Positions 1 to 64,000 of a stretch of 64,000 nt of DNA are shown piece by piece; within the stretch, counting starts at the first letter, position 1; each line of letters opens with the position of its first letter. This stretch comes from Bryobacteraceae bacterium (lineage in GTDB: Bacteria; Acidobacteriota; Terriglobia; Bryobacterales; Bryobacteraceae). The notes beneath the pieces were generated by a model that saw only the letters and a program-made list of their open reading frames with translations, ran no database searches and had not been told where the DNA came from. Position numbers and translations under genes: made by a program. The DNA is taken from assembly GCA_025056865.1 (NCBI GenBank), contig JANWVO010000032.1:1-64000 (forward strand), read 5' to 3'.

Positions 1-110
1 GTGGCCGCCTGGGGGGGGCGGTGGGGGGGGGGGGGGGGGCGCCCCCCCCCGGCGGCGGGGTGGTGGGGGGGCCCCCGTGGCGGCCGGGGGGGCCCCCCCC
101 CGCCCAGCAC
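1..110. other. G/C homopolymer-rich contig edge, probably unreliable sequence
   Basis: The first ~110 bases are almost only long G and C runs (for example an uninterrupted G run of about 18 bases near position 22-39), unlike any other part of the window. This looks like an assembly or sequencing artefact at a contig end and it probably corrupts the reading frame of the gene that enters here. Confidence 0.7.
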
Positions 111-119
111 GCCCGCATC

Positions 120-356
120 ATGCCGGTGGAGGAGCTGCTCGAGGAGGCCTTCCGCGCCCGCTGCGGCCGCAACGCCGCCGCGCGGGCGGCGGCGCCGGTC
201 TTCGCCGCGATGACGCTGGCCGCGGTCGGCGCGGCCATGCGGCTGTGGTGCCTCGAAGAGAAGATCGATGCCGCCGAAGCCGCCGCGCGGGTGGTCGCCG
301 CGTTCGAGCGGCTTGTCTCCGACTCTCCCCGTCCCCGCCCTGCCCGGTTCGTCTGA
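120..356 (+). CDS. C-terminal fragment of a probable TetR-family regulator (5' truncated)
   Basis: The frame from about position 100 to the TGA at 354-356 encodes an alanine-rich helical segment with the pattern EELLEEAFRAR...AAAPVFAAMTLAAVGAAMRLW...AAARVVAAFERLV. This is the look of the ligand-binding C-terminal helices of TetR-type repressors, where a bulky W follows the long helix and a final helix ends in a short tail. The DNA-binding N-terminus is missing because the window starts here and the first 110 bases are low-complexity. The ATG at 120 is only the first usable Met, not a real start. Family assignment is by pattern only. Confidence 0.4.
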   Translation: MPVEELLEEAFRARCGRNAAARAAAPVFAAMTLAAVGAAMRLWCLEEKIDAAEAAARVVAAFERLVSDSPRPRPARFV

Positions 357-375
357 CCCGCCGCACCGGCTTCGT

Positions 376-381
376 TATAAT
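376..381 (+). promoter_or_regulatory. Consensus -10 hexamer before the Gfo/Idh/MocA gene
   Basis: A perfect TATAAT lies 9 bases before the ATG at 391. With a start site 6-8 bases downstream of the hexamer the mRNA would have almost no leader. No matching -35 is obvious. Confidence 0.55.
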
Positions 382-390
382 GCCCGCGTC

Positions 391-1413
391 ATGATGGGAC
401 GGCGCGAGTTTCTGGCAGCCTCCGCGGCGGCGTCTGCGCAGCCCCGCCGGATCCGCGCGGCCTTTCTGGGAGCCGCCCACTCGCACGCCTTCGACAAGCT
501 GCGGCTGGTGAGGCAGTCGGCCGACTATGAACTGGCGGGCGTCTGGGAAGAGTCCGCAGCGGCAAGGAAAACGCTGGAGAAGCTCGCGCCCCTGCCGTGG
601 CGCACGAAAGAGGAGATCCTCGCCGACCCGGGCATCGAGGTCGTCTTCATTGAGAGCGACGTGCCGCAGATTCCGCTGCTGGCCATCGAAGCCCTCGAGG
701 CCGGCCGCCATTGCCATATCGAGAAACCCATTGCGGACACGCCGGCGTGCCTGCGCCGCATCGTTTCGCTGGCCGTGCAGAAGCGGCGGATCATCCAGGC
801 GGGATACATGTGGCGCTACAACCCGGCCGTAGAGCGCGCGCTCGAAGCGGCGCGGCAGGGATGGCTGGGCGATGTTTTCCTGATCCACGCCCGGATGAAC
901 ACGCTCATCGGCCCGGACCGCCGCCCGGAGTGGAACCGTTTCCCGGGCGGCCAGATGTTCGAGCAGGGCGCGCATCTGGTGGACATCGTCGTCCGCCTGC
1001 TCGGCCGCCCGCAGCGGATCACGCGCTTCCTGCGGCACGACGCGCCTGTGCCGGACACGCTCAAGGACAACACGGCCGCCGTGTTGGAATATGCACGCGC
1101 CCTGGCCGTCATCACGGCCAGCGTCCTTCAGCCCAATGCCTCGCGGCACCGCGCGCTGGAGATCTTCGGCACGCGGGGCAGCGCCGTCGTGAGGCCCATC
1201 GAACCGCCGGCGCTTGAAATCGACCTCGCGCAGCCCGCCGGCCCTTACCCGGAGGGCGTCACGCGCGTCAGCCTGCCGCCCTACCAGCGCTATGAGGGCG
1301 ACCTCGCCGCGTTGGCGCGCGCCGTGCGGGGCGGGCAGCCGCTCGAGACCGGGCCCGGCGACGAACTCGCCGTGCACGAGGTTCTGCTGGAAGCCTCCGG
1401 CATGGCCGGTTGA
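391..1413 (+). CDS. Gfo/Idh/MocA family NAD(P)-dependent oxidoreductase, Tat-type N-terminus
   Basis: The 340-residue protein has the two-domain architecture of the family: an N-terminal Rossmann part and a C-terminal alpha/beta part used for substrate binding. The catalytic EKP signature is present (HIEKPIADT), and the later GAHLVDIVVRLLG segment matches the family's substrate-site helix. The N-terminus MMGRREFLAASAAAS carries a twin arginine and a hydrophobic stretch, so export by the Tat route is likely, as in many acidobacterial and planctomycete members. The ATG at 391 is chosen because it starts the Tat signal and follows a consensus -10; upstream codons overlap the TetR fragment. The substrate, probably a sugar or cyclitol, cannot be told. 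Confidence 0.85.
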   Translation: MMGRREFLAASAAASAQPRRIRAAFLGAAHSHAFDKLRLVRQSADYELAGVWEESAAARKTLEKLAPLPWRTKEEILADPGIEVVFIESDVPQIPLLAIEALEAGRHCHIEKPIADTPACLRRIVSLAVQKRRIIQAGYMWRYNPAVERALEAARQGWLGDVFLIHARMNTLIGPDRRPEWNRFPGGQMFEQGAHLVDIVVRLLGRPQRITRFLRHDAPVPDTLKDNTAAVLEYARALAVITASVLQPNASRHRALEIFGTRGSAVVRPIEPPALEIDLAQPAGPYPEGVTRVSLPPYQRYEGDLAALARAVRGGQPLETGPGDELAVHEVLLEASGMAG

Positions 1414-1481
1414 GCGCTGGCGGCGGGGAGCGAACCGGAGCCGGGCCTCCGCTATGACATAATGTGGACGTCGAGGTCGTT

Positions 1482-1775
1482 ATGGCGAATCCCAGGTATG
1501 CGGAGGCGACCCGCCCCGTCCCCCAGGCGGTCGAAATCGGCACGCTGAGCGACGGCACCAGAATCATGAAGCGCGCGCCCCGCATCCGCAGTTGCGGTCT
1601 GAAAGACGAGAAGGGCAAGCTCTGCGCGGGGCACCTGAAGCGCTGGTATTTCTACGGCGGGGAAGTGCTGGAACGTTTCGGGCCGAATGCGGAGATTTAC
1701 CGCTGCGAAAAGTGCCGGGCGATTTACCTGCCCAACGAGGAAGAAGAGCCGCGCACCGGCACGCTCTGCTGGTGA
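1482..1775 (+). CDS. Small conserved-looking protein with a four-cysteine Zn-ribbon pattern
   Basis: The 97-residue product is not one I recognise by name. It has two cysteine groups, CGLKDEKGKLC and YRCEKCRAIYL, which fit a zinc-ribbon-like site, and an aromatic stretch RWYFYGG between them. It is hydrophilic and has no signal or membrane segment. The start is uncertain: an ATG at 1482 has a GAGG element about 8 bases upstream, while a GTG at 1464 in the same frame would add six residues and sits just after a TATGACATAAT promoter-like stretch. It stands alone, followed by a 540-base gap. Confidence 0.55.
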   Translation: MANPRYAEATRPVPQAVEIGTLSDGTRIMKRAPRIRSCGLKDEKGKLCAGHLKRWYFYGGEVLERFGPNAEIYRCEKCRAIYLPNEEEEPRTGTLCW

Positions 1776-2315
1776 GAAGAGGCAGAACAGGCAGAGAAAA
1801 GCCGCATTGGATCGCCTCATGGCGGGGGTCACTCGATACGAGCCAATCCAATGCGGCCCGCCCGGGCCGGGCGCGGGTCACGGCAGCGGTCGCGCCGGTT
1901 CCGGCTAAGCCCTTGTTCCCTTTCGCTCCTGATGAAGCTGCCGCTAACAGCTTTTCACCATCGGAGCCGGCGCACCGTTTCCCGTTCCCCAGGGAGAGAA
2001 CCCTGCAAGATTGCCAGCGGACGAATCAGGAAATGAAGCCGCAAAAAATAACCCTCTGCTGGGACCTGCCAGCGACTGAAACGAAATGGAAGAGATCTTG
2101 AACACCGGCTCCCGCAAGCACGACGTATCCAAACTCCACTTCGTCCTTTCACCGGCCCGTTCCAGCAGAGGGCAGGTCTACAGAGACTTCATCAATTCGC
2201 CTTTGAGTGTAGCAAACGGTTTGCCAATCACGCTGGCCTGCAAGTGCCTGATTTATAGCAGGCCGAATTCGTGTCCGGGCGCCTCGCTGCCCGCCTTTGT
2301 CCCAGGGGGTGTGGC
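1776..2315. other. 540-base gap with a long-armed inverted repeat, no supported gene
   Basis: The gap is less GC-rich than its surroundings. The only clear structure is a perfect 12-base inverted repeat, GCCGCATTGGAT at 1801-1812 and its complement at 1846-1857, around a 33-base centre. It lies 25 bases after the small Zn-ribbon gene and could end its transcript, but no T-run follows. Short ORFs here (for example 2086-2322) have no ribosome site or recognisable sequence. Confidence 0.5.
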
Positions 2316-3683
2316 ATGCTGACACATTGGGCCTGCCTGCTGCTCGCCCTCCCGCTGCTGGCCGCCCAGCCGCCCCAGGAGCCGGACTACCAGGTCTACA
2401 CCGACGCCCCGCGTCTGCTTCTGAACGAGCGCCGCCTCCGGCTGCTGAAGCGGGAGCGGGAGCGCGAATCCATCCGCTGGCAGCAGTTCGACGCCCTGAT
2501 GCGCGGCCGCGCCCGCATGAGCGAACCCGGCTTCGCGCTCGCCCTCTGGGGCACGGTGGCCGCCCAGCCGGGCGCCTGCCGCGACGCCGCCGAATGGGCG
2601 GCCAAAGCCGACCCCGCCGACCCGGGCGAGCTTCGCCAGATCGCCCTTGTCTACGACTGGTGCCAGCAGGCGGCCGGCGAGGCGCTGGCCCAGAGGGTCG
2701 CCCGGAAACTCAAGCCGGCGCTCGAGCTGCGCAAGGGCGATGCGCGCCACATGCGGTCGCTCGCCTTTGCCGCCCTGGCCCTGGCCGACGCCGAGCCGCG
2801 CGCCTCGGAGGCCGCCCTGCGCTTCGTGGTCGAGTCCTGGTGGCAGAAGACGGTCGTTCCGCAGCTTCGCCGCGGTGCCAGCGTGTTTGCCACGCGCGAG
2901 GAGCTCTACGCCATGGTCGAGCTGCTCCATGCATTGCGGGACAATCTCCGCATCGACCTGCGCGAGGGTCTCGGCCAGTGGTTCGAGGAGCTGCCGCCGC
3001 TGCTGATCCTGTCCTATTACCCGCAACCCTGGCCCGCGCCGGAAAACGAATACCGGATTCCGGCCTACTGGACGCCCGGCGAACCCGACCTGCGCGAGGC
3101 CGCCTACTCCCGGGCCGCCGAGCTGGCGCTCGTGGCCTACGATACGAATGCGAAGGCCCACCAGTTCCTTCAGGGCTGGCTCATGATCGACCGCTTCCTG
3201 ATGCGCGGCGAGTTCGGCATCGCCTATGAATTCTTCTGGGCCAATCCCTACCAGCCCGGGCTGAGCTTCACCTATATGCCCGACCTGTTCCACGGCCGCG
3301 GCCAGCTCCTGGTCCGCTCCGGCTGGGAGGAAGATGCCGCCTGGTTCGGCTACTGGGACGGCCGCGCCCAGCTCTTCCTCGACGGCAGGCGCATCCTCGT
3401 CAGGCCCGAGGCGCAGCCGCGCCCCATCGAAATGGGTCCCGCGCGCATTCTGTTCGCGCCCGGCGGGCTGCGCTTCGAAACGGGCTGGCTGACACCCGGA
3501 GAAGAAGGCGAAAAGACCGTTGAGGAAGTGGCTTTCGTCCTCGGGATGGAGCCGGGCGCGCGCTACGACGTGGAAGTCGATGGAGAGGAGATGTTCGAGG
3601 CCGAGGCCGATCAGGGAGGCATCCTCGAGCTGCGCTTCCGCCCGGGCCGCAAGGCCGCAGTGCGGATCCGGAAATCGAAGTGA
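2316..3683 (+). CDS. Secreted heparinase II/III-like protein, divergent
   Basis: The 455-residue protein begins with a signal peptide (MLTHWACLLLALPLLAA) and then a segment RLLLNERRLRLLKRERERES that resembles the start of alginate lyase/heparinase II-III alpha-toroid proteins. The middle is helical, and the C-terminal third turns into beta-rich sequence with a GRGQLLVRSGWEEDAAWFGY stretch like the beta-sandwich of that superfamily. It is shorter than typical heparinases and I cannot place the catalytic His/Tyr, so it could be an inactive or distant relative. The ATG at 2316 is set by the CAGGGGG ribosome site 7-13 bases upstream and by the signal peptide. Confidence 0.55.
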   Translation: MLTHWACLLLALPLLAAQPPQEPDYQVYTDAPRLLLNERRLRLLKRERERESIRWQQFDALMRGRARMSEPGFALALWGTVAAQPGACRDAAEWAAKADPADPGELRQIALVYDWCQQAAGEALAQRVARKLKPALELRKGDARHMRSLAFAALALADAEPRASEAALRFVVESWWQKTVVPQLRRGASVFATREELYAMVELLHALRDNLRIDLREGLGQWFEELPPLLILSYYPQPWPAPENEYRIPAYWTPGEPDLREAAYSRAAELALVAYDTNAKAHQFLQGWLMIDRFLMRGEFGIAYEFFWANPYQPGLSFTYMPDLFHGRGQLLVRSGWEEDAAWFGYWDGRAQLFLDGRRILVRPEAQPRPIEMGPARILFAPGGLRFETGWLTPGEEGEKTVEEVAFVLGMEPGARYDVEVDGEEMFEAEADQGGILELRFRPGRKAAVRIRKSK

Positions 3684-3711
3684 CGCGCCGTCCACCCTGC
3701 CGCTGCGGAAC

Positions 3712-4467
3712 TCACCGCCCGTTGGGCGGCGCGGCCGGTTCGCGCACTGCTTCGACGATCATTCGCTCGATCTCCTCCCAGAGCTCCGGCAGGTATTCCA
3801 GCCGCGCATGCTCGTCAAGGAAGAATCGCTGGAGCCAGCTATGCTCCTCGGCCTCCACCTCGTCGCGGCCCTTGAAGGTGAGCTTGCGGTTGAACAGGAT
3901 CTGCGTCTTCGCGGGATCCTGCGCTTTCAGCTCGGGTGCGCCTTTGATGTAGAGATGCTCGCGCTGGTAATAATTGGCCGCGCGCCGCACATTCGGGGGC
4001 ACCACGTAGGAGTCGCGCCCGAAACTGTCGATGGCGATCAACAGCGGCACCGGCACGCCCCATTCGTGGAGCTTCCGGCTCAGGCGGAGCGCCGCCCGTC
4101 CGCCCAGGCTCTGCCCGTAAATGACGACCGCCGCCTGGGACGCCTCGGCGGGCTCCAGCTTCCCGTTGCGGTTGAAATCGAAGGCGCGTTCGACAAGCTG
4201 CTCGGCAAGCTCGAGGCTGTGATTCTCCACCGTTTCCACGTGGACGCCCGGCAGCCGCCGGCGCCTGATCGCGATGGCCGTGCGGCGGATGGCGCGAGTC
4301 GGGTTGTCCCATCGCTCCCAGCCGCCCACGATGCCGATCACCAGCCGGTCGCCCCGCTCCACGGGCAGCGGCGTCGTGAAGTCGGAGAACTCCTGTTTGA
4401 GGCTGTCCCCCAGGGCGGGGGCGGCAAGGAAAGCGGCCGCCACGAGACCCCAAAGCAAAGCGCGCAT
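3712..4467 (-). CDS. Secreted alpha/beta-hydrolase-like protein carrying one EF-hand loop
   Basis: The 251-residue product starts with a signal peptide (MRALLWGLVAAAFLAAPALG). A nucleophile-elbow motif GQSLGG (Ser120) follows a hydrophobic strand, and an Asp in LIAIDSFG could be the acid residue, so a serine-hydrolase fold is likely. Just before the elbow, residues 97-108 (DFNRNGKLEPAE) match the canonical 12-position EF-hand loop with D, N, N, G and a final E in place. A single calcium loop wedged into a small hydrolase is unusual. It converges on the heparinase-like gene with a 28-base gap and is divergent from the agmatine deiminase. Substrate unknown. Confidence 0.6.
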   Translation of the reverse strand: MRALLWGLVAAAFLAAPALGDSLKQEFSDFTTPLPVERGDRLVIGIVGGWERWDNPTRAIRRTAIAIRRRRLPGVHVETVENHSLELAEQLVERAFDFNRNGKLEPAEASQAAVVIYGQSLGGRAALRLSRKLHEWGVPVPLLIAIDSFGRDSYVVPPNVRRAANYYQREHLYIKGAPELKAQDPAKTQILFNRKLTFKGRDEVEAEEHSWLQRFFLDEHARLEYLPELWEEIERMIVEAVREPAAPPNGR

Positions 4468-4530
4468 CGGCCTTGTCTTCCTTGTACCAGAAAACCGCGC
4501 CCGCAGGCGCGGATCTCCGACAATACGACT

Positions 4531-5619
4531 ATGGGACTGGATCCGACCCGCACGACGCCTTCCGAAGCCGGCTACTCGATGCCCGCCGAATGGGAGCCAC
4601 ACGCCGCCACGTGGCTCGCCTGGCCGCAGAACGAAGCGGATTTCCCCGGCAAGCTCGACGCCGTGCGCTGGGCGGTCTCGGATTGGATTGCGAAACTCAC
4701 CCGCGGCGAGCGGGTGCGGCTCGTCGCCGGCAGCGCGCGCGCCGAGCAGCAGGCGCGCCGCTGCCTCTCTCGCGCCGGCGCGGATCTGCGCCGCGTCGAT
4801 TTCCTCCGCCATCCTCTCGATCGCGGCTGGATGCGCGACTGCGGCCCGCTCTTCGTCACCCGGCCGGGCCCCGCGCCGCGGCGCGCCATCGTCCATCTGC
4901 ACTTCAACGGCTGGGCCAGGTATGACAACTGGCGCCGCGACACGCGCATCCCGGAAGCCGCCGCCCCGCGGCTTCGCGTGCCGCTTTTCCGCGCCCGTTG
5001 GAACGGGCGCCCGTTCGTATGCGAGGGCGGCGGCATCGAGGTCAATGGCCGGGGCACGCTGCTGTCCACCGAAGAGTGCTACCTCGATCCCCGCACGCAG
5101 GTGCGCAATCCGGGCTTCACCCGCCCCGACTACGAGGCCGCCTGGCGCGCCTTCCTCGGCGTGAGGAACGTGTTCTGGCTGGGCCGCGGCATCGCCGGCG
5201 ACGACACCCACGGCCATGTCGACGATCTGTGCCGGTTCGTGAATCCGCGCACGCTCGTGCTCGTGCGCGAAGACAACCCGCGCGACGCCAATTACCGCCC
5301 GCTCCGCGAAAACTGGGAGCGGATCGCGGACCTGCGCCTCGAAGACGGATCCCGGCCCGAGATCGTGCCCCTGCCTATGCCCGCCCCCGTCGTCTTTGAC
5401 GGGCAGCGCCTGCCGGCCAGCTATGCGAATTTCTACATCGCCAACCACGCCGTCTTCGTGCCCACGTTCAACGACCCGAAGGACCGCCTCGCGCTCGGCA
5501 TCCTGTCCGAGCTGATCCGCGACCGGGAGATCATCGGCATTCACGCCGTGGATCTCGTCTGGGGCCTCGGCACTCTGCATTGCCTCTCGCAGCAGGAGCC
5601 CGCCAATCCGCCCGCCTGA
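4531..5619 (+). CDS. Agmatine deiminase / peptidyl-arginine deiminase family protein
   Basis: The 362-residue protein belongs to the guanidino-group modifying PPAD/AguA family, which converts agmatine to N-carbamoylputrescine plus ammonia. The family marks are all visible: MPAEWEPHAATWLAWP at the N-terminus, LDRGWMRDCGP, EGGGIEVNG, the GDDTHGHVDDLCRF block holding the catalytic His and Asp, and the C-terminal GTLHCLSQQEP with the nucleophile Cys351. Length matches the family. A GACAAT hexamer lies six bases before the ATG, so the message may be leaderless. No polyamine gene is adjacent; whether the substrate is agmatine or another guanidine is not settled by sequence. Confidence 0.85.
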   Translation: MGLDPTRTTPSEAGYSMPAEWEPHAATWLAWPQNEADFPGKLDAVRWAVSDWIAKLTRGERVRLVAGSARAEQQARRCLSRAGADLRRVDFLRHPLDRGWMRDCGPLFVTRPGPAPRRAIVHLHFNGWARYDNWRRDTRIPEAAAPRLRVPLFRARWNGRPFVCEGGGIEVNGRGTLLSTEECYLDPRTQVRNPGFTRPDYEAAWRAFLGVRNVFWLGRGIAGDDTHGHVDDLCRFVNPRTLVLVREDNPRDANYRPLRENWERIADLRLEDGSRPEIVPLPMPAPVVFDGQRLPASYANFYIANHAVFVPTFNDPKDRLALGILSELIRDREIIGIHAVDLVWGLGTLHCLSQQEPANPPA

Positions 5620-5656
5620 CCACCCTCCCGCTTCTCTCCTCTGCCAACGGATCCAC

Positions 5657-5692
5657 AAAAAGGAAAGGCCCGCGCCCTCGCGGGCGCGGGCC
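5657..5692 (-). terminator. Intrinsic terminator after the OmpA-type gene
   Basis: Read on the minus strand, an 11-bp perfect G/C stem (5682-5692 with 5668-5678) closes a three-base loop and is followed by a T-rich run TTTCCTTTTT. It lies about 35 bases past the TAA of the porin gene and is a textbook rho-independent terminator for the minus-strand cluster. Confidence 0.85.
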
Positions 5693-5726
5693 CCATCTGT
5701 GGCGAAAAGCCGGAAGCGCCGCTGTC

Positions 5727-7595
5727 TTACTTCGGGCAGCCCAGCTTCTTCAGCAGCTTCTCATCGAGCTGCTTGGCTTCCTTGAACGCCGCCGGCATCT
5801 TCGTGCCCTTCGGCACCAGCCAGACCTCGACGCGGCGGTTCTGGTCCGCCGTGGAGACCAGTTGGCCCGCGCGCTCCTTCGAGGCAGGCCGCGCAGCGGT
5901 GCCGCACAGTCCGGGCTGCATGTCGGACACCTGCTCGGTGCCCACCCAGGTCACCTTGATCCGCGACTTGTCCACGTTGGCGCAGGTGCCGCCGCCGGCA
6001 GTGAGCACCGCATAGGCGTTCAGCACGCGCCGCATGTCGAGGTCGCTCGGCTTCTTCGTCTTCGACACCTCGTCCTGATCGATGTGGCCGATCAGCACGA
6101 CTTCGTAGTCCGGGTCGGCTGCCTTCGGCGCCACCTCCTCCAGAAGGATGCGCTTGCCGCAGTTGTTCACGCGGGCGCTGTTCTTGCTGAAGATCACGTC
6201 GGAGAAGCGGATCGCCGACGGGATGAAGTCCACCTTGATCTGCGCCGTCCCGGTGGCCGAAGCGCCGCGGTCGTCGGTGACGCGCACCGTGGCGGTGATC
6301 GTCTTCGACTGGATCTTGCCGCCCTGCTCGAACTTCACCGACTTGCTGTCGAACGTCGCCGTGGCGGAAGTCGCATTCTGCAACGTGCCCTCGGTCACCG
6401 TCCACTGGAACTGGATCGTCGAGCAGGCGGAGCCCGTGCCCTGGGCGCTCAGCGTCGAGGTCTGCCCGTACTGGATCGCCGCCGGGTTCGCCATCACGTT
6501 GGACACCGTCGGCGGATTGTAGGGCTGGACGCTCAGCGTCAGCGGAGGCGCCGAAGCCGTCCGCACCGGGTGGTTCGGCGTGTTCTCCGCCTCCACGTCC
6601 ATCTCGATCTTGTACGAGCCCGCGCGGTCGGGCGTGAAGGTCAGCTCAGGCGCGTTGCCGCCCATCGGCTGGCCGTTCACCTTCCACTTGTAGGTGAGAG
6701 CGCGCCCCGCCGGGTCGCTCGCGCCCGTGTTCCTCACCGTGATGGCGCGTCCCTGGCACAGCGTGCCGGGCCCGACGCTCAGCGTCCCGGCGTTCAGGCC
6801 AGGCAGCGGAGCCGGCGGCGGAGGCGGCGGAGCGGGCGCTTCCGCCTTCCGGCCAAAGTAGTAGCTGATGCCCGCCGTCGTCTGCACGCCGTGCAACAGA
6901 TTGTCGCGCGGGATGTACAGCCCGCCCGTCGGATAGTCCGGCAGCCGGAATGTCGGGTTCTTCGAGGTCAGCCCGCGCACGTCGAAGCGCACGCCCCAAC
7001 GGTCGGTCAGATGCCACTTCAGGCCGCCGCCGTAGTTCAGCGCCGGGTGAATGTTGGCATCCAGATTCTGCGCGTTCAGCCCCACGTTCAGCGGGCTGCG
7101 CGCCCAGCCCTTGGCTGTGTCCGTCGGGGCGAAGTACATCGCCGAAACGCCCACGGTCAGGAAAGGCCGGATCTTCGAGCCGCGCTCCGTCCAGTAAAAG
7201 ACCGGGTTCAGAGAGTACTGATAAATCCTGTGTCCAAAATCGTTCTGCGGCCTGCCGGGCGCGACCGGCGTCTCAAACCGCACGTTGTTCGCGCTGTAAG
7301 TGAAGGCCTGCTCGAGGCCCACATACCGCCAGAAGTTCTCCGTGAGGCGGAACCCGAAGGCGCCGCCATTCACCATCTTCGTACCCAGCCCGTTCGGCAC
7401 GGCCTGGAAGAAGCTGCCGCCGCCAAAGGCGTTCACTTCCACCTTGTCCGGCAGTTCATCGCCGCCGGCGGGCTTCGTGGCTGCCGGCTGCTGCTGTCCC
7501 GCAGCGGCCATCGCCATCAGAAGCACGAGTGCGGCGGCTGCAAGAGTCCGTGACCAGCCACATGAGCGTAAGGAACCTGCAAGTCGTTTCATCAT
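5727..7595 (-). CDS. Outer-membrane protein: beta-barrel, PKD/Ig-like repeats and OmpA C-terminal domain
   Basis: The 622-residue product has a signal peptide ending near AMAAAGQQQ, then about 230 residues of alternating, aromatic-rich beta strands typical of an opacity/OmpA barrel. A proline-rich hinge leads into two Ig/PKD-like segments (GTLSVGPGTLCQGRAITV... and the part starting YNPPTVSNVMANPAAIQYG). The last ~150 residues are an OmpA peptidoglycan-binding domain, recognisable by FSDVIFSKNSARVNNCG and the final DQNRRVEVWLVP. It probably links the outer membrane to the cell wall. The start at 7595 is chosen for the AGGTGA ribosome site; an ATG at 7622 would add nine polar residues. It follows the BNR gene by 31 bases and ends the cluster. 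Confidence 0.8.
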   Translation of the reverse strand: MMKRLAGSLRSCGWSRTLAAAALVLLMAMAAAGQQQPAATKPAGGDELPDKVEVNAFGGGSFFQAVPNGLGTKMVNGGAFGFRLTENFWRYVGLEQAFTYSANNVRFETPVAPGRPQNDFGHRIYQYSLNPVFYWTERGSKIRPFLTVGVSAMYFAPTDTAKGWARSPLNVGLNAQNLDANIHPALNYGGGLKWHLTDRWGVRFDVRGLTSKNPTFRLPDYPTGGLYIPRDNLLHGVQTTAGISYYFGRKAEAPAPPPPPPAPLPGLNAGTLSVGPGTLCQGRAITVRNTGASDPAGRALTYKWKVNGQPMGGNAPELTFTPDRAGSYKIEMDVEAENTPNHPVRTASAPPLTLSVQPYNPPTVSNVMANPAAIQYGQTSTLSAQGTGSACSTIQFQWTVTEGTLQNATSATATFDSKSVKFEQGGKIQSKTITATVRVTDDRGASATGTAQIKVDFIPSAIRFSDVIFSKNSARVNNCGKRILLEEVAPKAADPDYEVVLIGHIDQDEVSKTKKPSDLDMRRVLNAYAVLTAGGGTCANVDKSRIKVTWVGTEQVSDMQPGLCGTAARPASKERAGQLVSTADQNRRVEVWLVPKGTKMPAAFKEAKQLDEKLLKKLGCPK

Positions 7596-7626
7596 CGGGA
7601 CTTCACCTGCCTCACTGTCCATTATG

Positions 7627-9546
7627 CTACTCCTGTATCCTGAATTCCAAATAGAAAACGCCCGCGTCCGGCGTCAGCCCCACAAGCCGCCGCCCCCCTG
7701 CATCGGGCCAGATCATTCTCTTGAAGCTCACCGCCGGAAGATCCGCTCCCTCAACCACCTGCCAGCTCCTGCCGCCATCGGAAGAGCGGTAGATCCGCCC
7801 GAACTGCCCGGCCAGCACCTCGCCCCCCGGCCCAGGCCGTGCCGCCAGCGTGCTGACGGTTCCCGGCTCCAGCCCCTTTTCCACTTTCTCCCAGTGCCTG
7901 CCTTCGTCTGCGGAGAGATACAGCCCGTCCGCCGTCGCCGCCAGCAGCGTGGTACCGGTGATCGCCATGTCGTAGATCCGCGAAACCGGAAACAGCATGC
8001 TCAGCGGACGCCAGCTCAGTCCTCCATCCGCGCTTGCATACACCGTGTGGGCGGTGCGCGCCAGCACCCGCCCGCCATCCACTACCCCGGTGATCAACTC
8101 CTGCACGGAATGCCGGATGTTGGCCGTCGTCAGCCGCACCGGCTGCCAGCTTGCGCCCAGATCCGCGCTTCGGAACAGCCCAAGGTCGGTGCCGGCCAGC
8201 AGCGCCTCCCGGCCCCCGGCCACCGTGCAGGCCACCGCCTGAATCCGCAGCCGCGCGCCCGCGCCCACGCGCAGCGGCACCCACGTCCTGCCTCCGTCCA
8301 GGCTGCGGGAAAGCCGCTCGTCGTTGCCCGCCAGCAGCAGCCCCGTCCTTGTCGGGCAGGCGGCCAGCTTCGTCACGGGCCCCTCCGGAAATGTTTTCGA
8401 AGGGGGAACCTTCGACCATGTAGCGCCGCCGTCGAGGCTCGCAAACAGCCCGCCCCATTCGCCGTCCTGGAGCACGTTCAGATACAGCGCTCCCGCGGCA
8501 GCGGCAATGCCGTCGCTCAGGCGGTTGGCGAAGCCTTCATTGATCTGGACGAATGCCTCGCCTCCGTTCTCGCTGCGCCACAGCCCGCCTCCTTCCGTGG
8601 CCAGGTACATCCGCCGAGGGTCGCGCGGATCAAATGCCAGGCTGTAGACGTGATGCCGGTTCACGCGCCGGAACGTCGCTCCGCCGTCGGTGGACTTCAG
8701 CAGCCCGAGCGTCGTGCCCGCAAAGATCACCTCCGGCCGCCCGGGCATCTGCCGCACCACGTGCGTGCGCCGCTGCTCGGGCGGAATGCCGCGGAACTTC
8801 GACCAGTTGCGGCCCCCGTCTTCGCTGCGGTAGATGCCGCTGCACGCGCTGGCCAGCACGCGGTCGGGGCGCGCCGGGTCGATGAAAATCGAGAAGACGT
8901 CGCTGTCGTCCAGCATCCCGTCATGGATGATCTGCCACGTCTCGCCCCCATCGACGGTCTTCCACGGCAGGTGCGTCGTGCCCGCGTAGAGGATGCGGTC
9001 ATCCCGTGGATCAATGGCCACGGCTGTCACCGACCGCAGCTCGTGGTTGTAGGGAGGCGAGATCCGCCGCCACGTGCGGCCGCTGTCTTCGCTTTTCCAG
9101 ACGCCGTTGCGCGTGGCCGCCGCCATCCGCCGCGGGTCTTTCTCGAAATAGGCCAGCGCGTAGGCCGGGATGCCCTCCAGGCCCTCGGCCGCTTTCCAGC
9201 TCGCGCCCCGGTCTTCGCTGTACCAGACGCCCGCGCCGATGCCCTGCGGCGTTTCCGCCGCCACAAGGTACAGCGAAGGATCCGCCGGATGGATCATCAC
9301 CGCCGTGAGCGTCGCCGAGAAGTAGCGCGGAAAGTTCAGCCGCTCCCAGCGGTCCCCGCGGTTGGTGGAACGGAACAGCAGCGAATGGCGCGCCCCGGCC
9401 AGCAGCACGTCGGGCTGATTGCGGTCCACCCACAGGCTCGTGGCCGTGCCGCCCCAGGGCCCGGCCGGCTGCCAGCCTCCCGCCAGCGCCGACGGCAGCG
9501 CCGCCGCGAGCAAAACAATTTCCGAAGAAATGATTCTGCGCGCCAA
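7627..9546 (-). CDS. Secreted BNR/Asp-box repeat beta-propeller protein
   Basis: The 639-residue protein begins with a signal peptide (ARRIISSEIVLLAAALPSALA) and contains about a dozen Asp-box repeats of the form S-x-D-x-G-x-T-W, such as SEDRGASW, SEDSGRTW, SEDGGRNW, SLDGGRTW, SADLGASW and SSDGGRSW. These fold as a multi-bladed propeller, seen in sialidases, photosystem assembly factors and Vps10-like domains. No sialidase catalytic residues are evident, so binding or an extracellular structural role is as likely as hydrolysis. The start is a TTG 11 bases after glpD, with a TAGCCT element 5 bases before it that could give it its own promoter. Confidence 0.75.
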   Translation of the reverse strand: MARRIISSEIVLLAAALPSALAGGWQPAGPWGGTATSLWVDRNQPDVLLAGARHSLLFRSTNRGDRWERLNFPRYFSATLTAVMIHPADPSLYLVAAETPQGIGAGVWYSEDRGASWKAAEGLEGIPAYALAYFEKDPRRMAAATRNGVWKSEDSGRTWRRISPPYNHELRSVTAVAIDPRDDRILYAGTTHLPWKTVDGGETWQIIHDGMLDDSDVFSIFIDPARPDRVLASACSGIYRSEDGGRNWSKFRGIPPEQRRTHVVRQMPGRPEVIFAGTTLGLLKSTDGGATFRRVNRHHVYSLAFDPRDPRRMYLATEGGGLWRSENGGEAFVQINEGFANRLSDGIAAAAGALYLNVLQDGEWGGLFASLDGGATWSKVPPSKTFPEGPVTKLAACPTRTGLLLAGNDERLSRSLDGGRTWVPLRVGAGARLRIQAVACTVAGGREALLAGTDLGLFRSADLGASWQPVRLTTANIRHSVQELITGVVDGGRVLARTAHTVYASADGGLSWRPLSMLFPVSRIYDMAITGTTLLAATADGLYLSADEGRHWEKVEKGLEPGTVSTLAARPGPGGEVLAGQFGRIYRSSDGGRSWQVVEGADLPAVSFKRMIWPDAGGRRLVGLTPDAGVFYLEFRIQE

Positions 9547-9557
9547 TTTTCAGGCTA

Positions 9558-11126
9558 TCAGACCCCGCCTGGCAGGTAGCGCGCCGCCAGCCTCCGGAAG
9601 GACTCCGCCTCCTGCCGCGCCCACTCCGCGCTGCGGCCCAGCTCGGCGGCCAGGATCTCCGCCACGCGCGGCGCCGCCTCCATTGCCGCCCGCGCGTTCA
9701 GTTGCAGCGCGCGCGTGCGTCTTGCCAGCACGTCCTCCACGCGGCGGGCCATCTCCCACCGCGCCGCCCACACCGCTTCCGCCTCCAGATAGGGCAGCGC
9801 GCCGGCCAGCGGACGGCCGCGCTCCGGGTGCAGCCGCACCATCTCGCGGATTGCAATGGCGTCGCTGCCGTATACGCTCAGGTGCCCGAACTGCGCCGCC
9901 TGGTAATGATACCCGTGGATGCGCAGCCTCCGGGTCACGCAGGGACGCTCGTCCAGCCCCGCCAGCAGCGCCGCCTGGTCGATGCAGTCTTCCGCCATCT
10001 TGCGGCACGTGGTCCACTTGCCGCCGGCGATCGTGATCAGCCCGTTCGGGTCGATGTGGATCGAATGGTCCCGCGAAAGCGACGCCGTCGAGGCGCCCTC
10101 GGCCGACCGGACCAGCGGCCGGATCCCCGCCCACGCGCTCAGGATGTCGGCCCGCGAGGGCGCGCGTTGCAGGTAATCGGCCGCCGTCTCCAGGATCAGC
10201 CCGATCTCCTCCTCCATCGGCGCCGGCTCGAGCGAGACTTCCTCCAGCGCCGTGTCCGTCGTGCCTACCAGCGCGTGCCCGTGCCACGGAATGGCGAACA
10301 TGACCCGCCCGTCGCGCGTCCGCGGAGCCAGAATCGCCGCGTCGCCGCGCAGGAAGCCCGCGTCGAACACCAGATGCACGCCCTGGCTCGGCGCGATCAT
10401 CGGCCGCGCCTCCGGATCCGCCATGCGGCGCACCCCGTCGCTGAAGCACCCGGTGGCGTTGATCACCGCCCGCGCCCGCAGCTCGATCTCTTCCCCGCTC
10501 TCCTCGTCCCGCACCACCGCGCCGCACACCAGCCCGTGCGCGTCCCGCACGAAGGCCGTGGCGCGGCAGTAGTTGACCAGCGCCGCCCCCTGCTCGGCCG
10601 CGGTGCGCGCCATGTGGATCAGCAGCCGCGCATCGTCGAACTGCCCGTCGTAGTAAACCACCCCGCCGCGCAGCCCTTCCGTCTTCAGGTTGGGAATCCG
10701 CTCCAGCGTCTCTTCGCGGCTGAGCAGGCGCGAGCGGCCGAAGCCGTATTTTCCTGCCAGCAGGTCGTAAAGGCGCAGCCCGACGCCGTAAAAGGGCGCC
10801 TCCCACCACTCGTAATTCGGAACGATAAAAGCGAGATCTGTCACCAGATGCGGGGCATTTTCGCGCAGAATTCCGCGCTCTTTCAGCGCCTCCATCACCA
10901 GCGTGACGTTGCCCTGCTCCAGATAGCGCACGCCGCCGTGGATCAGCTTCGTCGACCGGCTGGAGGTGCCCTTGCCGAAGTCGTGCTGCTCCACCAGCGC
11001 GGTGCGGTAGCCCCGGCTGGCCGCGTCCAGCGCGCAGGCGATGCCGGTGGCGCCGCCGCCGAGGATCAGCAGGTCCCAGCCGCGGCGCTCCGCGCGCAGC
11101 CGGTCCAGCATTTCCACGCGGTTCAT
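9558..11126 (-). CDS. glpD: Aerobic-type glycerol-3-phosphate dehydrogenase (FAD)
   Basis: The 522-residue flavoprotein oxidises glycerol 3-phosphate to dihydroxyacetone phosphate at the membrane and passes electrons to quinone. The FAD-binding dinucleotide fold is at the N-terminus ([21 protein letters not shown]), followed by the GlpD signature [22 protein letters not shown], with the C-terminal DAO-C helical cap complete. The ATG at 11126 overlaps the glpK stop as ATGA, so translation is coupled to glycerol kinase. Gene order glpK-glpD gives a complete route from glycerol to DHAP; no GlpF permease is visible nearby. Confidence 0.93.
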
Positions 11127-12616
11127 CCCTGCGCCTCCCACCCCCGGGCGCGCTCCACCGCGCGCGCCCATTGCCGCCGCCGCGCCTGCGCCTCGTCGCG
11201 GCTCATCCGCGGCTCGAAGCGCGCGTCCGCCTTCCATTGCAGCCGGAGCTGGTCGCGCGTTGCGTAAACGCCCGCCGCCAGCCCCGCCAGATAGGCGGCG
11301 CCCAGGGCCGTCGTTTCGGTCACCGCCGCCCGCACCACCGGCACGCCCAGCAGATCCGCCTGGAACTGGAGCAGCAGCCCGTTGCGCGAGGCGCCGCCGT
11401 CCACCCGCAGCTCATTTACGTGCAGCCCGCTGTCGGCCTCCATCGCGCTCACCACGTCGGCCACCTGGAACGCGATCGACTCCAGCGCCGCCCGCGCCAC
11501 GTGCGCCGCCGTCGCTCCCCGCGTCAGTCCCACGATCGCGCCCCGCGCATACGCGTCCCAGTGCGGCGCGCCCAGCCCGGTGAAGGCCGGCACGAAGTAC
11601 ACGCCGTGGCTGTCGCCGACGCTTCCGGCCAGCGCCTCCACTTCTTCCGAAGACCGGATCAGGCCCAGCCCGTCGCGCAGCCACTGCACCACCGCTCCGC
11701 CGATGAAGACGCTGCCCTCCAGCGCATACTCCAGCCGCCCGTCCGCCTGCCAGGCCACCGTCGTCAGCAGCCGGTGGCGCGAAGCCACCGCCTCCGCGCC
11801 CGTCTGCATCAGCAGAAAACATCCCGTGCCATACGTGTTCTTGGCGAGCCCCGCCTCGAAACAGGCCTGTCCGAACAGCGCCGCCTGCTGATCGCCCGCC
11901 ACGCCTCCCACCGGCACGGGCGCGCCAAGCAGCTCCGCCTGCGTCTCGCCAAAGATCCCGCAGGAAGGCCGCACCTCGGGCAGCACCTCGGCCGGCACGT
12001 CCAGCAGCCGCAGCAGCTCCGCGTCCCAGCATCCGGTGTGGATGTTGTACAGCATCGTGCGCGACGCGTTGCCCGGATCGGTGGCATGGACGCGGCCCCC
12101 GGTGAGGTTCCACAGCAGCCACGCATCCACCGTGCCGAAGGCCAGCTCGCCCCGCGCCGCGCGCGCCCGCGCGCCTTCCACATGATCGAGCAGCCACCGC
12201 AGCTTGGTCCCGGAGAAGTAGGGATCCGCCAGCAGCCCCGTGCGCCGGCGGATCTCCTCTTCCGCCCCGCTGGCTTTGAGCTCATCGCAGAACGGCGCGG
12301 TGCGGCGGTCCTGCCAGACGATGGCGTTCGCCACCGGCTCGCCCGTGCGGCGGTCCCACAGCACCACGGTCTCCCGCTGATTGGTGATGCCGATGGCCGC
12401 CATGTCGCGCGCCTGGAGCCGCGCGCGCTCCAGCGCTTCGGCAGCCACGCCGCGCTGCGTGGCCCAGATCTCCAGCGGATCATGCTCCACCCAGCCCGCC
12501 TGCGGATAAATCTGGCGGAACTCCTTCTGCGCGGTGCTGACGATGCGCCCCGCCTCATCGAACACGATGGCGCGGCTCGAGGTCGTTCCCTGGTCGAGTG
12601 CGAGCAGATGCGGCAT
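11123..12616 (-). CDS. glpK: Glycerol kinase
   Basis: The 497-residue protein has the FGGY-kinase layout and near-standard glycerol kinase length. The N-terminal ATP loop [16 protein letters not shown] and the segment [12 protein letters not shown] are characteristic, and the C-terminal half holds [23 protein letters not shown], the conserved FGGY C-terminal block. It phosphorylates glycerol for the adjacent glpD. Its first 62 bases lie inside the 3' end of the upstream amidohydrolase-lyase frame, an unusually long overlap for this strand; the ATG at 12616 is fixed by the conserved [13 protein letters not shown] start. Confidence 0.95.
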
Positions 12617-15602
12617 ATGGCTTGATCTGGCCTCTCGGTTTCGTCGTAATCTCCGCCCGGCCGTCGGCCAGGGCGTTCAGGTACTCTTCGATGTTCGTAT
12701 ATCCGTCGCCGTCGCGGTCGGCGGCGGCATCGGCAGGGTCGTGGGGATCGAGGCCGCGGGCCCGCTCCCACGCGTCCGGCATCCCGTCGGAGTCGGCGTC
12801 CGGCGCGGCCTCCGCCCGGCCATAGTCCGGCCAGCCGCCGGCCTCGCGCGTCGAATCGACGATGCGGCCCGTGCCGCGCCGCACTTCCTCCACCAGGCGC
12901 GCGTCCACCGCGTCCCGCGCCGGGCGGGTCGCCCCGGCCCCGGCCAGCACCGCCTCGTAGGCCTCGCGCGCCGAGGAAGTCCGCACCGCCGGCGCCGGAA
13001 ACGCCGCCGCCGCCAGCCGGTAAAGGCGGCGTCCGCCGGACTCCTGCGGCGTGAAATACCGCCCGTCATTTTCCAGGAATTCCGGCCATCCTTCCACAAA
13101 ATTCCCGCTCAGAAAAAACTCCACATCGGCGCTTTCCGTCAGGACAATCGGCGGACGCCGCACGCTTTCCGGCCCCGGCTTCAGATAATTGCCGATGTAA
13201 TTCGCCCGCAGCCGGTCCCCGGTCATTCCGCTGCACACCGCGCCCCACAGCGCCATCACGTTGTTGCGCACGTCGAACAGCGGCCACGGCGGCCGCCCGT
13301 AATTGTCCCCAAGCCTCGGATTGCGCGCCGTGTTCTTCACCCACAGGTTGTGGTGCAGCGTCACGCCGCCCGCCGCGCGCGCCAGCGACCCGTAGCCGTG
13401 CTCGCCCTTCGGGTGCACGCTGCGGCGCAGCGCCTCGCCGATCAGGCACCACTGCACCGTGATGTCCCGGATGGCCCCGCTCGGGCTCAGCGCTTCATCC
13501 ACGCTCCACGTGGCCGAGCAGTGGTCGAGCACCACCCGGCGGGCCGCTCCGCCGATGCTGATGCCGTCCACCTCGCGCCCCAGCCCCTCGCCCGGCCTCG
13601 AGCGCAGGTGCCGCACCACCACGTCGTGCGTCTCGATCCTCAGCCCGTCCCCGCGCAGGCAGACGCCCAGGCCCGGCGCGCTCTGCCCCGCCAGCGTCAG
13701 GTATGGCTCCGTCACCCGCAGCGGCGATTTCAGGTCGATGATCCCGCTCACGCCGAACACCACCACCCGCGGTCCTTCCGCTTCCAGCGCCTCGCGCAGG
13801 CTCCCCGGCCCGCTGTCATTCAGATTCCGCACGACGATCACGCGCCCGCCGCGCCCCCCAGGCGTCTCCGCGCCGAATCCTTCCGCGCCGGGAAACGCGG
13901 CGATCTTCCGTTCCACGATCCTGCCGTCGAGCACCACCATCACCGGCTGGATCTGCCGGATCTCCTCCTCGGGGCATGTGAGGATGTCGCGGTCGATCAC
14001 CACCAGGTCGGCCAGCTTGCCCGGCTCGATCGACCCCTGCGTCTTCTCGCTGAAGTGGAGCCACGCCGGCCATGTGGTCCACATGCGGATGGCTTCTTCG
14101 CGCGTCACCTTCTCTTCCGGAAACAGCACCTTGCCTTCGGTCGTGCGCCGCGTGATCGTCATCCACATCCCGAAGAACGGGTTGTAGGGGTTCACCGCGC
14201 GGTCCCTGTCATGGCCCAGCATGTGGTCGCTGCCGCCGGCCGCAGGAATGCCGCGGTCCAGATAGCCGCGCATCGGGAAAAACCACCGCAGGTTGCGCTC
14301 GCCGAAGACGCGCTCAAGCGCCGGCGCGTCGAAGTGCAGCCAGCCCGGCTGCACGTCCGCGGCGATGCCCAGCCGTTTCATCCGGTCGAGCGACTGCGGG
14401 CTCTGCATGCTGCCATGCATCACGTGCGACCGCGTCGGCGCGATGGGCCGCTCGCGGTCCAGCTCTTCGAACACGTCCAGCAGCACGTCGATCGCCCCTC
14501 CGCCCTGCGCGTGCGCCGTCAACGACCAGCCCCGGTTGCGCGCCGCCCGCATCACGGCGAGCAGCCTGGCAGGCTCCACGAACAGCGTGCCGCGCGCGTC
14601 CGGATCGGTCTGCCCGTAAAGCTGCCGGCCGAAGGGGCCGTAGGGCATCCGCTGATACGCGGTGCCGACGCTCTGCCCGCCGTCCAGCGTCACCTTGAAC
14701 GCGCCGAACTTCAGCCACTCGTCGCCCAGGTTCGTGCGCCACGGGCGCGACTCGATCTCCCGCACCAGCTCTTCCACGGGCCGGTTGGTCGGCAGCCGCC
14801 ATGTCATCACCGTCCGCACCGGCAGCCTCCCTTCCCTCTTCAGACGCTCGAACAGCGCCACGTCCTCGGGCGTCACCGCGCGGTCGTGCACGCAGGTCAG
14901 CCCGGCGCGCCGGTATTCGCGCAGCATCAGCTCCAGCGCCTTCAGCCTTTCCTCTTCGCGGAAAGGCGCCGCGCGCGTCACGCCTTGCAGCAGGTGCGCC
15001 GCGTTGCGCAGGATTCCGTTGGGCTCGCCGTCCGGCCCTTTCACGATCTCGCCGCCCGGCGGGTTGGGCGTGTCGCGCGTGATCCCGCTGATCTTCAGCG
15101 CCAGCGTGTTCGCGCTCCACACGTAGCTCGCATCAAAGGCGACCGGATGTTCGGTGGCCACGTCCAGGTCTTCTCGCGTCGGCATGCGCATCTCTTTGAG
15201 CCGCGGCGGCAGCGTGCGCGGAACGACGATCCATTCGCCTTTCGGCGTCACGCGCGCCCGCGCGCGGATGTAATCCTGGATGGCCGCGATCGAGTCCAGC
15301 GGCGGAAGCGGCCCGCGCAGCTCGCTCAGCCCGCTTTCCAGCGCGTGCACGTGCGCGTCGATGAGCCCGGGCAGAACCGTCCTGCCGCCGAGATCGATCA
15401 CCACGGTCCGTGGCCCGCGGAACTTCGCCAGAATCTCCCGCGATGTCCCCACGCCCGCAAACCGGTTGCCCTGGATCGCCACCGCCTCGCGGATGGAAAA
15501 CCTCGCATCCACGGTGAGGATCCGCCCGTTGTGAAGGATGAGATCCGCCTCCGCCGCCATCAGCGGTAACGCAAGCGTGACGGCCAGCGCCAGAGATTTC
15601 AT
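12555..15602 (-). CDS. Chimeric secreted amidohydrolase (YtcJ-like) fused to PelA-type pectate lyase with EF-hand tail
   Basis: This uninterrupted 1015-codon frame joins two normally separate enzymes. Residues 1-~565 are a secreted Amidohydro_3 metal hydrolase: signal peptide [19 protein letters not shown], metal motif [11 protein letters not shown] (His84, His86), and the family's end ([11 protein letters not shown]... then [12 protein letters not shown]). Immediately after, at about base 13900, a full pectate lyase begins with its hallmark [19 protein letters not shown] and continues with [16 protein letters not shown], a parallel beta-helix. Residues from ~945 ([26 protein letters not shown]) are tandem calcium EF-hand/thrombospondin-type loops. 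The lyase has no signal of its own. The frame then runs 62 bases into glpK. A TAGAAT six bases before the ATG suggests a leaderless start. It may be a true fusion or a deletion/assembly join. Confidence 0.8.
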
Positions 15603-15608
15603 ACCGGG

Positions 15609-15624
15609 ATTCTATCGCTACACT
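15609..15624. promoter_or_regulatory. Back-to-back -10 elements of divergent genes
   Basis: On the minus strand TAGAAT (15614 down to 15609) sits six bases before the amidohydrolase-lyase ATG. On the plus strand TACACT (15619-15624) lies 12 bases before the DUF362 ATG. The two hexamers are only four bases apart, so the divergent promoters overlap and could be co-regulated. Confidence 0.45.
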
Positions 15625-15636
15625 GGGATCAGAACG

Positions 15637-16755
15637 ATGACGCGCAGGGAATTCGTGGCCGCTCTGGGCGCGGCCTCCATGAAGGCAGACGCGCAGCAGG
15701 ATGCCCCCGCCACGCCCGTGGCCGTGGCCCGCTGCGAATCCTACGACGAAGACCTGGCCGCCGTGCTCGAGCGCATGTTCGATCAGCTCGGCGGCGCCGG
15801 GGCGCTGGTCCGCAACCGGACCGTCACCATCAAGCTGAATCTCACCGGCAGCCCCGCCAACCGCTGGCAGGGCCGGCCGCTCGGCGTGACGCATTACACG
15901 CACCCGCGCACGGCGCTCGCCATGGCGCATGTGCTCGGCCGCGCCGGCGCCCGCCGCATCCGCTTCGTCGAAAGCTGCTGGGCCACGGCCGGACCGCTGG
16001 AGGAATACCTGCTCGAGGCCGGCTGGAACGTGCGCCAGCTCCGCAACGCCGCTCCGGACGTCTCTTTCGTCAACACCAACGCGCGCGGCGCCTACCGGGA
16101 TTACGCGAAGTTCTCCGTGCCCGGCGGCGGGCTCATCTATCCCGCTTACATGCTCAACCGTGCCTACGAGGAGACCGACGTCTTCGTCTCGATGGCGAAA
16201 CTGAAAAACCACGCCACCACCGGCGTGACGCTCGCCATGAAGAACATTTTCGGCATCACGCCCGCCTCGATCTACGGCGACGACGCGGGCGAGAAAGAGC
16301 CGAACGAAAGCCCGGAGCGCGGGCGGCTCGCCGTCTGCCATGAAGGCAGGCGCCAGCCGGCTCCGCCTGCGCCGCCCGAGCGCGACCCCTCGTCTCCGCG
16401 CCAACCCGGCCACCGCATGCCGCGCATCGTCGCCGAGCTGTGCGCCGCGCGCCCCATCCACATCTCCTTCATCGACGGCATCGAAACCATCGCCGGCGGC
16501 GAAGGCCCGTGGGTCCGCTCGCTGCGCCATGTGCAGCCCGGGCTGCTGATCCTCGGCACCAACCCCGTGTGCACGGACGCCGCCGCCACCGCGCTCATGG
16601 GCTATGATCCGCGCGCCCCGCGCGGCACGCATCCCTTCCGCGAATGCGACAACATGATGCTGCTTGCCGAACAGCTCGGCGTCGGCAGCGCGGACCTGCG
16701 CCGCATCGAGGTCCGCGGAGGGAAGCTGGAAGAGCTCGCCTACCGCTTCGGCTGA
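15637..16755 (+). CDS. DUF362-domain protein with Tat-like N-terminus
   Basis: The 372-residue protein has a short Tat-type leader (MTRREFVAALGAASM) and the DUF362 fold: VTIKLNLTGSPANRW, the SMAKLKNHATTGVTLAMKNIFGITP block and the late FIDGIETIAGGEGPW and TNPVCTDAAATALMGYDP stretches, all hallmark segments of this family. Many relatives carry ferredoxin domains; this one has none. The role of DUF362 proteins is not established; they are often near sugar or Tat oxidoreductase genes. The 3' end overlaps the convergent next gene by 16 bases. Confidence 0.75.
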   Translation: MTRREFVAALGAASMKADAQQDAPATPVAVARCESYDEDLAAVLERMFDQLGGAGALVRNRTVTIKLNLTGSPANRWQGRPLGVTHYTHPRTALAMAHVLGRAGARRIRFVESCWATAGPLEEYLLEAGWNVRQLRNAAPDVSFVNTNARGAYRDYAKFSVPGGGLIYPAYMLNRAYEETDVFVSMAKLKNHATTGVTLAMKNIFGITPASIYGDDAGEKEPNESPERGRLAVCHEGRRQPAPPAPPERDPSSPRQPGHRMPRIVAELCAARPIHISFIDGIETIAGGEGPWVRSLRHVQPGLLILGTNPVCTDAAATALMGYDPRAPRGTHPFRECDNMMLLAEQLGVGSADLRRIEVRGGKLEELAYRFG

Positions 16756-18107
16756 TCCGCCCGCTCGAAGGTCAGCAGCGCCAGATCGGCCACGCGCGCC
16801 AGGTCCGCGCCCGAACCTTCCTCGGTCTCGTAAACCTCGGGCGCCGCAACGCCCTGCGGCGTGGCCAGCCTCGCCCGCTGCACGCGGAACGGAAAATGCA
16901 GCGTGATGTTTTCCACCGGATAATCGGTGTAATTCACCAGCAGCAGCGCCAGCCGGCCATTGTCCCGCGGCTCCTTCAGCGTGGACAGCATCCCCGGCGC
17001 GCCGAACACCCGCACGCCGTAGTTGCGCCGGCCAATGATCGAGTTCACTTCGCGCCAGATCTGGTCGAGCTGCTTCACCTGCGCGTCCGTGTAGGTGATC
17101 ATGCCGGGCGGCGGCGGCTCCAGCTTCCATCCGGCAGGACCGTTTACCAGCGTCGCGCCGCGCCGCGCCACCGCGCGCGCCGCCTCGCGCTGCTCCGCGC
17201 TCAGCCCGGAAGGATCAATCGTCAGCAGCGTCCGGATCTCGCCCGAAAGACCGGGAAGCTGCGCCGGCAGCGCAATCCGCAGCGGGATGTGCTTCGCCGT
17301 GATCATGTCGACGATGCCGCCGGACACCAGCCCGCCGCTGCGTTCGTCCATCACCACGGCCAGCGCGCCCGCCTCGGGCCAGTCCAGCACCTCCCGGTGC
17401 TCGTCCAGGAACCGCATCGCCGCCACAAGCCGCGCCCAGTCCCGCCGCCCCTTGTCCTCGCCCGCGCGGACGCGGCGCCAGAATTCGGCGTCGAAATCCA
17501 GCACCCATTTCGCGCCGCAACTGGCCGCATCGGCGATCTGCTGCACATAGCGGGACACCGGCTGCGGCTCGGCGGGCGCGCGGTGCGCCATCCACAGGGC
17601 CGCGCCCGGCGCCGCCGCGCGCGCGAAGCGCAGGTAGCCGGTGTTGGTCTCGATCCACGGGCCGCCGGTCGGCTGCGCCTTCGCCTCGTCCTTCTCCACG
17701 CGCACGCCCGCCCAGAGCCCTTCGTACGTGGCGATGACTTTCGCGTCGAATTGCAGCTCGGCGCGAGGCAGGATTTCGACCAGCACCCTGCCGTGCTCGC
17801 GCGCCCATGCGGCCATGGCCGCCGAGCGCGGCCCTTCGGCGGCGATGCCGTCGGCGCCCGCTTCCAGCGCCCGGCGCGCCGCGGCCAGGTCGCCCGTGCG
17901 CACCGAGCCGAGCACAAGCATCCCCGCTTCGTGCGCCTTTGCAATCACCTCCGCGCGCCACGCCGGCTCTTCCGCCAGCAGGCAGTTCACCGGGGTGCCG
18001 CGCAGCAGCTCCAGCGCTTCCGGAGCCGGGTCGCGCCAGCGCGCCGGAGTGCATTGCTCCACGGGAGGCAGGGCGGCCAGCAGCAGGCCCGCAAGAAGCC
18101 AGTCCAT
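16740..18107 (-). CDS. Secreted protein of unknown function, TIM-barrel-like N-terminal half
   Basis: The 455-residue product starts with a hydrophobic leader (MDWLLAGLLLAALPP). I do not recognise a named family. The first half alternates strands and helices with segments such as GMLVLGSVRTGDLAAARRAL, GADGIAAEGP and LWAGVRVEKDEAKA, which reads like a TIM-barrel glycoside-hydrolase-like fold; WVLDFDAEFW and GALAVVMDERS add possible acidic residues. The C-terminal part (residues ~370-440) looks like a small beta domain, as in the accessory domains of such enzymes. It may be a divergent secreted glycosidase, which is inference only. It follows ispG by 29 bases and may be read from the same direction. 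Confidence 0.5.
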   Translation of the reverse strand: MDWLLAGLLLAALPPVEQCTPARWRDPAPEALELLRGTPVNCLLAEEPAWRAEVIAKAHEAGMLVLGSVRTGDLAAARRALEAGADGIAAEGPRSAAMAAWAREHGRVLVEILPRAELQFDAKVIATYEGLWAGVRVEKDEAKAQPTGGPWIETNTGYLRFARAAAPGAALWMAHRAPAEPQPVSRYVQQIADAASCGAKWVLDFDAEFWRRVRAGEDKGRRDWARLVAAMRFLDEHREVLDWPEAGALAVVMDERSGGLVSGGIVDMITAKHIPLRIALPAQLPGLSGEIRTLLTIDPSGLSAEQREAARAVARRGATLVNGPAGWKLEPPPPGMITYTDAQVKQLDQIWREVNSIIGRRNYGVRVFGAPGMLSTLKEPRDNGRLALLLVNYTDYPVENITLHFPFRVQRARLATPQGVAAPEVYETEEGSGADLARVADLALLTFERADQPKR

Positions 18108-18136
18108 GACCCCATTCTCCGGGCTCGCGGAAGCGC

Positions 18137-19375
18137 TCAGCCGCGCCCGGCGGCGGCCCCGGCTCCGTAAGTGCGCTCGACGTAATCGTTCAGCATCGAG
18201 ATGAACTCTTCGACAATGCGCTCGCCGCGCAGCGTCGTCACCAGCTTGCCGTCCACGTACACCGGGGCCTTCGGCTCCTCGAATGTGCCGGGCAGCGAGA
18301 TGCCGATGTTGGCGTGCTTGGACTCGCCCGGGCCGTTCACCACGCACCCCATCACCGCCACCTTCATCTCCTCCACGCCCGCATAGCGCTCTTTCCACGC
18401 CGGCATCTGCTCGCGCAGATAGTTCTGGATCTGCTCCGCCATCTCCTGGAAGAACGTGCTCGTCGTGCGCCCGCAACCCGGACAGGCCGTCACCTGCGGC
18501 GAAAAGCTGCGGATGCCGAGCGATTGCAGGATCTGCTGGCACACCAGCACCTCTTCGGTGCGGTCCCCGTTCGGAGCCGGCGTCAGCGAGGCGCGGATCG
18601 TGTCGCCGATCCCCTCCTGAAGCAGGATCGACAGCGCCGCCGTCGTGGCCACGATGCCCTTGATGCCCATGCCCGCCTCGGTCAGCCCCAGATGCAGCGG
18701 GTAGTCGCACTGCGCGGCCAGCATCCGGTAAACGTCGATCAGGTCCTGCACCCCCGAAACCTTGGCGCTCAGCACGATCCGGTCGTGCGGCAGGCCGTAG
18801 CTCTCCGCCATCCGCGCCGACTCGAGCGCGCTCGCCACGATCGCCCGCTTGGTCACCTCGGCGGCGTCCAGCGGTTCCGGCAGCCGCGCGTTCTCGTCCA
18901 TCATCCGCGTCAGCAGCGCCTGATCGAGCGAGCCCCAGTTCACCCCGATCCGCACCGGCTTGCCGTACTCGATCGCGCATTCGATCATGGTGCGGAAATT
19001 TTCATCGGTTTTTCTTCCGATGTTGACATTTCCCGGATTAATTCGGTATTTGGCCAGGGCTTTTGCGCACTCCGGGTACTTTTTCAGCAGAATATGGCCG
19101 TTGTAATGAAAATCTCCGACAATCGGCGTCCGGAAGCCGAATTTGCCGAGCGTCTCCACGATGCGCGGCACCGCGCGCGCCGCCTCCTCGGTGTTCACCG
19201 TGACGCGCACGATTTCGGAGCCTGCGCGCGCCAGCTCCATCACCTGGTTCACCGTGGCCGCGGCATCGGCAGTGTCCGTGTTCGTCATCGACTGCACCAC
19301 GATCGGGTGCCCGCCGCCGACCTTCACGCCGCCGACGTCCACCGCTACGGTCTTTCGACGCTCGATCTTCGCCAT
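18137..19375 (-). CDS. ispG: 4-hydroxy-3-methylbut-2-enyl diphosphate synthase (flavodoxin/ferredoxin)
   Basis: The 412-residue protein is the penultimate enzyme of the MEP isoprenoid pathway, reducing MEcPP to HMBPP with a [4Fe-4S] cluster. The N-terminal TIM barrel opens with [22 protein letters not shown], and the C-terminal cluster domain shows CPGCGRT and [11 protein letters not shown], with the three ligand cysteines and the ligand Glu in place. Length fits the short bacterial form without the plant-type insert. The ATG at 19375 is chosen over upstream Met codons because GGAGGCGAA lies just before it; an extended -10 TGCTAGAAT is about 20 bases further up. Confidence 0.95.
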
Positions 19376-19454
19376 TTCGCCTCCAGAAACATTCATTCTA
19401 GCAATTCTGCACTGCCAAGGCATGGAAACAGATGAGCCTCATAAAAAGATTGGA

Positions 19455-19483
19455 TTGGAAAAATCGCCCATCTGCCATAAAAT
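19455..19483 (+). promoter_or_regulatory. Sigma-70 type promoter with a structured leader before the receiver-like gene
   Basis: TTGGAA at 19455-19460 and TAAAAT at 19478-19483 are separated by exactly 17 bases. The predicted start near 19490 leaves a leader of about 98 bases, long for this genome, containing a GCACCC/GGGTGC hairpin and a possible GCCTG/CAGGC pairing just before the gene. I could not match the leader to a known riboswitch class. Confidence 0.5.
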
Positions 19484-19587
19484 TGAGGATGACGCGGGAC
19501 GCTGGGAGATCCGGACATCGCACCCGCCCGCGGGGTGCCTGCCCTTGGCGAGACAGGCCGCAACGGCCACAAAGGGGGACTTGAGCG

Positions 19588-19971
19588 ATGACAGGCGCTT
19601 CCAACACGGGTCCCGTCCCAAGAAAGGCAGTCCTCTTCTGTCTGGAACCGTCTCTGGCTTCGAGCCTGGAGAAGGAACTGGCCCGGTGTGGTTGTCAGAC
19701 GGAGTCGGCGGGCGGACCCTTGCAGGGTGAGGAGCCGCCCAGGGCCGACATCGTCTTCTGTCCCTCCTCGCACGCGATGCTGCGCAAGGCGATGACCCTG
19801 TTTCCCGGGACGCCGGTCGTCGTCGTCAGCCGTCTGCCCGAGGTCGACGGCTGGCTCGATGCCCTCGAGGAGGGCGCGGCCGACTATTGCGCACCGCCTT
19901 TCGAAACGGTCCAGATCCGCTGGCTGCTGGAAACCCACGCTGGCGGACGCCACTCGATGGCTGCCGCCTGA
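19588..19971 (+). CDS. Degenerate response-regulator receiver-like domain protein
   Basis: The 127-residue protein has the length and strand/helix rhythm of a stand-alone CheY-type receiver: [46 protein letters not shown]. However the usual residues are gone. The acidic pair of strand 1 is replaced (CLE), the phospho-acceptor position in IVFCPSS is not Asp, and the conserved Lys of the KPF motif is Pro (APPF). It is therefore probably a pseudo-receiver that binds a partner without phosphorylation. It is transcribed alone from a clear promoter, ahead of the DUF1385-prfA cluster. Confidence 0.55.
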
Positions 19972-20076
19972 CGCGCACGGCGGCCGCTCCGTTCCGCGCA
20001 GGGGCCATCCGCTTCTTTTGTCCGCAACCCCGCCCGCCCCGCTATACTCAAATCAGAGAGAGGCTTTTCGAAAATC

Positions 20077-21081
20077 TTGACGCCTGGATTGTTCCTTCGT
20101 CTGGCTGCGCACGTGCAGCTCCTGCCTGTTCTCGAAAGCGGCGAGGAGACCCTCGTCGGCGGGCAGGCGGTCATGGAGGGCGTCATGATGCGCGCCCCCC
20201 ACAGCTATGCCACCGCGGTGCGGCGCCCGGACGGCGAGGTGGTGATCGACGAACACCCCCTGCCGAAACTGTCCGAAAAGTACCCCGCCTTCCGCCTTCC
20301 CATTCTCCGCGGCATTGGCACCCTTGGGCAGGCGATGGCGCTCGGCGTGAAGGCGCTCCGCTTCTCCGCCGATGTCGCCATGCAGGCGGAAGCGGAAAAG
20401 AACGGCCGCAGCACGGAAGGCGGCGGAAGCAGAGGCGGCGAGATCCCCGGCTGGCTGATGGCGCTCAATCTCGCTTTCTCGTTCGTCTTCTTCATCGCGC
20501 TGTACAAGTTCGTGCCGCTGTGGATCACGACGAAGCTGGAGGACGTCTACCCGGCGCTGCACAACCAGATCCTGTTCAACGTGGTCGACGGCGTCATCCG
20601 CGTCGTCATCTTCCTCGGCTTCCTCTGGCTGATCTCGCGTTGGGCCGACATCCGCCGGGTGTTCGAATACCACGGCGCCGAACACCGCGTGGTCTTCAAC
20701 TTCGAGAGCGGGATGCCCGTCAACGTCGGCAATGCGAGGCTGTTTTCCACCTTCCACCCGCGCTGCGGCACCAGCTTCCTGCTGGTGGTCATGATGGTAT
20801 CCATCGCCGTCTACGCCGTCATCCCCGCTCATGGCTTCCTCGAAAAGATGGCCGTGCGGGTGCTGGCGCTGCCGCTGATCGCCGGGCTCAGCTACGAGGT
20901 CATCCGCTACGCCGCCCGCCGCCGCGCCAGCCTGCTCGCGCTGTTCACGGCGCCCGGGCTGTGGTTGCAGCGGATCACGACGCAGCCGCCTTCCGACAGC
21001 CAGACCGAAGTCGCCATCATTGCCCTGAACCGCGCCATGGCGCTGGAAGAGCAGCAGGGCGGAGAACTGGTGATCGCCTGA
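20077..21081 (+). CDS. DUF1385 (YqhQ-like) polytopic membrane protein
   Basis: The 334-residue protein carries the DUF1385 signature [14 protein letters not shown] near its N-terminus, two to four hydrophobic spans in the middle ([39 protein letters not shown]) and the [14 protein letters not shown] and [15 protein letters not shown] motifs typical of the family. Function is unknown. In many bacteria it sits next to rpmE-prfA-prmC, as here with prfA, whose ATG overlaps its stop by one base. The start is uncertain: a TTG at 20077 has a GAGAGAGG upstream, but a GTG at 20113 would better match relatives that begin close to the GGQ motif. TATACT at 20043-20048 is a likely -10. Confidence 0.8.
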
Positions 21082-22205
21082 TGGACTTCACGCGGCAACT
21101 CGAGGAAGTCGAGCGCAGGTTCGAAGCGCTCACTGCGCAGATGGCCGACCCGGCGGTCATCCAGGATGCCGAGCTGTACCGCAAGACGGCCAAAGCCCAC
21201 CGCGATCTCGAAGAGATCGTGCAGGTGTGGCGCGAATACCGGAAGGTTTCCGAAGACCTGGCCGGTGCGCGGCTCATGCTCGAGGAAAAGGATCCGGATC
21301 TGCGCGAGATGGCCGAGGACGAAATCCGGCGGCTCGAGCCGCGCGAACAGGAACTGCGCGAGCAGCTCAAGATCCTGCTGCTGCCCAAGGACCCCAACGA
21401 CGACAAGGACGTCGTGCTCGAGATCCGCGCCGGCGCGGGCGGCGACGAGGCCAGCCTGTTCGCCGCCGAGGTCTTCCGCATGTACTCCCGCTACGCCGAA
21501 AGCCAGGGCTGGAAGGTGGAGATCACCTCGGTCAGCGAGAGCGAGGCGGGCGGCTTCAAGGAAGTCATCGCCCTCATCAGCGGCGACCGCGTGTATTCGA
21601 AGCTCAAGTACGAAAGCGGCGTGCACCGCGTGCAGCGCGTGCCCGTCACCGAGCAGCAGGGCCGCATCCACACCTCCACCATCACCGTGGCCGTGCTGCC
21701 CGAAGCCGACGAAGTCGAGGTGAAGCTCGACCCGAAGGATCTCCGCATCGACACCTTCTGCTCCTCGGGGCCCGGCGGCCAGAGCGTCAACACCACCTAC
21801 TCGGCCGTCCGCATCACCCATCTGCCCACGGGCCTCGTGGTCACCTGCCAGGACGAGAAGTCGCAGATCAAGAACCGCGCCAAGGCCGAGCGCGTGCTCC
21901 GTTCCCGGCTCTACGAAATGGAGCTTGAGAAGCAGCGCCAGGCCATCGGCGCCGACCGCCGCGCGCAGGTGGGCACCGGCGACCGCTCGGAGAAGATCCG
22001 CACGTACAACTTCAAGGAGAACCGCGTCACCGACCACCGCATCGGGCTGACGCTGTACCAGCTCGACCGCATCATGGAAGGCGAGCTCGACCCGCTCATC
22101 GACGCCTGCACCACCTACTACAACGCGCAGAAGCTCCGCGAGCAGGCCGAAGCGGCGCAGGCGGCGCAGCATGAGGCTTCAGACGGCGCTCCGGCAAGGA
22201 TCTGA
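21081..22205 (+). CDS. prfA: Peptide chain release factor 1
   Basis: The 374-residue protein ends translation at UAA and UAG. It has the coiled-coil N-terminal domain, the RF1-type anticodon-like tripeptide PVT ([14 protein letters not shown]), and the GGQ motif at residues 232-234 in [15 protein letters not shown], whose glutamine is the target of PrmC methylation. The gene encoding that methyltransferase follows and overlaps by 35 bases. It is slightly longer than E. coli RF1, with the added length at the C-terminal Ala/Gln-rich tail. Confidence 0.95.
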
Positions 22206-22998
22206 GATCCTCGCATCCGCCGGCATCCCCGAGCCGCGGCTCACCGCCGAAGTGCTGCTCTGCCACGCGCTCCGCAGGGAACGCGCCTGGCTGTACGCGC
22301 ATCCCGAGCATGAACTGACCACCGTCGAGTGGATCCACTACGGCCGATACCTGCACGAGCGTCTCCAGGGCAGGCCGGTACAGTACATCACGCGGAAGCA
22401 GGAGTTCTACGGCCGCGAGTTCGAAGTGACCCCCGCGGTGCTCATCCCGCGGCCCGAAACCGAGCACGTCGTCGAACAGGCGCTGAAGGCCGCCCGCGGC
22501 GCGCGCCGCGTGCTCGACATCTGCACTGGCAGCGGCAACCTGGCCGTGACCCTCGCGCTCGAACTCGGCGCCGCCGCCGTCGGCACCGACATCAGCTTCG
22601 CGGCGCTCGAGGTGGCGCGGCGCAACGCGCGCCGGCACGGGGCCCGCGTCGAATGGGTGCAGTGCGACCTCGCCTCGGGCCTTTCGGGGCGCTTCGATCT
22701 CATCGTCTCCAATCCGCCGTACATTCCGCTGGAGGAGATCGCCCGGCTCCAGCGCGAGGTGCGCGACTACGAACCGCGCCTCGCGCTCGAGGGCGGTCCC
22801 GGCGGCGCCGCCTTCTACCCGCGCATCGTCAGAGAAGCCGAGCGGCTGCTCGCGCCCGGCGGCTGGCTGATCGTCGAGATCGGCTACCAGGGCGAGCAGG
22901 CGGCGCGCTGCGCCTTCGGCCCCGCATGGACCGACGCCGCCACGGAGTATGATCTTGCGGGGTGGCCGCGCGTCGTGCGCGCGCGCTTTGCGCCGTGA
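22171..22998 (+). CDS. prmC: Release factor glutamine N5-methyltransferase
   Basis: The 275-residue SAM-dependent enzyme methylates the GGQ glutamine of release factors. It shows an N-terminal helical recognition domain, the SAM loop [16 protein letters not shown], and the catalytic NPPY motif in [13 protein letters not shown]. The gene overlaps prfA by 35 bases, so substrate and modifier are co-translated. Its stop overlaps the dinB GTG as GTGA. Confidence 0.95.
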
Positions 22999-24260
22999 GA
23001 GTCATCTTCCACGTCGACATGGACGCCTTCTTCGTCTCGGTCGAAGAGCTGTTCGACCCGTCGCTGAAGGGCAAGCCGGTCGTCGTCGGCGGGCAGAAGC
23101 ACGAACGCGGCGTGGTGGCGGCAGCGTCTTACGAGGCGCGCAGGTACGGCGTGCACTCGGCGATGCCCCTGCGCACGGCGGCGCGGCTGTGCCCGCACGC
23201 CATCTTCCTCGACGGCCATCCCGAGCGCTACCGCGAATACTCGCACCGCGTCCACGGCGTGCTGCTCGAATTCACGCCGCGCGTCTCGATGGCGAGCGTC
23301 GATGAAGCCTATCTCGACATGACCGGAACAGAGCGGCTGTGGGGCCCGCCGCTGCGCGCCGCCACGCTGCTGCACGAGCGGATGAAAGAGCGGACGGGCC
23401 TCAATTGCTCGATCGGCATCGCCGCCTCCAAGATGCTCGCCAAGGTGTGCTCGGACTTCGCCAAGCCGAACGGCATCGCGTGGGTGCCGCCGGGCATGGA
23501 GGCGGCGTTTCTGGCGCCGCTCGACGTCAGCCGCATTCCTGGCGTGGGCGCGGTGACCGCGCAGCGGCTTCGCGAAATGGGCATCCGCAAGGCAGGCGAT
23601 CTGGCGCGGCTCGACGAGGACTTCCTGCTGCGGCGCTTCGGCCGTTGGGGGCTTGCGCTGGCGGGCAAGGCGCGCGGCGCCGATGCCGGAGCCTGGTTCG
23701 AGGGCGAGATCGGGGCCTACGAGGATCCGAAGAGCATCTCCCATGAGCACACTTTTCCGGAAGACGTGCGGGACCAGCAGGTGCTGGAAGCGACCCTGGC
23801 GCGGCAGGCCGAAAAAGTGGGCCGCCGCCTCCGCGAGCACGGCCTGTTCGCCCGCACTGTGGAACTGAAGCTGCGCTATGCCGACTTCACCACGCTCAGC
23901 CGCTCGCACACGCTCGCCGAGGCCACCGATGTCGACGCCGACCTGATCGCCGTCTCGCGCTCGCTGTTCCGGAAGACGTGGAAGCAGGGCGCGCCCGTGC
24001 GCCTGATCGGCATGGGCGTTTCGGGGCTGAGCGAGAGCCAGGGCCAGGTGTCGCTGCTCGATGCGGAGAAGAAGGAGCGCGCGCGGGCGGCGCTGGCCGC
24101 CGCCGACCGCATCCGCGACCGCTTCGGCGAAAAGATCGTCCAGACGGCCGCGGCCCTGCCCGGCGAGCACGCCGAAAAAGTGCACGAAAATCCTGTGGGA
24201 TTGCCTGGAAAACAGCCACGGAAGAAACCGGAAAAAAGGGACAATGGCGCCCGTGCCTGA
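22995..24260 (+). CDS. dinB: DNA polymerase IV (Y-family translesion polymerase)
   Basis: The 421-residue protein copies damaged templates. The catalytic motifs are FHVDMDAFFVSVEE and MASVDEAYLDMTG, giving the metal-binding acidic triad; SIGIAASKMLAKVCSDFAKPNG is the Y-family palm signature, followed by the HhH thumb (IPGVGAVTAQRLREMG) and the little-finger domain. The GTG start is set by the family's [12 protein letters not shown] beginning and overlaps prmC. The C-terminus is a Lys-rich tail after residue ~385 and I see no clear clamp-binding QxxL(F) peptide except QGQVSLLD at the end of the little finger, which fits. Coupling of an SOS polymerase to a translation operon is uncommon; no LexA box is visible. 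Confidence 0.93.
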   Translation: MRVIFHVDMDAFFVSVEELFDPSLKGKPVVVGGQKHERGVVAAASYEARRYGVHSAMPLRTAARLCPHAIFLDGHPERYREYSHRVHGVLLEFTPRVSMASVDEAYLDMTGTERLWGPPLRAATLLHERMKERTGLNCSIGIAASKMLAKVCSDFAKPNGIAWVPPGMEAAFLAPLDVSRIPGVGAVTAQRLREMGIRKAGDLARLDEDFLLRRFGRWGLALAGKARGADAGAWFEGEIGAYEDPKSISHEHTFPEDVRDQQVLEATLARQAEKVGRRLREHGLFARTVELKLRYADFTTLSRSHTLAEATDVDADLIAVSRSLFRKTWKQGAPVRLIGMGVSGLSESQGQVSLLDAEKKERARAALAAADRIRDRFGEKIVQTAAALPGEHAEKVHENPVGLPGKQPRKKPEKRDNGARA

Positions 24261-24305
24261 GCCGGACGGCCAGCGCGGGCCGTCTGCGCGGCCCTCCGCG
24301 CCGCA

Positions 24306-25529
24306 TCAGCGCCGGGCAGCGGCCGTTTCCCTGGCTGCTTCCGAAGGCGCATGCGCCGCGCGCCACGCCCACCATGCCGCCGCCAGCGAGAAGAAAGCCC
24401 CGCTCCAGTAAGGCGCGCCCTGGCCGACGTGGTCAAAGACCGCGCCCGCCCACACGGGCCCGATGATCCGCGTCAGGCTGGCCGCCGATTGGGCAGTGCC
24501 CAGCAGCGCGCCCTGCTCGTCGGCTCCGGCGCGGCTCGAAAGGATGCCGGCCAGCGCCGGGCCGGCCAGCCCGTAGCCGAGCGCGGAAAGCGCCACCGAC
24601 GCATACAGCATCCAGACGGCGCGGGACCCCGCCGCCACGGCAAAGCCTGCGGCGAACAGCGCAGAGCCCGCCACGGCAAGCCTGCCCTCGCTCGTCCGCT
24701 TCGTCAGCCGCCGCAGCAGATATCCCTGGGTCAATGCCGCCATCAGGCCGAGAAAGGCGAAAAGGAACGCGTTGCCGCTGGCATCGAGGCCGAACCGCGC
24801 GTGGGTGAACACCGGGAAATTCGTCTGGAGGCCCGCCATGGCGAAGTTCAGCGCAAACGTGGCGAGGATCAGTTCGCGGAAAGCGGAGCGGCGCAGCGCG
24901 CTTCCGATCTGCCCAAAAGGATCGAGGTCGCGCCAACCTACGGCCCGCGCGGCTCGCCGCTCGGGCGGCAGCGTCTCCTTCAGCGTGGCCGTGGCCAGCA
25001 GGAGCGTCACCAGAGACAGGGCGCCGGAGGCATAGGCTGGCGCCGAAAGGCTGACGCGGCTCAGCGCGCCGCCCAGCGCAGGCCCGAGAATGAACCCTAG
25101 CCCGAAGGCGGCGCCGATCAGCCCGAAGTTTTTTGCCCGGTCCCGCGGCTCGCTGATGTCGGCGATATAGGCCTGCGCAGCCGTCACCGATCCGCCCGCG
25201 AATCCCGACAGCAGGCGCGCGGCAAACAGCACCGGCAGCGACCAGGCTGCGCCGAACAGGAAATAGCTGGCGGCCGTGCCCGCCAGGCACACGAGAAGCA
25301 CCGGCCGCCGGCCGCGCCGGTCCGACCATGCGCCGAGCAACGGCGCAGCGACGAACTGCGCCGCAGAGAAGGCCAGTGCCAGCAGGCCGACGGTCAGCGC
25401 ATCCTCGCGGTAGGGTTTTACGACGAACGGGATCACGGGCGCGAGGATGCCTGCCCCCATCAGGTCAAGAAAGACAATGAGAAAGATCGCGCCGAGCGCC
25501 CCGCGCGCCGGCTGCCTGGAACCCTCCAC
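24306..25529 (-). CDS. MFS drug-type antiporter, TetA-like (12 membrane segments)
   Basis: The 407-residue protein has about 12 hydrophobic spans and the DHA1/TetA motifs: [11 protein letters not shown] in segment 1, the loop [14 protein letters not shown] (motif A), and [12 protein letters not shown] in segment 5 (motif C), which mark drug:proton antiporters. The substrate cannot be read from sequence; tetracycline resistance should not be assumed. The start is a GTG at 25529 with GAGAGG just upstream. It stands between dinB (convergent, 45-base gap) and the ferredoxin gene (divergent). Confidence 0.8.
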
Positions 25530-25638
25530 GCTTTCATCCTCTCATGACGCGCCTGGCCAGACACACGGCACCAGTGCGCTCCTCCTGCCGGAGAGCCCGG
25601 ACCGGCCTGCCCGCAACCCTGTGCCAGAATCAGAATCA

Positions 25639-26115
25639 ATGCCGCTGGTGACGCTCACGGTCAACGGTGCGCCGCGCACTGCGCGCGTCCCCGCGGGCGC
25701 GTCGCTGCTCGAGTTCCTCCACGACGGCCTTGGGCTCAGCGGCGTGCGGCTCGGGTGCGAGGACGGCGTCTGCGGCGCATGCACCGTGCTGGTGGACGGA
25801 CGCGCCGTGCGGGCGTGCACCATCACCGCCGCTTCCTGCGCGGGCAGGCGCATCGTCACGCTGGAAGGACTCTCTTCCGGCGGGCGGCTGCATCCGCTGC
25901 AAGAGGCGTTCCTTCGCCACGGCGCATTGCGTTGCGGCTTCTGTACGCCGGGCATGATTCTGGAAGCGGCGGCTCTGCTGGACGACCCGAGGGCGCAGGT
26001 CACGCGGCGGCGGCTGCGCCAGATCGTGGAAAGCCACGTCTGCCACTGCGGCATGAAGGCGCGGATCCTCGAGGCAGTCGAAGACGCCGCCATCCGCATG
26101 GGGCGGCTGAAATAG
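25639..26115 (+). CDS. Orphan [2Fe-2S] small subunit of a xanthine-dehydrogenase-family enzyme (CoxS/IorA-like)
   Basis: The 158-residue protein has both iron-sulfur domains of the family. The plant-type cluster motif is CEDGVCGACTVLVDG with a distal cysteine in VRACTITA, and the helical cluster uses CGFCTPGM and CHCG. The last motif lacks the usual CRCTGY form and resembles isoquinoline/aldehyde-type subunits. These proteins pass electrons from a molybdenum subunit, yet no CoxL/XdhB-type large subunit or FAD subunit lies on either side: an MFS transporter is divergent and a repeat-bearing gap follows. The partner must be elsewhere, or the gene is a remnant. The ATG at 25639 begins the MPLVTLTVNG consensus. 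Confidence 0.85.
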   Translation: MPLVTLTVNGAPRTARVPAGASLLEFLHDGLGLSGVRLGCEDGVCGACTVLVDGRAVRACTITAASCAGRRIVTLEGLSSGGRLHPLQEAFLRHGALRCGFCTPGMILEAAALLDDPRAQVTRRRLRQIVESHVCHCGMKARILEAVEDAAIRMGRLK

Positions 26116-26515
26116 GCCCTCCATGATGCCCGGGAATGCCGGGCGGATTTCCGCAGCGGCGCCGCTGCCCTGCACCGCCTTCTGCCTGCGGGCAGCGCCC
26201 GGTTCGTTTTTGCAGACACGAGCCTGCTGCCCAGCCCTTTCTGTTTCGCCTTCCTTGCGCCTGTCTTGATTTTCGGTTCGTTTTTGCGATTTGCGCCGGT
26301 CCGTAAAACATGCAGGCTGCGCAACGATGGGGGAGTTCTGCTGAATGCCGTGCTTCCAGGGAGGTTCGCCTTGCTATTGCCTGTCATGGTTTCCGGTTCG
26401 TTTTTGCAGATTCCGCAGGTCCGGCCCGCGCCCGCAAGCCCGGCCATCAAATGCACAGGGACAGACACGCGCGCCGGCGGCCCGAAGGGCCGGGCACTGT
26501 TCCACGAGGCAAAGT
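26116..26515. other. 400-base gap holding dispersed direct repeats, no supported gene
   Basis: This stretch between the ferredoxin gene and the AraC regulator has no credible ORF but contains three copies of a core CGGTTCGTTTTTGC at 26200, 26274 and 26394. The base composition, with T-runs, differs from flanking DNA. Confidence 0.6.
26245..26423. repeat. Intergenic direct repeat, ~59-base unit at 120-base spacing plus a short third copy
   Basis: Bases 26245-26303 and 26365-26423 align without gaps at an offset of exactly 120; the 44 bases from 26260 and from 26380 differ at only 8 positions. A third, shorter copy shares the core CGGTTCGTTTTTGC at 26200-26213. Read on the minus strand the cores translate as KNEP/KTNR-like pseudo-peptides in one long open frame. 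That habit recalls degenerate intergenic repeats that have been mistranslated as small proteins in planctomycetes and relatives; this comparison is from memory. They look like a decaying dispersed repeat family. Confidence 0.7.
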
Positions 26516-27475
26516 TCAGGCGGCGCTGGGCACGGGACCTTCGCCGCGGCGCAGCCGCTGGATGTCGCGCGCCGGCGGCAGGCCAAACAGGCGCCGGTAC
26601 TCGCGGCTGAACTGGCTCACGCTCTGATAGCCCACCGCAAAGGCGGCCGTGGAAGCGTCCATCCCTTCCACGAGCATCCGGTGCCTCGCCGCCTGGAGGC
26701 GCAACTGCTTCTGGTATTGCAACGGGCTCATGCCGGTCAGGGCGCGGAAGTGGTGGTGCAGCGTGGAGACGCCCATGCCGGCATGCCGGGCCAGCTCCGC
26801 CATGCAGAGCGGCTTCGTGTAGTTCGCCCGCAGCCATGCGATGGCGCGGGCCGCGCGGTTGCTGAAATTGCCCCGCGTGGCAATGGCGCGCAGCAGCCCG
26901 CCCTGCGGGCTTTTCAGCACGCGCCAGGCGAGCTCGAGCTGGAGAAGGCGGTAGAGGAAGGGCGCGTCCCCGGGCGTATCCAGCAGCTCCAGGAGCCGCC
27001 AGCATGCGCCCAGCAGCGCCTCGTCCGCGCGCCCCACGGCCAGGCCGCGCTGATCGGGCGCGCCGCGCGGCACGGCCAGGTCCTCCCGGCCCAGCACCTC
27101 CTGGAGCGCGTCCATCTCCAGGCGCACGCGCATAGACAGAAACGGCGCCCCGGCCGCGGCTTCCAGAATCTGGCTCTGGATGGGCGCATCGATGGCGGAC
27201 ACGAGGCACGATCCTTCTTCGCACAGGTATTCCGTGCCGCCCAGCCCGATCAGCTTGCGGCCCTGCGCGAACAGGGTGAGGCTGGGTTCGCAGGTGGTCC
27301 AATAGCAGGGGCTCGGCGCGGAGTGCCGGAACAGGACCAGGCCATCGATGGCCGTCGGATTCGCTCCTTCCGCCTGCGCCAGCGCGGTGATCCGCGCAAC
27401 GATGGCCCGCAGCAGCTCCGCAGCGCGCGGACTCGAGACAGACTGCTCCGGCCTGTGCCGCATGGCGGTCGCCAC
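26516..27475 (-). CDS. AraC-family regulator with AraC_N domain (YqhC-like)
   Basis: The 319-residue protein has an N-terminal AraC_N-type sensing domain (residues ~25-180; CEPSLTLFAQGRKLIGLGGTEY and SAIDAPIQSQILEA are typical of the YqhC-like group) and a C-terminal double helix-turn-helix, with CMAELARHAGMGVSTLHHHF and AVGYQSVSQFSREYRRLFG. It is divergent from the Zn-alcohol dehydrogenase/SDR pair and probably controls it, as YqhC controls yqhD in E. coli. The GTG at 27475 lies six bases after an extended -10 (TGC-TAGGAT), which argues for a leaderless start there; an ATG 12 bases downstream with AGGTGG is the alternative. Confidence 0.85.
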   Translation of the reverse strand: MATAMRHRPEQSVSSPRAAELLRAIVARITALAQAEGANPTAIDGLVLFRHSAPSPCYWTTCEPSLTLFAQGRKLIGLGGTEYLCEEGSCLVSAIDAPIQSQILEAAAGAPFLSMRVRLEMDALQEVLGREDLAVPRGAPDQRGLAVGRADEALLGACWRLLELLDTPGDAPFLYRLLQLELAWRVLKSPQGGLLRAIATRGNFSNRAARAIAWLRANYTKPLCMAELARHAGMGVSTLHHHFRALTGMSPLQYQKQLRLQAARHRMLVEGMDASTAAFAVGYQSVSQFSREYRRLFGLPPARDIQRLRRGEGPVPSAA

Positions 27476-27642
27476 CTGCTGATCCTAGCATACCGGCAAC
27501 CCGGAACCGCGCAGCCCGGAATTGCCCGCCCGGACACGATCAGGCAAAGAACCGGAAGGATCGGGAGAGCCCAATCCAAGTGGCACACTTACGCTGGAAC
27601 AAGAGCGCCGCGCCACTGGCGCCCATACTGACGGAGGCTGCC

Positions 27643-28659
27643 ATGAAAGGAACCGTGCTTTACGGCCCGCGCGACGTGCGGTGGGAAGACGTCAGCGAGC
27701 CGCGGATCGAACAGCCCACCGACGCCATCCTCCGCCTGCCTGCCACCTGCATCTGCGGGTCGGATCTCTGGCCCTATCGCGGGCTGATGCCCATTCCGGC
27801 GCCTGCTCCGATGGGCCACGAATACTGCGGCTACGTGGAAGAAACGGGCCCCGAGGTGCGCCATATCCGGCCGGGGCAGTTCGTGGTGGGCTCCTTTGCC
27901 ACTTCCGACAACACGTGCCCGCACTGCCGGTACGGCTACCACTCCTCGTGCGTGCGGCGCGAATTCATGTCGCGGGCGCAGGCGCCCTGGCTTCGCGTCC
28001 CCCTGGCCGACGGGACGCTGGTCCCCCTGCCGGAAGCGCCGCCGCCGGAGATGATTCCGAGCCTGCTGGCGTGCTCGGACGTTCTGGGCACGGGCTGGTT
28101 CGCCGCGGATGCGGCGCAGGTGAGGCCGGGAGGCACGGTGGTGGTGGTGGGCGATGGCGCGGTGGGCCTGCTCGGCGTGCTTTCGGCGCGGCAGATGGGC
28201 GCGGAGCGGATCATCCTGATGAGCCGCCATGAGGCGCGGCAGAAGCTCGGGCGCGAGTTCGGGGCCACCGACATCGTGGCCGCGCGCGGCGACGAGGGCG
28301 TCGCGCAGGTGAAAGAGCTGACGCACGGCGTCGGCGCGGACTCGGTGCTCGAGTGCGTGGGCACGCAGGAGGCGATGATGCAGGCAATCCGCTGCGCGCG
28401 GCCCGGCGGGCACGTCTCCTTCGTCGGCGTCCCCCACGAGGTGCGCCTCGACGGCACGGAGCTGTTCTTCAGCCACGTCCATCTGCACGGCGGACCGGCG
28501 CCGGTGCGCCGCTATCTGCCGATGCTCATGGAACTCGTGCTGGAAGGCCGCATCCAGCCGGGCAAAGTCTTCGACCTCGAATTGCCGCTTTCCGCGGTCG
28601 CCGAGGGCTACCGGGCCATGGACGAGCGCCGCGCCATCAAGGTGCTGCTGCGGCCCTGA
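27643..28659 (+). CDS. Zinc-dependent medium-chain alcohol dehydrogenase
   Basis: The 338-residue protein is a GroES-plus-Rossmann MDR enzyme. Catalytic zinc ligands are seen in TCICGSDLWPYRG and GHEYCGYVEE, a cysteine-rich loop TCPHCRYGYHSSC replaces the classic four-Cys structural site, and the nucleotide-binding motif is VVVVGDGAVGLLGVLSA. Members in this group next to AraC_N regulators act on aldehydes or alcohols. The ATG at 27643 is fixed by GGAGG seven bases upstream. The 167-base divergent region with the AraC gene should hold its control sites; the SDR gene follows by 21 bases. Confidence 0.88.
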   Translation: MKGTVLYGPRDVRWEDVSEPRIEQPTDAILRLPATCICGSDLWPYRGLMPIPAPAPMGHEYCGYVEETGPEVRHIRPGQFVVGSFATSDNTCPHCRYGYHSSCVRREFMSRAQAPWLRVPLADGTLVPLPEAPPPEMIPSLLACSDVLGTGWFAADAAQVRPGGTVVVVGDGAVGLLGVLSARQMGAERIILMSRHEARQKLGREFGATDIVAARGDEGVAQVKELTHGVGADSVLECVGTQEAMMQAIRCARPGGHVSFVGVPHEVRLDGTELFFSHVHLHGGPAPVRRYLPMLMELVLEGRIQPGKVFDLELPLSAVAEGYRAMDERRAIKVLLRP

Positions 28660-28680
28660 GGAGCTTTGGGGAAGGGCGCC

Positions 28681-29370
28681 ATGCAGCGAACCGCACTTGT
28701 CACGGGGGCGAACCGGGGCATCGGGCTCGCCATCGCGCGGCGGCTGGCCGGGTTGGGGCACTTCGTCTGGCTGGGAGCCCGGGATTTCCGGGCCGGCGCG
28801 GAAGCGGCAGACCCGCTGCGGCGCGCGGGCCTCGCCGTGGAGCCGGTGGAGCTGGACGTGGCGGATCCAGCCAGCATCGAAGCCGCGGTGCAGCGCATCC
28901 TGTCCGCCGGCCGCACGGTGGAGATCCTCGTCAACAACGCCGGCGTGCTGCATGATAAGCCGCTGCTCAAGCTGACGGAGGACGAGTTCGCCGAATCGAT
29001 CGCCGTGCATCTGACTGGCCCGCTGCGGCTCGTTCAGCTCCTTGCGCCGGGCATGGTCGAACGCCGCTGGGGCCGGATCGTCAACGTCTCTTCCGGATGG
29101 GGTTCGTTTGCCGAGGGACTGGGCGGCCCGGGCCTGTATGGCGTCACGAAGGCGGCGCTGAATGCCCTGACGCTGCGTCTTGCGAACGAGCTGCCCGCCT
29201 GCATCAAGGTGAACGCGATGTGCCCCGGCTGGGTGCGGACGCGGATGGGCGGCGCGCAGGCTCCGCGCACGCCCGAGGAAGGCGCGGACACGGCGGTGTG
29301 GCTCGCCACGCTGCCTGAAGATGGGCCGACGGGGGGCTTTTTCCGCGACCGGCGGAAGATCGCCTGGTAG
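28681..29370 (+). CDS. Short-chain dehydrogenase/reductase (SDR)
   Basis: The 229-residue protein has the classical SDR marks: cofactor motif [21 protein letters not shown], a Ser in VNVSSGWGS and the YGVTK catalytic Tyr-Lys pair, then [10 protein letters not shown]. It probably uses NADPH given the Arg after the Gly motif. It forms an operon with the upstream Zn-dehydrogenase, and the pair under an AraC regulator suggests carbonyl detoxification or alcohol metabolism, which is inference. A TTG at 28666 with GAGGAG before it is a possible longer start. Confidence 0.88.
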
Positions 29371-29574
29371 CCGGGCGGCTGCGCGCGTGCGGAGGCAAAG
29401 GACGTCGCACGGCCGCCTGCGGGAAAAAGCCAGAGGCATCGTCGCGCCGCACCGGGTTGTTTCCACAGGAGCGGAAGCGCGATCTGTCCGGGACGCGGGC
29501 AGCTTCGTGCACAGACCGGCGCGGACGGGATGCGCAGGCGGGTGGCCGGCGACGTCCACGGGCCGTTGCCGTTC
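29371..29574. other. 204-base gap between convergent genes
   Basis: The gap separates the SDR gene from the M20 dipeptidase, whose genes converge. I see no strong hairpin-T-run terminator on either strand and no coding signal. Confidence 0.4.
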
Positions 29575-30945
29575 TCAGCCGCCGTAGCGTTCCAGAAAAG
29601 CGGCCACGGTCATCGTGCCCTGGTAGAAATTCTCGAGCCGGAATTTTTCGTTGGGCGAGTGCAGTCCGTCATCAGGCAGGCCGAAGCCCATCATCACCGT
29701 GGGAATGCCGAGATGGCGGGCGAAGTCGCCGACGATGGGGACGCTGCCGCCGGAGCGGATGAAGACGGTGGGCTTGCCCATGATTTCGCGGAACGCTTCG
29801 GCGGCCGTATGGATGGCCGGGTGCTCCGGATTCACGACCACCGCCGGGCTGGCCGAGAGCCTGCGCACGGAGGTGCGGATGCCTTTGGGCGTGTTGGCGG
29901 CCACCCAGTCGGCGAAGAGGCGGAACATTTTCTCCGGATCCTGGTTTGGCACCATGCGCATGCTGACCTTGGCCACGGCCGCCGCGGGGATCACCGTCTT
30001 GGCTCCGGGCCCGCTGAAGCCGCCGCCGATGCCATGGACTTCGAGCGTGGGCCGCGACCAGATGCGTTCGAGCACCATGCGGTCCGGCTCGCCGATCAGG
30101 CAGGGCGCGCCGACCTCTTTTTCGAGGAACTCCTTTTCGGAAAATGGCAGGCTTTTCCAGGACTGGATTTCTGCGGGCGCCGGCTCGGCGACGTCATCAT
30201 AGAAGCCGGGGATGACGACGCGGCCGTCGGCATCCTTCGCTTTGGCGAGCAGCTCGATGAGTCCGAAGACGGCGTTGGGGGCGGCGCCGCCGTAGAGGCC
30301 CGAGTGGAGGTCGCGCGCGGGGCCACGGGCTTCCACTTCCATGTAGACCAGCCCGCGGAGACCGGTGCACAGCGTGGGCATGTCTTCGGCGTAAAGGGAA
30401 GTGTCGGAGACGAGCGCCGCGTCAGCCTTGAGTTTTTCGGCGTTGGCGGCGACATACTTCGCCACGCTGGCGCCGCCGACCTCCTCCTCGCCCTCGATGA
30501 GGAACCTGACGTTGACGGGCAGGCGGCCATGCACGGCGAACAGCGTTTCGATGGCCTTGATGTGCATGTACATCTGCCCCTTGTCGTCGGCCGAGCCGCG
30601 GGCATACAGGTTGCCGTTGCGCACGGCAGGCTCGAACGGCGGCGAGATCCACTCTTCGAGAGGATCGGGCGGCTGCACGTCGTAGTGGCCGTAGCAGAGC
30701 ACCGTGGGCTTGCCGGGGGCGTGGAGCCAATCGGCGTAGACGAGCGGGTGGCGCTCGGTAGGGATGATCTCCACGTTTTCGAGGCCGGCGCTGCGCAGGC
30801 GGTCTGCCACCCACTGTGCGGCGCGCGCCACGTCGGCGGCGTAGGCGGGATCGGTGGAAACCGAAGGAATGCGCAGGAACTCTTTCAGCTCTTCGAGGAA
30901 CCGTCCGGCATTGGAGCGGATGTAGTCGTTGGCGGCTTGCGACAT
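29575..30945 (-). CDS. M20 family dipeptidase (CNDP-like metallopeptidase)
   Basis: The 456-residue protein is a di-zinc amino/dipeptidase. Metal and catalytic blocks are VLCYGHYDVQPPDP (His and catalytic Asp), RGSADDKGQMYMH (bridging Asp), LIEGEEEVGG (catalytic and metal Glu) and GFGLPDDGLHSPNE (distal His). The dimerisation lid domain lies between residues ~190 and 320. There is no signal peptide, so it acts in the cytoplasm, probably on short peptides. TATAAT at 30975-30970 (minus) and GGAGA near the ATG support the start at 30945. Confidence 0.9.
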   Translation of the reverse strand: MSQAANDYIRSNAGRFLEELKEFLRIPSVSTDPAYAADVARAAQWVADRLRSAGLENVEIIPTERHPLVYADWLHAPGKPTVLCYGHYDVQPPDPLEEWISPPFEPAVRNGNLYARGSADDKGQMYMHIKAIETLFAVHGRLPVNVRFLIEGEEEVGGASVAKYVAANAEKLKADAALVSDTSLYAEDMPTLCTGLRGLVYMEVEARGPARDLHSGLYGGAAPNAVFGLIELLAKAKDADGRVVIPGFYDDVAEPAPAEIQSWKSLPFSEKEFLEKEVGAPCLIGEPDRMVLERIWSRPTLEVHGIGGGFSGPGAKTVIPAAAVAKVSMRMVPNQDPEKMFRLFADWVAANTPKGIRTSVRRLSASPAVVVNPEHPAIHTAAEAFREIMGKPTVFIRSGGSVPIVGDFARHLGIPTVMMGFGLPDDGLHSPNEKFRLENFYQGTMTVAAFLERYGG

Positions 30946-30983
30946 CGGGGTCTCCGTGGAAACCCCTTCATTATACGAAGCAG

Positions 30984-31023
30984 GAAAAAAGAAGGCCGGG
31001 CGGCCGCCCGAAGCCGCCCGGCC
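30984..31023 (-). terminator. Intrinsic terminator of an upstream minus-strand transcript
   Basis: On the minus strand an 11-bp perfect G/C stem (31013-31023 with 30994-31004) is followed by TTCTTTTTTCC. No protein gene on the minus strand ends here; the next minus gene upstream is more than 1 kb away and has its own direction and spacing. It therefore marks the 3' end of a separate, probably non-coding, transcript, and it insulates the dipeptidase promoter that follows. Confidence 0.8.
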
Positions 31024-31203
31024 CGAAGGGCTGCCGAGCTCGACCCGCACGCGAACCGCGCGGGCAGGAGCGCGCCACCGAAACCGCCCCTGCCCTGCCC
31101 CGCACGACGCGGTCCGCGAGCCTCACCCGGGGAGCACGCAGGCAGCCAGCCCAGCTCGGCACCAGAGTCAGGGCCGCGCACCGAAGTGCGCGGCGTCCCA
31201 TGC
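30984..31203 (-). ncRNA. Candidate structured small RNA, unidentified class (~220 nt)
   Basis: Between a TATTCT -10-like element (31217 down to 31212) and the strong terminator lies a hairpin-rich region with no ORF. Features on the minus strand are a perfect 9-bp hairpin with a TTCG tetraloop (31173-31194), a 9-bp long-range closing stem (31153-31161 with 31032-31040) enclosing ~112 bases with further G/C hairpins, and the terminator stem. An A/T-rich block sits further upstream. It lacks the RNase P, SRP and tmRNA core motifs I looked for, so it is either a divergent known RNA or a lineage-specific one. Confidence 0.5.
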
Positions 31204-31350
31204 CGGCGAGCAGAATAGCGGGCCGGGCCGCGCAGCCGGGTGGAAATCCGCGTCCATTTTGCTGAAAATAGGACGAATATTTTTTCGCATCCGCGGTGAC
31301 GGACGGCAGCCGCTTGCCCCGGGCGGCGGCGCCGCGGAAGAATAGGGGCC

Positions 31351-31992
31351 ATGCGCCGCCTGTTGGCATGCGTCCCCGTGCTTGTCCTTGCCGCCTGCGG
31401 CGGCGGCACGGCCCCGAAGCAGGAAGCGAAGAAGAAGGCCGCGCTGCCCGCAGAGATGCCTGCGGTGTGGAAAGCGCGGTTCGAGACTTCGAAGGGCGTC
31501 TTCGTGGTGGAAGTGCACCGGGACTGGGCCCCGCTGGGGGCGGAACGCTTCTGGAAGCTGGTGACGACGGGATTTTTCGACGACTCGCGCTTCTACCGGG
31601 TGCGGCCCGGCTTCATCGTGCAGTTTGGCATGGCCGGAGACCCGTCGCTGCAATCGCTGTGGAACTCGGCGCCGCTGGCCGATGATCCGGTGAAGCAGTC
31701 CAACACGCGCGGCACGGTGAGCTTTGCGCAGGCGGGCAAGGGGAGCCGGCGGACGCAGGTCTTTGTGAATCTGAAGGACAACCGCGCGCTGGACAAGGAG
31801 AGCTTTGCGCCATTCGGCAGGGTCACCGAGGGCATGGAAGTGCTGGAGAGCCTGTATGCCGGTTACGGCGAGTGGTCGCCGCCGGGGCGCGGGCCGGAGG
31901 CGGCGCGGATCCAGACGCAGGGCAACCGGTATCTGGACGCGCAGTTCCCGCGGCTGGACCGGATCCTGAGGGCGCGGGCAGTGGTGGAATAG
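31351..31992 (+). CDS. Cyclophilin-type peptidyl-prolyl isomerase, lipoprotein
   Basis: The 213-residue protein starts with a lipoprotein signal (MRRLLACVPVLVLAAC, lipid Cys16) followed by a charged linker. The cyclophilin domain from residue ~40 shows FETSKGVFVVEV, DDSRFYRVRPGFIVQFG (active-site Arg, Phe and Gln region) and TRGTVSFAQAG...QVFVNLKDN. It probably assists folding of exported proteins on the periplasmic side. The domain is a compact form with a C-terminal extension carrying IQTQGNRYLDAQFPRLD, the usual phrase for acidobacterial members. Confidence 0.88.
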   Translation: MRRLLACVPVLVLAACGGGTAPKQEAKKKAALPAEMPAVWKARFETSKGVFVVEVHRDWAPLGAERFWKLVTTGFFDDSRFYRVRPGFIVQFGMAGDPSLQSLWNSAPLADDPVKQSNTRGTVSFAQAGKGSRRTQVFVNLKDNRALDKESFAPFGRVTEGMEVLESLYAGYGEWSPPGRGPEAARIQTQGNRYLDAQFPRLDRILRARAVVE

Positions 31993-32024
31993 TGCGGAAG
32001 GACTCCCTGCTGGCGGGGTCCGGC

Positions 32025-32921
32025 TCAGTACAGCGGGGGTTCGCCGGGGGGTCGGGTTTTCCAGCGGCGGTGGATCCAGAGCCACTGGTCCGGGGCGCGG
32101 CGGATGGCGGCTTCGAGGCGCGCGTGGACGGCCTGGGTGTCGGCGAGCGCATCGCCGCTTATGGGGATCTCCGGCTCGAAGTGCAGCACGTAGCGCTGCT
32201 CGGCGTCCGACCAGAGGGCGTAGCCGAGCAGGACGGCGGCTCCGGTGCGGTACGCGAGGCGCGCGAGGCCGGAATCGACGCAGGCCTTGCGGCCGAAGAA
32301 GTCGACGAAGACGCCGCGGTCCGCGGTGACGTTCTGATCCACGAGAATGCCGACGGCGCCGCCGGCGTGCAGCGTTTCAAGCAGCGGGCGGAGGAAGTGC
32401 TGGCCGCGGCCGAGGATGCGGTTGCCGCTGAGGGTGCGGTAGCGCGTGGCGAGCGCGTCAAGCAGCGGATTGTCGAGCGGGCGGACGACGACGGCCATCG
32501 GCTCCGTCATCAGCGCGTGCGCGAAGGCGGAGAACTCCCAGTTGCCGAGATGCGCGGTAGCGACGAGCACGCCGCGGCCGCGCGCCCGGGCGCGCTGGTA
32601 GTTTTCGAGCCCTTCGTAACGGATGAACCGGCCGACGTTGCCGGCGTGGATGCGCGGAAACTGCGCCACCATGGCGAGCACGCGCGCGAGGTTCGTCCAG
32701 CAGCCTTCGAGCAGTCGGGCGCGCTCCCCGCGCGGCAGCTCCGGCATGGCGATTTCGAAGTTGCGCCAGGCGGCGGCGCGCAGGCGCGGCACGGCGAGAT
32801 CGAGCAGCGTGAGCGCGGCGCGCGCGGCGCGCACGGGGTCGCGGCTGGCGCGCAGCCAGGCGAGCAGCGCTTTCACGAGCGCGGCTTCGGCGTGATTTCT
32901 GAGCTGGGAGCGGCGCGCCAA
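32025..32921 (-). CDS. LpxL/HtrB-type lysophospholipid (lipid A) acyltransferase
   Basis: The 298-residue protein has an N-terminal hydrophobic anchor and the acyltransferase HX4E motif HLGNWE, followed by VVVRPLDNPLLD, and the late DQNVTADRGVFVDFFG segment shared by LpxL/LpxM proteins. It probably adds a secondary acyl chain to lipid A or a related lipid at the inner membrane. The start is a TTG exactly six bases after a TACAAT hexamer (32933-32928, minus), a leaderless arrangement that separates it from the mnmA gene just upstream. Confidence 0.82.
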   Translation of the reverse strand: MARRSQLRNHAEAALVKALLAWLRASRDPVRAARAALTLLDLAVPRLRAAAWRNFEIAMPELPRGERARLLEGCWTNLARVLAMVAQFPRIHAGNVGRFIRYEGLENYQRARARGRGVLVATAHLGNWEFSAFAHALMTEPMAVVVRPLDNPLLDALATRYRTLSGNRILGRGQHFLRPLLETLHAGGAVGILVDQNVTADRGVFVDFFGRKACVDSGLARLAYRTGAAVLLGYALWSDAEQRYVLHFEPEIPISGDALADTQAVHARLEAAIRRAPDQWLWIHRRWKTRPPGEPPLY

Positions 32922-32946
32922 AGCGGTATTGTAGCGGTTCGCGGGG

Positions 32947-34065
32947 CTATTCGATCCAGCCGCCGGCCAGCACGATGTCGCCGTCGTACATCACCGCGGC
33001 CTGGCCGGGCGTGACGGCGCGCTGCGGCTGGTCGAAGACGATTTCGACGCGCGCATCATCGCCCGTGGGGTAGACGGTGGCGGGCGCGGGCTCGTGCCTG
33101 TAGCGGATCCGGACCTGCGCGCGGCGCGGCTCGCGGATGGGCGGGATGGAGACCCAGTTGACTTCGCGCGCGGCGAGGCGGTCCCGCAGCAGTTCGTCTT
33201 CGCGGCCGACGACGACCTGCTGCGTGGCGGGGTTGGTCTGAATGACATAGAGCGGCTCGCCGGCGGCCACGCCAAGCCCCTTGCGCTGGCCGATGGTGAA
33301 GCGGTGCACGCCGCGGTGGCGGGCCAGCACGCGGCCCTGCGTGTCGACGATCTCGCCCTCGGCCTGGGGCAGCGGCTGTCCACGCTCGGCGTACCATGCC
33401 TCGATGAAGGCGGCGTAGTCGCCGTTGGGCACGAAGCAGATCTCCTGGGAATCGTCCTTCTGCGCCACGGGCACGCCGAGGCGGGCGGCCAGCTCGCGCA
33501 CCTGCGGCTTGGTGAGATGGCCGAGCGGGAACAGCGTGCGCGCCATCTGCTCCTGCTTCAGGCCCCAGAGGAACCAGGACTGGTCCTTGGCGGGGTCGAC
33601 GCCGCGGAGCAGCCGGTAGCGGCCCGAGTGCGGGTCGCGGTCGATCCGCGCGTAGTGGCCGGTGGCAATGAAGCTGGCTCCGGCGCCGGCGGCGAGGTCG
33701 AGGAAGCGGTCGAACTTGATGTAGTGGTTGCAGCGGGTGCAGGGGATCGGCGTGCGTCCGGAGAGATACTCTTCGACGAACGGCTCGACGACGGTGCGCT
33801 CGAAGTCGTCTTCGAGGTTGACGACGTAATGAGGGATGCCGAGCCGGGCTGCGACGGCGCGGGCATCGTAGACATCGTCCAGCGAGCAGCAGCGTCCGGC
33901 GGCGCTTTCTCCGTGGAGCTGAGGCAGGCGCCGCTGGTTCCAGAGCTGCATGGTCAGGCCGATGACGCGATGGCCCTCCTGCCGGAGCAGGGCGGCGGTG
34001 GTGGAGGAGTCGACGCCGCCGGACATGGCCACGGCGATCAGGGCGTCCTGGGGAATCTCACGCAT
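32947..34065 (-). CDS. mnmA: tRNA-uridine 2-sulfurtransferase
   Basis: The 372-residue enzyme makes 2-thiouridine at the wobble base of Lys, Glu and Gln tRNAs. The PP-loop [16 protein letters not shown] binds ATP, and the two catalytic cysteines are in [11 protein letters not shown] and [12 protein letters not shown]. The start overlaps the end of the cysteine desulfurase gene by eight bases, so the sulfur donor and acceptor are co-expressed, similar to yrvO-trmU in Bacillus subtilis. Confidence 0.95.
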
Positions 34066-35155
34066 AGGCGGGACTGAGCTTTCTGAGGCGCGCCACGGCC
34101 GTCTCGAGCGCCTGGACGAGCGATTCGACGTCTTCGGGCGTGGTGCCGCGGCCCATCGAGACACGGATGGTGGCCCTGGCGAGCGCCGGAGGAACGCCCA
34201 TGGCTTCGAGCACGTGCGAGGGCCGCGTGGCGCCGGAGGAGCAGGCCGCGCCGGTGCTGACGGCGAAGCCCGCGAGGTCGAGCGCGATGACGAGCGCTTC
34301 GGCTTCGATGCCGTGGAAGCCGAGGCAACTGGTGTTGGGCACGCGCGGCACGTTGCGGCCGTGGATGACGACATCGGGGATGCGCTCGAGCACGAGCTGC
34401 TCGAAGCGGTCGCGCAGCGGCTGGGTGACGGGGCGCGGAAGCGCGGCTGCGGCGGCCATGGCGACGATGCCGGGGACGTTCTCGGTGCCGGCGCGGCGCT
34501 CGCGCTCGTGGCGGCCGCCCACCTGGCGCGCGGCCAGCTTCACGCCCTCGCGCACGTAGAGCGCGCCGACTCCTTTGGGCGCGTTGAACTTGTGTCCGCT
34601 GATCGAATAGAGATCGACGCCGAGCGCGCGCACGTCGACCGGAATGCGGCCTGCGGCCTGGACGCCGTCGCTGTGCATGAGCGCGCCGGCCTCGCGGGCG
34701 ATGGCCGCGATCTCGGCCACAGGCTGGAGCACGCCGGTTTCGTTGTTGGCGTGCATGACGGAGATCAGCTTCGTATCCGGGCGCAGCGCGCGGCGGATTT
34801 CATCCGGATCGACGCGGCCCGAGCCATCGACGCGGACCACCGTCGCATTCCGGAGGCCGGCCGCAGCCAGCACGGCGGGATGTTCGATGGCGGTGGTGAT
34901 GACATGGCCGGCGGGCGCGCCGAGAATTGCCAGGTTGTCGGCCTCCGTGCCGCCGCTGGTGAAGACGACTTCGCGGGGCGCGCAGCCGAGCATGGCCGCC
35001 ACCGATGCGCGGGCCTCTTCCACGGCGTGGCGCGCCTGCTGGCCGGACGTATGGATCGAAGAAGGATTGCCGTAAAAGTCCGTGCAGGCGCGGGAAAACG
35101 CCGCCAATGCTTCGGGCGCAACCGGAGTGGTGGCGTTGTGATCGAAATAGCGCAT
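34058..35155 (-). CDS. Cysteine desulfurase (NifS/IscS family)
   Basis: The 365-residue PLP enzyme begins [17 protein letters not shown], a NifS-family start. The PLP lysine lies in [15 protein letters not shown] and the sulfur-accepting loop in [16 protein letters not shown]. It releases sulfur from cysteine as a persulfide. Because it overlaps mnmA and no IscU/IscA scaffold is near, its main job here is probably to feed tRNA thiolation. It is divergent from the SAM hydrolase gene with a 24-base gap. Confidence 0.92.
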
Positions 35156-35167
35156 GGGAAGCCCCGC

Positions 35168-35173
35168 TATTCT
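35168..35173 (+). promoter_or_regulatory. -10 element for a leaderless SAM-hydrolase mRNA
   Basis: TATTCT is followed by exactly six bases and then the ATG at 35180, so the transcription start should coincide with the start codon. The whole divergent region with the desulfurase gene is only 24 bases, which leaves no room for a leader with a ribosome site. Confidence 0.6.
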
Positions 35174-35179
35174 GATTTT

Positions 35180-35974
35180 ATGACGCGCGGCCGAAGGCTC
35201 ATCGTGCTCCTCACTGATTTTGGATGGCAGGACCATTTCGTCGGCGTCATGAAGGGCGTGATCGCCGGCATTGCGCCAGGGGCGCAGGTGGTGGACCTGT
35301 GCCACGAGGTGGCGCCGCAGGAGATCGACCAGGCGCGGTTTCTGCTTCGCGTTTCGCGCCCGTATTTTCCGAAGGGCTCGATATTCGTCTGCGTGGTGGA
35401 TCCGGGCGTGGGCAGCGCCCGGCGCGCGCTGTGCGTGGAGGCGGGAGGCCATGTGCTGCTTGGCCCGGACAACGGGCTGTTCACGGACGTGCTGTCGGAG
35501 AAGGGCGCGAAGGCGCGGGCGATCACGGAGGCAAGATACGCGCTCGGGCAGGTGAGCCAGACATTTCACGGCCGGGATGTTTTCGCGCCGGCGGCGGCGC
35601 ATCTGGCCGCGGGCGTGCGGCCCTCGCAGCTAGGCAGGCTGATCCGCGATCCGGTACGGCTGCTGCCGCTCGATCCGGTGCGCACGGGGCGGCGGTTCTG
35701 GGCGGGCCGGGTGATGCACATCGACCGTTTCGGCAACCTGATCACGAACCTGCCGTCGCAGGAATTCCTGCCGCCGGCGGTGCGCGGCATCGAGGCGGCC
35801 GTGGGCTTCGAGCGCGTGCGGCGGACGTGCCGTTTCTATGCGGAGGCGCCGGAGGGAGAGCTGTTCCTGATCGGCGGAAGCTGCGGCACGGTGGAGATTT
35901 CGGTGAACCGGGGCTCGGCGGCGAAGAGGCTGGGGGTGGGCATCGGGGCGCCGGTGGAAGTGGAGATCTGGTAG
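35180..35974 (+). CDS. SAM hydroxide adenosyltransferase (DUF62 family)
   Basis: The 264-residue protein belongs to the family that hydrolyses S-adenosylmethionine to adenosine and methionine, related to fluorinase. Family segments are LLTDFGWQDHFVGVMKGVI at the start, VCVVDPGVGSARRAL, LLGPDNGLFTDVL and HGRDVFAPAAAHLA, and a C-terminal beta barrel with DRFGNLITNL. The ATG at 35180 has no ribosome site but follows a -10 hexamer by six bases. mutM begins one base after its stop. Confidence 0.88.
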   Translation: MTRGRRLIVLLTDFGWQDHFVGVMKGVIAGIAPGAQVVDLCHEVAPQEIDQARFLLRVSRPYFPKGSIFVCVVDPGVGSARRALCVEAGGHVLLGPDNGLFTDVLSEKGAKARAITEARYALGQVSQTFHGRDVFAPAAAHLAAGVRPSQLGRLIRDPVRLLPLDPVRTGRRFWAGRVMHIDRFGNLITNLPSQEFLPPAVRGIEAAVGFERVRRTCRFYAEAPEGELFLIGGSCGTVEISVNRGSAAKRLGVGIGAPVEVEIW

Positions 35975-36766
35975 ATGCCGGAGCTGCCGGAAGTGGAGGC
36001 GGTGGCGGAGCGGTTGCGGGCCGCCGCGCCGTGGGCGCGGATCGTGCGGGCGCGGCGGGAGCGCGCCTCCGCACTGGCGGACGGGCGGCGGGCGGAGGGG
36101 CGGCGGATCCTGGCGGTGGACCGGCGCGGCAAGAATCTGCTGCTGCGGCTGGAAGGCGGGTGGTTCGCGCGGGCGCATCTGCGGCTGAGCGGAGACCTGC
36201 GGGTGCTGCCGGACGCGCGGCTGCGGCCGGCGACGGTGCGCGCATGGTTCGAGCTGGAGGACGGGCGCGCGGTGGCGCTGGATGACCCGCGGGCGCTGGC
36301 GCGGATCAGCCTGCATGCGGAACAGGAAGAGGAAGAATTGTTCCGGGATCTCGGACCGGAGCCTTTCAGCGGAGCGTTCACGGCGGCGTGGCTGTACGAG
36401 TCGGCGCGGCGGACGGCGCGGCCGGCCAAGATCTGGCTGATGGACCAGCGGACGGTGGCGGGGCTCGGCAACATCTATGCGGCCGAGGCGCTGTGGGAGG
36501 CGGGGATCAGCCCGCTGCGGCCGGCGCGGAGCCTGACGAAGGCGCGGGTGGAGCGGCTGCACCGGGCGATTCTGGGGGTGCTGGGGCTGGCGCTGGAATC
36601 GGTCCGCGCCGCCTATGAGCGGCCGGGCGCATTCGCCGAGGGCGAGTTCTATCCGGTGGCGGTGTACGGGCGCGAGGGCGAGCCCTGCCGCCGCTGCGGC
36701 GCGCCGGTGCGGCGGACGCCGCAGGGAGGCCGCTCGACATACCACTGCGCGAAGTGCCAAAAATAG
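35975..36766 (+). CDS. mutM: Formamidopyrimidine-DNA glycosylase (Fpg/MutM family)
   Basis: The 263-residue base-excision enzyme keeps the catalytic N-terminal proline and glutamate (MPELPEVEAVAERL), the helix-two-turn-helix region with DQRTVAGLGNIYAAEALW, and the C-terminal zinc finger CRRCGAPVRRT...YHCAKCQ. It removes oxidised purines such as 8-oxoguanine. Fpg and the endonuclease VIII group are close; the GNIYA and zinc motifs favour Fpg. It directly abuts the SAM hydrolase gene and is probably read with it. Confidence 0.9.
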   Translation: MPELPEVEAVAERLRAAAPWARIVRARRERASALADGRRAEGRRILAVDRRGKNLLLRLEGGWFARAHLRLSGDLRVLPDARLRPATVRAWFELEDGRAVALDDPRALARISLHAEQEEEELFRDLGPEPFSGAFTAAWLYESARRTARPAKIWLMDQRTVAGLGNIYAAEALWEAGISPLRPARSLTKARVERLHRAILGVLGLALESVRAAYERPGAFAEGEFYPVAVYGREGEPCRRCGAPVRRTPQGGRSTYHCAKCQK

Positions 36767-36775
36767 GACAAGGGC

Positions 36776-38653
36776 ATGGGCAGTACCTCGAGAATTTCCC
36801 GCGCAGCCGAATTCCGCGAACTCCTCGGCAGCCGCGCCCTGGTGGCCGACGGGGCCATGGGCACGATGCTCTACACGCGGGGCGTGTTCATCAACCGCTG
36901 CTTCGACGAGCTGAACCTGAGCGCGCCGCAGATGGTGCTGGACATCCATCAGGAGTATGTGCGCGCGGGCGCGGAGATCCTGGAGACGAACACGTTCGGA
37001 GCGACGCGGGCGCGGCTTGTCACCTACGGGCTGGCGGACAGGATTGCCGAGATCAACCGCGCCGGCGTGCGGCTGGCCCGTCAGGCGGCGAGCGAGCGGA
37101 GCCGGGTGTTCGTTGCGGGCGCGGTGGGGCCGCTCGGGGTGCACATCGAGCCGCTGGGGCCGACGTCGTATGAAGAGGCGCGGGCCATGTTCCGCGAGCA
37201 GATCGAGGCGCTGCTGGAAGAGGGCGTCGACCTGCTGATCTTCGAGACGTTTTCGAACCTGTCCGAGCTGCGGGAGGCGGTGCTGGCGGGGCGCGAGGCG
37301 GCGGGACCGGAGATGGTGATCGTCGCGCAGGTGACGGCGGACGAAGAAGGCCGGCTGCACGACGGGGCGGACACGGAAACCTTCGCGCGGTTCCTGGATG
37401 CGCTGCCGGCCGACGTGGTGGGGCTGAACTGCTCGGTGGGGCCGAAGCCGACGCTCGAAACGCTGGAGCGGATGATGGCGTACACGAAGAAGCCGCTGTC
37501 GGCGATGCCGAACGCGGGCCATCCGACGCGGATCGAGGGGCGCAACATCTACCTGAGCTCGCCGGAGTACATGGCGCAGTATGCGCGGCGGATGCTGTGG
37601 GAGGGCGTGAAGATCGTGGGCGGCTGCTGCGGCACCACGCCCGAGCACATCAAGGCGATCGCCAGCGAGGCCCGGAGCCTCCAGCCGGGGCTGCGGGAGG
37701 CAGTGATTCCGGCGCAGGCGCCCGAGGCGAAAAAGCAGGCGCTCGAGAAAATTCCACTGGAAAAAAAGTCGCCGCTGGGGGCGAAAATTGCGGCGGGGAA
37801 ATTCGTTGTTTTCGTGGAAATTCTGCCGCCGCGGGGGGTGGACGCGTCGCGGGAGATCGCCGGGGCGAAGATGTGCCGCGAGGCGGGCATCGACGCGATC
37901 AATGTGCCGGACGGCCCGCGCGCGAGCGCGCGGATGAGCGCGCAGGTGACGTGCCAACTGATCGAGCGCGAGGCGGGCATCGAAACGGTGCTGCATTTCT
38001 GCTGCCGGGACCGGAATATTCTGGGCATCCAGAGCGAACTGCTGGGCGCCTATGCGGCGGGGCTGCGCAACATCCTGTGCATCACGGGCGATCCGCCGCG
38101 GATGGGGGCGTATCCGAACGCCACGGCGGTGTTCGACGTGGACTCGATCGGGCTGTGCAACATCGTCAACAACCTGAATCAGGGGCTCGACATCGGGGGG
38201 CATCCTTTCGGCAGCCAGACGGGGCTGGTGCTGGGCGTAGGCGCCAACCCGGGCGCGCTGAACCTGGAGGAAGAGATCCGGCGCACCGAATGGAAGGTGC
38301 TGGCCGGGGCGGAGTTCATCATCACGCAGCCGGTGTTCGACATCACGCTGCTGGAGCGGTTTCTGGAGCGGATCTCGCGGTTCCGGATCCCGGTGATTGC
38401 GGGCATCTGGCCGCTGACTTCGCTGCGCAACGCCGAATTCATGGTGAACGAGCTGCGGGTGCCGGTGCCGGAGGAGTTCATGGAGCGGATGCGGGCGGCG
38501 AAGGACCCGGAGCAGGCGCGCCGGGAGGGCGTGGCGATCGCGCAGGAGATGGTGCGGCGCGTGCGCCCGATGGTGGAGGGCGTGCAATTGAGCGCGCCGT
38601 TCGGCCGGTACGAGCTGGCCATCGAGGTTGCCCGCGCGGTGGGGCCGCGCTAG
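36776..38653 (+). CDS. Bifunctional homocysteine S-methyltransferase / 5,10-methylenetetrahydrofolate reductase
   Basis: The 625-residue protein fuses two enzymes. Residues ~15-300 are a homocysteine methyltransferase (BHMT/MetH-N type) with VADGAMGTMLYTRG, and zinc cysteines in VVGLNCSVGP and VGGCCGTTPEH. Residues ~345-620 are an FAD-dependent methylene-THF reductase (FVVFVEILPPRG, CITGDPPRMG, FIITQPVFD). Such YitJ-type fusions make methyl-THF and may pass it to homocysteine. A full MetH lies 20 kb away, so the first domain may instead use another methyl donor. TAGGAC lies six bases before the ATG, overlapping the mutM stop. Confidence 0.92.
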   Translation: MGSTSRISRAAEFRELLGSRALVADGAMGTMLYTRGVFINRCFDELNLSAPQMVLDIHQEYVRAGAEILETNTFGATRARLVTYGLADRIAEINRAGVRLARQAASERSRVFVAGAVGPLGVHIEPLGPTSYEEARAMFREQIEALLEEGVDLLIFETFSNLSELREAVLAGREAAGPEMVIVAQVTADEEGRLHDGADTETFARFLDALPADVVGLNCSVGPKPTLETLERMMAYTKKPLSAMPNAGHPTRIEGRNIYLSSPEYMAQYARRMLWEGVKIVGGCCGTTPEHIKAIASEARSLQPGLREAVIPAQAPEAKKQALEKIPLEKKSPLGAKIAAGKFVVFVEILPPRGVDASREIAGAKMCREAGIDAINVPDGPRASARMSAQVTCQLIEREAGIETVLHFCCRDRNILGIQSELLGAYAAGLRNILCITGDPPRMGAYPNATAVFDVDSIGLCNIVNNLNQGLDIGGHPFGSQTGLVLGVGANPGALNLEEEIRRTEWKVLAGAEFIITQPVFDITLLERFLERISRFRIPVIAGIWPLTSLRNAEFMVNELRVPVPEEFMERMRAAKDPEQARREGVAIAQEMVRRVRPMVEGVQLSAPFGRYELAIEVARAVGPR

Positions 38654-38680
38654 ACTGGCAGATTTGCGACGGAGTTCCAA

Positions 38681-39319
38681 GTGGCCACCGACCTGATCGA
38701 GATCGATGCCGAGCAGCCTGCGGTAGAGGCCATTGAGCGCGCCGCCATTGCGATCCGGCGCGGACAGATTGTGGCGATTCCGACCGACGCGCTGTACACG
38801 CTGGTGGCCGATCCGTTCAACCTGCACGCGGTGGGGCGCGTTTTTGCGGCCAAGGGGCGCGAGACGCAGCGTTCGCTGCCGCTGCTGGTGAGCGATTTTT
38901 TCATGGCTGAGGAGCTGGCGGCGGAGCTGCCGGCGAGGTTTTATCTGCTGGCGCGGCGGTTCTGGCCGGGGCCGCTGTCGATCATCGTCCCCGCCTCGGC
39001 GCGGGTGCCGCTGAAGGTGACGGGCAACACGGGGCGGCTGGCGCTGCGGCAGCCGCGGTCGCGGGTGGCGGAGGCGCTGATCGACTGGCTGGGCCAGCCG
39101 CTGATCGGCACATCCGCCAACGTGAGCGGCCAGCCCACCTGCCGGAGCGGCATCGAAGCTTTCGCGATCCTCGATGGACGGATCGATCTGGTGCTGGACG
39201 GGGGCACCTGCATCGGCAGCGGGGCGACGACGGTGGACATCACCGAACCGGCATGGCGCATCATCCGCGAAGGAAGCATTCCAGAACGGGAGATCGCGGA
39301 ATGCCTCGACGGAGCGTGA
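38681..39319 (+). CDS. Sua5/YciO/YrdC family protein (probable threonylcarbamoyl-AMP synthase)
   Basis: The 212-residue protein has the YrdC fold: VAIPTDALYTLVADPFN, the nucleotide-binding FAAKGRETQRSLPLLVSD with its KGR triad, WPGPLSIIVPAS, and GTSANVSGQP. If it is TsaC it makes the activated intermediate for t6A37 tRNA modification; a YciO-type role cannot be excluded. The start is a GTG with GGAG six bases upstream and TAGACT further up. Its 3' end overlaps the next gene by 19 bases. Confidence 0.87.
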   Translation: MATDLIEIDAEQPAVEAIERAAIAIRRGQIVAIPTDALYTLVADPFNLHAVGRVFAAKGRETQRSLPLLVSDFFMAEELAAELPARFYLLARRFWPGPLSIIVPASARVPLKVTGNTGRLALRQPRSRVAEALIDWLGQPLIGTSANVSGQPTCRSGIEAFAILDGRIDLVLDGGTCIGSGATTVDITEPAWRIIREGSIPEREIAECLDGA

Positions 39320-40089
39320 TCCTCCTGGCGGCGGCGTGGCTGACCGCCGCGGCTCAGACGGCTTCCCTGCCTCGTGGCGGCGACCTTGGCCGCGAATGGC
39401 AGGTGGAGGAGTGGAACTCCACTTCGCTGGTGCTCAGGGGCAAATGGGTGCGGGAAGGCGACTCGGCGCGGTTCCGCGCCTTCTACTCCGATGCCAAGGG
39501 AAGGCCCGCCACATGGACAGTGGAAATCGTGGCCATCGAGGGGAATCAGGTGCGGCTGAAGATCCTGATGCCGCTGCGCGGCGAGATCCGCACCTATTCC
39601 GCCACTGGCGAAATCCAGAGCGATGGCCGGACGATCCGCGGCAAGGCCGAGTGGTGCGGGAGGGCCGTTTCGTGCGGCTTCCGCGCGGTGACGGACTGGA
39701 AACCGGCAGCAAAGGGAGTGGCGCAGGTTGCAGCCACCGCGGCGGTTCCGCGGCCATCCGGGGGCGACCGCACCGACGTGGTGCGCGCCCATCCGGGCAG
39801 GCTTTGGCGGGTGATCGACCGGACCACGCCGGGTTACGAATGGGAGGGCACCTGGACGTTCGAGGGGCGGACGGTGCGGTTCGCCTACCGCGACCGGAAG
39901 TCCGGGGCGCGGGCGGAAGGCACGATGGAGTTGCAGGCGTGGGACGGAGCTTATGTGCGGTTGTACAACCAGGGGGCGGGAGGCACTTACGAAGGATCGG
40001 TGCAGCCGGACGGCCGCACGGTGAGAGGCACGGCACGGCCGTGCGGCAACGATGGCGCCTGCCGCTGGGAAGCAGTGATCGAGAAATAG
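39301..40089 (+). CDS. Secreted protein with a tandem-duplicated domain, function unknown
   Basis: The 262-residue product has a signal peptide (MPRRSVILLAAAWLTAAAQT). Two ~85-residue segments align with each other: the first ends GEIQSDGRTIRGKAEWCGRAVSCGFRAV and the second GSVQPDGRTVRGTARPCGNDGACRWEAV (quoted in part), each with a G-W/T-W strand, an F-A/R-F-A strand and a cysteine pair that could form a disulfide. No known family comes to mind. It overlaps the YrdC-type gene by 19 bases, so the two are co-translated, and the 6S RNA gene follows. Confidence 0.65.
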   Translation: MPRRSVILLAAAWLTAAAQTASLPRGGDLGREWQVEEWNSTSLVLRGKWVREGDSARFRAFYSDAKGRPATWTVEIVAIEGNQVRLKILMPLRGEIRTYSATGEIQSDGRTIRGKAEWCGRAVSCGFRAVTDWKPAAKGVAQVAATAAVPRPSGGDRTDVVRAHPGRLWRVIDRTTPGYEWEGTWTFEGRTVRFAYRDRKSGARAEGTMELQAWDGAYVRLYNQGAGGTYEGSVQPDGRTVRGTARPCGNDGACRWEAVIEK

Positions 40090-40118
40090 GCGCAGTGGCG
40101 CCGCGCGCGGCCGCAGGG

Positions 40119-40124
40119 TATCCT
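40119..40124 (+). promoter_or_regulatory. -10 element of the 6S RNA gene
   Basis: TATCCT ends seven bases before the predicted 5' end of the 6S RNA at about 40131, the expected distance for a sigma-70 start. Confidence 0.5.
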
Positions 40125-40130
40125 GACCTC

Positions 40131-40322
40131 ATAGGAGCGTTCCTGCGAAACGCGTCACTGGCCTCCATAATTGATCCGATGCAGATGAATCTGGAGCCTG
40201 GCTCGAAACCAAGGCGCTGGTGAGCATGCTCCGCAAGGAGAAGCCTGAAGGCGCCCGGCGGGTTCCCCCCGTGGTTGACCGGGGTCGATTCCGAGGCTGG
40301 AACGGTTGTTGTGGTGCGCTCC
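40131..40322 (+). ncRNA. ssrS: 6S RNA
   Basis: This ~190-base RNA binds the sigma-70 RNA polymerase holoenzyme and mimics an open promoter. Bases 40219-40232 and 40238-40246 read TGGTGAGCATGCTCC and GAGAAGCCT, which I recall as near-identical to the apical part of E. coli 6S RNA. The ends pair as GGAGCG (40134-40139) with CGCTCC (40317-40322); the apex is a CTCC-GCAA-GGAG hairpin (40229-40240) inside a GGCGC/GCGCC stem (40213-40217, 40251-40255). A central A/T-richer bubble follows the closing stem on the 5' side, as expected. TATCCT precedes it and a T-rich stretch follows. The gap holds no ORF. Confidence 0.85.
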
Positions 40323-40338
40323 TTCTTTCCCCAACTCC

Positions 40339-41139
40339 ATGCGGATCCTTTTCATCGGCGACATTTTCGCCTCGCCTGGCCGCCGGATTGTGGCGGCCTG
40401 CCTGGGCCGGCTGATCGAGGACGAGAAGGTTGACCTCGTCATCGCCAACGTGGAAAACGCCGCGGGCGGCTTCGGCATCACGCCGCCGCTGGCGCAGGAG
40501 CTGTTCAGCCTCGGCATCGATGTGATGACCTCGGGCAACCACATCTGGGACAAGCGCGAGGTCTACGATTATCTGGACAACGAGCCGCGGCTGCTGCGCC
40601 CGGCCAACTACGGGACGGGCGTGCCGGGTTCGGGAATCTGGACGGGAAAGGCGCGCAATGGCGCGCCATGCGCGGTGCTGAATCTCCAGGGCCGCGTGCA
40701 CATGGCCGCCACCGAGTGCCCGTTCCGCACGGCGGACCAGCTTCTGGGGGGACTGCCGCCGGAGACGCGCATCCGCTTCGTGGACTTCCATGCCGAGGCG
40801 ACGAGCGAGAAGATGGCGATGGGCTGGCATCTCGACGGCCGCGCCACGGCGGTGATCGGCACGCACACGCACATTCCCACCGCCGACGCGCGCATCCTGC
40901 CGGGAGGGACTGCCTATCAGACGGACTGCGGCATGACGGGGCCGTATGACTCGGTGATCGGCGTGGACAAGAAGACCATTCTGCACCGGTTCCTGACGCA
41001 GTTGCCGGCGCGGTTCGAGGCAGCCGCGGGGATGGTGGAGCTGCACGCCACGCTGGTGGAAGCGGACGAGGAGACGGGACTGGCGCGCTCGATCCGGCCG
41101 CTGACGATCACGCAGGACCAGCTTGGCGAACCGCTGTGA
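40339..41139 (+). CDS. YmdB/TIGR00282-type metallophosphoesterase
   Basis: The 266-residue protein belongs to the YmdB family of dinuclear metal phosphodiesterases, some of which hydrolyse cyclic nucleotides. Metal-binding segments are MRILFIGDIFASPGR, IANVENAAGGFGI, TSGNHIWDKREVY and GTHTHIPTADARILPGG with the paired histidines, then TDCGMTGPYDSVIG. The ATG at 40339 starts the conserved MRILFIGD. It begins only 16 bases after the 6S RNA, so read-through could give both. Confidence 0.9.
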   Translation: MRILFIGDIFASPGRRIVAACLGRLIEDEKVDLVIANVENAAGGFGITPPLAQELFSLGIDVMTSGNHIWDKREVYDYLDNEPRLLRPANYGTGVPGSGIWTGKARNGAPCAVLNLQGRVHMAATECPFRTADQLLGGLPPETRIRFVDFHAEATSEKMAMGWHLDGRATAVIGTHTHIPTADARILPGGTAYQTDCGMTGPYDSVIGVDKKTILHRFLTQLPARFEAAAGMVELHATLVEADEETGLARSIRPLTITQDQLGEPL

Positions 41140-41152
41140 GCAGGTGCGCGGC

Positions 41153-43081
<1,929 letters not shown>

Positions 43082-43305
43082 GGCTCCCTCGACAGTCGGG
43101 TTGAATGTGAGTCTACCAGAGCCCGGCGCAGCGCAGAGCCTGCGGGATATCCAGATGCGCTTGTCCCGTGCAAGGGAGTGGGCGCGGGGCCGGACAGGCG
43201 GCAGTTCTTTCCGGGGGCGTGTCGTTTTTACCGCCGCTGACCGGGCGCCGCCTTTGGGGAACGAGCGGGTTACGAACGGCAGCGGAATTGCTGGGGACGG
43301 GGAAT
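43082..43305. other. 224-base divergent intergenic region
   Basis: This separates acs from the glycine-zipper protein gene. Apart from the acs-side TAGACT and the GGGGACGGGG ribosome site of the next gene I see no strong repeats or hairpins. Confidence 0.35.
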
Positions 43306-43917
43306 GTGAACCGGAAACTGCTCTGTCAGGCTGCATGGATCGCGTTGCTGTGCACAGGACTCCCGGCGGCCGACCCGAAGCGGGAAGCGTGCGCGGTTCT
43401 GCCCGCGGGCACCGCGCTGCGCGTCCGGCTGGACCATTCCGTGTCCACGGCCACGCAGCGGGCGGGCGACCGATTCACGGCGACGCTGGCTGAGCCGTTG
43501 CGGGACGGGGAGCGGATCGTGGTTCCGAAGGGAGCCCGCGTCCTGGGGAGGGTGCGCCAGGCGGCGCCTTCCGGGCGACTGAGCGGGCGCGCCGTGTTGA
43601 CGCTGGCGCCGGAGAGGCTTGAATGGGACGGGCATTCCGTGGGGCTCGACGTGCGCGGCTGGACGAGGACGAGCGGCCGGCACCGCCGCCATCTGACCTG
43701 GATCGGGGGCGGCAGCGGAGCGGGCGCCGTGATCGGGGCACTGGCCGGGGGCGGAGCGGGCGCGGCGATCGGGGCGGGCGCGGGCGCAGCGGCGGGGCTG
43801 GCCGGCGCGGCGGCGACAGGCCGGAAGCACGTGTCCGCGCCTGCGGAGTCGCTGCTGACATTCCGGCTTCACTCAGCCGCGCCAATCTGTGAGAATTCGC
43901 AACGCAACAGGAGGTGA
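43306..43917 (+). CDS. Secreted glycine-zipper protein, paralogue of the gene at 55267-56259
   Basis: The 203-residue product has a signal peptide ([21 protein letters not shown]), a beta domain beginning [17 protein letters not shown] and containing [14 protein letters not shown], and a glycine zipper ([19 protein letters not shown]) near the end, finished by SLLTFRLHS. The same order of segments occurs at 55267-56259 on the other strand, so the two are paralogues. Glycine zippers insert in or associate with outer membranes. The start is a GTG with GGGGACGGGG upstream. Four bases separate it from the next gene, which suggests an operon. Confidence 0.65.
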
Positions 43918-43920
43918 GAG

Positions 43921-44637
43921 ATGAGGAAACGGGCAGTCGGCTGGATGGCGGCCGCGATGGTGCTGGGACTGGCGCTGCCCCTGCCGGTCCCGGCCGATGA
44001 TGACGAGAAGAAGAACGACCTCGGCCCCAAGCTTTGGGAGGCGGCGATTGTCCGGGTGGAGCGGCTGCCCGCCGATCCCTCGTCGATCATTCCCTTCAGT
44101 TGGGGCAATGATCCGCTGGCCGAGGGCGAGATCGAGGTTCGCGGCAAGGGCCATGTGAAGGTGGAGCTGGAGGGCGCCGTCCCGGACGCCGAGTATTCGG
44201 TGCTGGTCTGCCGCCTGAGCGCCGCAGCCGACCGTTGCGCCCCACTGGGCAGCGTGAAGACGGACAGGGACGGCGACGCGAAGGCAGTGCTGGACTGGCC
44301 TGCGGCCGCCACAGGCGCCCATGCCGTGTTTTTCGCGTTCCGGCGGGCCAACGTGACGATGTTCGTTTCGGGCTTCGTGATGCCCGCCGGCACGCCGCCT
44401 GTGCCGGGCACGCCGCCTGCGGCGGAGGTGGAAGTGAAGGGCGAGGTGGCGAGCGTCAGCGCGAATTCCTTCACGATCAGCGGGGTGACGCAGCCGATTC
44501 TCGTTGACCAGAACACGAAGTTCCTGGGCACGGTGAAGGGCCTCGCGGACCTGAAGCCGGGCATGCCTGTCGAAGTCAGCGGCACGGCCACGGCGAGCGG
44601 GATCCTCGCCTCCCGCGTGCAGGCGAAGAAGAAGTAG
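43921..44637 (+). CDS. Secreted protein with C-terminal DUF5666-like beta domain
   Basis: The 238-residue product begins with a signal peptide (MRKRAVGWMAAAMVLGLALPLPVPA). The first ~140 residues form a beta-rich domain with a likely disulfide (LVCRLSAAADRCAPLG). After a Pro-rich hinge, residues ~165-238 carry VEVKGEVASVSANSFTISG, VDQNTKFLG and LKPGMPVEVSG, the pattern of DUF5666. It has an excellent ribosome site (AGGAGGTGA) and follows the glycine-zipper gene immediately. Function unknown; periplasmic or outer-membrane location is likely. Confidence 0.65.
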   Translation: MRKRAVGWMAAAMVLGLALPLPVPADDDEKKNDLGPKLWEAAIVRVERLPADPSSIIPFSWGNDPLAEGEIEVRGKGHVKVELEGAVPDAEYSVLVCRLSAAADRCAPLGSVKTDRDGDAKAVLDWPAAATGAHAVFFAFRRANVTMFVSGFVMPAGTPPVPGTPPAAEVEVKGEVASVSANSFTISGVTQPILVDQNTKFLGTVKGLADLKPGMPVEVSGTATASGILASRVQAKKK

Positions 44638-44646
44638 CCGGGCGTC

Positions 44647-46062
<1,416 letters not shown>

Positions 46063-46075
46063 CGGCGCCTCCTTC

Positions 46076-46602
46076 TCAGCCGAATTTCACCTTGCCGGCC
46101 AGGTCCGGGCGGCGGCCGGCGAGCAGCTCGCTGATGACGTAGCCGATGGCCGCCGCTGGCGGCGGACAGCCGGGCACGTGCAGGTCGACGCGGATCACTT
46201 CATGCAGCGGCGAAGCCTGCTTCAGCAGCGCGGGCACGCCGTCGGCCGGGACGCGGTGGTTGACGTTGACGCCGTCGACGTAGATCCGTTCGAGCAGCTT
46301 CTTCGGCGGGATCTGGTTGCGCATGGACGGCACGTTGGCGGTGACGGCGCAGTCGCCGAGGGCGACGACGAAGCGCGAGCGGGCGCGCACGGTCTGGGCG
46401 AGCCGGAGGTCGTCGTGGCTGCTGACGGCGCCTTCGACGAAGGTCACGTCCACGCCTTCGGGGAACTCCTGGGCGTCGACCAGCGGGCCGAAGACGAGCT
46501 CGATTTTCGGCGCCAGCCCGATGAGCGCCTCGTCGAGGTCGAGCAGCGACATGTGGCAGCCGCTGCATCCGTCGAGCCAAACGGTGGCGATTCTGGCCCT
46601 GC

Positions 46603-46606
<4 letters not shown>
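46076..46606 (-). CDS. hoxY: NAD-linked [NiFe] hydrogenase small subunit
   Basis: The 176-residue subunit holds the proximal [4Fe-4S] cluster that takes electrons from the NiFe centre. Cluster cysteines are in WLDGCSGCHMSLLD (Cys14, Cys17), VVALGDCAVTANVP and HVPGCPPPAAAIG. It is short and has no Tat signal or C-terminal cluster domain, as expected for cytoplasmic HoxY rather than a membrane-bound hydrogenase. The ATG at 46606 overlaps the hoxU stop as ATGA, which fixes the start over the longer frame. Confidence 0.92.
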
Positions 46607-47313
<707 letters not shown>

Positions 47314-47329
47314 CTGATGGAACTCCTTC

Positions 47330-50300
47330 TCAATCGCCGTTGCGGACGTCGCAGCGGAGGCAGCGGCAGGCCTCTTCCATCGCCTCCACGGCGGTGAGGC
47401 CGAAGGTGGCCTCGCGGAAATCCTTCACGCGCACGAGCGGGTCGGCGTCGCGCACGCGGTGGCGGCGGCTGGGGCTGGGATGCGCGGGCACGGCCATCGC
47501 GTACTCGAATTCGGGCCAGAGGCTCTGCCAGCGCTCCTCGCCGGTGAGCATGCGGTCGATGTTGCGGGCCGCCTTCTTGCCGTAGCCCATGGCGTTGGAG
47601 ACGTTCGAGGCTCCGGTGATCAGATCGCCGCCGGCGTAGAATTTCGGCCGGCTGGTTTCGAGCGTGTAGCGGTCGACTTCGAGCAGTCCGTTGGCGCGGA
47701 TCTTGAGGCCGGAGGCCTTGGCGAAGTCGATGTCCACGGTCTCGCCGACGGCGAGGATGACGGTGTCGCAGGGGAAGCGGAGGATCTCGTCGGTCGGGAT
47801 GGGGCGGCGGCGACCGCTCGAGTCGTATTCGCCGAGCCGCGTGCGGACGGCCTCGAGCGCGACGACGCGGCCCGAGGCGTCGCCGACGATGCGGTGCGGG
47901 GAGGCGAGGAAGACCAGTTTCGCGCCCTCGGCCTCGGCCGCTTCCACCTCTTCGTGGATGGCGGGCATGTCCTTGCGCTCGCGGCGGTAGACGATGGTCA
48001 CTTCGCAGCCCATGCGGAGCGCGGTGCGCGCCGAGTCGATGGCGGCGTTGCCGCCGCCGATGACGACGACGCGGCGGCCGATGGGCGTTTCTTCCCGCTT
48101 GGCCACGGCTTCCAGGAACAGCAGCGCGGGCATCACGCCCTTGAGCTCGGTGCCGGGCAGATAGACCCAGTTCTCCTTCCAGGTGCCGATGGCGAGGAAG
48201 ACGGCGTCGTATTGCGCGTCGAGGTCGTTCAGCGTGATGTGCTCCTGCACGCGGGTGTTGAAGGTGAACCGGACGCCGACGCGGCGGATGAGTTCGATTT
48301 CGCGGTCGAGCACGTCCTTGGGGAGCCGGTAATCGGGCAGCGCGTAGCGCAACATGCCGCCGGCGCCGGGGTTGGAGTCGTAGACCATCACGTCATGGCC
48401 GAGCAGCGCCAGATAGTAGGCGCAGGCAAGGCCGGTGGGGCCGGCTCCGACCACGGCGCAACGCTTTCCGGTGCCGGGCCTGCGGAGCGCGGCGACGCGC
48501 GCGGCCAGCTCTTCGAAGCGCGGGGAGGGGTAGATGGAGTCGGCGATGTAGCGGTGGACGTCGCGCATGTTCACCGCTTCGTCGAGGCCGGCGCGGCGGC
48601 AGCGGTTGTCGCAGGGGTGCTGGCAGACGCGGCCGGTGGAGGCGGGCAGCGGGTTGTCGAGCACAACGGAGAGGAAGGCTTCCTCGAGCCGGTCCTCCTT
48701 GAGCAGCTCGAGGTAGCGCGGGATGTTCATGTGCAGCGGGCAGGAGTTCTCGCAGGGGCTGATGGCGAGGTCCTCGCAGACGCCGGCCCGGCAGCGCCGC
48801 GCGCGGATGTGGTCTTCGAACTCGTGCCGGAAGTGGCGCATGGTGGTGAGGACCGGATTGGGCGCGGTCTGGCCGAGGCCGCAGAGCGAGGCGTCGCGGA
48901 TCATGCGGCTGAGCTCGTCGAGCGTTTCGAGGTCCTCTTCAGTGCCCTTGCCGTGGGTGATGCGCGAGAGGTAGTGGAGGCTCTTGTCGAGGCCGACGCG
49001 GCAGGGGATGCACTTGCCGCAGCTTTCCGAGTGGGTGAACTCGACGAAGTAGCGGGCGACGTCGACCATGCAGTTGTCTTCGTCCATGACCACCATGCCG
49101 CCAGAGCCCATGATGGAGCCGAGCTGCGCGAGCGACTCATAGTCGACGGGCGTGTCGAACATCTCCTGCGGGATGCAGCCGCCCGAGGGGCCGCCGGTCT
49201 GCACGGCCTTCACGGTGCGGCCGTTGGGCGCGCCGCCGCCGACGTCGTAGACGAACTGCTTCAGCGGCGTGCCAAGGGGCATTTCGACGAGGCCCGTGTT
49301 GACGACCTTGCCCACGAGCGAGAAGACCTTGGTGCCGGGGCTCTTGGCGCTGCCGGTCTCGAGGAACCATGCGGGCCCCTTGAGCACGATGGGCGCGATG
49401 TTGAACCAGGTCTCGACGTTGTTGATGTTGGTGGGCTTGCCGTAGAGGCCGGACTCTGCCGGATAGGGCGGCCGCGGCGTGGGGCGTCCCGCCCTGCCTT
49501 CGAGGGAGCGGATGAGCGCGGTCTCTTCGCCGCAGACGAAGGCGCCGGCGCCCTCGACCAGAGAGAGCCGGAAGGAGAAGCCGCGGCCGAGGATGTCCTC
49601 GCCAAGGAGGCCCCATTCCTCGGCCTGCTGGATGGCCGTCCGCAGGCGGTGCACGGCCAGCGGATATTCGGCGCGAACGTAGATGATGCCCTCGCTCGCG
49701 CCGGTGACGAAGGCGCCGATCACCATGCCCTCGATGAGCGAATGCGGGTCGCCTTCGATCTCGTTGCGGTTCATGTAGGCGCCGGGGTCGCCTTCATCGG
49801 CGTTGCAGATCAGGTATTTCGGCTCGGCCTTGGCCTTGCGCAGGTACTCCCACTTGGCTCCGGTCTGGAAGCCGGCACCGCCGCGGCCGCGCAGGCGGGC
49901 GGCCTTGACGGCCTCGATGACGGCGGCCGGGTTGTTGTCGATGAGCACCTTGTACAGGGCCTGATAGCCGCCGACGGCGAGGAACTCCTCGATGTCGTCG
50001 GGGTTGATGAGGCCGCAGTTGCGCAGCACGATCTTCTTCTGGCCGCGGAAGAAGGGGACTTCGTTCCAGAGCGGGATCTCGGGGAAGCCGGAGCCGAACT
50101 TGATGTGGGCAGTGATGTGGTCCCATTCGTCGATGCGGCAGAGAGCGAGTTCGGCGGGCACGCGGCCGGCGGCGACGTCGTCAAGGATGGCGGGGGCGTC
50201 GTCGGGCCGCACCTTCTGAAGAATGACGAGCGGCCTGCCGGGGATCCAGATGTTGACCAGGGGCTCGGCGGCGCAGAAGCCGAAGCAGCCGGTGCGGACG

Positions 50301-50482
50301 AGCTCAACGCTCATGCCGCGGTGGTCGATCGAGTCGGCAAAGGCGCGGAACACGGCCTCGGCTCCGTTGCCCACGCCGCAGGTGCCCATGCCGACGGCGA
50401 TGCGCGGCACCGGGGGCAGCAGTCTGGCGAGCCCCGCCTCGCGAGCCTCGTTGAAGCTGGCCAGGTCGCGGATCCGTTTCAT
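47330..50482 (-). CDS. hoxF: Hydrogenase diaphorase HoxF/NuoF fused to a GltD-type FAD/NAD(P) oxidoreductase
   Basis: The 1050-residue protein has three parts. Residues ~25-110 are a thioredoxin-fold [2Fe-2S] domain (GMGTCGVGNG, TGCFGFCAAEP). Residues ~130-570 are NuoF: FMN site RGRGGAGFQTGAKW, ICNADEGDPGAY, GAGAFVCGEETALI and the [4Fe-4S] motif ESCGKCIPC. From ~585 a complete GltD/NfnB-like module follows: cysteine clusters CENSCPLHMN and CQHPCDNRCRR, FAD loop VVGAGPTGLACAYYL, second dinucleotide loop VIGGGNAAIDSARTALRMG and YRRERKDMPA, a loop usual for NADPH-type sites. Standard HoxF lacks this module. Two flavins and several clusters in one chain suggest electron bifurcation or NADH/NADPH exchange (inference). 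The ATG overlaps hoxE. Confidence 0.92.
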   Translation of the reverse strand: MKRIRDLASFNEAREAGLARLLPPVPRIAVGMGTCGVGNGAEAVFRAFADSIDHRGMSVELVRTGCFGFCAAEPLVNIWIPGRPLVILQKVRPDDAPAILDDVAAGRVPAELALCRIDEWDHITAHIKFGSGFPEIPLWNEVPFFRGQKKIVLRNCGLINPDDIEEFLAVGGYQALYKVLIDNNPAAVIEAVKAARLRGRGGAGFQTGAKWEYLRKAKAEPKYLICNADEGDPGAYMNRNEIEGDPHSLIEGMVIGAFVTGASEGIIYVRAEYPLAVHRLRTAIQQAEEWGLLGEDILGRGFSFRLSLVEGAGAFVCGEETALIRSLEGRAGRPTPRPPYPAESGLYGKPTNINNVETWFNIAPIVLKGPAWFLETGSAKSPGTKVFSLVGKVVNTGLVEMPLGTPLKQFVYDVGGGAPNGRTVKAVQTGGPSGGCIPQEMFDTPVDYESLAQLGSIMGSGGMVVMDEDNCMVDVARYFVEFTHSESCGKCIPCRVGLDKSLHYLSRITHGKGTEEDLETLDELSRMIRDASLCGLGQTAPNPVLTTMRHFRHEFEDHIRARRCRAGVCEDLAISPCENSCPLHMNIPRYLELLKEDRLEEAFLSVVLDNPLPASTGRVCQHPCDNRCRRAGLDEAVNMRDVHRYIADSIYPSPRFEELAARVAALRRPGTGKRCAVVGAGPTGLACAYYLALLGHDVMVYDSNPGAGGMLRYALPDYRLPKDVLDREIELIRRVGVRFTFNTRVQEHITLNDLDAQYDAVFLAIGTWKENWVYLPGTELKGVMPALLFLEAVAKREETPIGRRVVVIGGGNAAIDSARTALRMGCEVTIVYRRERKDMPAIHEEVEAAEAEGAKLVFLASPHRIVGDASGRVVALEAVRTRLGEYDSSGRRRPIPTDEILRFPCDTVILAVGETVDIDFAKASGLKIRANGLLEVDRYTLETSRPKFYAGGDLITGASNVSNAMGYGKKAARNIDRMLTGEERWQSLWPEFEYAMAVPAHPSPSRRHRVRDADPLVRVKDFREATFGLTAVEAMEEACRCLRCDVRNGD

Positions 50483-51036
50483 GCGCGGCCTCCCTTCCGC
50501 ACCGCCTCCACTTCGCGCTCGAGCGTGCGCTCGTTCACATGGCCGAGGATGAGGTGGTCCACTTCGACCACCGGCGCGAGGGCGCACTGGCCGAAGCAGG
50601 CCACGGTGCGGATGGTGAACTCGCCGTCGGGCGTGGTCATGGTGAGCTTGTCCGCGCTGCCCTCGTCCTCGCCCGGCGAGAGGCCGAGCAGGAGCCGCAG
50701 CCGCTCGAGCAGGGCCTTCGAGCCGCGCGTGTGGCAGGCCGTGCCGCGGCAGATGCAGACGGTGTGCCTGCCCTGCGGCTTCAGATTGAACAGCGCGTAG
50801 AAGGTGGCGACGCTGTAGATCTGCGAGCCCGGAATGCCGGTGCGGCTGGAAAGGTAATCGAGATATTCGAGCGGGAGGAACTTTTTCGGCTGGTTCTCCT
50901 GGATCTCTTCGAGGATATTCAGCAGCATCCCCGGACGGCCGCGGTGGCGGACGATGAGGCGGTCCAGATAATCCTGCTCTTCCGCGGTGAGAGGCCCGGC
51001 GGCGGGAGCCGCGCCGGGAGAGATGGCCGGCATCAT
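50479..51036 (-). CDS. hoxE: HoxE/NuoE-type [2Fe-2S] subunit
   Basis: The 185-residue protein has the NuoE helical N-terminus (GMLLNILEEIQENQPKKFLP), IYSVATFYALFNLKPQG, and a thioredoxin-fold [2Fe-2S] domain with cysteines in VCICRGTACHTRG and VACFGQCALAPVV. It is the first gene of the operon; its stop overlaps the next ATG. HoxE is known from cyanobacterial-type and some other bidirectional hydrogenases as the fifth, diaphorase-linked subunit. The start with MM at 51036 has GGAAAGC upstream and a promoter at 51063-51091. Confidence 0.92.
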   Translation of the reverse strand: MMPAISPGAAPAAGPLTAEEQDYLDRLIVRHRGRPGMLLNILEEIQENQPKKFLPLEYLDYLSSRTGIPGSQIYSVATFYALFNLKPQGRHTVCICRGTACHTRGSKALLERLRLLLGLSPGEDEGSADKLTMTTPDGEFTIRTVACFGQCALAPVVEVDHLILGHVNERTLEREVEAVRKGGRA

Positions 51037-51062
51037 GCGGTGCTTTCCTTTCGCTCATTACC

Positions 51063-51091
51063 AGATAATCGCATCCGATTGTCGGATGCAA
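51063..51091 (-). promoter_or_regulatory. hox operon promoter with a palindromic operator in its spacer
   Basis: On the minus strand TTGCAT (51091-51086) and TTATCT (51068-51063) are exactly 17 bases apart. A perfect inverted repeat, GCATCCGA-TTG-TCGGATGC (51071-51089), fills the spacer and overlaps the -35. Such a site would let a dimeric repressor or a spacer-twisting regulator control the hydrogenase operon. The hoxE ATG lies 27 bases beyond the -10. Confidence 0.65.
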
Positions 51092-51134
51092 GGGGGTGCC
51101 CCCCGGGGACGGAACAGGACAGGGAAGAATTGTT

Positions 51135-51830
51135 TCAGCGGCCGGCGCCGCGGAGGGCGCGGATCCAGGCCTGCATGCGTTCGTAGTGGGAGCCCGGCCA
51201 GTAGAGCTGGCCGCAGCCGCGGCAGGTCCTGTACTCGCTGCACCAGAGGCGGGTCTTTGGCGGGATGCGGTCCCAGACGGACTCTTTCGCCACGGGCTCG
51301 AGGGGGGCGTTGCAGCGGAGGCAGCGCGTCAGCGGCTCGGCGCAGGGCCAGAGGCCGAGCCTAGAGGCCAGCCATTCGAGCTGGCGGCGGGGATCGTCGT
51401 GCCGCACGAGGAGGCCGTGGGAGACGGCGCGGCGCATGAGCAGCGAGCGGTCGCGGGTGAGCAGGAAGCGGCCGGAGGCCGCGGCATCGGCCAGCGAGCG
51501 GTCGTCGGCGCCCGCTTCGTAGAGCGTGTCAAAGCCGAGGATGCGAAGATATTTCGCCAGCCGTCCGAGGTGTCCGTCGAGCACGAAGCGCCAGCCTCCG
51601 TCAGGCGGGTCTTCATAGCGCCGGGGGCGCACTTCGATTTCCGCGCCGTCCCCGAGCGGAGCGGAGAGGTCCGGCGGCTCGCCGACCTCGGGATGCGGCA
51701 CGCCGAAGGTCTCGATGGCGTGCTTGATGGAGGGGCGGTCGCGGAAGCCATATTCGAGCCACGCTCCGCGCTGGCGCCGGGGCAGGAAATCGTTGAGCTC
51801 GCCGTGGAAGCGGAAGCGCGCGCGTCCCAC
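51135..51830 (-). CDS. Mut7-C family RNase-like protein (ubiquitin-like + PIN-like + Zn ribbon)
   Basis: The 231-residue protein opens with a Mut7-C ubiquitin-like domain (FRFHGELNDFLPRRQRG, residues 1-~75). It continues with the Mut7-C PIN-like RNase domain (FVLDGHLGRLAKYLRILGFDTLYEA; LLTRDRSLL) with conserved acidic residues, and ends with a zinc ribbon, CLRCNAPL and CRGCGQLYWPGSHYERM. The domain set is that of Mut7-C proteins of unknown cellular target. The GTG at 51830 follows a TAATTT hexamer by exactly six bases. It lies upstream of the hox promoter in the same direction, 44 bases from it. Confidence 0.87.
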   Translation of the reverse strand: MGRARFRFHGELNDFLPRRQRGAWLEYGFRDRPSIKHAIETFGVPHPEVGEPPDLSAPLGDGAEIEVRPRRYEDPPDGGWRFVLDGHLGRLAKYLRILGFDTLYEAGADDRSLADAAASGRFLLTRDRSLLMRRAVSHGLLVRHDDPRRQLEWLASRLGLWPCAEPLTRCLRCNAPLEPVAKESVWDRIPPKTRLWCSEYRTCRGCGQLYWPGSHYERMQAWIRALRGAGR

Positions 51831-51906
51831 GCCTTCAAATTAGCGCCGGCGTGTCCGCGGGAAAAGCGGCTGCCGATCCATTACGATAGGAGGCAAGGAC
51901 TCCCTT

Positions 51907-54660
51907 ATGAGCATGAGCGCATCCACTGTCCGCACCCGGTTTGCGTGCCTGCTGGCTGCGGTTCTTCTTGCGTCCGCCTGCTTCCCTGCGGCGGCGCAGA
52001 GCGGCGCGCCGAGGAAAGTGACGTCGGTGGAAGGCATCACCGAATACCGGCTTGACAACGGCCTGCGTGTGCTGCTGTTCCCGGATCCGACGAAATCCAC
52101 CATTACGGTGAACGTGACCTACATGGTCGGTTCGCGCCATGAGGATTACGGCGAGACGGGCATGGCGCACCTGCTGGAGCACCTGCTGTTCATGGGCTCG
52201 AAGAACCATCCGGACATCAAGAAAGAGTTGCAGGACCGCGGCGCGCGCCCGAACGGGACGACGTGGTACGACCGGACGAACTATTTCGAGACGTTCGCCG
52301 CCACGGAGGACAATCTCGCATGGGCGCTGTCGATGGAAGCCGACCGCATGGTGAACAGCTTCGTGGCGAAGAAGGATCTCGACAGCGAGATGACGGTGGT
52401 GCGCAACGAGATGGAAGCGGGCGAGAACGCGCCGCAGCGCGTGCTGCTGCAACGGGTGCTTGCCACGGCGTTCGAGTGGCACAACTACGGCAAGCTGACC
52501 ATCGGCGCGCGCAGCGACGTCGAGCGCGTCCCGATTGAAAGGCTCCAGGCGTTCTACCGCCACTTCTACCAGCCGGACAATGCGCTGCTGGTGGTGGCCG
52601 GGAAGTTCGATGAGCAGAAGGCGCTGGCGCTGATCCAGAAGACGTTCGGGGCCATTCCGAAGCCGCAGCGGCAGCTCCGGCGCACCTACACGGTGGAGCC
52701 GGCGCAGGACGGCGAGCGGCAGGTGGTGGTGCGGCGCGTGGGCGACGTGCAGTACGTGGGCGCGGCGTGGCACATCCCGCCCGGCTCGCACGAGGAGTTT
52801 CCGGCCATCGAAATGGCCGTGGCGATCCTTGGGGACCAGCCTTCGGGGAGGCTCTACAAGGCGCTGGTGGAGACGAAGAAGGCGGCGACGGTGAGCATGA
52901 ACGCCTTCCAGCTCCACGACCCGGGCTTTGCCTATGCGTCGGCGAGCGTGCGGATGGACAGCCCGCTGGAGGATGCGCGCAAGGCGCTGCTCGACACGAT
53001 CGCCGAGATCCGTTCGAAGCCGTTCACGAAGGACGAGCTTGAGCGGCAGCGGACGCGCTGGCTGAAGAATTTCGAGCTTCAGATGAACGACCCGCAGGAC
53101 GTCGCGCTCGAGCTGAGCGAGTGGCAGGCGATGGGCGACTGGCGGCTGATGTTCCTCCAGCGCGACCGGATTGAAAAGGTCACGCTCGAGCAGGTGCAGA
53201 AGGCCGCAGAGAAGTACTTCATCCCCTCCAACTGCACTGTGGGCCTGTTCATCCCCGAGAAGGAGCCGGTTCGCGTTCAGCCGCCCGAGCCGCCGGACGT
53301 GCAGAAGCTGGTGGAAGGCTACACGGGGCGCGCCGTCGTGAGCCAGGGAGAAGCGTTCGAGGCCACGCCCGCCAACATCGACCGCCGCACGATCCGCGGC
53401 GAGATCGGCGGCGGGCTGAAGCTGGCGCTGCTGCCGAAGAAGACGCGCGGCAGCCAGGTGACGGCGGTGCTCAGCCTGCATTTCGGCGATGAGAACAATC
53501 TGCGGGACAAGGTATTCATCGGCGGGCTGGCGGGCCAGATGCTGATGCGCGGGACGACGAAGAAGACGCGCCAGCAGATCCGCGACGAGATCGACCGCAT
53601 CAAGGCGCAGATCAACGTCGGCGGCAACGCCAGCGGCGCCTCGGCGCGCATCACGACGACGCGCGAGAATCTGCCCGCCGCCATCGATCTCGTCTTCGAG
53701 ATGCTGAAGGAGTCCGCGTTTCCGGAGAATGAGTTCGACCAGTTGAAACGGCAGGTGCTCGCGTCGCTGGAGTCGGCGAAAAGCCAGCCGCAGACCATCG
53801 CCTCGGTGGCGCTTCAGCGCCATCTGATGCCGTGGCCCAAGGGCGATATCCGCTCCACGCCGACGATCGAGGAGCAGATTGAAGGCATTCAGGCGGCCAC
53901 GCTCGACCAGGTGAAGGAGTTCTACGCGCAGTACTATGGCCTGGCCGAGGCCGAGCTTGCCATCATCGGCGATTTCGATCCCGAGGCGGTCCAGCAGCAG
54001 GTGGCCCGGCACGTGCGCGACTGGAAGAGCCGCCAGAACTACGCGCGCGTGCTGCGGCGGTTCAAGCCGGTCCAGCCCGCTGCGGGAGCGTTCGAGACGC
54101 CGGACAAGGCCAATGCGATGTGGATGGCTGGCGCCGCCCTGAAGCTGAAGGACACCGATCCGGACTATCCGGCGTTGATCTTCGGCAATTATCTGCTCGG
54201 CCAGGGCATGAATTCGCGCCTGTTCGCGCGCATCCGCAACAAGGAAGGGCTGAGCTACGGGGTGGGTTCGCAGGTGATCGCCGATTCCGACGGCGATCAC
54301 GCGCTGTTCATTGCGTTCGCCATCTGCGCCCCGGAGAATGCTCCCAAGGTGGAAGCATCGTTCCGGGACGAAATGAGGAAGGTGCTCACCGAAGGCTTCA
54401 CGGCGGAGGAGATCGAAGCTGGCAAGAAGAGCTGGCTGCAAAGCCGGCAGGTGAGCCGCGAAAACGACGACGAGCTGGTGCAGCGCCTCGTGAGCCGGAC
54501 CTACGAACGGCGCACGATGGCCTTCGACGCCGAGCTGGAGGAGAAGGTGAAGGCGCTCACGCCCGAGCAGGTGCGCGCGGCGATGGCGAAGCATCTCGAT
54601 CCGGCGGGGCTGACTTACATGCGCGCCGGCGACTTCCGGAAGGTGAACGTAACCTGGTGA
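51907..54660 (+). CDS. Secreted M16 zinc metallopeptidase (pitrilysin family, two-half form)
   Basis: The 917-residue protein has a signal sequence (TRFACLLAAVLLASACFPAAAQ, possibly a lipoprotein at Cys25). It has an active N-terminal half with the inverted zinc motif HLLEH (His88, Glu91, His92) and the downstream Glu region DSEMTVVRNEMEAGENAP, and a C-terminal inactive half from ~450. Both halves have the M16 C-domain phrases LGDQPSGRLYKALV and LGQGMNSRLFARIRNKEGLSYGV. It degrades peptides in the envelope. AGGAGG lies 14-20 bases before the ATG, so the second Met codon (51913) may be the true start. The next gene overlaps as GTGA. Confidence 0.92.
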   Translation: MSMSASTVRTRFACLLAAVLLASACFPAAAQSGAPRKVTSVEGITEYRLDNGLRVLLFPDPTKSTITVNVTYMVGSRHEDYGETGMAHLLEHLLFMGSKNHPDIKKELQDRGARPNGTTWYDRTNYFETFAATEDNLAWALSMEADRMVNSFVAKKDLDSEMTVVRNEMEAGENAPQRVLLQRVLATAFEWHNYGKLTIGARSDVERVPIERLQAFYRHFYQPDNALLVVAGKFDEQKALALIQKTFGAIPKPQRQLRRTYTVEPAQDGERQVVVRRVGDVQYVGAAWHIPPGSHEEFPAIEMAVAILGDQPSGRLYKALVETKKAATVSMNAFQLHDPGFAYASASVRMDSPLEDARKALLDTIAEIRSKPFTKDELERQRTRWLKNFELQMNDPQDVALELSEWQAMGDWRLMFLQRDRIEKVTLEQVQKAAEKYFIPSNCTVGLFIPEKEPVRVQPPEPPDVQKLVEGYTGRAVVSQGEAFEATPANIDRRTIRGEIGGGLKLALLPKKTRGSQVTAVLSLHFGDENNLRDKVFIGGLAGQMLMRGTTKKTRQQIRDEIDRIKAQINVGGNASGASARITTTRENLPAAIDLVFEMLKESAFPENEFDQLKRQVLASLESAKSQPQTIASVALQRHLMPWPKGDIRSTPTIEEQIEGIQAATLDQVKEFYAQYYGLAEAELAIIGDFDPEAVQQQVARHVRDWKSRQNYARVLRRFKPVQPAAGAFETPDKANAMWMAGAALKLKDTDPDYPALIFGNYLLGQGMNSRLFARIRNKEGLSYGVGSQVIADSDGDHALFIAFAICAPENAPKVEASFRDEMRKVLTEGFTAEEIEAGKKSWLQSRQVSRENDDELVQRLVSRTYERRTMAFDAELEEKVKALTPEQVRAAMAKHLDPAGLTYMRAGDFRKVNVTW

Positions 54661-55172
54661 TCACGGACCTGGTCCAGATCCGGCGTCTTGGAGAACACAA
54701 GCGGGGCGAGAACGAGCGCTTCCGCCGCCACCTGAAGACCTACCGGTATGTGGAGCGGCGGCTCCGCCAGATCGCGGAGGAAGTGGAGGCGCAGGTCGAC
54801 TGCCTGGCCTGCGCCAACTGCTGCAAGGTGGCCACGGCGAGGCTGCTGGAGCGCGATGTGGAGCGGCTGGCGAAGCATTTCCGGATGAGCGTGGAGAAAT
54901 TCAAGCGCGAATACACGGAAGAGAGCCCGGAAGAAGGCCTGATTTTGCGGCGCGATCCGGAAAAAGGCTGCGTATTTCTGTCCGGCACGGAGTGCACGGT
55001 GTACGACGTGCGGCCGGCAGCCTGCGTCGATTTTCCGCACATGGTGCGCGGGGCCGGTTCCATTCCTTCGCGCATGTGGCAGTTCATCGACCGCGCCTGT
55101 TACTGCCCGATCGTTTACAACACGCTGGAAGCCTGGAAGGAGGAGACGGGGTTTTCGCCGTCGCCGCGATAA
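54657..55172 (+). CDS. YkgJ-type cysteine-cluster protein (Fe/Zn-chelating domain)
   Basis: The 171-residue protein has the CxxCxxCC cluster typical of YkgJ domains (DCLACANCCKVA), then GTECTVYDVRPAACVDFPHMV and ACYCPIVYNTLEAW, giving eight conserved-looking cysteines that bind zinc or an iron-sulfur cluster. The biochemical role of the family is unknown. The GTG start overlaps the stop of the M16 peptidase gene, so translation is coupled. Confidence 0.85.
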   Translation: MITDLVQIRRLGEHKRGENERFRRHLKTYRYVERRLRQIAEEVEAQVDCLACANCCKVATARLLERDVERLAKHFRMSVEKFKREYTEESPEEGLILRRDPEKGCVFLSGTECTVYDVRPAACVDFPHMVRGAGSIPSRMWQFIDRACYCPIVYNTLEAWKEETGFSPSPR

Positions 55173-55266
55173 GGAACGGCCCTTTGCGGCGAGGAGCAAG
55201 GGGAGCGCATCCGGAATGCGGGCCGGCGGAACCGGGCGATGCGGGCGGCTCCCGCGGATGCGAGGC

Positions 55267-56259
55267 TCAGGGCAGCCGTTCCGTGAGCGTCACCGGCTCG
55301 CTGAGCCGGAAGGTAAGCCGCGTTTCGCTGGGCAGCTCGGCGTGCTTGCCGCGTGTCGCCATGGCCCCGCCGGCTCCGGCCGCGCCGCCGATGGCCCCGC
55401 CGATGGCCGCTCCTTTGCCGCCGCCTAGGATGGCTCCGAGCGCGGCGCCGATGCCGGCGGCGACGCCCGCTTTGGCCACGTCGCTCCGGACGCCGCTTTC
55501 GGCTTCATGACGGAAGCTTTCCGTGCGGATCTCGGCCTTCTGCCCGTCGCTGGTGTTCAGCTCGACCAGTTGCAGGGTGAGCGCCGCGCGGCCCCTGACG
55601 CGGCCCGGCTCCAGGGCCTCCACGATGCGTCCGCGGACAAGCGCGCCGCGCTCGGCGATGACGAGGCCCTCCACGATGAGCGGCGCGTCGAGGGTCGCAA
55701 CGAAGGAATCGTCGGTGGAGTGGCGTTCGGTGCTGAGCGCATCCCGCAGGCGCACCGGGATGAGCGTGCCGGCGGGGATCGTGACGGTGCGCGGCTCGCG
55801 CTTCGGCGCGGGCCTGGCCGTCTGGGAAGGCTCCGGCGTGGGTTTGGGCTCGGGCGCGGGCTCGGCCGCGGCAGGCGCGGGCCGCGCCTCCGGAGGCGGC
55901 GCGGGCACAGGCGGCGGAACGATGATCACATCATTCTGCGGCCTGGCCTGAGCCATTTCGGACGCGGGACGCGGGGCAGCCGGCTTCTGGACCGGCCGCG
56001 CCGGCGGGCGCACGGCAGGCTCCCGCTTCCGGGCTTCGGCGGGCTTTGCCGGAGCTGCGGAAACGGATTCGGGCGCCGACGCTGCGGGCGTGGAGGGCGG
56101 CGGCCCGGGGACGGCACCCGGGGGCGCGGCAGCCGGGGAAGCCGCCACGAAGGGCGCAGGCTCCGGCGGGGCCGCTGTCCGGTCTCTCAGGCCGATGTAG
56201 ACGGCGGTGCCAGCCACGATGCCTCCGGCCAGGAACGCGAGGGCCGCTTTCTGCCACAT
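55267..56259 (-). CDS. Membrane-anchored protein with Pro/Ala-rich spacer and glycine-zipper domain
   Basis: The 330-residue product has an N-terminal membrane anchor (WQKAALAFLAGGIVAGTAVYI), a ~130-residue proline/alanine-rich spacer that could cross the periplasm, and a C-terminal domain starting VTIPAGTLIPVRLRDALST. That domain contains ERGALVRGRIVEALEP and a glycine zipper (GAALGAILGGGKGAAIGGA) and ends in RLTFRLSEPV. The C-terminal domain is clearly related to the protein at 43306-43917. The long spacer resembles TonB-type linkers, but no TonB C-terminal motif is seen. Location is probably periplasm-spanning; function unknown. Confidence 0.65.
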   Translation of the reverse strand: MWQKAALAFLAGGIVAGTAVYIGLRDRTAAPPEPAPFVAASPAAAPPGAVPGPPPSTPAASAPESVSAAPAKPAEARKREPAVRPPARPVQKPAAPRPASEMAQARPQNDVIIVPPPVPAPPPEARPAPAAAEPAPEPKPTPEPSQTARPAPKREPRTVTIPAGTLIPVRLRDALSTERHSTDDSFVATLDAPLIVEGLVIAERGALVRGRIVEALEPGRVRGRAALTLQLVELNTSDGQKAEIRTESFRHEAESGVRSDVAKAGVAAGIGAALGAILGGGKGAAIGGAIGGAAGAGGAMATRGKHAELPSETRLTFRLSEPVTLTERLP

Positions 56260-56329
56260 ACTGCTGATCCTCGCCCCTCTTGGACGCGCCCGCAACCGGG
56301 CCTGTTTCGGGGAAGAGACGGGGCGCGGG

Positions 56330-56335
56330 TAAAAT
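56330..56335 (+). promoter_or_regulatory. -10 element before the dus gene
   Basis: TAAAAT lies eight bases before the ATG at 56344. With a standard start distance the transcript would begin at or one or two bases from the start codon, so it is probably leaderless. Confidence 0.55.
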
Positions 56336-56343
56336 GGAATTGC

Positions 56344-57387
56344 ATGGTGGCATTTCCCGCGGAGTTGAGGATCGGCCCCGTTGTCATCCAGCCGGCCACG
56401 GTGCTGGCTCCGATGGCGGGCGTGACAGACACCGTCTTCCGGCGGCTGATCCGCGCCCAGGGCGGTTGCGGACTGCTGATGACGGAGTTCACCAGCTCGC
56501 ACGGGGTGGTCGCCACGCGCCGCCACCCGAACCGCAGGCGGCTCCAGAGCTTCCACTATCTATACTTCGAGCCGGACGAGCACCCGATCACGGCGCAACT
56601 GTTCGGCGCCGACCCGGAAGTGCTGGCCGAAGCCGCGCGGATCTGCGAGGACTCGGGCTTCGACGCGGTGGACATCAACTTCGGGTGCCCGGTGAAGAAG
56701 GTGGTGCGCTGCAACGGCGGCAGCGGCCTGCTGCGCGACCTGCCGCTGATCGAGCGGATCCTGAAGACCGTCCGGGCGGCCATCCGCATTCCTTTGACGA
56801 TCAAGACCCGCGCCGGGTGGAACGATCAGCAGCTCGTCCACGTGCAGGTGGCGAAGCTGGCGGAAGACTGCGGCCTGAATGCGATTGCGCTGCACCCGCG
56901 GACGCGCGAGCAGGGCTACAGCGGGCGCGCCGACTGGACGCGCATCGCCGAAGTGAAGGCGGCGGTGAAGATCCCGGTGATCGGCAACGGCGATATCGTG
57001 ACGCCGGAGGATGCCGTGCGCATGGTGGCGGAAACGGGCTGCGACGCGGTGATGATCGGCCGCGCCGCGGCGTCCAACCCGTGGATCTTCCGCCAGATTG
57101 CCGAGTACCTGGCGACGGGCAGCTACTTCCGGCCCACGGAAGAGGACCGTTGGCGCATCATGCACACGTACTACTCGATGCTGATCGAGCACGAGAGCCT
57201 CGACACGGTGGGCAAGATGAAGCAGTTCGCCACGTATTTCACGCACGGCGTTCGCAACGGTTCGAAGCTGCGGACGGCGATTTACCATGCCCGCGAAGCG
57301 CGCGAAATCCTCGACCTCGTCGACCGCTTCTTTGAAGCGGAGCTCCGGCGCGGCGAAGCGGCCGAAGAAGCCGTCCCCGCCGCCTGA
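56344..57387 (+). CDS. dus: tRNA-dihydrouridine synthase
   Basis: The 347-residue FMN enzyme reduces uridines in the tRNA D-loop. The N-terminal TIM barrel shows [16 protein letters not shown], the catalytic-cysteine region [36 protein letters not shown] and [13 protein letters not shown], and the C-terminal helical RNA-binding part is complete. It heads a run dus-rnhA-nadD-metH; rnhA starts seven bases after its stop. No ribosome site is seen; see the -10 element close to the ATG. The paralogue type (DusA/B/C) is not assigned; sequence order is DusB-like. Confidence 0.92.
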
Positions 57388-57394
57388 GGGCCCG

Positions 57395-57850
57395 ATGAAG
57401 AAGGTCATCGCGGTCACCGACGGAAGCTGCCTGGGCAATCCGGGGCCGGGCGGATGGGCCTACATCCTGCGCTACGGCCCACACACGCGGGAGGCGAGCG
57501 GAGGCGAGGCGCACACCACCAACAACCGCATGGAGCTGACTGCGGCGCTGAAGGCGCTGGAGGCGCTGCGCGAGCCGTGCGAGGTGGAGATGGTGACCGA
57601 CTCGCAGTACCTCAAGAACGGCATCCAGAGCTGGATGGCGCGCTGGAAGCGCAACGGGTGGAAGACGGCCGACCGCAAGCCGGTTCTCAACCAGGACCTG
57701 TGGCAGGCGCTCGATGCGGCGCTTCAGCGGCACCGCGTGCACTGGGTGTGGACGAAGGGGCATGCGGAGCATGAGGACAACAACCGCTGCGACGAGCTGG
57801 CCCGCGCCGCGGCGGCGAGGCAACGAAGCCGCGCCGCAGGCACTGCGTGA
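57395..57850 (+). CDS. rnhA: Ribonuclease HI
   Basis: The 151-residue enzyme cuts RNA in RNA-DNA hybrids. The catalytic carboxylates are in [35 protein letters not shown] and [12 protein letters not shown], and the distal Asp/His region is [19 protein letters not shown]. It has the basic-protrusion segment [16 protein letters not shown] of the E. coli type. GAGGG lies just before the ATG. Its 3' end is next to nadD, which may have its own promoter. Confidence 0.95.
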
Positions 57851-57882
57851 CAGCCGCGCGACGGCTCCGCTACCATAGCGTT

Positions 57883-58485
57883 TTGCGGCTCGCGGTCTTT
57901 GGCGGCACTTTCGATCCCATCCACATGGCGCACACGCGTGTCGCCCGCGAGGCTGCCGACCGCTTCGCTCTGGACCGGGTCCTTTTCGTGCCCGCGGCGC
58001 ATCCGCCGCACAAGCCCGCCGGGCAGACAACGCCCTTCGAGCATCGCTACCACATGGTGGAGCTCGCCTGCCGGGAAGATCCGCGCTTCGAAGCCTCGCG
58101 CCTGGAAGAAGGGCAGGAGAAGAGCTACACGATTCATACGCTGGAGAGGCTGAAGCGCACGCTGGCCCCGGACGACGAGCTGTTCTTCCTGATAGGGGCG
58201 GACGCCTTCGCGGAAATCGGAAGCTGGCACCGCAGCCGGGACGTGATCGCGATGGTGGATTTCATTGTCGTTTCGCGCCCCGGCTACGAGCTTTGCATTC
58301 CGGAAGGCGCGCGGGTGCACCGGCTGGAGACGCTGGCGCTGCCGCTGTCCTCGTCGGAGATCCGGCGGCAGCTTGAAAGCACGGGCGAGGCCGAGGGGCT
58401 GCATCCGGAGGTGCTCGCCTACATCCGGCGCCACGGACTGTACCGCCAGGCAGGCCCCGGCACGCGCTCCATTACGATGGAATAA
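57883..58485 (+). CDS. nadD: Nicotinate-nucleotide adenylyltransferase
   Basis: The 200-residue enzyme makes deamido-NAD in the NAD pathway. The nucleotidyltransferase motif is RLAVFGGTFDPIHMAHTRVA, with PAAHPPHKPAG, FFLIGADAFAEIGSWHR and the ISTE-like LSSSEIRR motif. The start is uncertain. A TTG at 57883 lies exactly six bases after TACCAT (57871-57876) and gives the family's normal N-terminus. A GTG at 57847 overlapping the rnhA stop would add 12 residues and couple translation. I favour the TTG with a leaderless message. Confidence 0.88.
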   Translation: MRLAVFGGTFDPIHMAHTRVAREAADRFALDRVLFVPAAHPPHKPAGQTTPFEHRYHMVELACREDPRFEASRLEEGQEKSYTIHTLERLKRTLAPDDELFFLIGADAFAEIGSWHRSRDVIAMVDFIVVSRPGYELCIPEGARVHRLETLALPLSSSEIRRQLESTGEAEGLHPEVLAYIRRHGLYRQAGPGTRSITME

Positions 58486-58502
58486 GCACGGTCTCGCGCG
58501 AC

Positions 58503-61500
58503 ATGAGCTGGGAATCCCGCCTTCAGGAACTGCTGGCCGCGCTCGACGAGCGCATCCTTGTGCTCGACGGAGCGATGGGCACGATGCTGCAACAGCGGAA
58601 CCCGACGATCGAGGACTGGGGCGGGCCGCAGTTCGAGAACTGCACCGAGCATCTGCTGTTCACGCGCCCGGAATGGATCCTGGACATTCACCGGGCCTAT
58701 TTTGAAGCCGGGGCGGACATCGTCGAGACAAATTCGTTCGGCGGTTCGCCGGTGACGCTGGCGGAATTCGGGCTGGAGGACCGTTGTTACGAGATCAACC
58801 GGCTGGCCGCGGAGCTGGCCCGCCGGGCGGCAGCGGAATTCGAGCGTCCGGGCCGGCCGCGCTTCGTGGCCGGCTCGATGGGGCCGACGACGAAGGCCAT
58901 CACGGTCACCGGCGGCGTCACGTTCGCGCAGTTGCGCGACGGCTACTATGAGCAGGCGCGCGGCCTGGTGGATGGCGGCGCGGACCTGCTGCTGGTGGAA
59001 ACCTGCCAGGACACGCGGAACGTGAAGGCGGCGCTGCTGGCCATCGGGCGCCTTTCGCAGGAGTACGGCCGCCGCATTCCGGTGATCGTGAGCGGCACGA
59101 TCGAGCCGATGGGCACAATGCTGGCGGGGCAGACGGCGGACGCCTTCTATGTTTCCATCGCTCATGCCGACCTGCTCGCCGTCGGCCTCAACTGCGCCAC
59201 CGGGCCCGAGTTCATGACGGATCACATCCGCACGATTCATGAACTCGCCTCGACGCGCGTTTCCTGCTACCCGAACGCCGGCCTGCCCGACGAGGAGGGC
59301 CGTTATCTGGAGACGCCCGATTCGCTGGCGGCGCAACTGGCGCGGTTTGCCGACCACGGCTGGCTGAACATCGTCGGCGGCTGCTGCGGCACGACGCCGG
59401 CGCACATCCGCGCCATTGCGCAGATGGCCGAGGGCCGGCGCCCGCGTCCGCGCCGCGAGCCTTCGCACCGCGTGTTCTATTCGGGCATCGAGGTGGTGGA
59501 GGCGGAGGAATCCACGCGCCCGCTGCTGGTGGGCGAGCGCACGAACGTGATCGGCTCGCGCGCGTTCAAGCGGCTCATCGCGGAAGAGAAGTGGGAGGAA
59601 GCCACCGAAATCGCGCGGCGGCAGGTGCGGGCCGGGGCGCACATCATCGACGTCTGCCTCCAGTCTTCGGACCGCGACGAGCTGGCCGACATCCCGCCGT
59701 TCTACGAGCTGCTGATCCGCAAGGTGAAAGCGCCCCTGATGATCGACACGACCGATGCGCGCGCCGTCGAGCTGGCGCTGACCTACTGCCAGGGCCGCAG
59801 CATCATCAACTCCGTGAATCTGGAGGACGGCGAGGAGAAGTTCGCGCGCATCGCACCGCTGGCGCGTTCGTACGGCGCCGCGCTGGTGGTCGGCACCATC
59901 GATGAGGACCCGGTGCAGGCGCAGGCCTTCACGCGCGAGCGGAAGCTCGAGGTGGCGAAGCGCAGCGTCGACCTGCTGGTGAGCAAGTACGGGCTGCGGC
60001 CCGAGGATCTCATCATCGACCCGCTCGTGTTTCCCGCCGCCACCGGAGACGAGAACTACATCGGCGGCGCGGTGGAGACCATCGAGGGCGTGCGCCTGGT
60101 GAAAGAGAACATCCCGCACGTGCGCACGATCCTCGGGATTTCGAACGTGAGCTTCGGGCTGCCGCCGGCGGCGCGAGAGGTGGTCAACTCGGTCTTTCTC
60201 TACCACGCCACGAAGGCGGGGCTGGACCTGGCCATTGTCAACACGGAGAAGCTGGAGCGGTTTGCCTCGATCCCCGAGCAGGAGCGCGTGCTGGCCGAAC
60301 GGCTGCTGTTCAACTGGCCCGACCCGGAAAAATTCCCGGGCGTGGCGGAGGACTGGCGCGAGCAGAGCCGCGAGGAGCGGATCGCCGTCAACCAGCACAA
60401 CATCGCGGCCATCACCGAGTACTTCCGACAGGCGGCAGCGAAGGAGAGGAAGAAAGCGGAGGACCTGCCTCTCGACGAGCGGCTGGCGCGCTACATCATC
60501 GAAGGCTCGAAAGACGGGCTCGTGGAGGACCTGAACCGCAAGCTGGCCGAGGGCGCCACGCCGCTGGAGATCATCAACGGGCCGCTGATGCGCGGCATGG
60601 ACGAGGTGGGGCGGCTGTTCAACAACAACGAGCTGATCGTGGCCGAGGTGCTTCAGTCGGCAGAAGCGATGAAGGCCGCCGTAGCGCACCTGCAACAGTT
60701 CATGGAAAAGAGCGAGGTGCAGACGCGCGGCCGCTTCCTGCTGGCCACCGTGAAGGGCGACGTGCATGACATCGGCAAGAACCTTGTCGAGATCATCTTT
60801 TCGAACAACGGCTACGAGGTGATCAATCTCGGCATCAAGGTGCCGCCCGAGGATCTGATCCGCGCCTTCCATGAGCACCGGCCGGACGCCATCGGGCTTT
60901 CGGGCCTGCTGGTGAAATCGGCGCAGCAGATGGTGGCGACGGCCGAGGATCTGCGCGAGGCGGGCATCCGCGTGCCGCTGCTGGTGGGCGGCGCGGCGCT
61001 GAGCGAGAAATTCACGGTGACGAAAATCGCGCCCGCCTATCAGGCGCCGACGTTCTATGCAAAGGACGCGATGACCGGCCTCCAGATCATGAACATGCTG
61101 ATGGACCCCGCCGGGCGCGAACGGCTGATGGCGGCGCTGGAGGGCCCGACGGGCGCGGCCCAGGCGGCCGCTGATCCGGCGCCGGGGGGCATGGCCGTGG
61201 ATGCCGGTACCGCCCGTTCTCCGAAGGTCCGGACGGACATCCCCATTCCGCCCGCGCCGTACCTCGACCGGCGGGTCCGCACGCTGGCGAACCTCGCCGA
61301 GATCTGGAGCTACATCAACCCGAACATGCTTTACGGACGCCACCTCGGCTTCCGGGGCAATTTCGAGAGGGCGCTGAAGGAGCGCGACGCGAAAGCGCTC
61401 GCGCTGTTCCACGATGTCGAGGCGGTGAAAGAAAGAGCGGCGCAGTTCATGAGGGTGCGCGGGGTGTGGCAGTTCTTCGAAGCGGAACGCCTCGGCAATT

Positions 61501-62045
61501 CCATTGCGCTGTACGCGCCTGGCGGCGCGGAGCCACTTCACATTTTCACGTTCGAGCGCCAGCGCAAGAAGGACGGCCTTTGCCTGAGCGATTATGTGCT
61601 GGATCCGGACCCTTCCGGCCGGCGCGACCACATTGCGCTGTTTGTGGTCACTGCCGGCGAGGGCGTCCGCGAGGCAGCGGAAGAGGCCAAGCAGGCGGGC
61701 CGTTTCTTCGAGGCCCATTGCCTTCAGGCGCTGGCCATCGAGACGGCCGAGGCCGCTGCCGAGTGGCTGCACCGGCGGCTGCGCGAGGAGTGGGGGTTCC
61801 CGGACCCGCCTGGCATGACCATGCAGCAGCGGTTCACTTCGCGCTACCGGGGCAAGCGCTACAGCTTCGGCTATCCGGCGTGCCCGAATCTCGAAGATCA
61901 GCAGGGCATCTGGAAGCTGCTGCGTCCGGAAGAGATCGGCGTGCGGCTCACCGAAGGCATGATGATGGAGCCGGAGGCGAGCGTGAGCGCGCTGGTTTTC
62001 CACCATCCCGACTGCGCGTATTTTTCCGTGGAAGCCACCGACTGA
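58503..62045 (+). CDS. metH: Cobalamin-dependent methionine synthase
   Basis: The 1180-residue enzyme transfers a methyl group from methyl-THF to homocysteine through cobalamin. All modules are present: homocysteine domain (VLDGAMGTMLQQRNP; zinc cysteines in VGLNCATGP and VGGCCGTTPAH), pterin domain (VGERTNVIGSRAFKRLI), four-helix cap, the cobalamin domain with KGDVHDIGKNLVEI (axial His755), and the C-terminal AdoMet activation domain ending in RGKRYSFGYPACPNLEDQQG. It is close to the full E. coli length, so it can be reactivated. No B12 riboswitch is visible upstream; TACGAT at 58473-58478 inside the nadD end is a possible -10. Confidence 0.96.
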   Translation: MSWESRLQELLAALDERILVLDGAMGTMLQQRNPTIEDWGGPQFENCTEHLLFTRPEWILDIHRAYFEAGADIVETNSFGGSPVTLAEFGLEDRCYEINRLAAELARRAAAEFERPGRPRFVAGSMGPTTKAITVTGGVTFAQLRDGYYEQARGLVDGGADLLLVETCQDTRNVKAALLAIGRLSQEYGRRIPVIVSGTIEPMGTMLAGQTADAFYVSIAHADLLAVGLNCATGPEFMTDHIRTIHELASTRVSCYPNAGLPDEEGRYLETPDSLAAQLARFADHGWLNIVGGCCGTTPAHIRAIAQMAEGRRPRPRREPSHRVFYSGIEVVEAEESTRPLLVGERTNVIGSRAFKRLIAEEKWEEATEIARRQVRAGAHIIDVCLQSSDRDELADIPPFYELLIRKVKAPLMIDTTDARAVELALTYCQGRSIINSVNLEDGEEKFARIAPLARSYGAALVVGTIDEDPVQAQAFTRERKLEVAKRSVDLLVSKYGLRPEDLIIDPLVFPAATGDENYIGGAVETIEGVRLVKENIPHVRTILGISNVSFGLPPAAREVVNSVFLYHATKAGLDLAIVNTEKLERFASIPEQERVLAERLLFNWPDPEKFPGVAEDWREQSREERIAVNQHNIAAITEYFRQAAAKERKKAEDLPLDERLARYIIEGSKDGLVEDLNRKLAEGATPLEIINGPLMRGMDEVGRLFNNNELIVAEVLQSAEAMKAAVAHLQQFMEKSEVQTRGRFLLATVKGDVHDIGKNLVEIIFSNNGYEVINLGIKVPPEDLIRAFHEHRPDAIGLSGLLVKSAQQMVATAEDLREAGIRVPLLVGGAALSEKFTVTKIAPAYQAPTFYAKDAMTGLQIMNMLMDPAGRERLMAALEGPTGAAQAAADPAPGGMAVDAGTARSPKVRTDIPIPPAPYLDRRVRTLANLAEIWSYINPNMLYGRHLGFRGNFERALKERDAKALALFHDVEAVKERAAQFMRVRGVWQFFEAERLGNSIALYAPGGAEPLHIFTFERQRKKDGLCLSDYVLDPDPSGRRDHIALFVVTAGEGVREAAEEAKQAGRFFEAHCLQALAIETAEAAAEWLHRRLREEWGFPDPPGMTMQQRFTSRYRGKRYSFGYPACPNLEDQQGIWKLLRPEEIGVRLTEGMMMEPEASVSALVFHHPDCAYFSVEATD

Positions 62046-62066
62046 GCAGCGCCCATCCGCAACAGG

Positions 62067-62119
62067 GGTGGGAGCGCGCGGCCATCGGAGGGTGAGAATC
62101 CTCCGAGGCTCCGCCCACC
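62067..62119 (+). other. Stem-loop between metH and dprA
   Basis: GGTGGG (62067-62072) pairs with CCCACC (62114-62119), and inside it CGGAGG (62086-62091) pairs with CCTCCG (62100-62105) around an eight-base loop. It could attenuate transcription into dprA or end the metH message; there is no T-run. The CCA end gives a false tRNA look. Confidence 0.45.
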
Positions 62120-62126
62120 AATTTAT

Positions 62127-63278
62127 GTGCCTGTCCCGCCGCGCACTGCTGCCTCTCCGGAGACGCTTCTGCATTGGCTCGCCCTGCGCCTGATGCCGGG
62201 GCTGGGCACGCGGCGGGCGCTCGAGCTGTACGAGCGGTATGGCTCGCCCGTGGCCATTCTTCAGGCGGATCCGGGGGAGCTCGAAGCGGCTGGCGTGCCG
62301 CCCGCCGTCGCACGGAGCCTGGCTTCGGGCTGCACGTTCGAGGAAGCAGCCGAGCAGATGGAGCGCGCGAAGAGCCTGGGCGCGGAGCTCGTCGCGATCG
62401 ATGACGAGCGCTACCCGCCGCGGCTGCGCGAAATCTTCGATCCTCCCATCCTGTTGTTCGTGCTTGGGCGCGTGGAGCTGCTGCACTCGATCATGGTGGC
62501 CCTTGTTGGCAGCCGGGTGGCCAGCACTTACGGCACGACCGTGGCGCGCCGCCTGGGCCGCGACCTCGCGGCGGCAGGCATCACGGTAGTGAGCGGCATG
62601 GCGCGCGGCATCGACACGGCGGCCCACGAGGGCGCGCTGGAGGCCGGCGCCACGGCAGCGGTCTTTGGCTGCGGGCTGGACGTCATTTACCCGGCGGAGA
62701 ACCGCAAGCTGGCCGAGCGGATCGTGCGCCAGGGAATGATCGTGTCCGAATTCCCTTTCGGATCGCCGGCGCACCCTCAGAACTTCCCGATCCGGAACCG
62801 CACGGTGAGCGGCCTGAGCGAAGCCGTGGTGGTCGTGGAAGGCAAGCAGTACAGCGGGAGCCTGATCACGGCGCGGCTCGCGCTGGATCAGAACCGGGAA
62901 GTCTTCGCCGTCCCTGGCAACATCACGAACCCGATGAGCTTCGGCCCGAACCTGCTGCTCAAGCAGGGCGCGCAGCTCGTGCAGTCGGCCGAGGACATTC
63001 TGGACGGCCTGGGTCCGCAGGTTCGCGCGCAGCTCGCCCGCCAACAGCCTCTGGCGCTGGAAACAGAAACACAGCTTGTCTCCGGTCCGATGTCGGCCTA
63101 CGCAGGGCAGATTCTTGCGCTGCTCCACACGGATACTCCGGTGTATCTCGACGAACTCATCGAACGGCTTCCGCACCTGTCTTCCTCCGAGATCATCGCC
63201 CTGCTGTTCGATCTGGAAGAGGCGGGCCGCATCCGCCAGCTCCCGGGCCGGTGCTACATCCGGGTTTGGAAGGACTGA
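62127..63278 (+). CDS. dprA: DNA processing protein DprA
   Basis: The 383-residue protein binds incoming single-stranded DNA and loads RecA in transformation. It has the N-terminal SAM/HhH-like domain (LALRLMPGLGTRRALELYERYG), the extended Rossmann core (ALVGSRVASTYGTTVARRL; VVSGMARGIDTAAHEGALEAG; FGCGLDVIYPAENRKL; NFPIRNRTVSGL) and a C-terminal winged-helix domain (ILALLHTDTPVYLDELIE). The start is a GTG at 62127 just after an A/T stretch; the ATG two bases earlier is out of frame. It implies natural competence or at least DNA uptake repair functions. Confidence 0.93.
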   Translation: MPVPPRTAASPETLLHWLALRLMPGLGTRRALELYERYGSPVAILQADPGELEAAGVPPAVARSLASGCTFEEAAEQMERAKSLGAELVAIDDERYPPRLREIFDPPILLFVLGRVELLHSIMVALVGSRVASTYGTTVARRLGRDLAAAGITVVSGMARGIDTAAHEGALEAGATAAVFGCGLDVIYPAENRKLAERIVRQGMIVSEFPFGSPAHPQNFPIRNRTVSGLSEAVVVVEGKQYSGSLITARLALDQNREVFAVPGNITNPMSFGPNLLLKQGAQLVQSAEDILDGLGPQVRAQLARQQPLALETETQLVSGPMSAYAGQILALLHTDTPVYLDELIERLPHLSSSEIIALLFDLEEAGRIRQLPGRCYIRVWKD

Positions 63279-63340
63279 GCCCCGGCGCGGCGCCGGCATC
63301 GAAGCCCTGCCTGCCTGCACAATAGAGGAAGACCCGCCGC

Positions 63341-63928
63341 ATGAAGTCCTTCCTCGAGCTGCTGAAGACCTGGGGTCCGCTGGGCGCGCTGCTGATCGCG
63401 TTCATCGACGGGATCGGCCTGCCGAATCCGGGCGGCCCGGATTATCTCGTGCTCTTCCTCGCCTGGACACATCCCGAGACGGCATGGCTCAGTGCGGCGC
63501 TGGCGACCGTCGGCGCGCTGGCCGGCAGCCTTGGACTGTTCTGGGTGGCGCGCAAGGGAGGCGAGAAATATCTGGAGCGCAAGGCCAGCGGGCCGCGCGC
63601 GATGAAATTCCGCGGCTGGTTCCAGCGTTACGGGCTGATCACGGTCTTCATTCCGGCGCTGGTGCCGGTGATCCCGCTGCCGATGAAGTTTTTCGTGATC
63701 TGCGCGGGAGCGCTGGGAGTCCATCCGGCGGCGTTCCTTGGTGCCATGGCTGCTGGCAAGGTTCCGAGGTTCTTCTTCTTCGCATGGCTGGGCAAGTCGC
63801 TGGGCGAGCACTCCACGCAGTGGCTCAAAGACCACCGCTGGCATTTCCTGGCGGCGGCCGCGGCGCTGGCGCTGCTCCTGTACCTTCTGGTGAAGCTGGC
63901 CGACCGGCGGCGGTCCGGGACGGCCTGA
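63341..63928 (+). CDS. DedA/VTT-domain membrane protein
   Basis: The 195-residue protein has four or five hydrophobic spans and the VTT/DedA pattern: an N-terminal re-entrant segment with GLPNPGGPDYLVLFLAW, then GALAGSLGLFWVARKGG, the FQRYGLITVFIPALVPVIPLPMKFF block and a final membrane span. These proteins act as lipid scramblases or flippases, for example for undecaprenyl-phosphate or phosphatidylethanolamine. GAGGAAG lies upstream of the ATG. The gene stands alone after dprA. Confidence 0.85.
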   Translation: MKSFLELLKTWGPLGALLIAFIDGIGLPNPGGPDYLVLFLAWTHPETAWLSAALATVGALAGSLGLFWVARKGGEKYLERKASGPRAMKFRGWFQRYGLITVFIPALVPVIPLPMKFFVICAGALGVHPAAFLGAMAAGKVPRFFFFAWLGKSLGEHSTQWLKDHRWHFLAAAAALALLLYLLVKLADRRRSGTA

Positions 63929-64000
63929 GCGGAGCTCCGCCGTCCCACTGCCGATTCGCGGCGCCACTGCCGGAGGAAGAAACCATCGGGCAAACCGGTG
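63929..64000. other. Window end, no feature seen
   Basis: The last 72 bases hold no ORF start, promoter or hairpin that I can support. Confidence 0.4.

Follow-up and report, generated by a model that had tools for sequence, protein, structure and literature searches.

The window analysed here is a stretch of 64,000 nucleotides from a Bryobacteraceae genome (G000), which was compared with the genomes of four genus mates (G001 to G004). The element under study lies on the minus strand, between a gene for an M20-family peptidase (29575–30945, minus strand; Pfam PF01546 and PF07687) and a cyclophilin gene that begins at 31351 on the plus strand, and the locus lies between these two genes in all five genus genomes compared. 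The element ends, on the side of the M20 gene, which itself is outside the RNA gene, in a terminator made of a 13-bp stem with a 6-nt loop (30993–31024) followed by a T6 tract (30985–30990). Our own script found 37 T-runs with a length of at least five on both strands of the 64 kb, and this one has the most stable hairpin (-29.9 kcal/mol, the next reaching -18.8), which agrees with the strong terminator that an earlier sequence-only reading had described, and no protein gene precedes it on the minus strand within the intergenic region, as that reading had also held. The stem is kept in 5/5 genus genomes; a T-run is also present in G001 and G004 and has been lost in G002 and G003. No antiterminator partner for the terminator arm was seen by eye.

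At the opposite end of the element the hexamer TATTCT, which had been pointed out before, is present at 31212–31217 (minus strand). It is a possible -10 element, with transcription perhaps starting near 31205. Counterparts found by eye read TATTTT in G001, TATTCT in G003 and TAGTCT in G004, that of G002 being degraded; a promoter consensus scan found none, TATTCT has no -35, and the hexamer is a weak promoter call. The neighbouring segment (31153–31210, minus strand) is a variable and poorly conserved 5′ domain, for which identity between G000 and G002–G004 is 34–37% over aligned letters, a rough figure because the alignment is poor. A hairpin domain nevertheless folds at the 5′ end of G000 and of G002–G004, each time from its own sequence and with z values from -0.11 to -2.15. 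In G000 this domain includes the 9-bp UUCG-capped hairpin (31173–31194) proposed earlier, with 9/9 pairs between arms 31173–31181 and 31186–31194, but this hairpin is not shared with the other four genomes, in which any UUCG within the 140 nt preceding the core is flanked by two pairs at most. On the plus strand, the cyclophilin promoter region (31260–31350) was seen by eye to contain a conserved TGAAAA...ATATTTT-like block and a GTGA in the genus, as well as TTGCCC about 17–18 nt before AAGAAT/AACAAT.

The minimum free energy of the stretch is -141 kcal/mol (z -2.67), and 0/200 shuffles were equally stable. In a background scan with 20 shuffles per segment, 24 of 512 segments of the same length had a z as low as the focal value of -2.22, and three were as stable. 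The single-sequence fold of this 77% G+C stretch is mildly unusual only, and the case for an RNA rests on conservation, not on folding energy. Such ordinary stability would fit a site without an RNA gene, the region being instead constrained at the DNA level by regulator sites, or being a G+C-rich palindromic element with hairpins that arise from composition. Its location between divergent genes would also suit this explanation, which we consider improbable in view of the comparative evidence.

The conserved RNA core (31029–31152, minus strand, from P1 to P1′), represented by model R1 and by alignment A3 of the five genus sequences, has a rod as its consensus, which is followed by the terminator stem. 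In this rod, P1 and P2 are separated by a loop of 5 nt on the 5′ side, and P2 and P3 by one of 7 nt; P3 is about 11 bp long and leads to a variable apical part. In P1, GGCUGCC (31141–31147) pairs with GGCAGCC (31035–31029), the consensus being GGCUGYC with GGCAGCC. Every cell of this helix is paired in 5/5 sequences, two pairs vary between C-G and U-G, and none is changed on both sides. The 3′ arm of P1 is the end of GAGCUCGGCAGCC (31041–31029), which at 13 nt is the longest invariant strand of the RNA. The 5′ arm of P2, GCUCCCCG (31128–31135), pairs with 31041–31038 and 31047–31044 (GCUC plus CUCC with GGAG plus GAGC); all cells are again paired, and two pairs show changes on both sides (U-A/C-G and C-G/G-C). 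P3, whose 5′ arm (31110–31120) pairs with 31058–31048, has 92.7% of its cells paired and both-side changes in three pairs. Over the whole of A3, 92.3% of 195 cells are paired, and sliding the partners cuts the share from 92% to 37–44%. In this sample of five sequences from two clades, which offers few independent compensatory events, 8/40 pairs are changed on both sides (shuffle mean 4.4; 2/500 shuffles reach 8), while the number of additional pair types falls within the shuffle range (94/500 reach it). The alifold energy has a z of -5.4 for the core and -6.9 when the terminator is included, and 0/300 column shuffles reach either value. Conservation with covariation in 5/5 genus genomes thus bears out the earlier claim that the minus strand carries a structured RNA.

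With regard to the strand, alifold z is even lower on the opposite one (-7.5 for the core, -8.9 including the terminator). Energy is therefore uninformative here, and this point would also favour constraint at the DNA level. Only the G-U count discriminates. P1 to P3 contain 10 G-U and no A-C cells, and all 40 pairs contain 16 G-U and 3 A-C; since G-U pairs would read as A-C mismatches on the other strand, the minus strand is taken as the pairing strand, pointing to a minus-strand transcript as the molecule to which the pairing belongs. The excess of G-U over A-C in P1 to P3, the compensatory changes and the z values of -5.4 to -6.9 are RNA signatures, and they speak against a purely DNA-level origin of the conservation. 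Within the core the alignment contains 4-nt and 1-nt indels, which disfavour a coding role, and the core is apparently not protein-coding.

The long-range closing stem of the sequence-only reading, UGCCGAGCU/AGCUCGGCA, is fully formed in G000 (31032–31040 with 31153–31161, 9/9 pairs) and is found in the same place in G001 with 8/9 pairs. G002 also offers 8/9 pairs, although two of them are G-U and the stem is shifted by 5 nt, whereas G003 and G004 have no more than 6/9 within 60 nt. As a picture of the conserved fold the structure drawn around this stem had to be given up, the relatives keeping instead the three-helix rod, which uses the same 3′ strand GAGCUCGGCAGCC. The closing stem shares its 3′ strand with P1/P2 and is thermodynamically preferred in G000. 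In single-sequence folding the pairs of P1 and P2 have mean probabilities of 0.08 and 0.06 in G000, 0.00 and 0.00 in G001, 0.99 and 0.07 in G002, 0.04 and 0.02 in G003, and 0.73 and 0.76 in G004, and imposing the conserved fold on single sequences costs 1.9–5.3 kcal/mol. On the comparative evidence we sided with P1/P2 as the probable fold over the closing stem.

Model R1, built from the same five sequences, finds the RNA in 5/5 genus genomes at 76–119 bits, with one match in G000. Core identity between G000 and G002–G004 amounts to 68–74% of aligned letters (11–13 gapped columns excluded), and identity at the 4-fold sites of the M20 gene to 47–49%; for G000 and G001 the two figures are 84% and 62%. 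At the 4-fold sites of the cyclophilin gene G000 is 37–61% identical to G002–G004, the value of 61% being that for G002, where the core stands at 74%. Among 195 other genomes of the family (200 in total, drawn from a larger group) R1 returned nothing above 24.4 bits. At E ≤1, 13/200 family genomes had a match, namely the five of the genus and eight others with 19.0–24.4 bits and E values of 0.06–0.84 per genome, which we rejected as homologues because such E values are at chance level. Six of these eight were aligned, and in five of the six several pairs were disrupted or the apex was shorter; the match at L032 (R1 model positions 22–110) keeps a P3-like helix and lacks P1. Laxer filters applied to 40 genomes gave nothing new above 23.3 bits. 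The first pass of the R1 genome search scores 17–150 of thousands of candidates, so that it could overlook a diverged homologue in other genera. In the M20–cyclophilin intergenic region, whose alignment had been proposed earlier as a check, covariation was found across the five genus genomes, and R1 reached at best 13.6 bits over 35 of 50 fetched non-genus loci with M20 and cyclophilin genes.

A DNA search of 61 genomes gave matches in 11, that is, in the five genus genomes and in six others over 27–44 nt only. Five of the six short matches correspond to the terminator stem, and R1 gave at most 19.5 bits or no match in those loci. A match in G014 (84% over query positions 114–156) was rejected as a homologue, as it lies inside a 389-aa open frame in a locus where R1 finds none. 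Secondary R1 hits within the genus were likewise set aside: the four of five that were examined are mutually dissimilar by blastn and lie inside long open frames, which are common in G+C-rich DNA, and the fifth is a G001 hit of 17.9 bits. A pattern scan of contigs gave a match in a planctomycete, where R1 found nothing; a phage search gave no match; and six partial matches to plasmids, covering 14–29% of the query with a best E of 1e-4, were taken as chance. Within its own genome the only other DNA match comprises 29 nt of a terminator-like stem, which, with the single R1 match, argues that the element is not a dispersed palindromic repeat. From these searches we infer that the RNA is restricted to the genus.

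Another possibility is that the RNA is a 5′ leader of the M20 gene, which would act as an aptamer or attenuator and use its terminator to stop transcription into the gene or let it pass. In 5/5 genus genomes this gene follows the element directly and in the same orientation, and the lack of a T-run in G002 and G003 could permit read-through. However, an exact TATAAT is found past the terminator in 5/5 genus genomes, ending 24–25 nt before the M20 ATG (24 nt in G000). Over 30 orthologous loci this motif is exact in 15 and matches in at least 5/6 positions in 21 (10 and 16, respectively, of the 25 non-genus loci), far above shuffled M20 upstream sequence, where the corresponding rates are 0.45% and 11%; the loci without it belong mostly to another family of the order. 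In addition, R1 detected no RNA in 18 non-genus M20 loci. Since M20 has its own TATAAT, a leader role is quite unlikely, and the RNA most likely adjoins a gene with its own promoter, although the loss of the T-run in G002 and G003 may leave some room for read-through into M20. In the M20 leader itself (30945–30970, minus strand), a hairpin around the likely ribosome-binding site appeared possible by eye, with GGGGU/ACCCC in G000, GAGGGA/UCCCUC in G003 and a weaker form in G002.

Elsewhere in the window, a second RNA candidate lies in an intergenic region at about 2043–2200 on the minus strand and is conserved better than the focal RNA. The fold of 2001–2227 has a z of -6.3 (20 shuffles), and DNA matches to the candidate were found in 17/40 genomes, two of them spanning only 22 and 37 nt; identity is 85–100% among the five genomes of the genus. 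All its Rfam matches are far below the cut-off. The helix CCCUCUGC/GCAGAGGG, with a span of 117–121 nt and a U-run after it, is present in 8/8 loci checked, and in 8/8 loci checked TGGC-N6-TTTGCT (GG-N10-GC) lies upstream (2211–2226, minus strand), an arrangement that we take to be the sigma-54 promoter layout. The candidate may represent a Bryobacteraceae small RNA transcribed under sigma-54. The same intergenic region contains, by eye, a hairpin GCCGCATTGGAT...ATCCAATGCGGC followed by TTTT at 1797–1857 on the minus strand.

For the focal RNA, the explanation towards which we lean, and which we hold to be somewhat likely, is a stand-alone, lineage-specific small RNA of one Bryobacteraceae genus that acts in trans; our confidence in the stand-alone reading is slightly lowered by the partial counterpart of the closing stem that is retained in G002. 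We infer a promoter at TATTCT, from which independent transcription would run leftward from near 31205 to the terminator at 30985 and produce an RNA of about 220 nt in G000, or about 260 nt in G002–G004 if the start is placed alike. The core would fold into the rod of P1, P2 and P3 with its asymmetric internal loops, the part supported by covariation, leaving the apical and 5′ domains free, and the M20 gene would stay under its own promoter without cis control by the RNA. In trans, the invariant GAGCUCGGCAGCC may, assisted by Hfq, pair with mRNAs, or else the rod with its loops may dock a protein. Hfq is present in 5/5 genus genomes, which makes Hfq-assisted pairing possible, and most intergenic RNAs of Hfq-bearing bacteria act by base pairing; for the latter reason we place base pairing slightly ahead of protein docking, the two being otherwise about equal. 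Mimicry of anti-Shine-Dalgarno or Shine-Dalgarno sequences was dropped as an idea, because CUCCUCC is engaged in the pairing of P2 and is missing from G000 and G001, and GGUGAGG reads AGCAAGG in G002.

The docking branch can also be framed as a protein-binding scaffold RNA, comparable to 6S, SRP or Y RNA and with a new partner, and as such it is the second branch of the preferred explanation and not a full alternative. The conserved part being a rod with conserved internal loops, and both ends being variable, would fit a scaffold. On the other hand, the Ro/TROVE protein was found in 0/5 genus genomes (1/14 control genomes, Deinobacterium, was positive), and the 6S and SRP models are unmatched at the site. 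We regard the scaffold as a tentative possibility. A further step, that the RNA represents a new family of rod RNAs which assembles with protein into a lineage-specific ribonucleoprotein of Bryobacteraceae, and that this family arose once the genus had separated from its relatives, is more speculative and appears doubtful. A young RNA gene may keep its rod while the ends drift. Table 1 of a 2022 review (PMC9029176) gives only four distinct annotated small RNAs in Acidobacteria, and an RNA present with covariation in 5/5 genomes of a genus contributes an example open to testing from a phylum that has received little study.

Comparison with known families upholds the earlier statement that the RNA could not be matched to RNase P, SRP or 6S RNA. 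The three models have no match at the focal site up to E 10, and G000 has its own copies elsewhere: RNase P class A (RF00010) at C59:13854–14259, bacterial SRP RNA (RF00169) at C37:2553–2650, and 6S RNA (RF00013), which had rightly been placed elsewhere in the window, at 40137–40320 on the plus strand with 44.4 bits, just below the gathering cut-off of 46.4. Each genus genome has one such 6S match away from the focal site (5/5), below the cut-off in G000 and G001 and above it in G002–G004. ARAGORN found no tmRNA in the window. At gathering scores there are no Rfam matches in the whole window or in the loci L002–L005 of the relatives, so that the RNA is not moved to a known family; at E ≤10, cmscan of 30900–31360 gave three chance-level matches, for example mir-1303 on the terminator stem, which were rejected. 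A literature search, with subscription papers mostly outside its range, found no title on this RNA.

Solibacter usitatus is a member of the Bryobacteraceae. The Solibacter-1 motif was described from this organism and is given no Rfam accession in the table of the report (PMC2864571), so it lies outside the Rfam comparison. The same table has Acido-1 (RF01686) and Acido-Lenti-1 (RF01687), two uncharacterised structured RNAs of acidobacteria, as not cis-regulatory (PMC2864571). Neither is represented among the Rfam matches to the focal stretch at E ≤10. Like the RNA predicted here, 6S RNA is a stand-alone RNA of about 180–220 nt that forms a long imperfect hairpin. 6S RNA has a large symmetric central bubble, however, whereas the internal loops of the focal RNA are one-sided, with 5–7 nt. 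Bacterial Y RNA is built from a closing helix, an asymmetric internal loop, a second helix and a free apical domain, all of which have their likeness in the focal RNA; identity with Y RNA was rejected because of the absence of Ro/TROVE in the genus. We regard the RNA as a candidate for a new family of small RNAs, and as such a known kind of thing.
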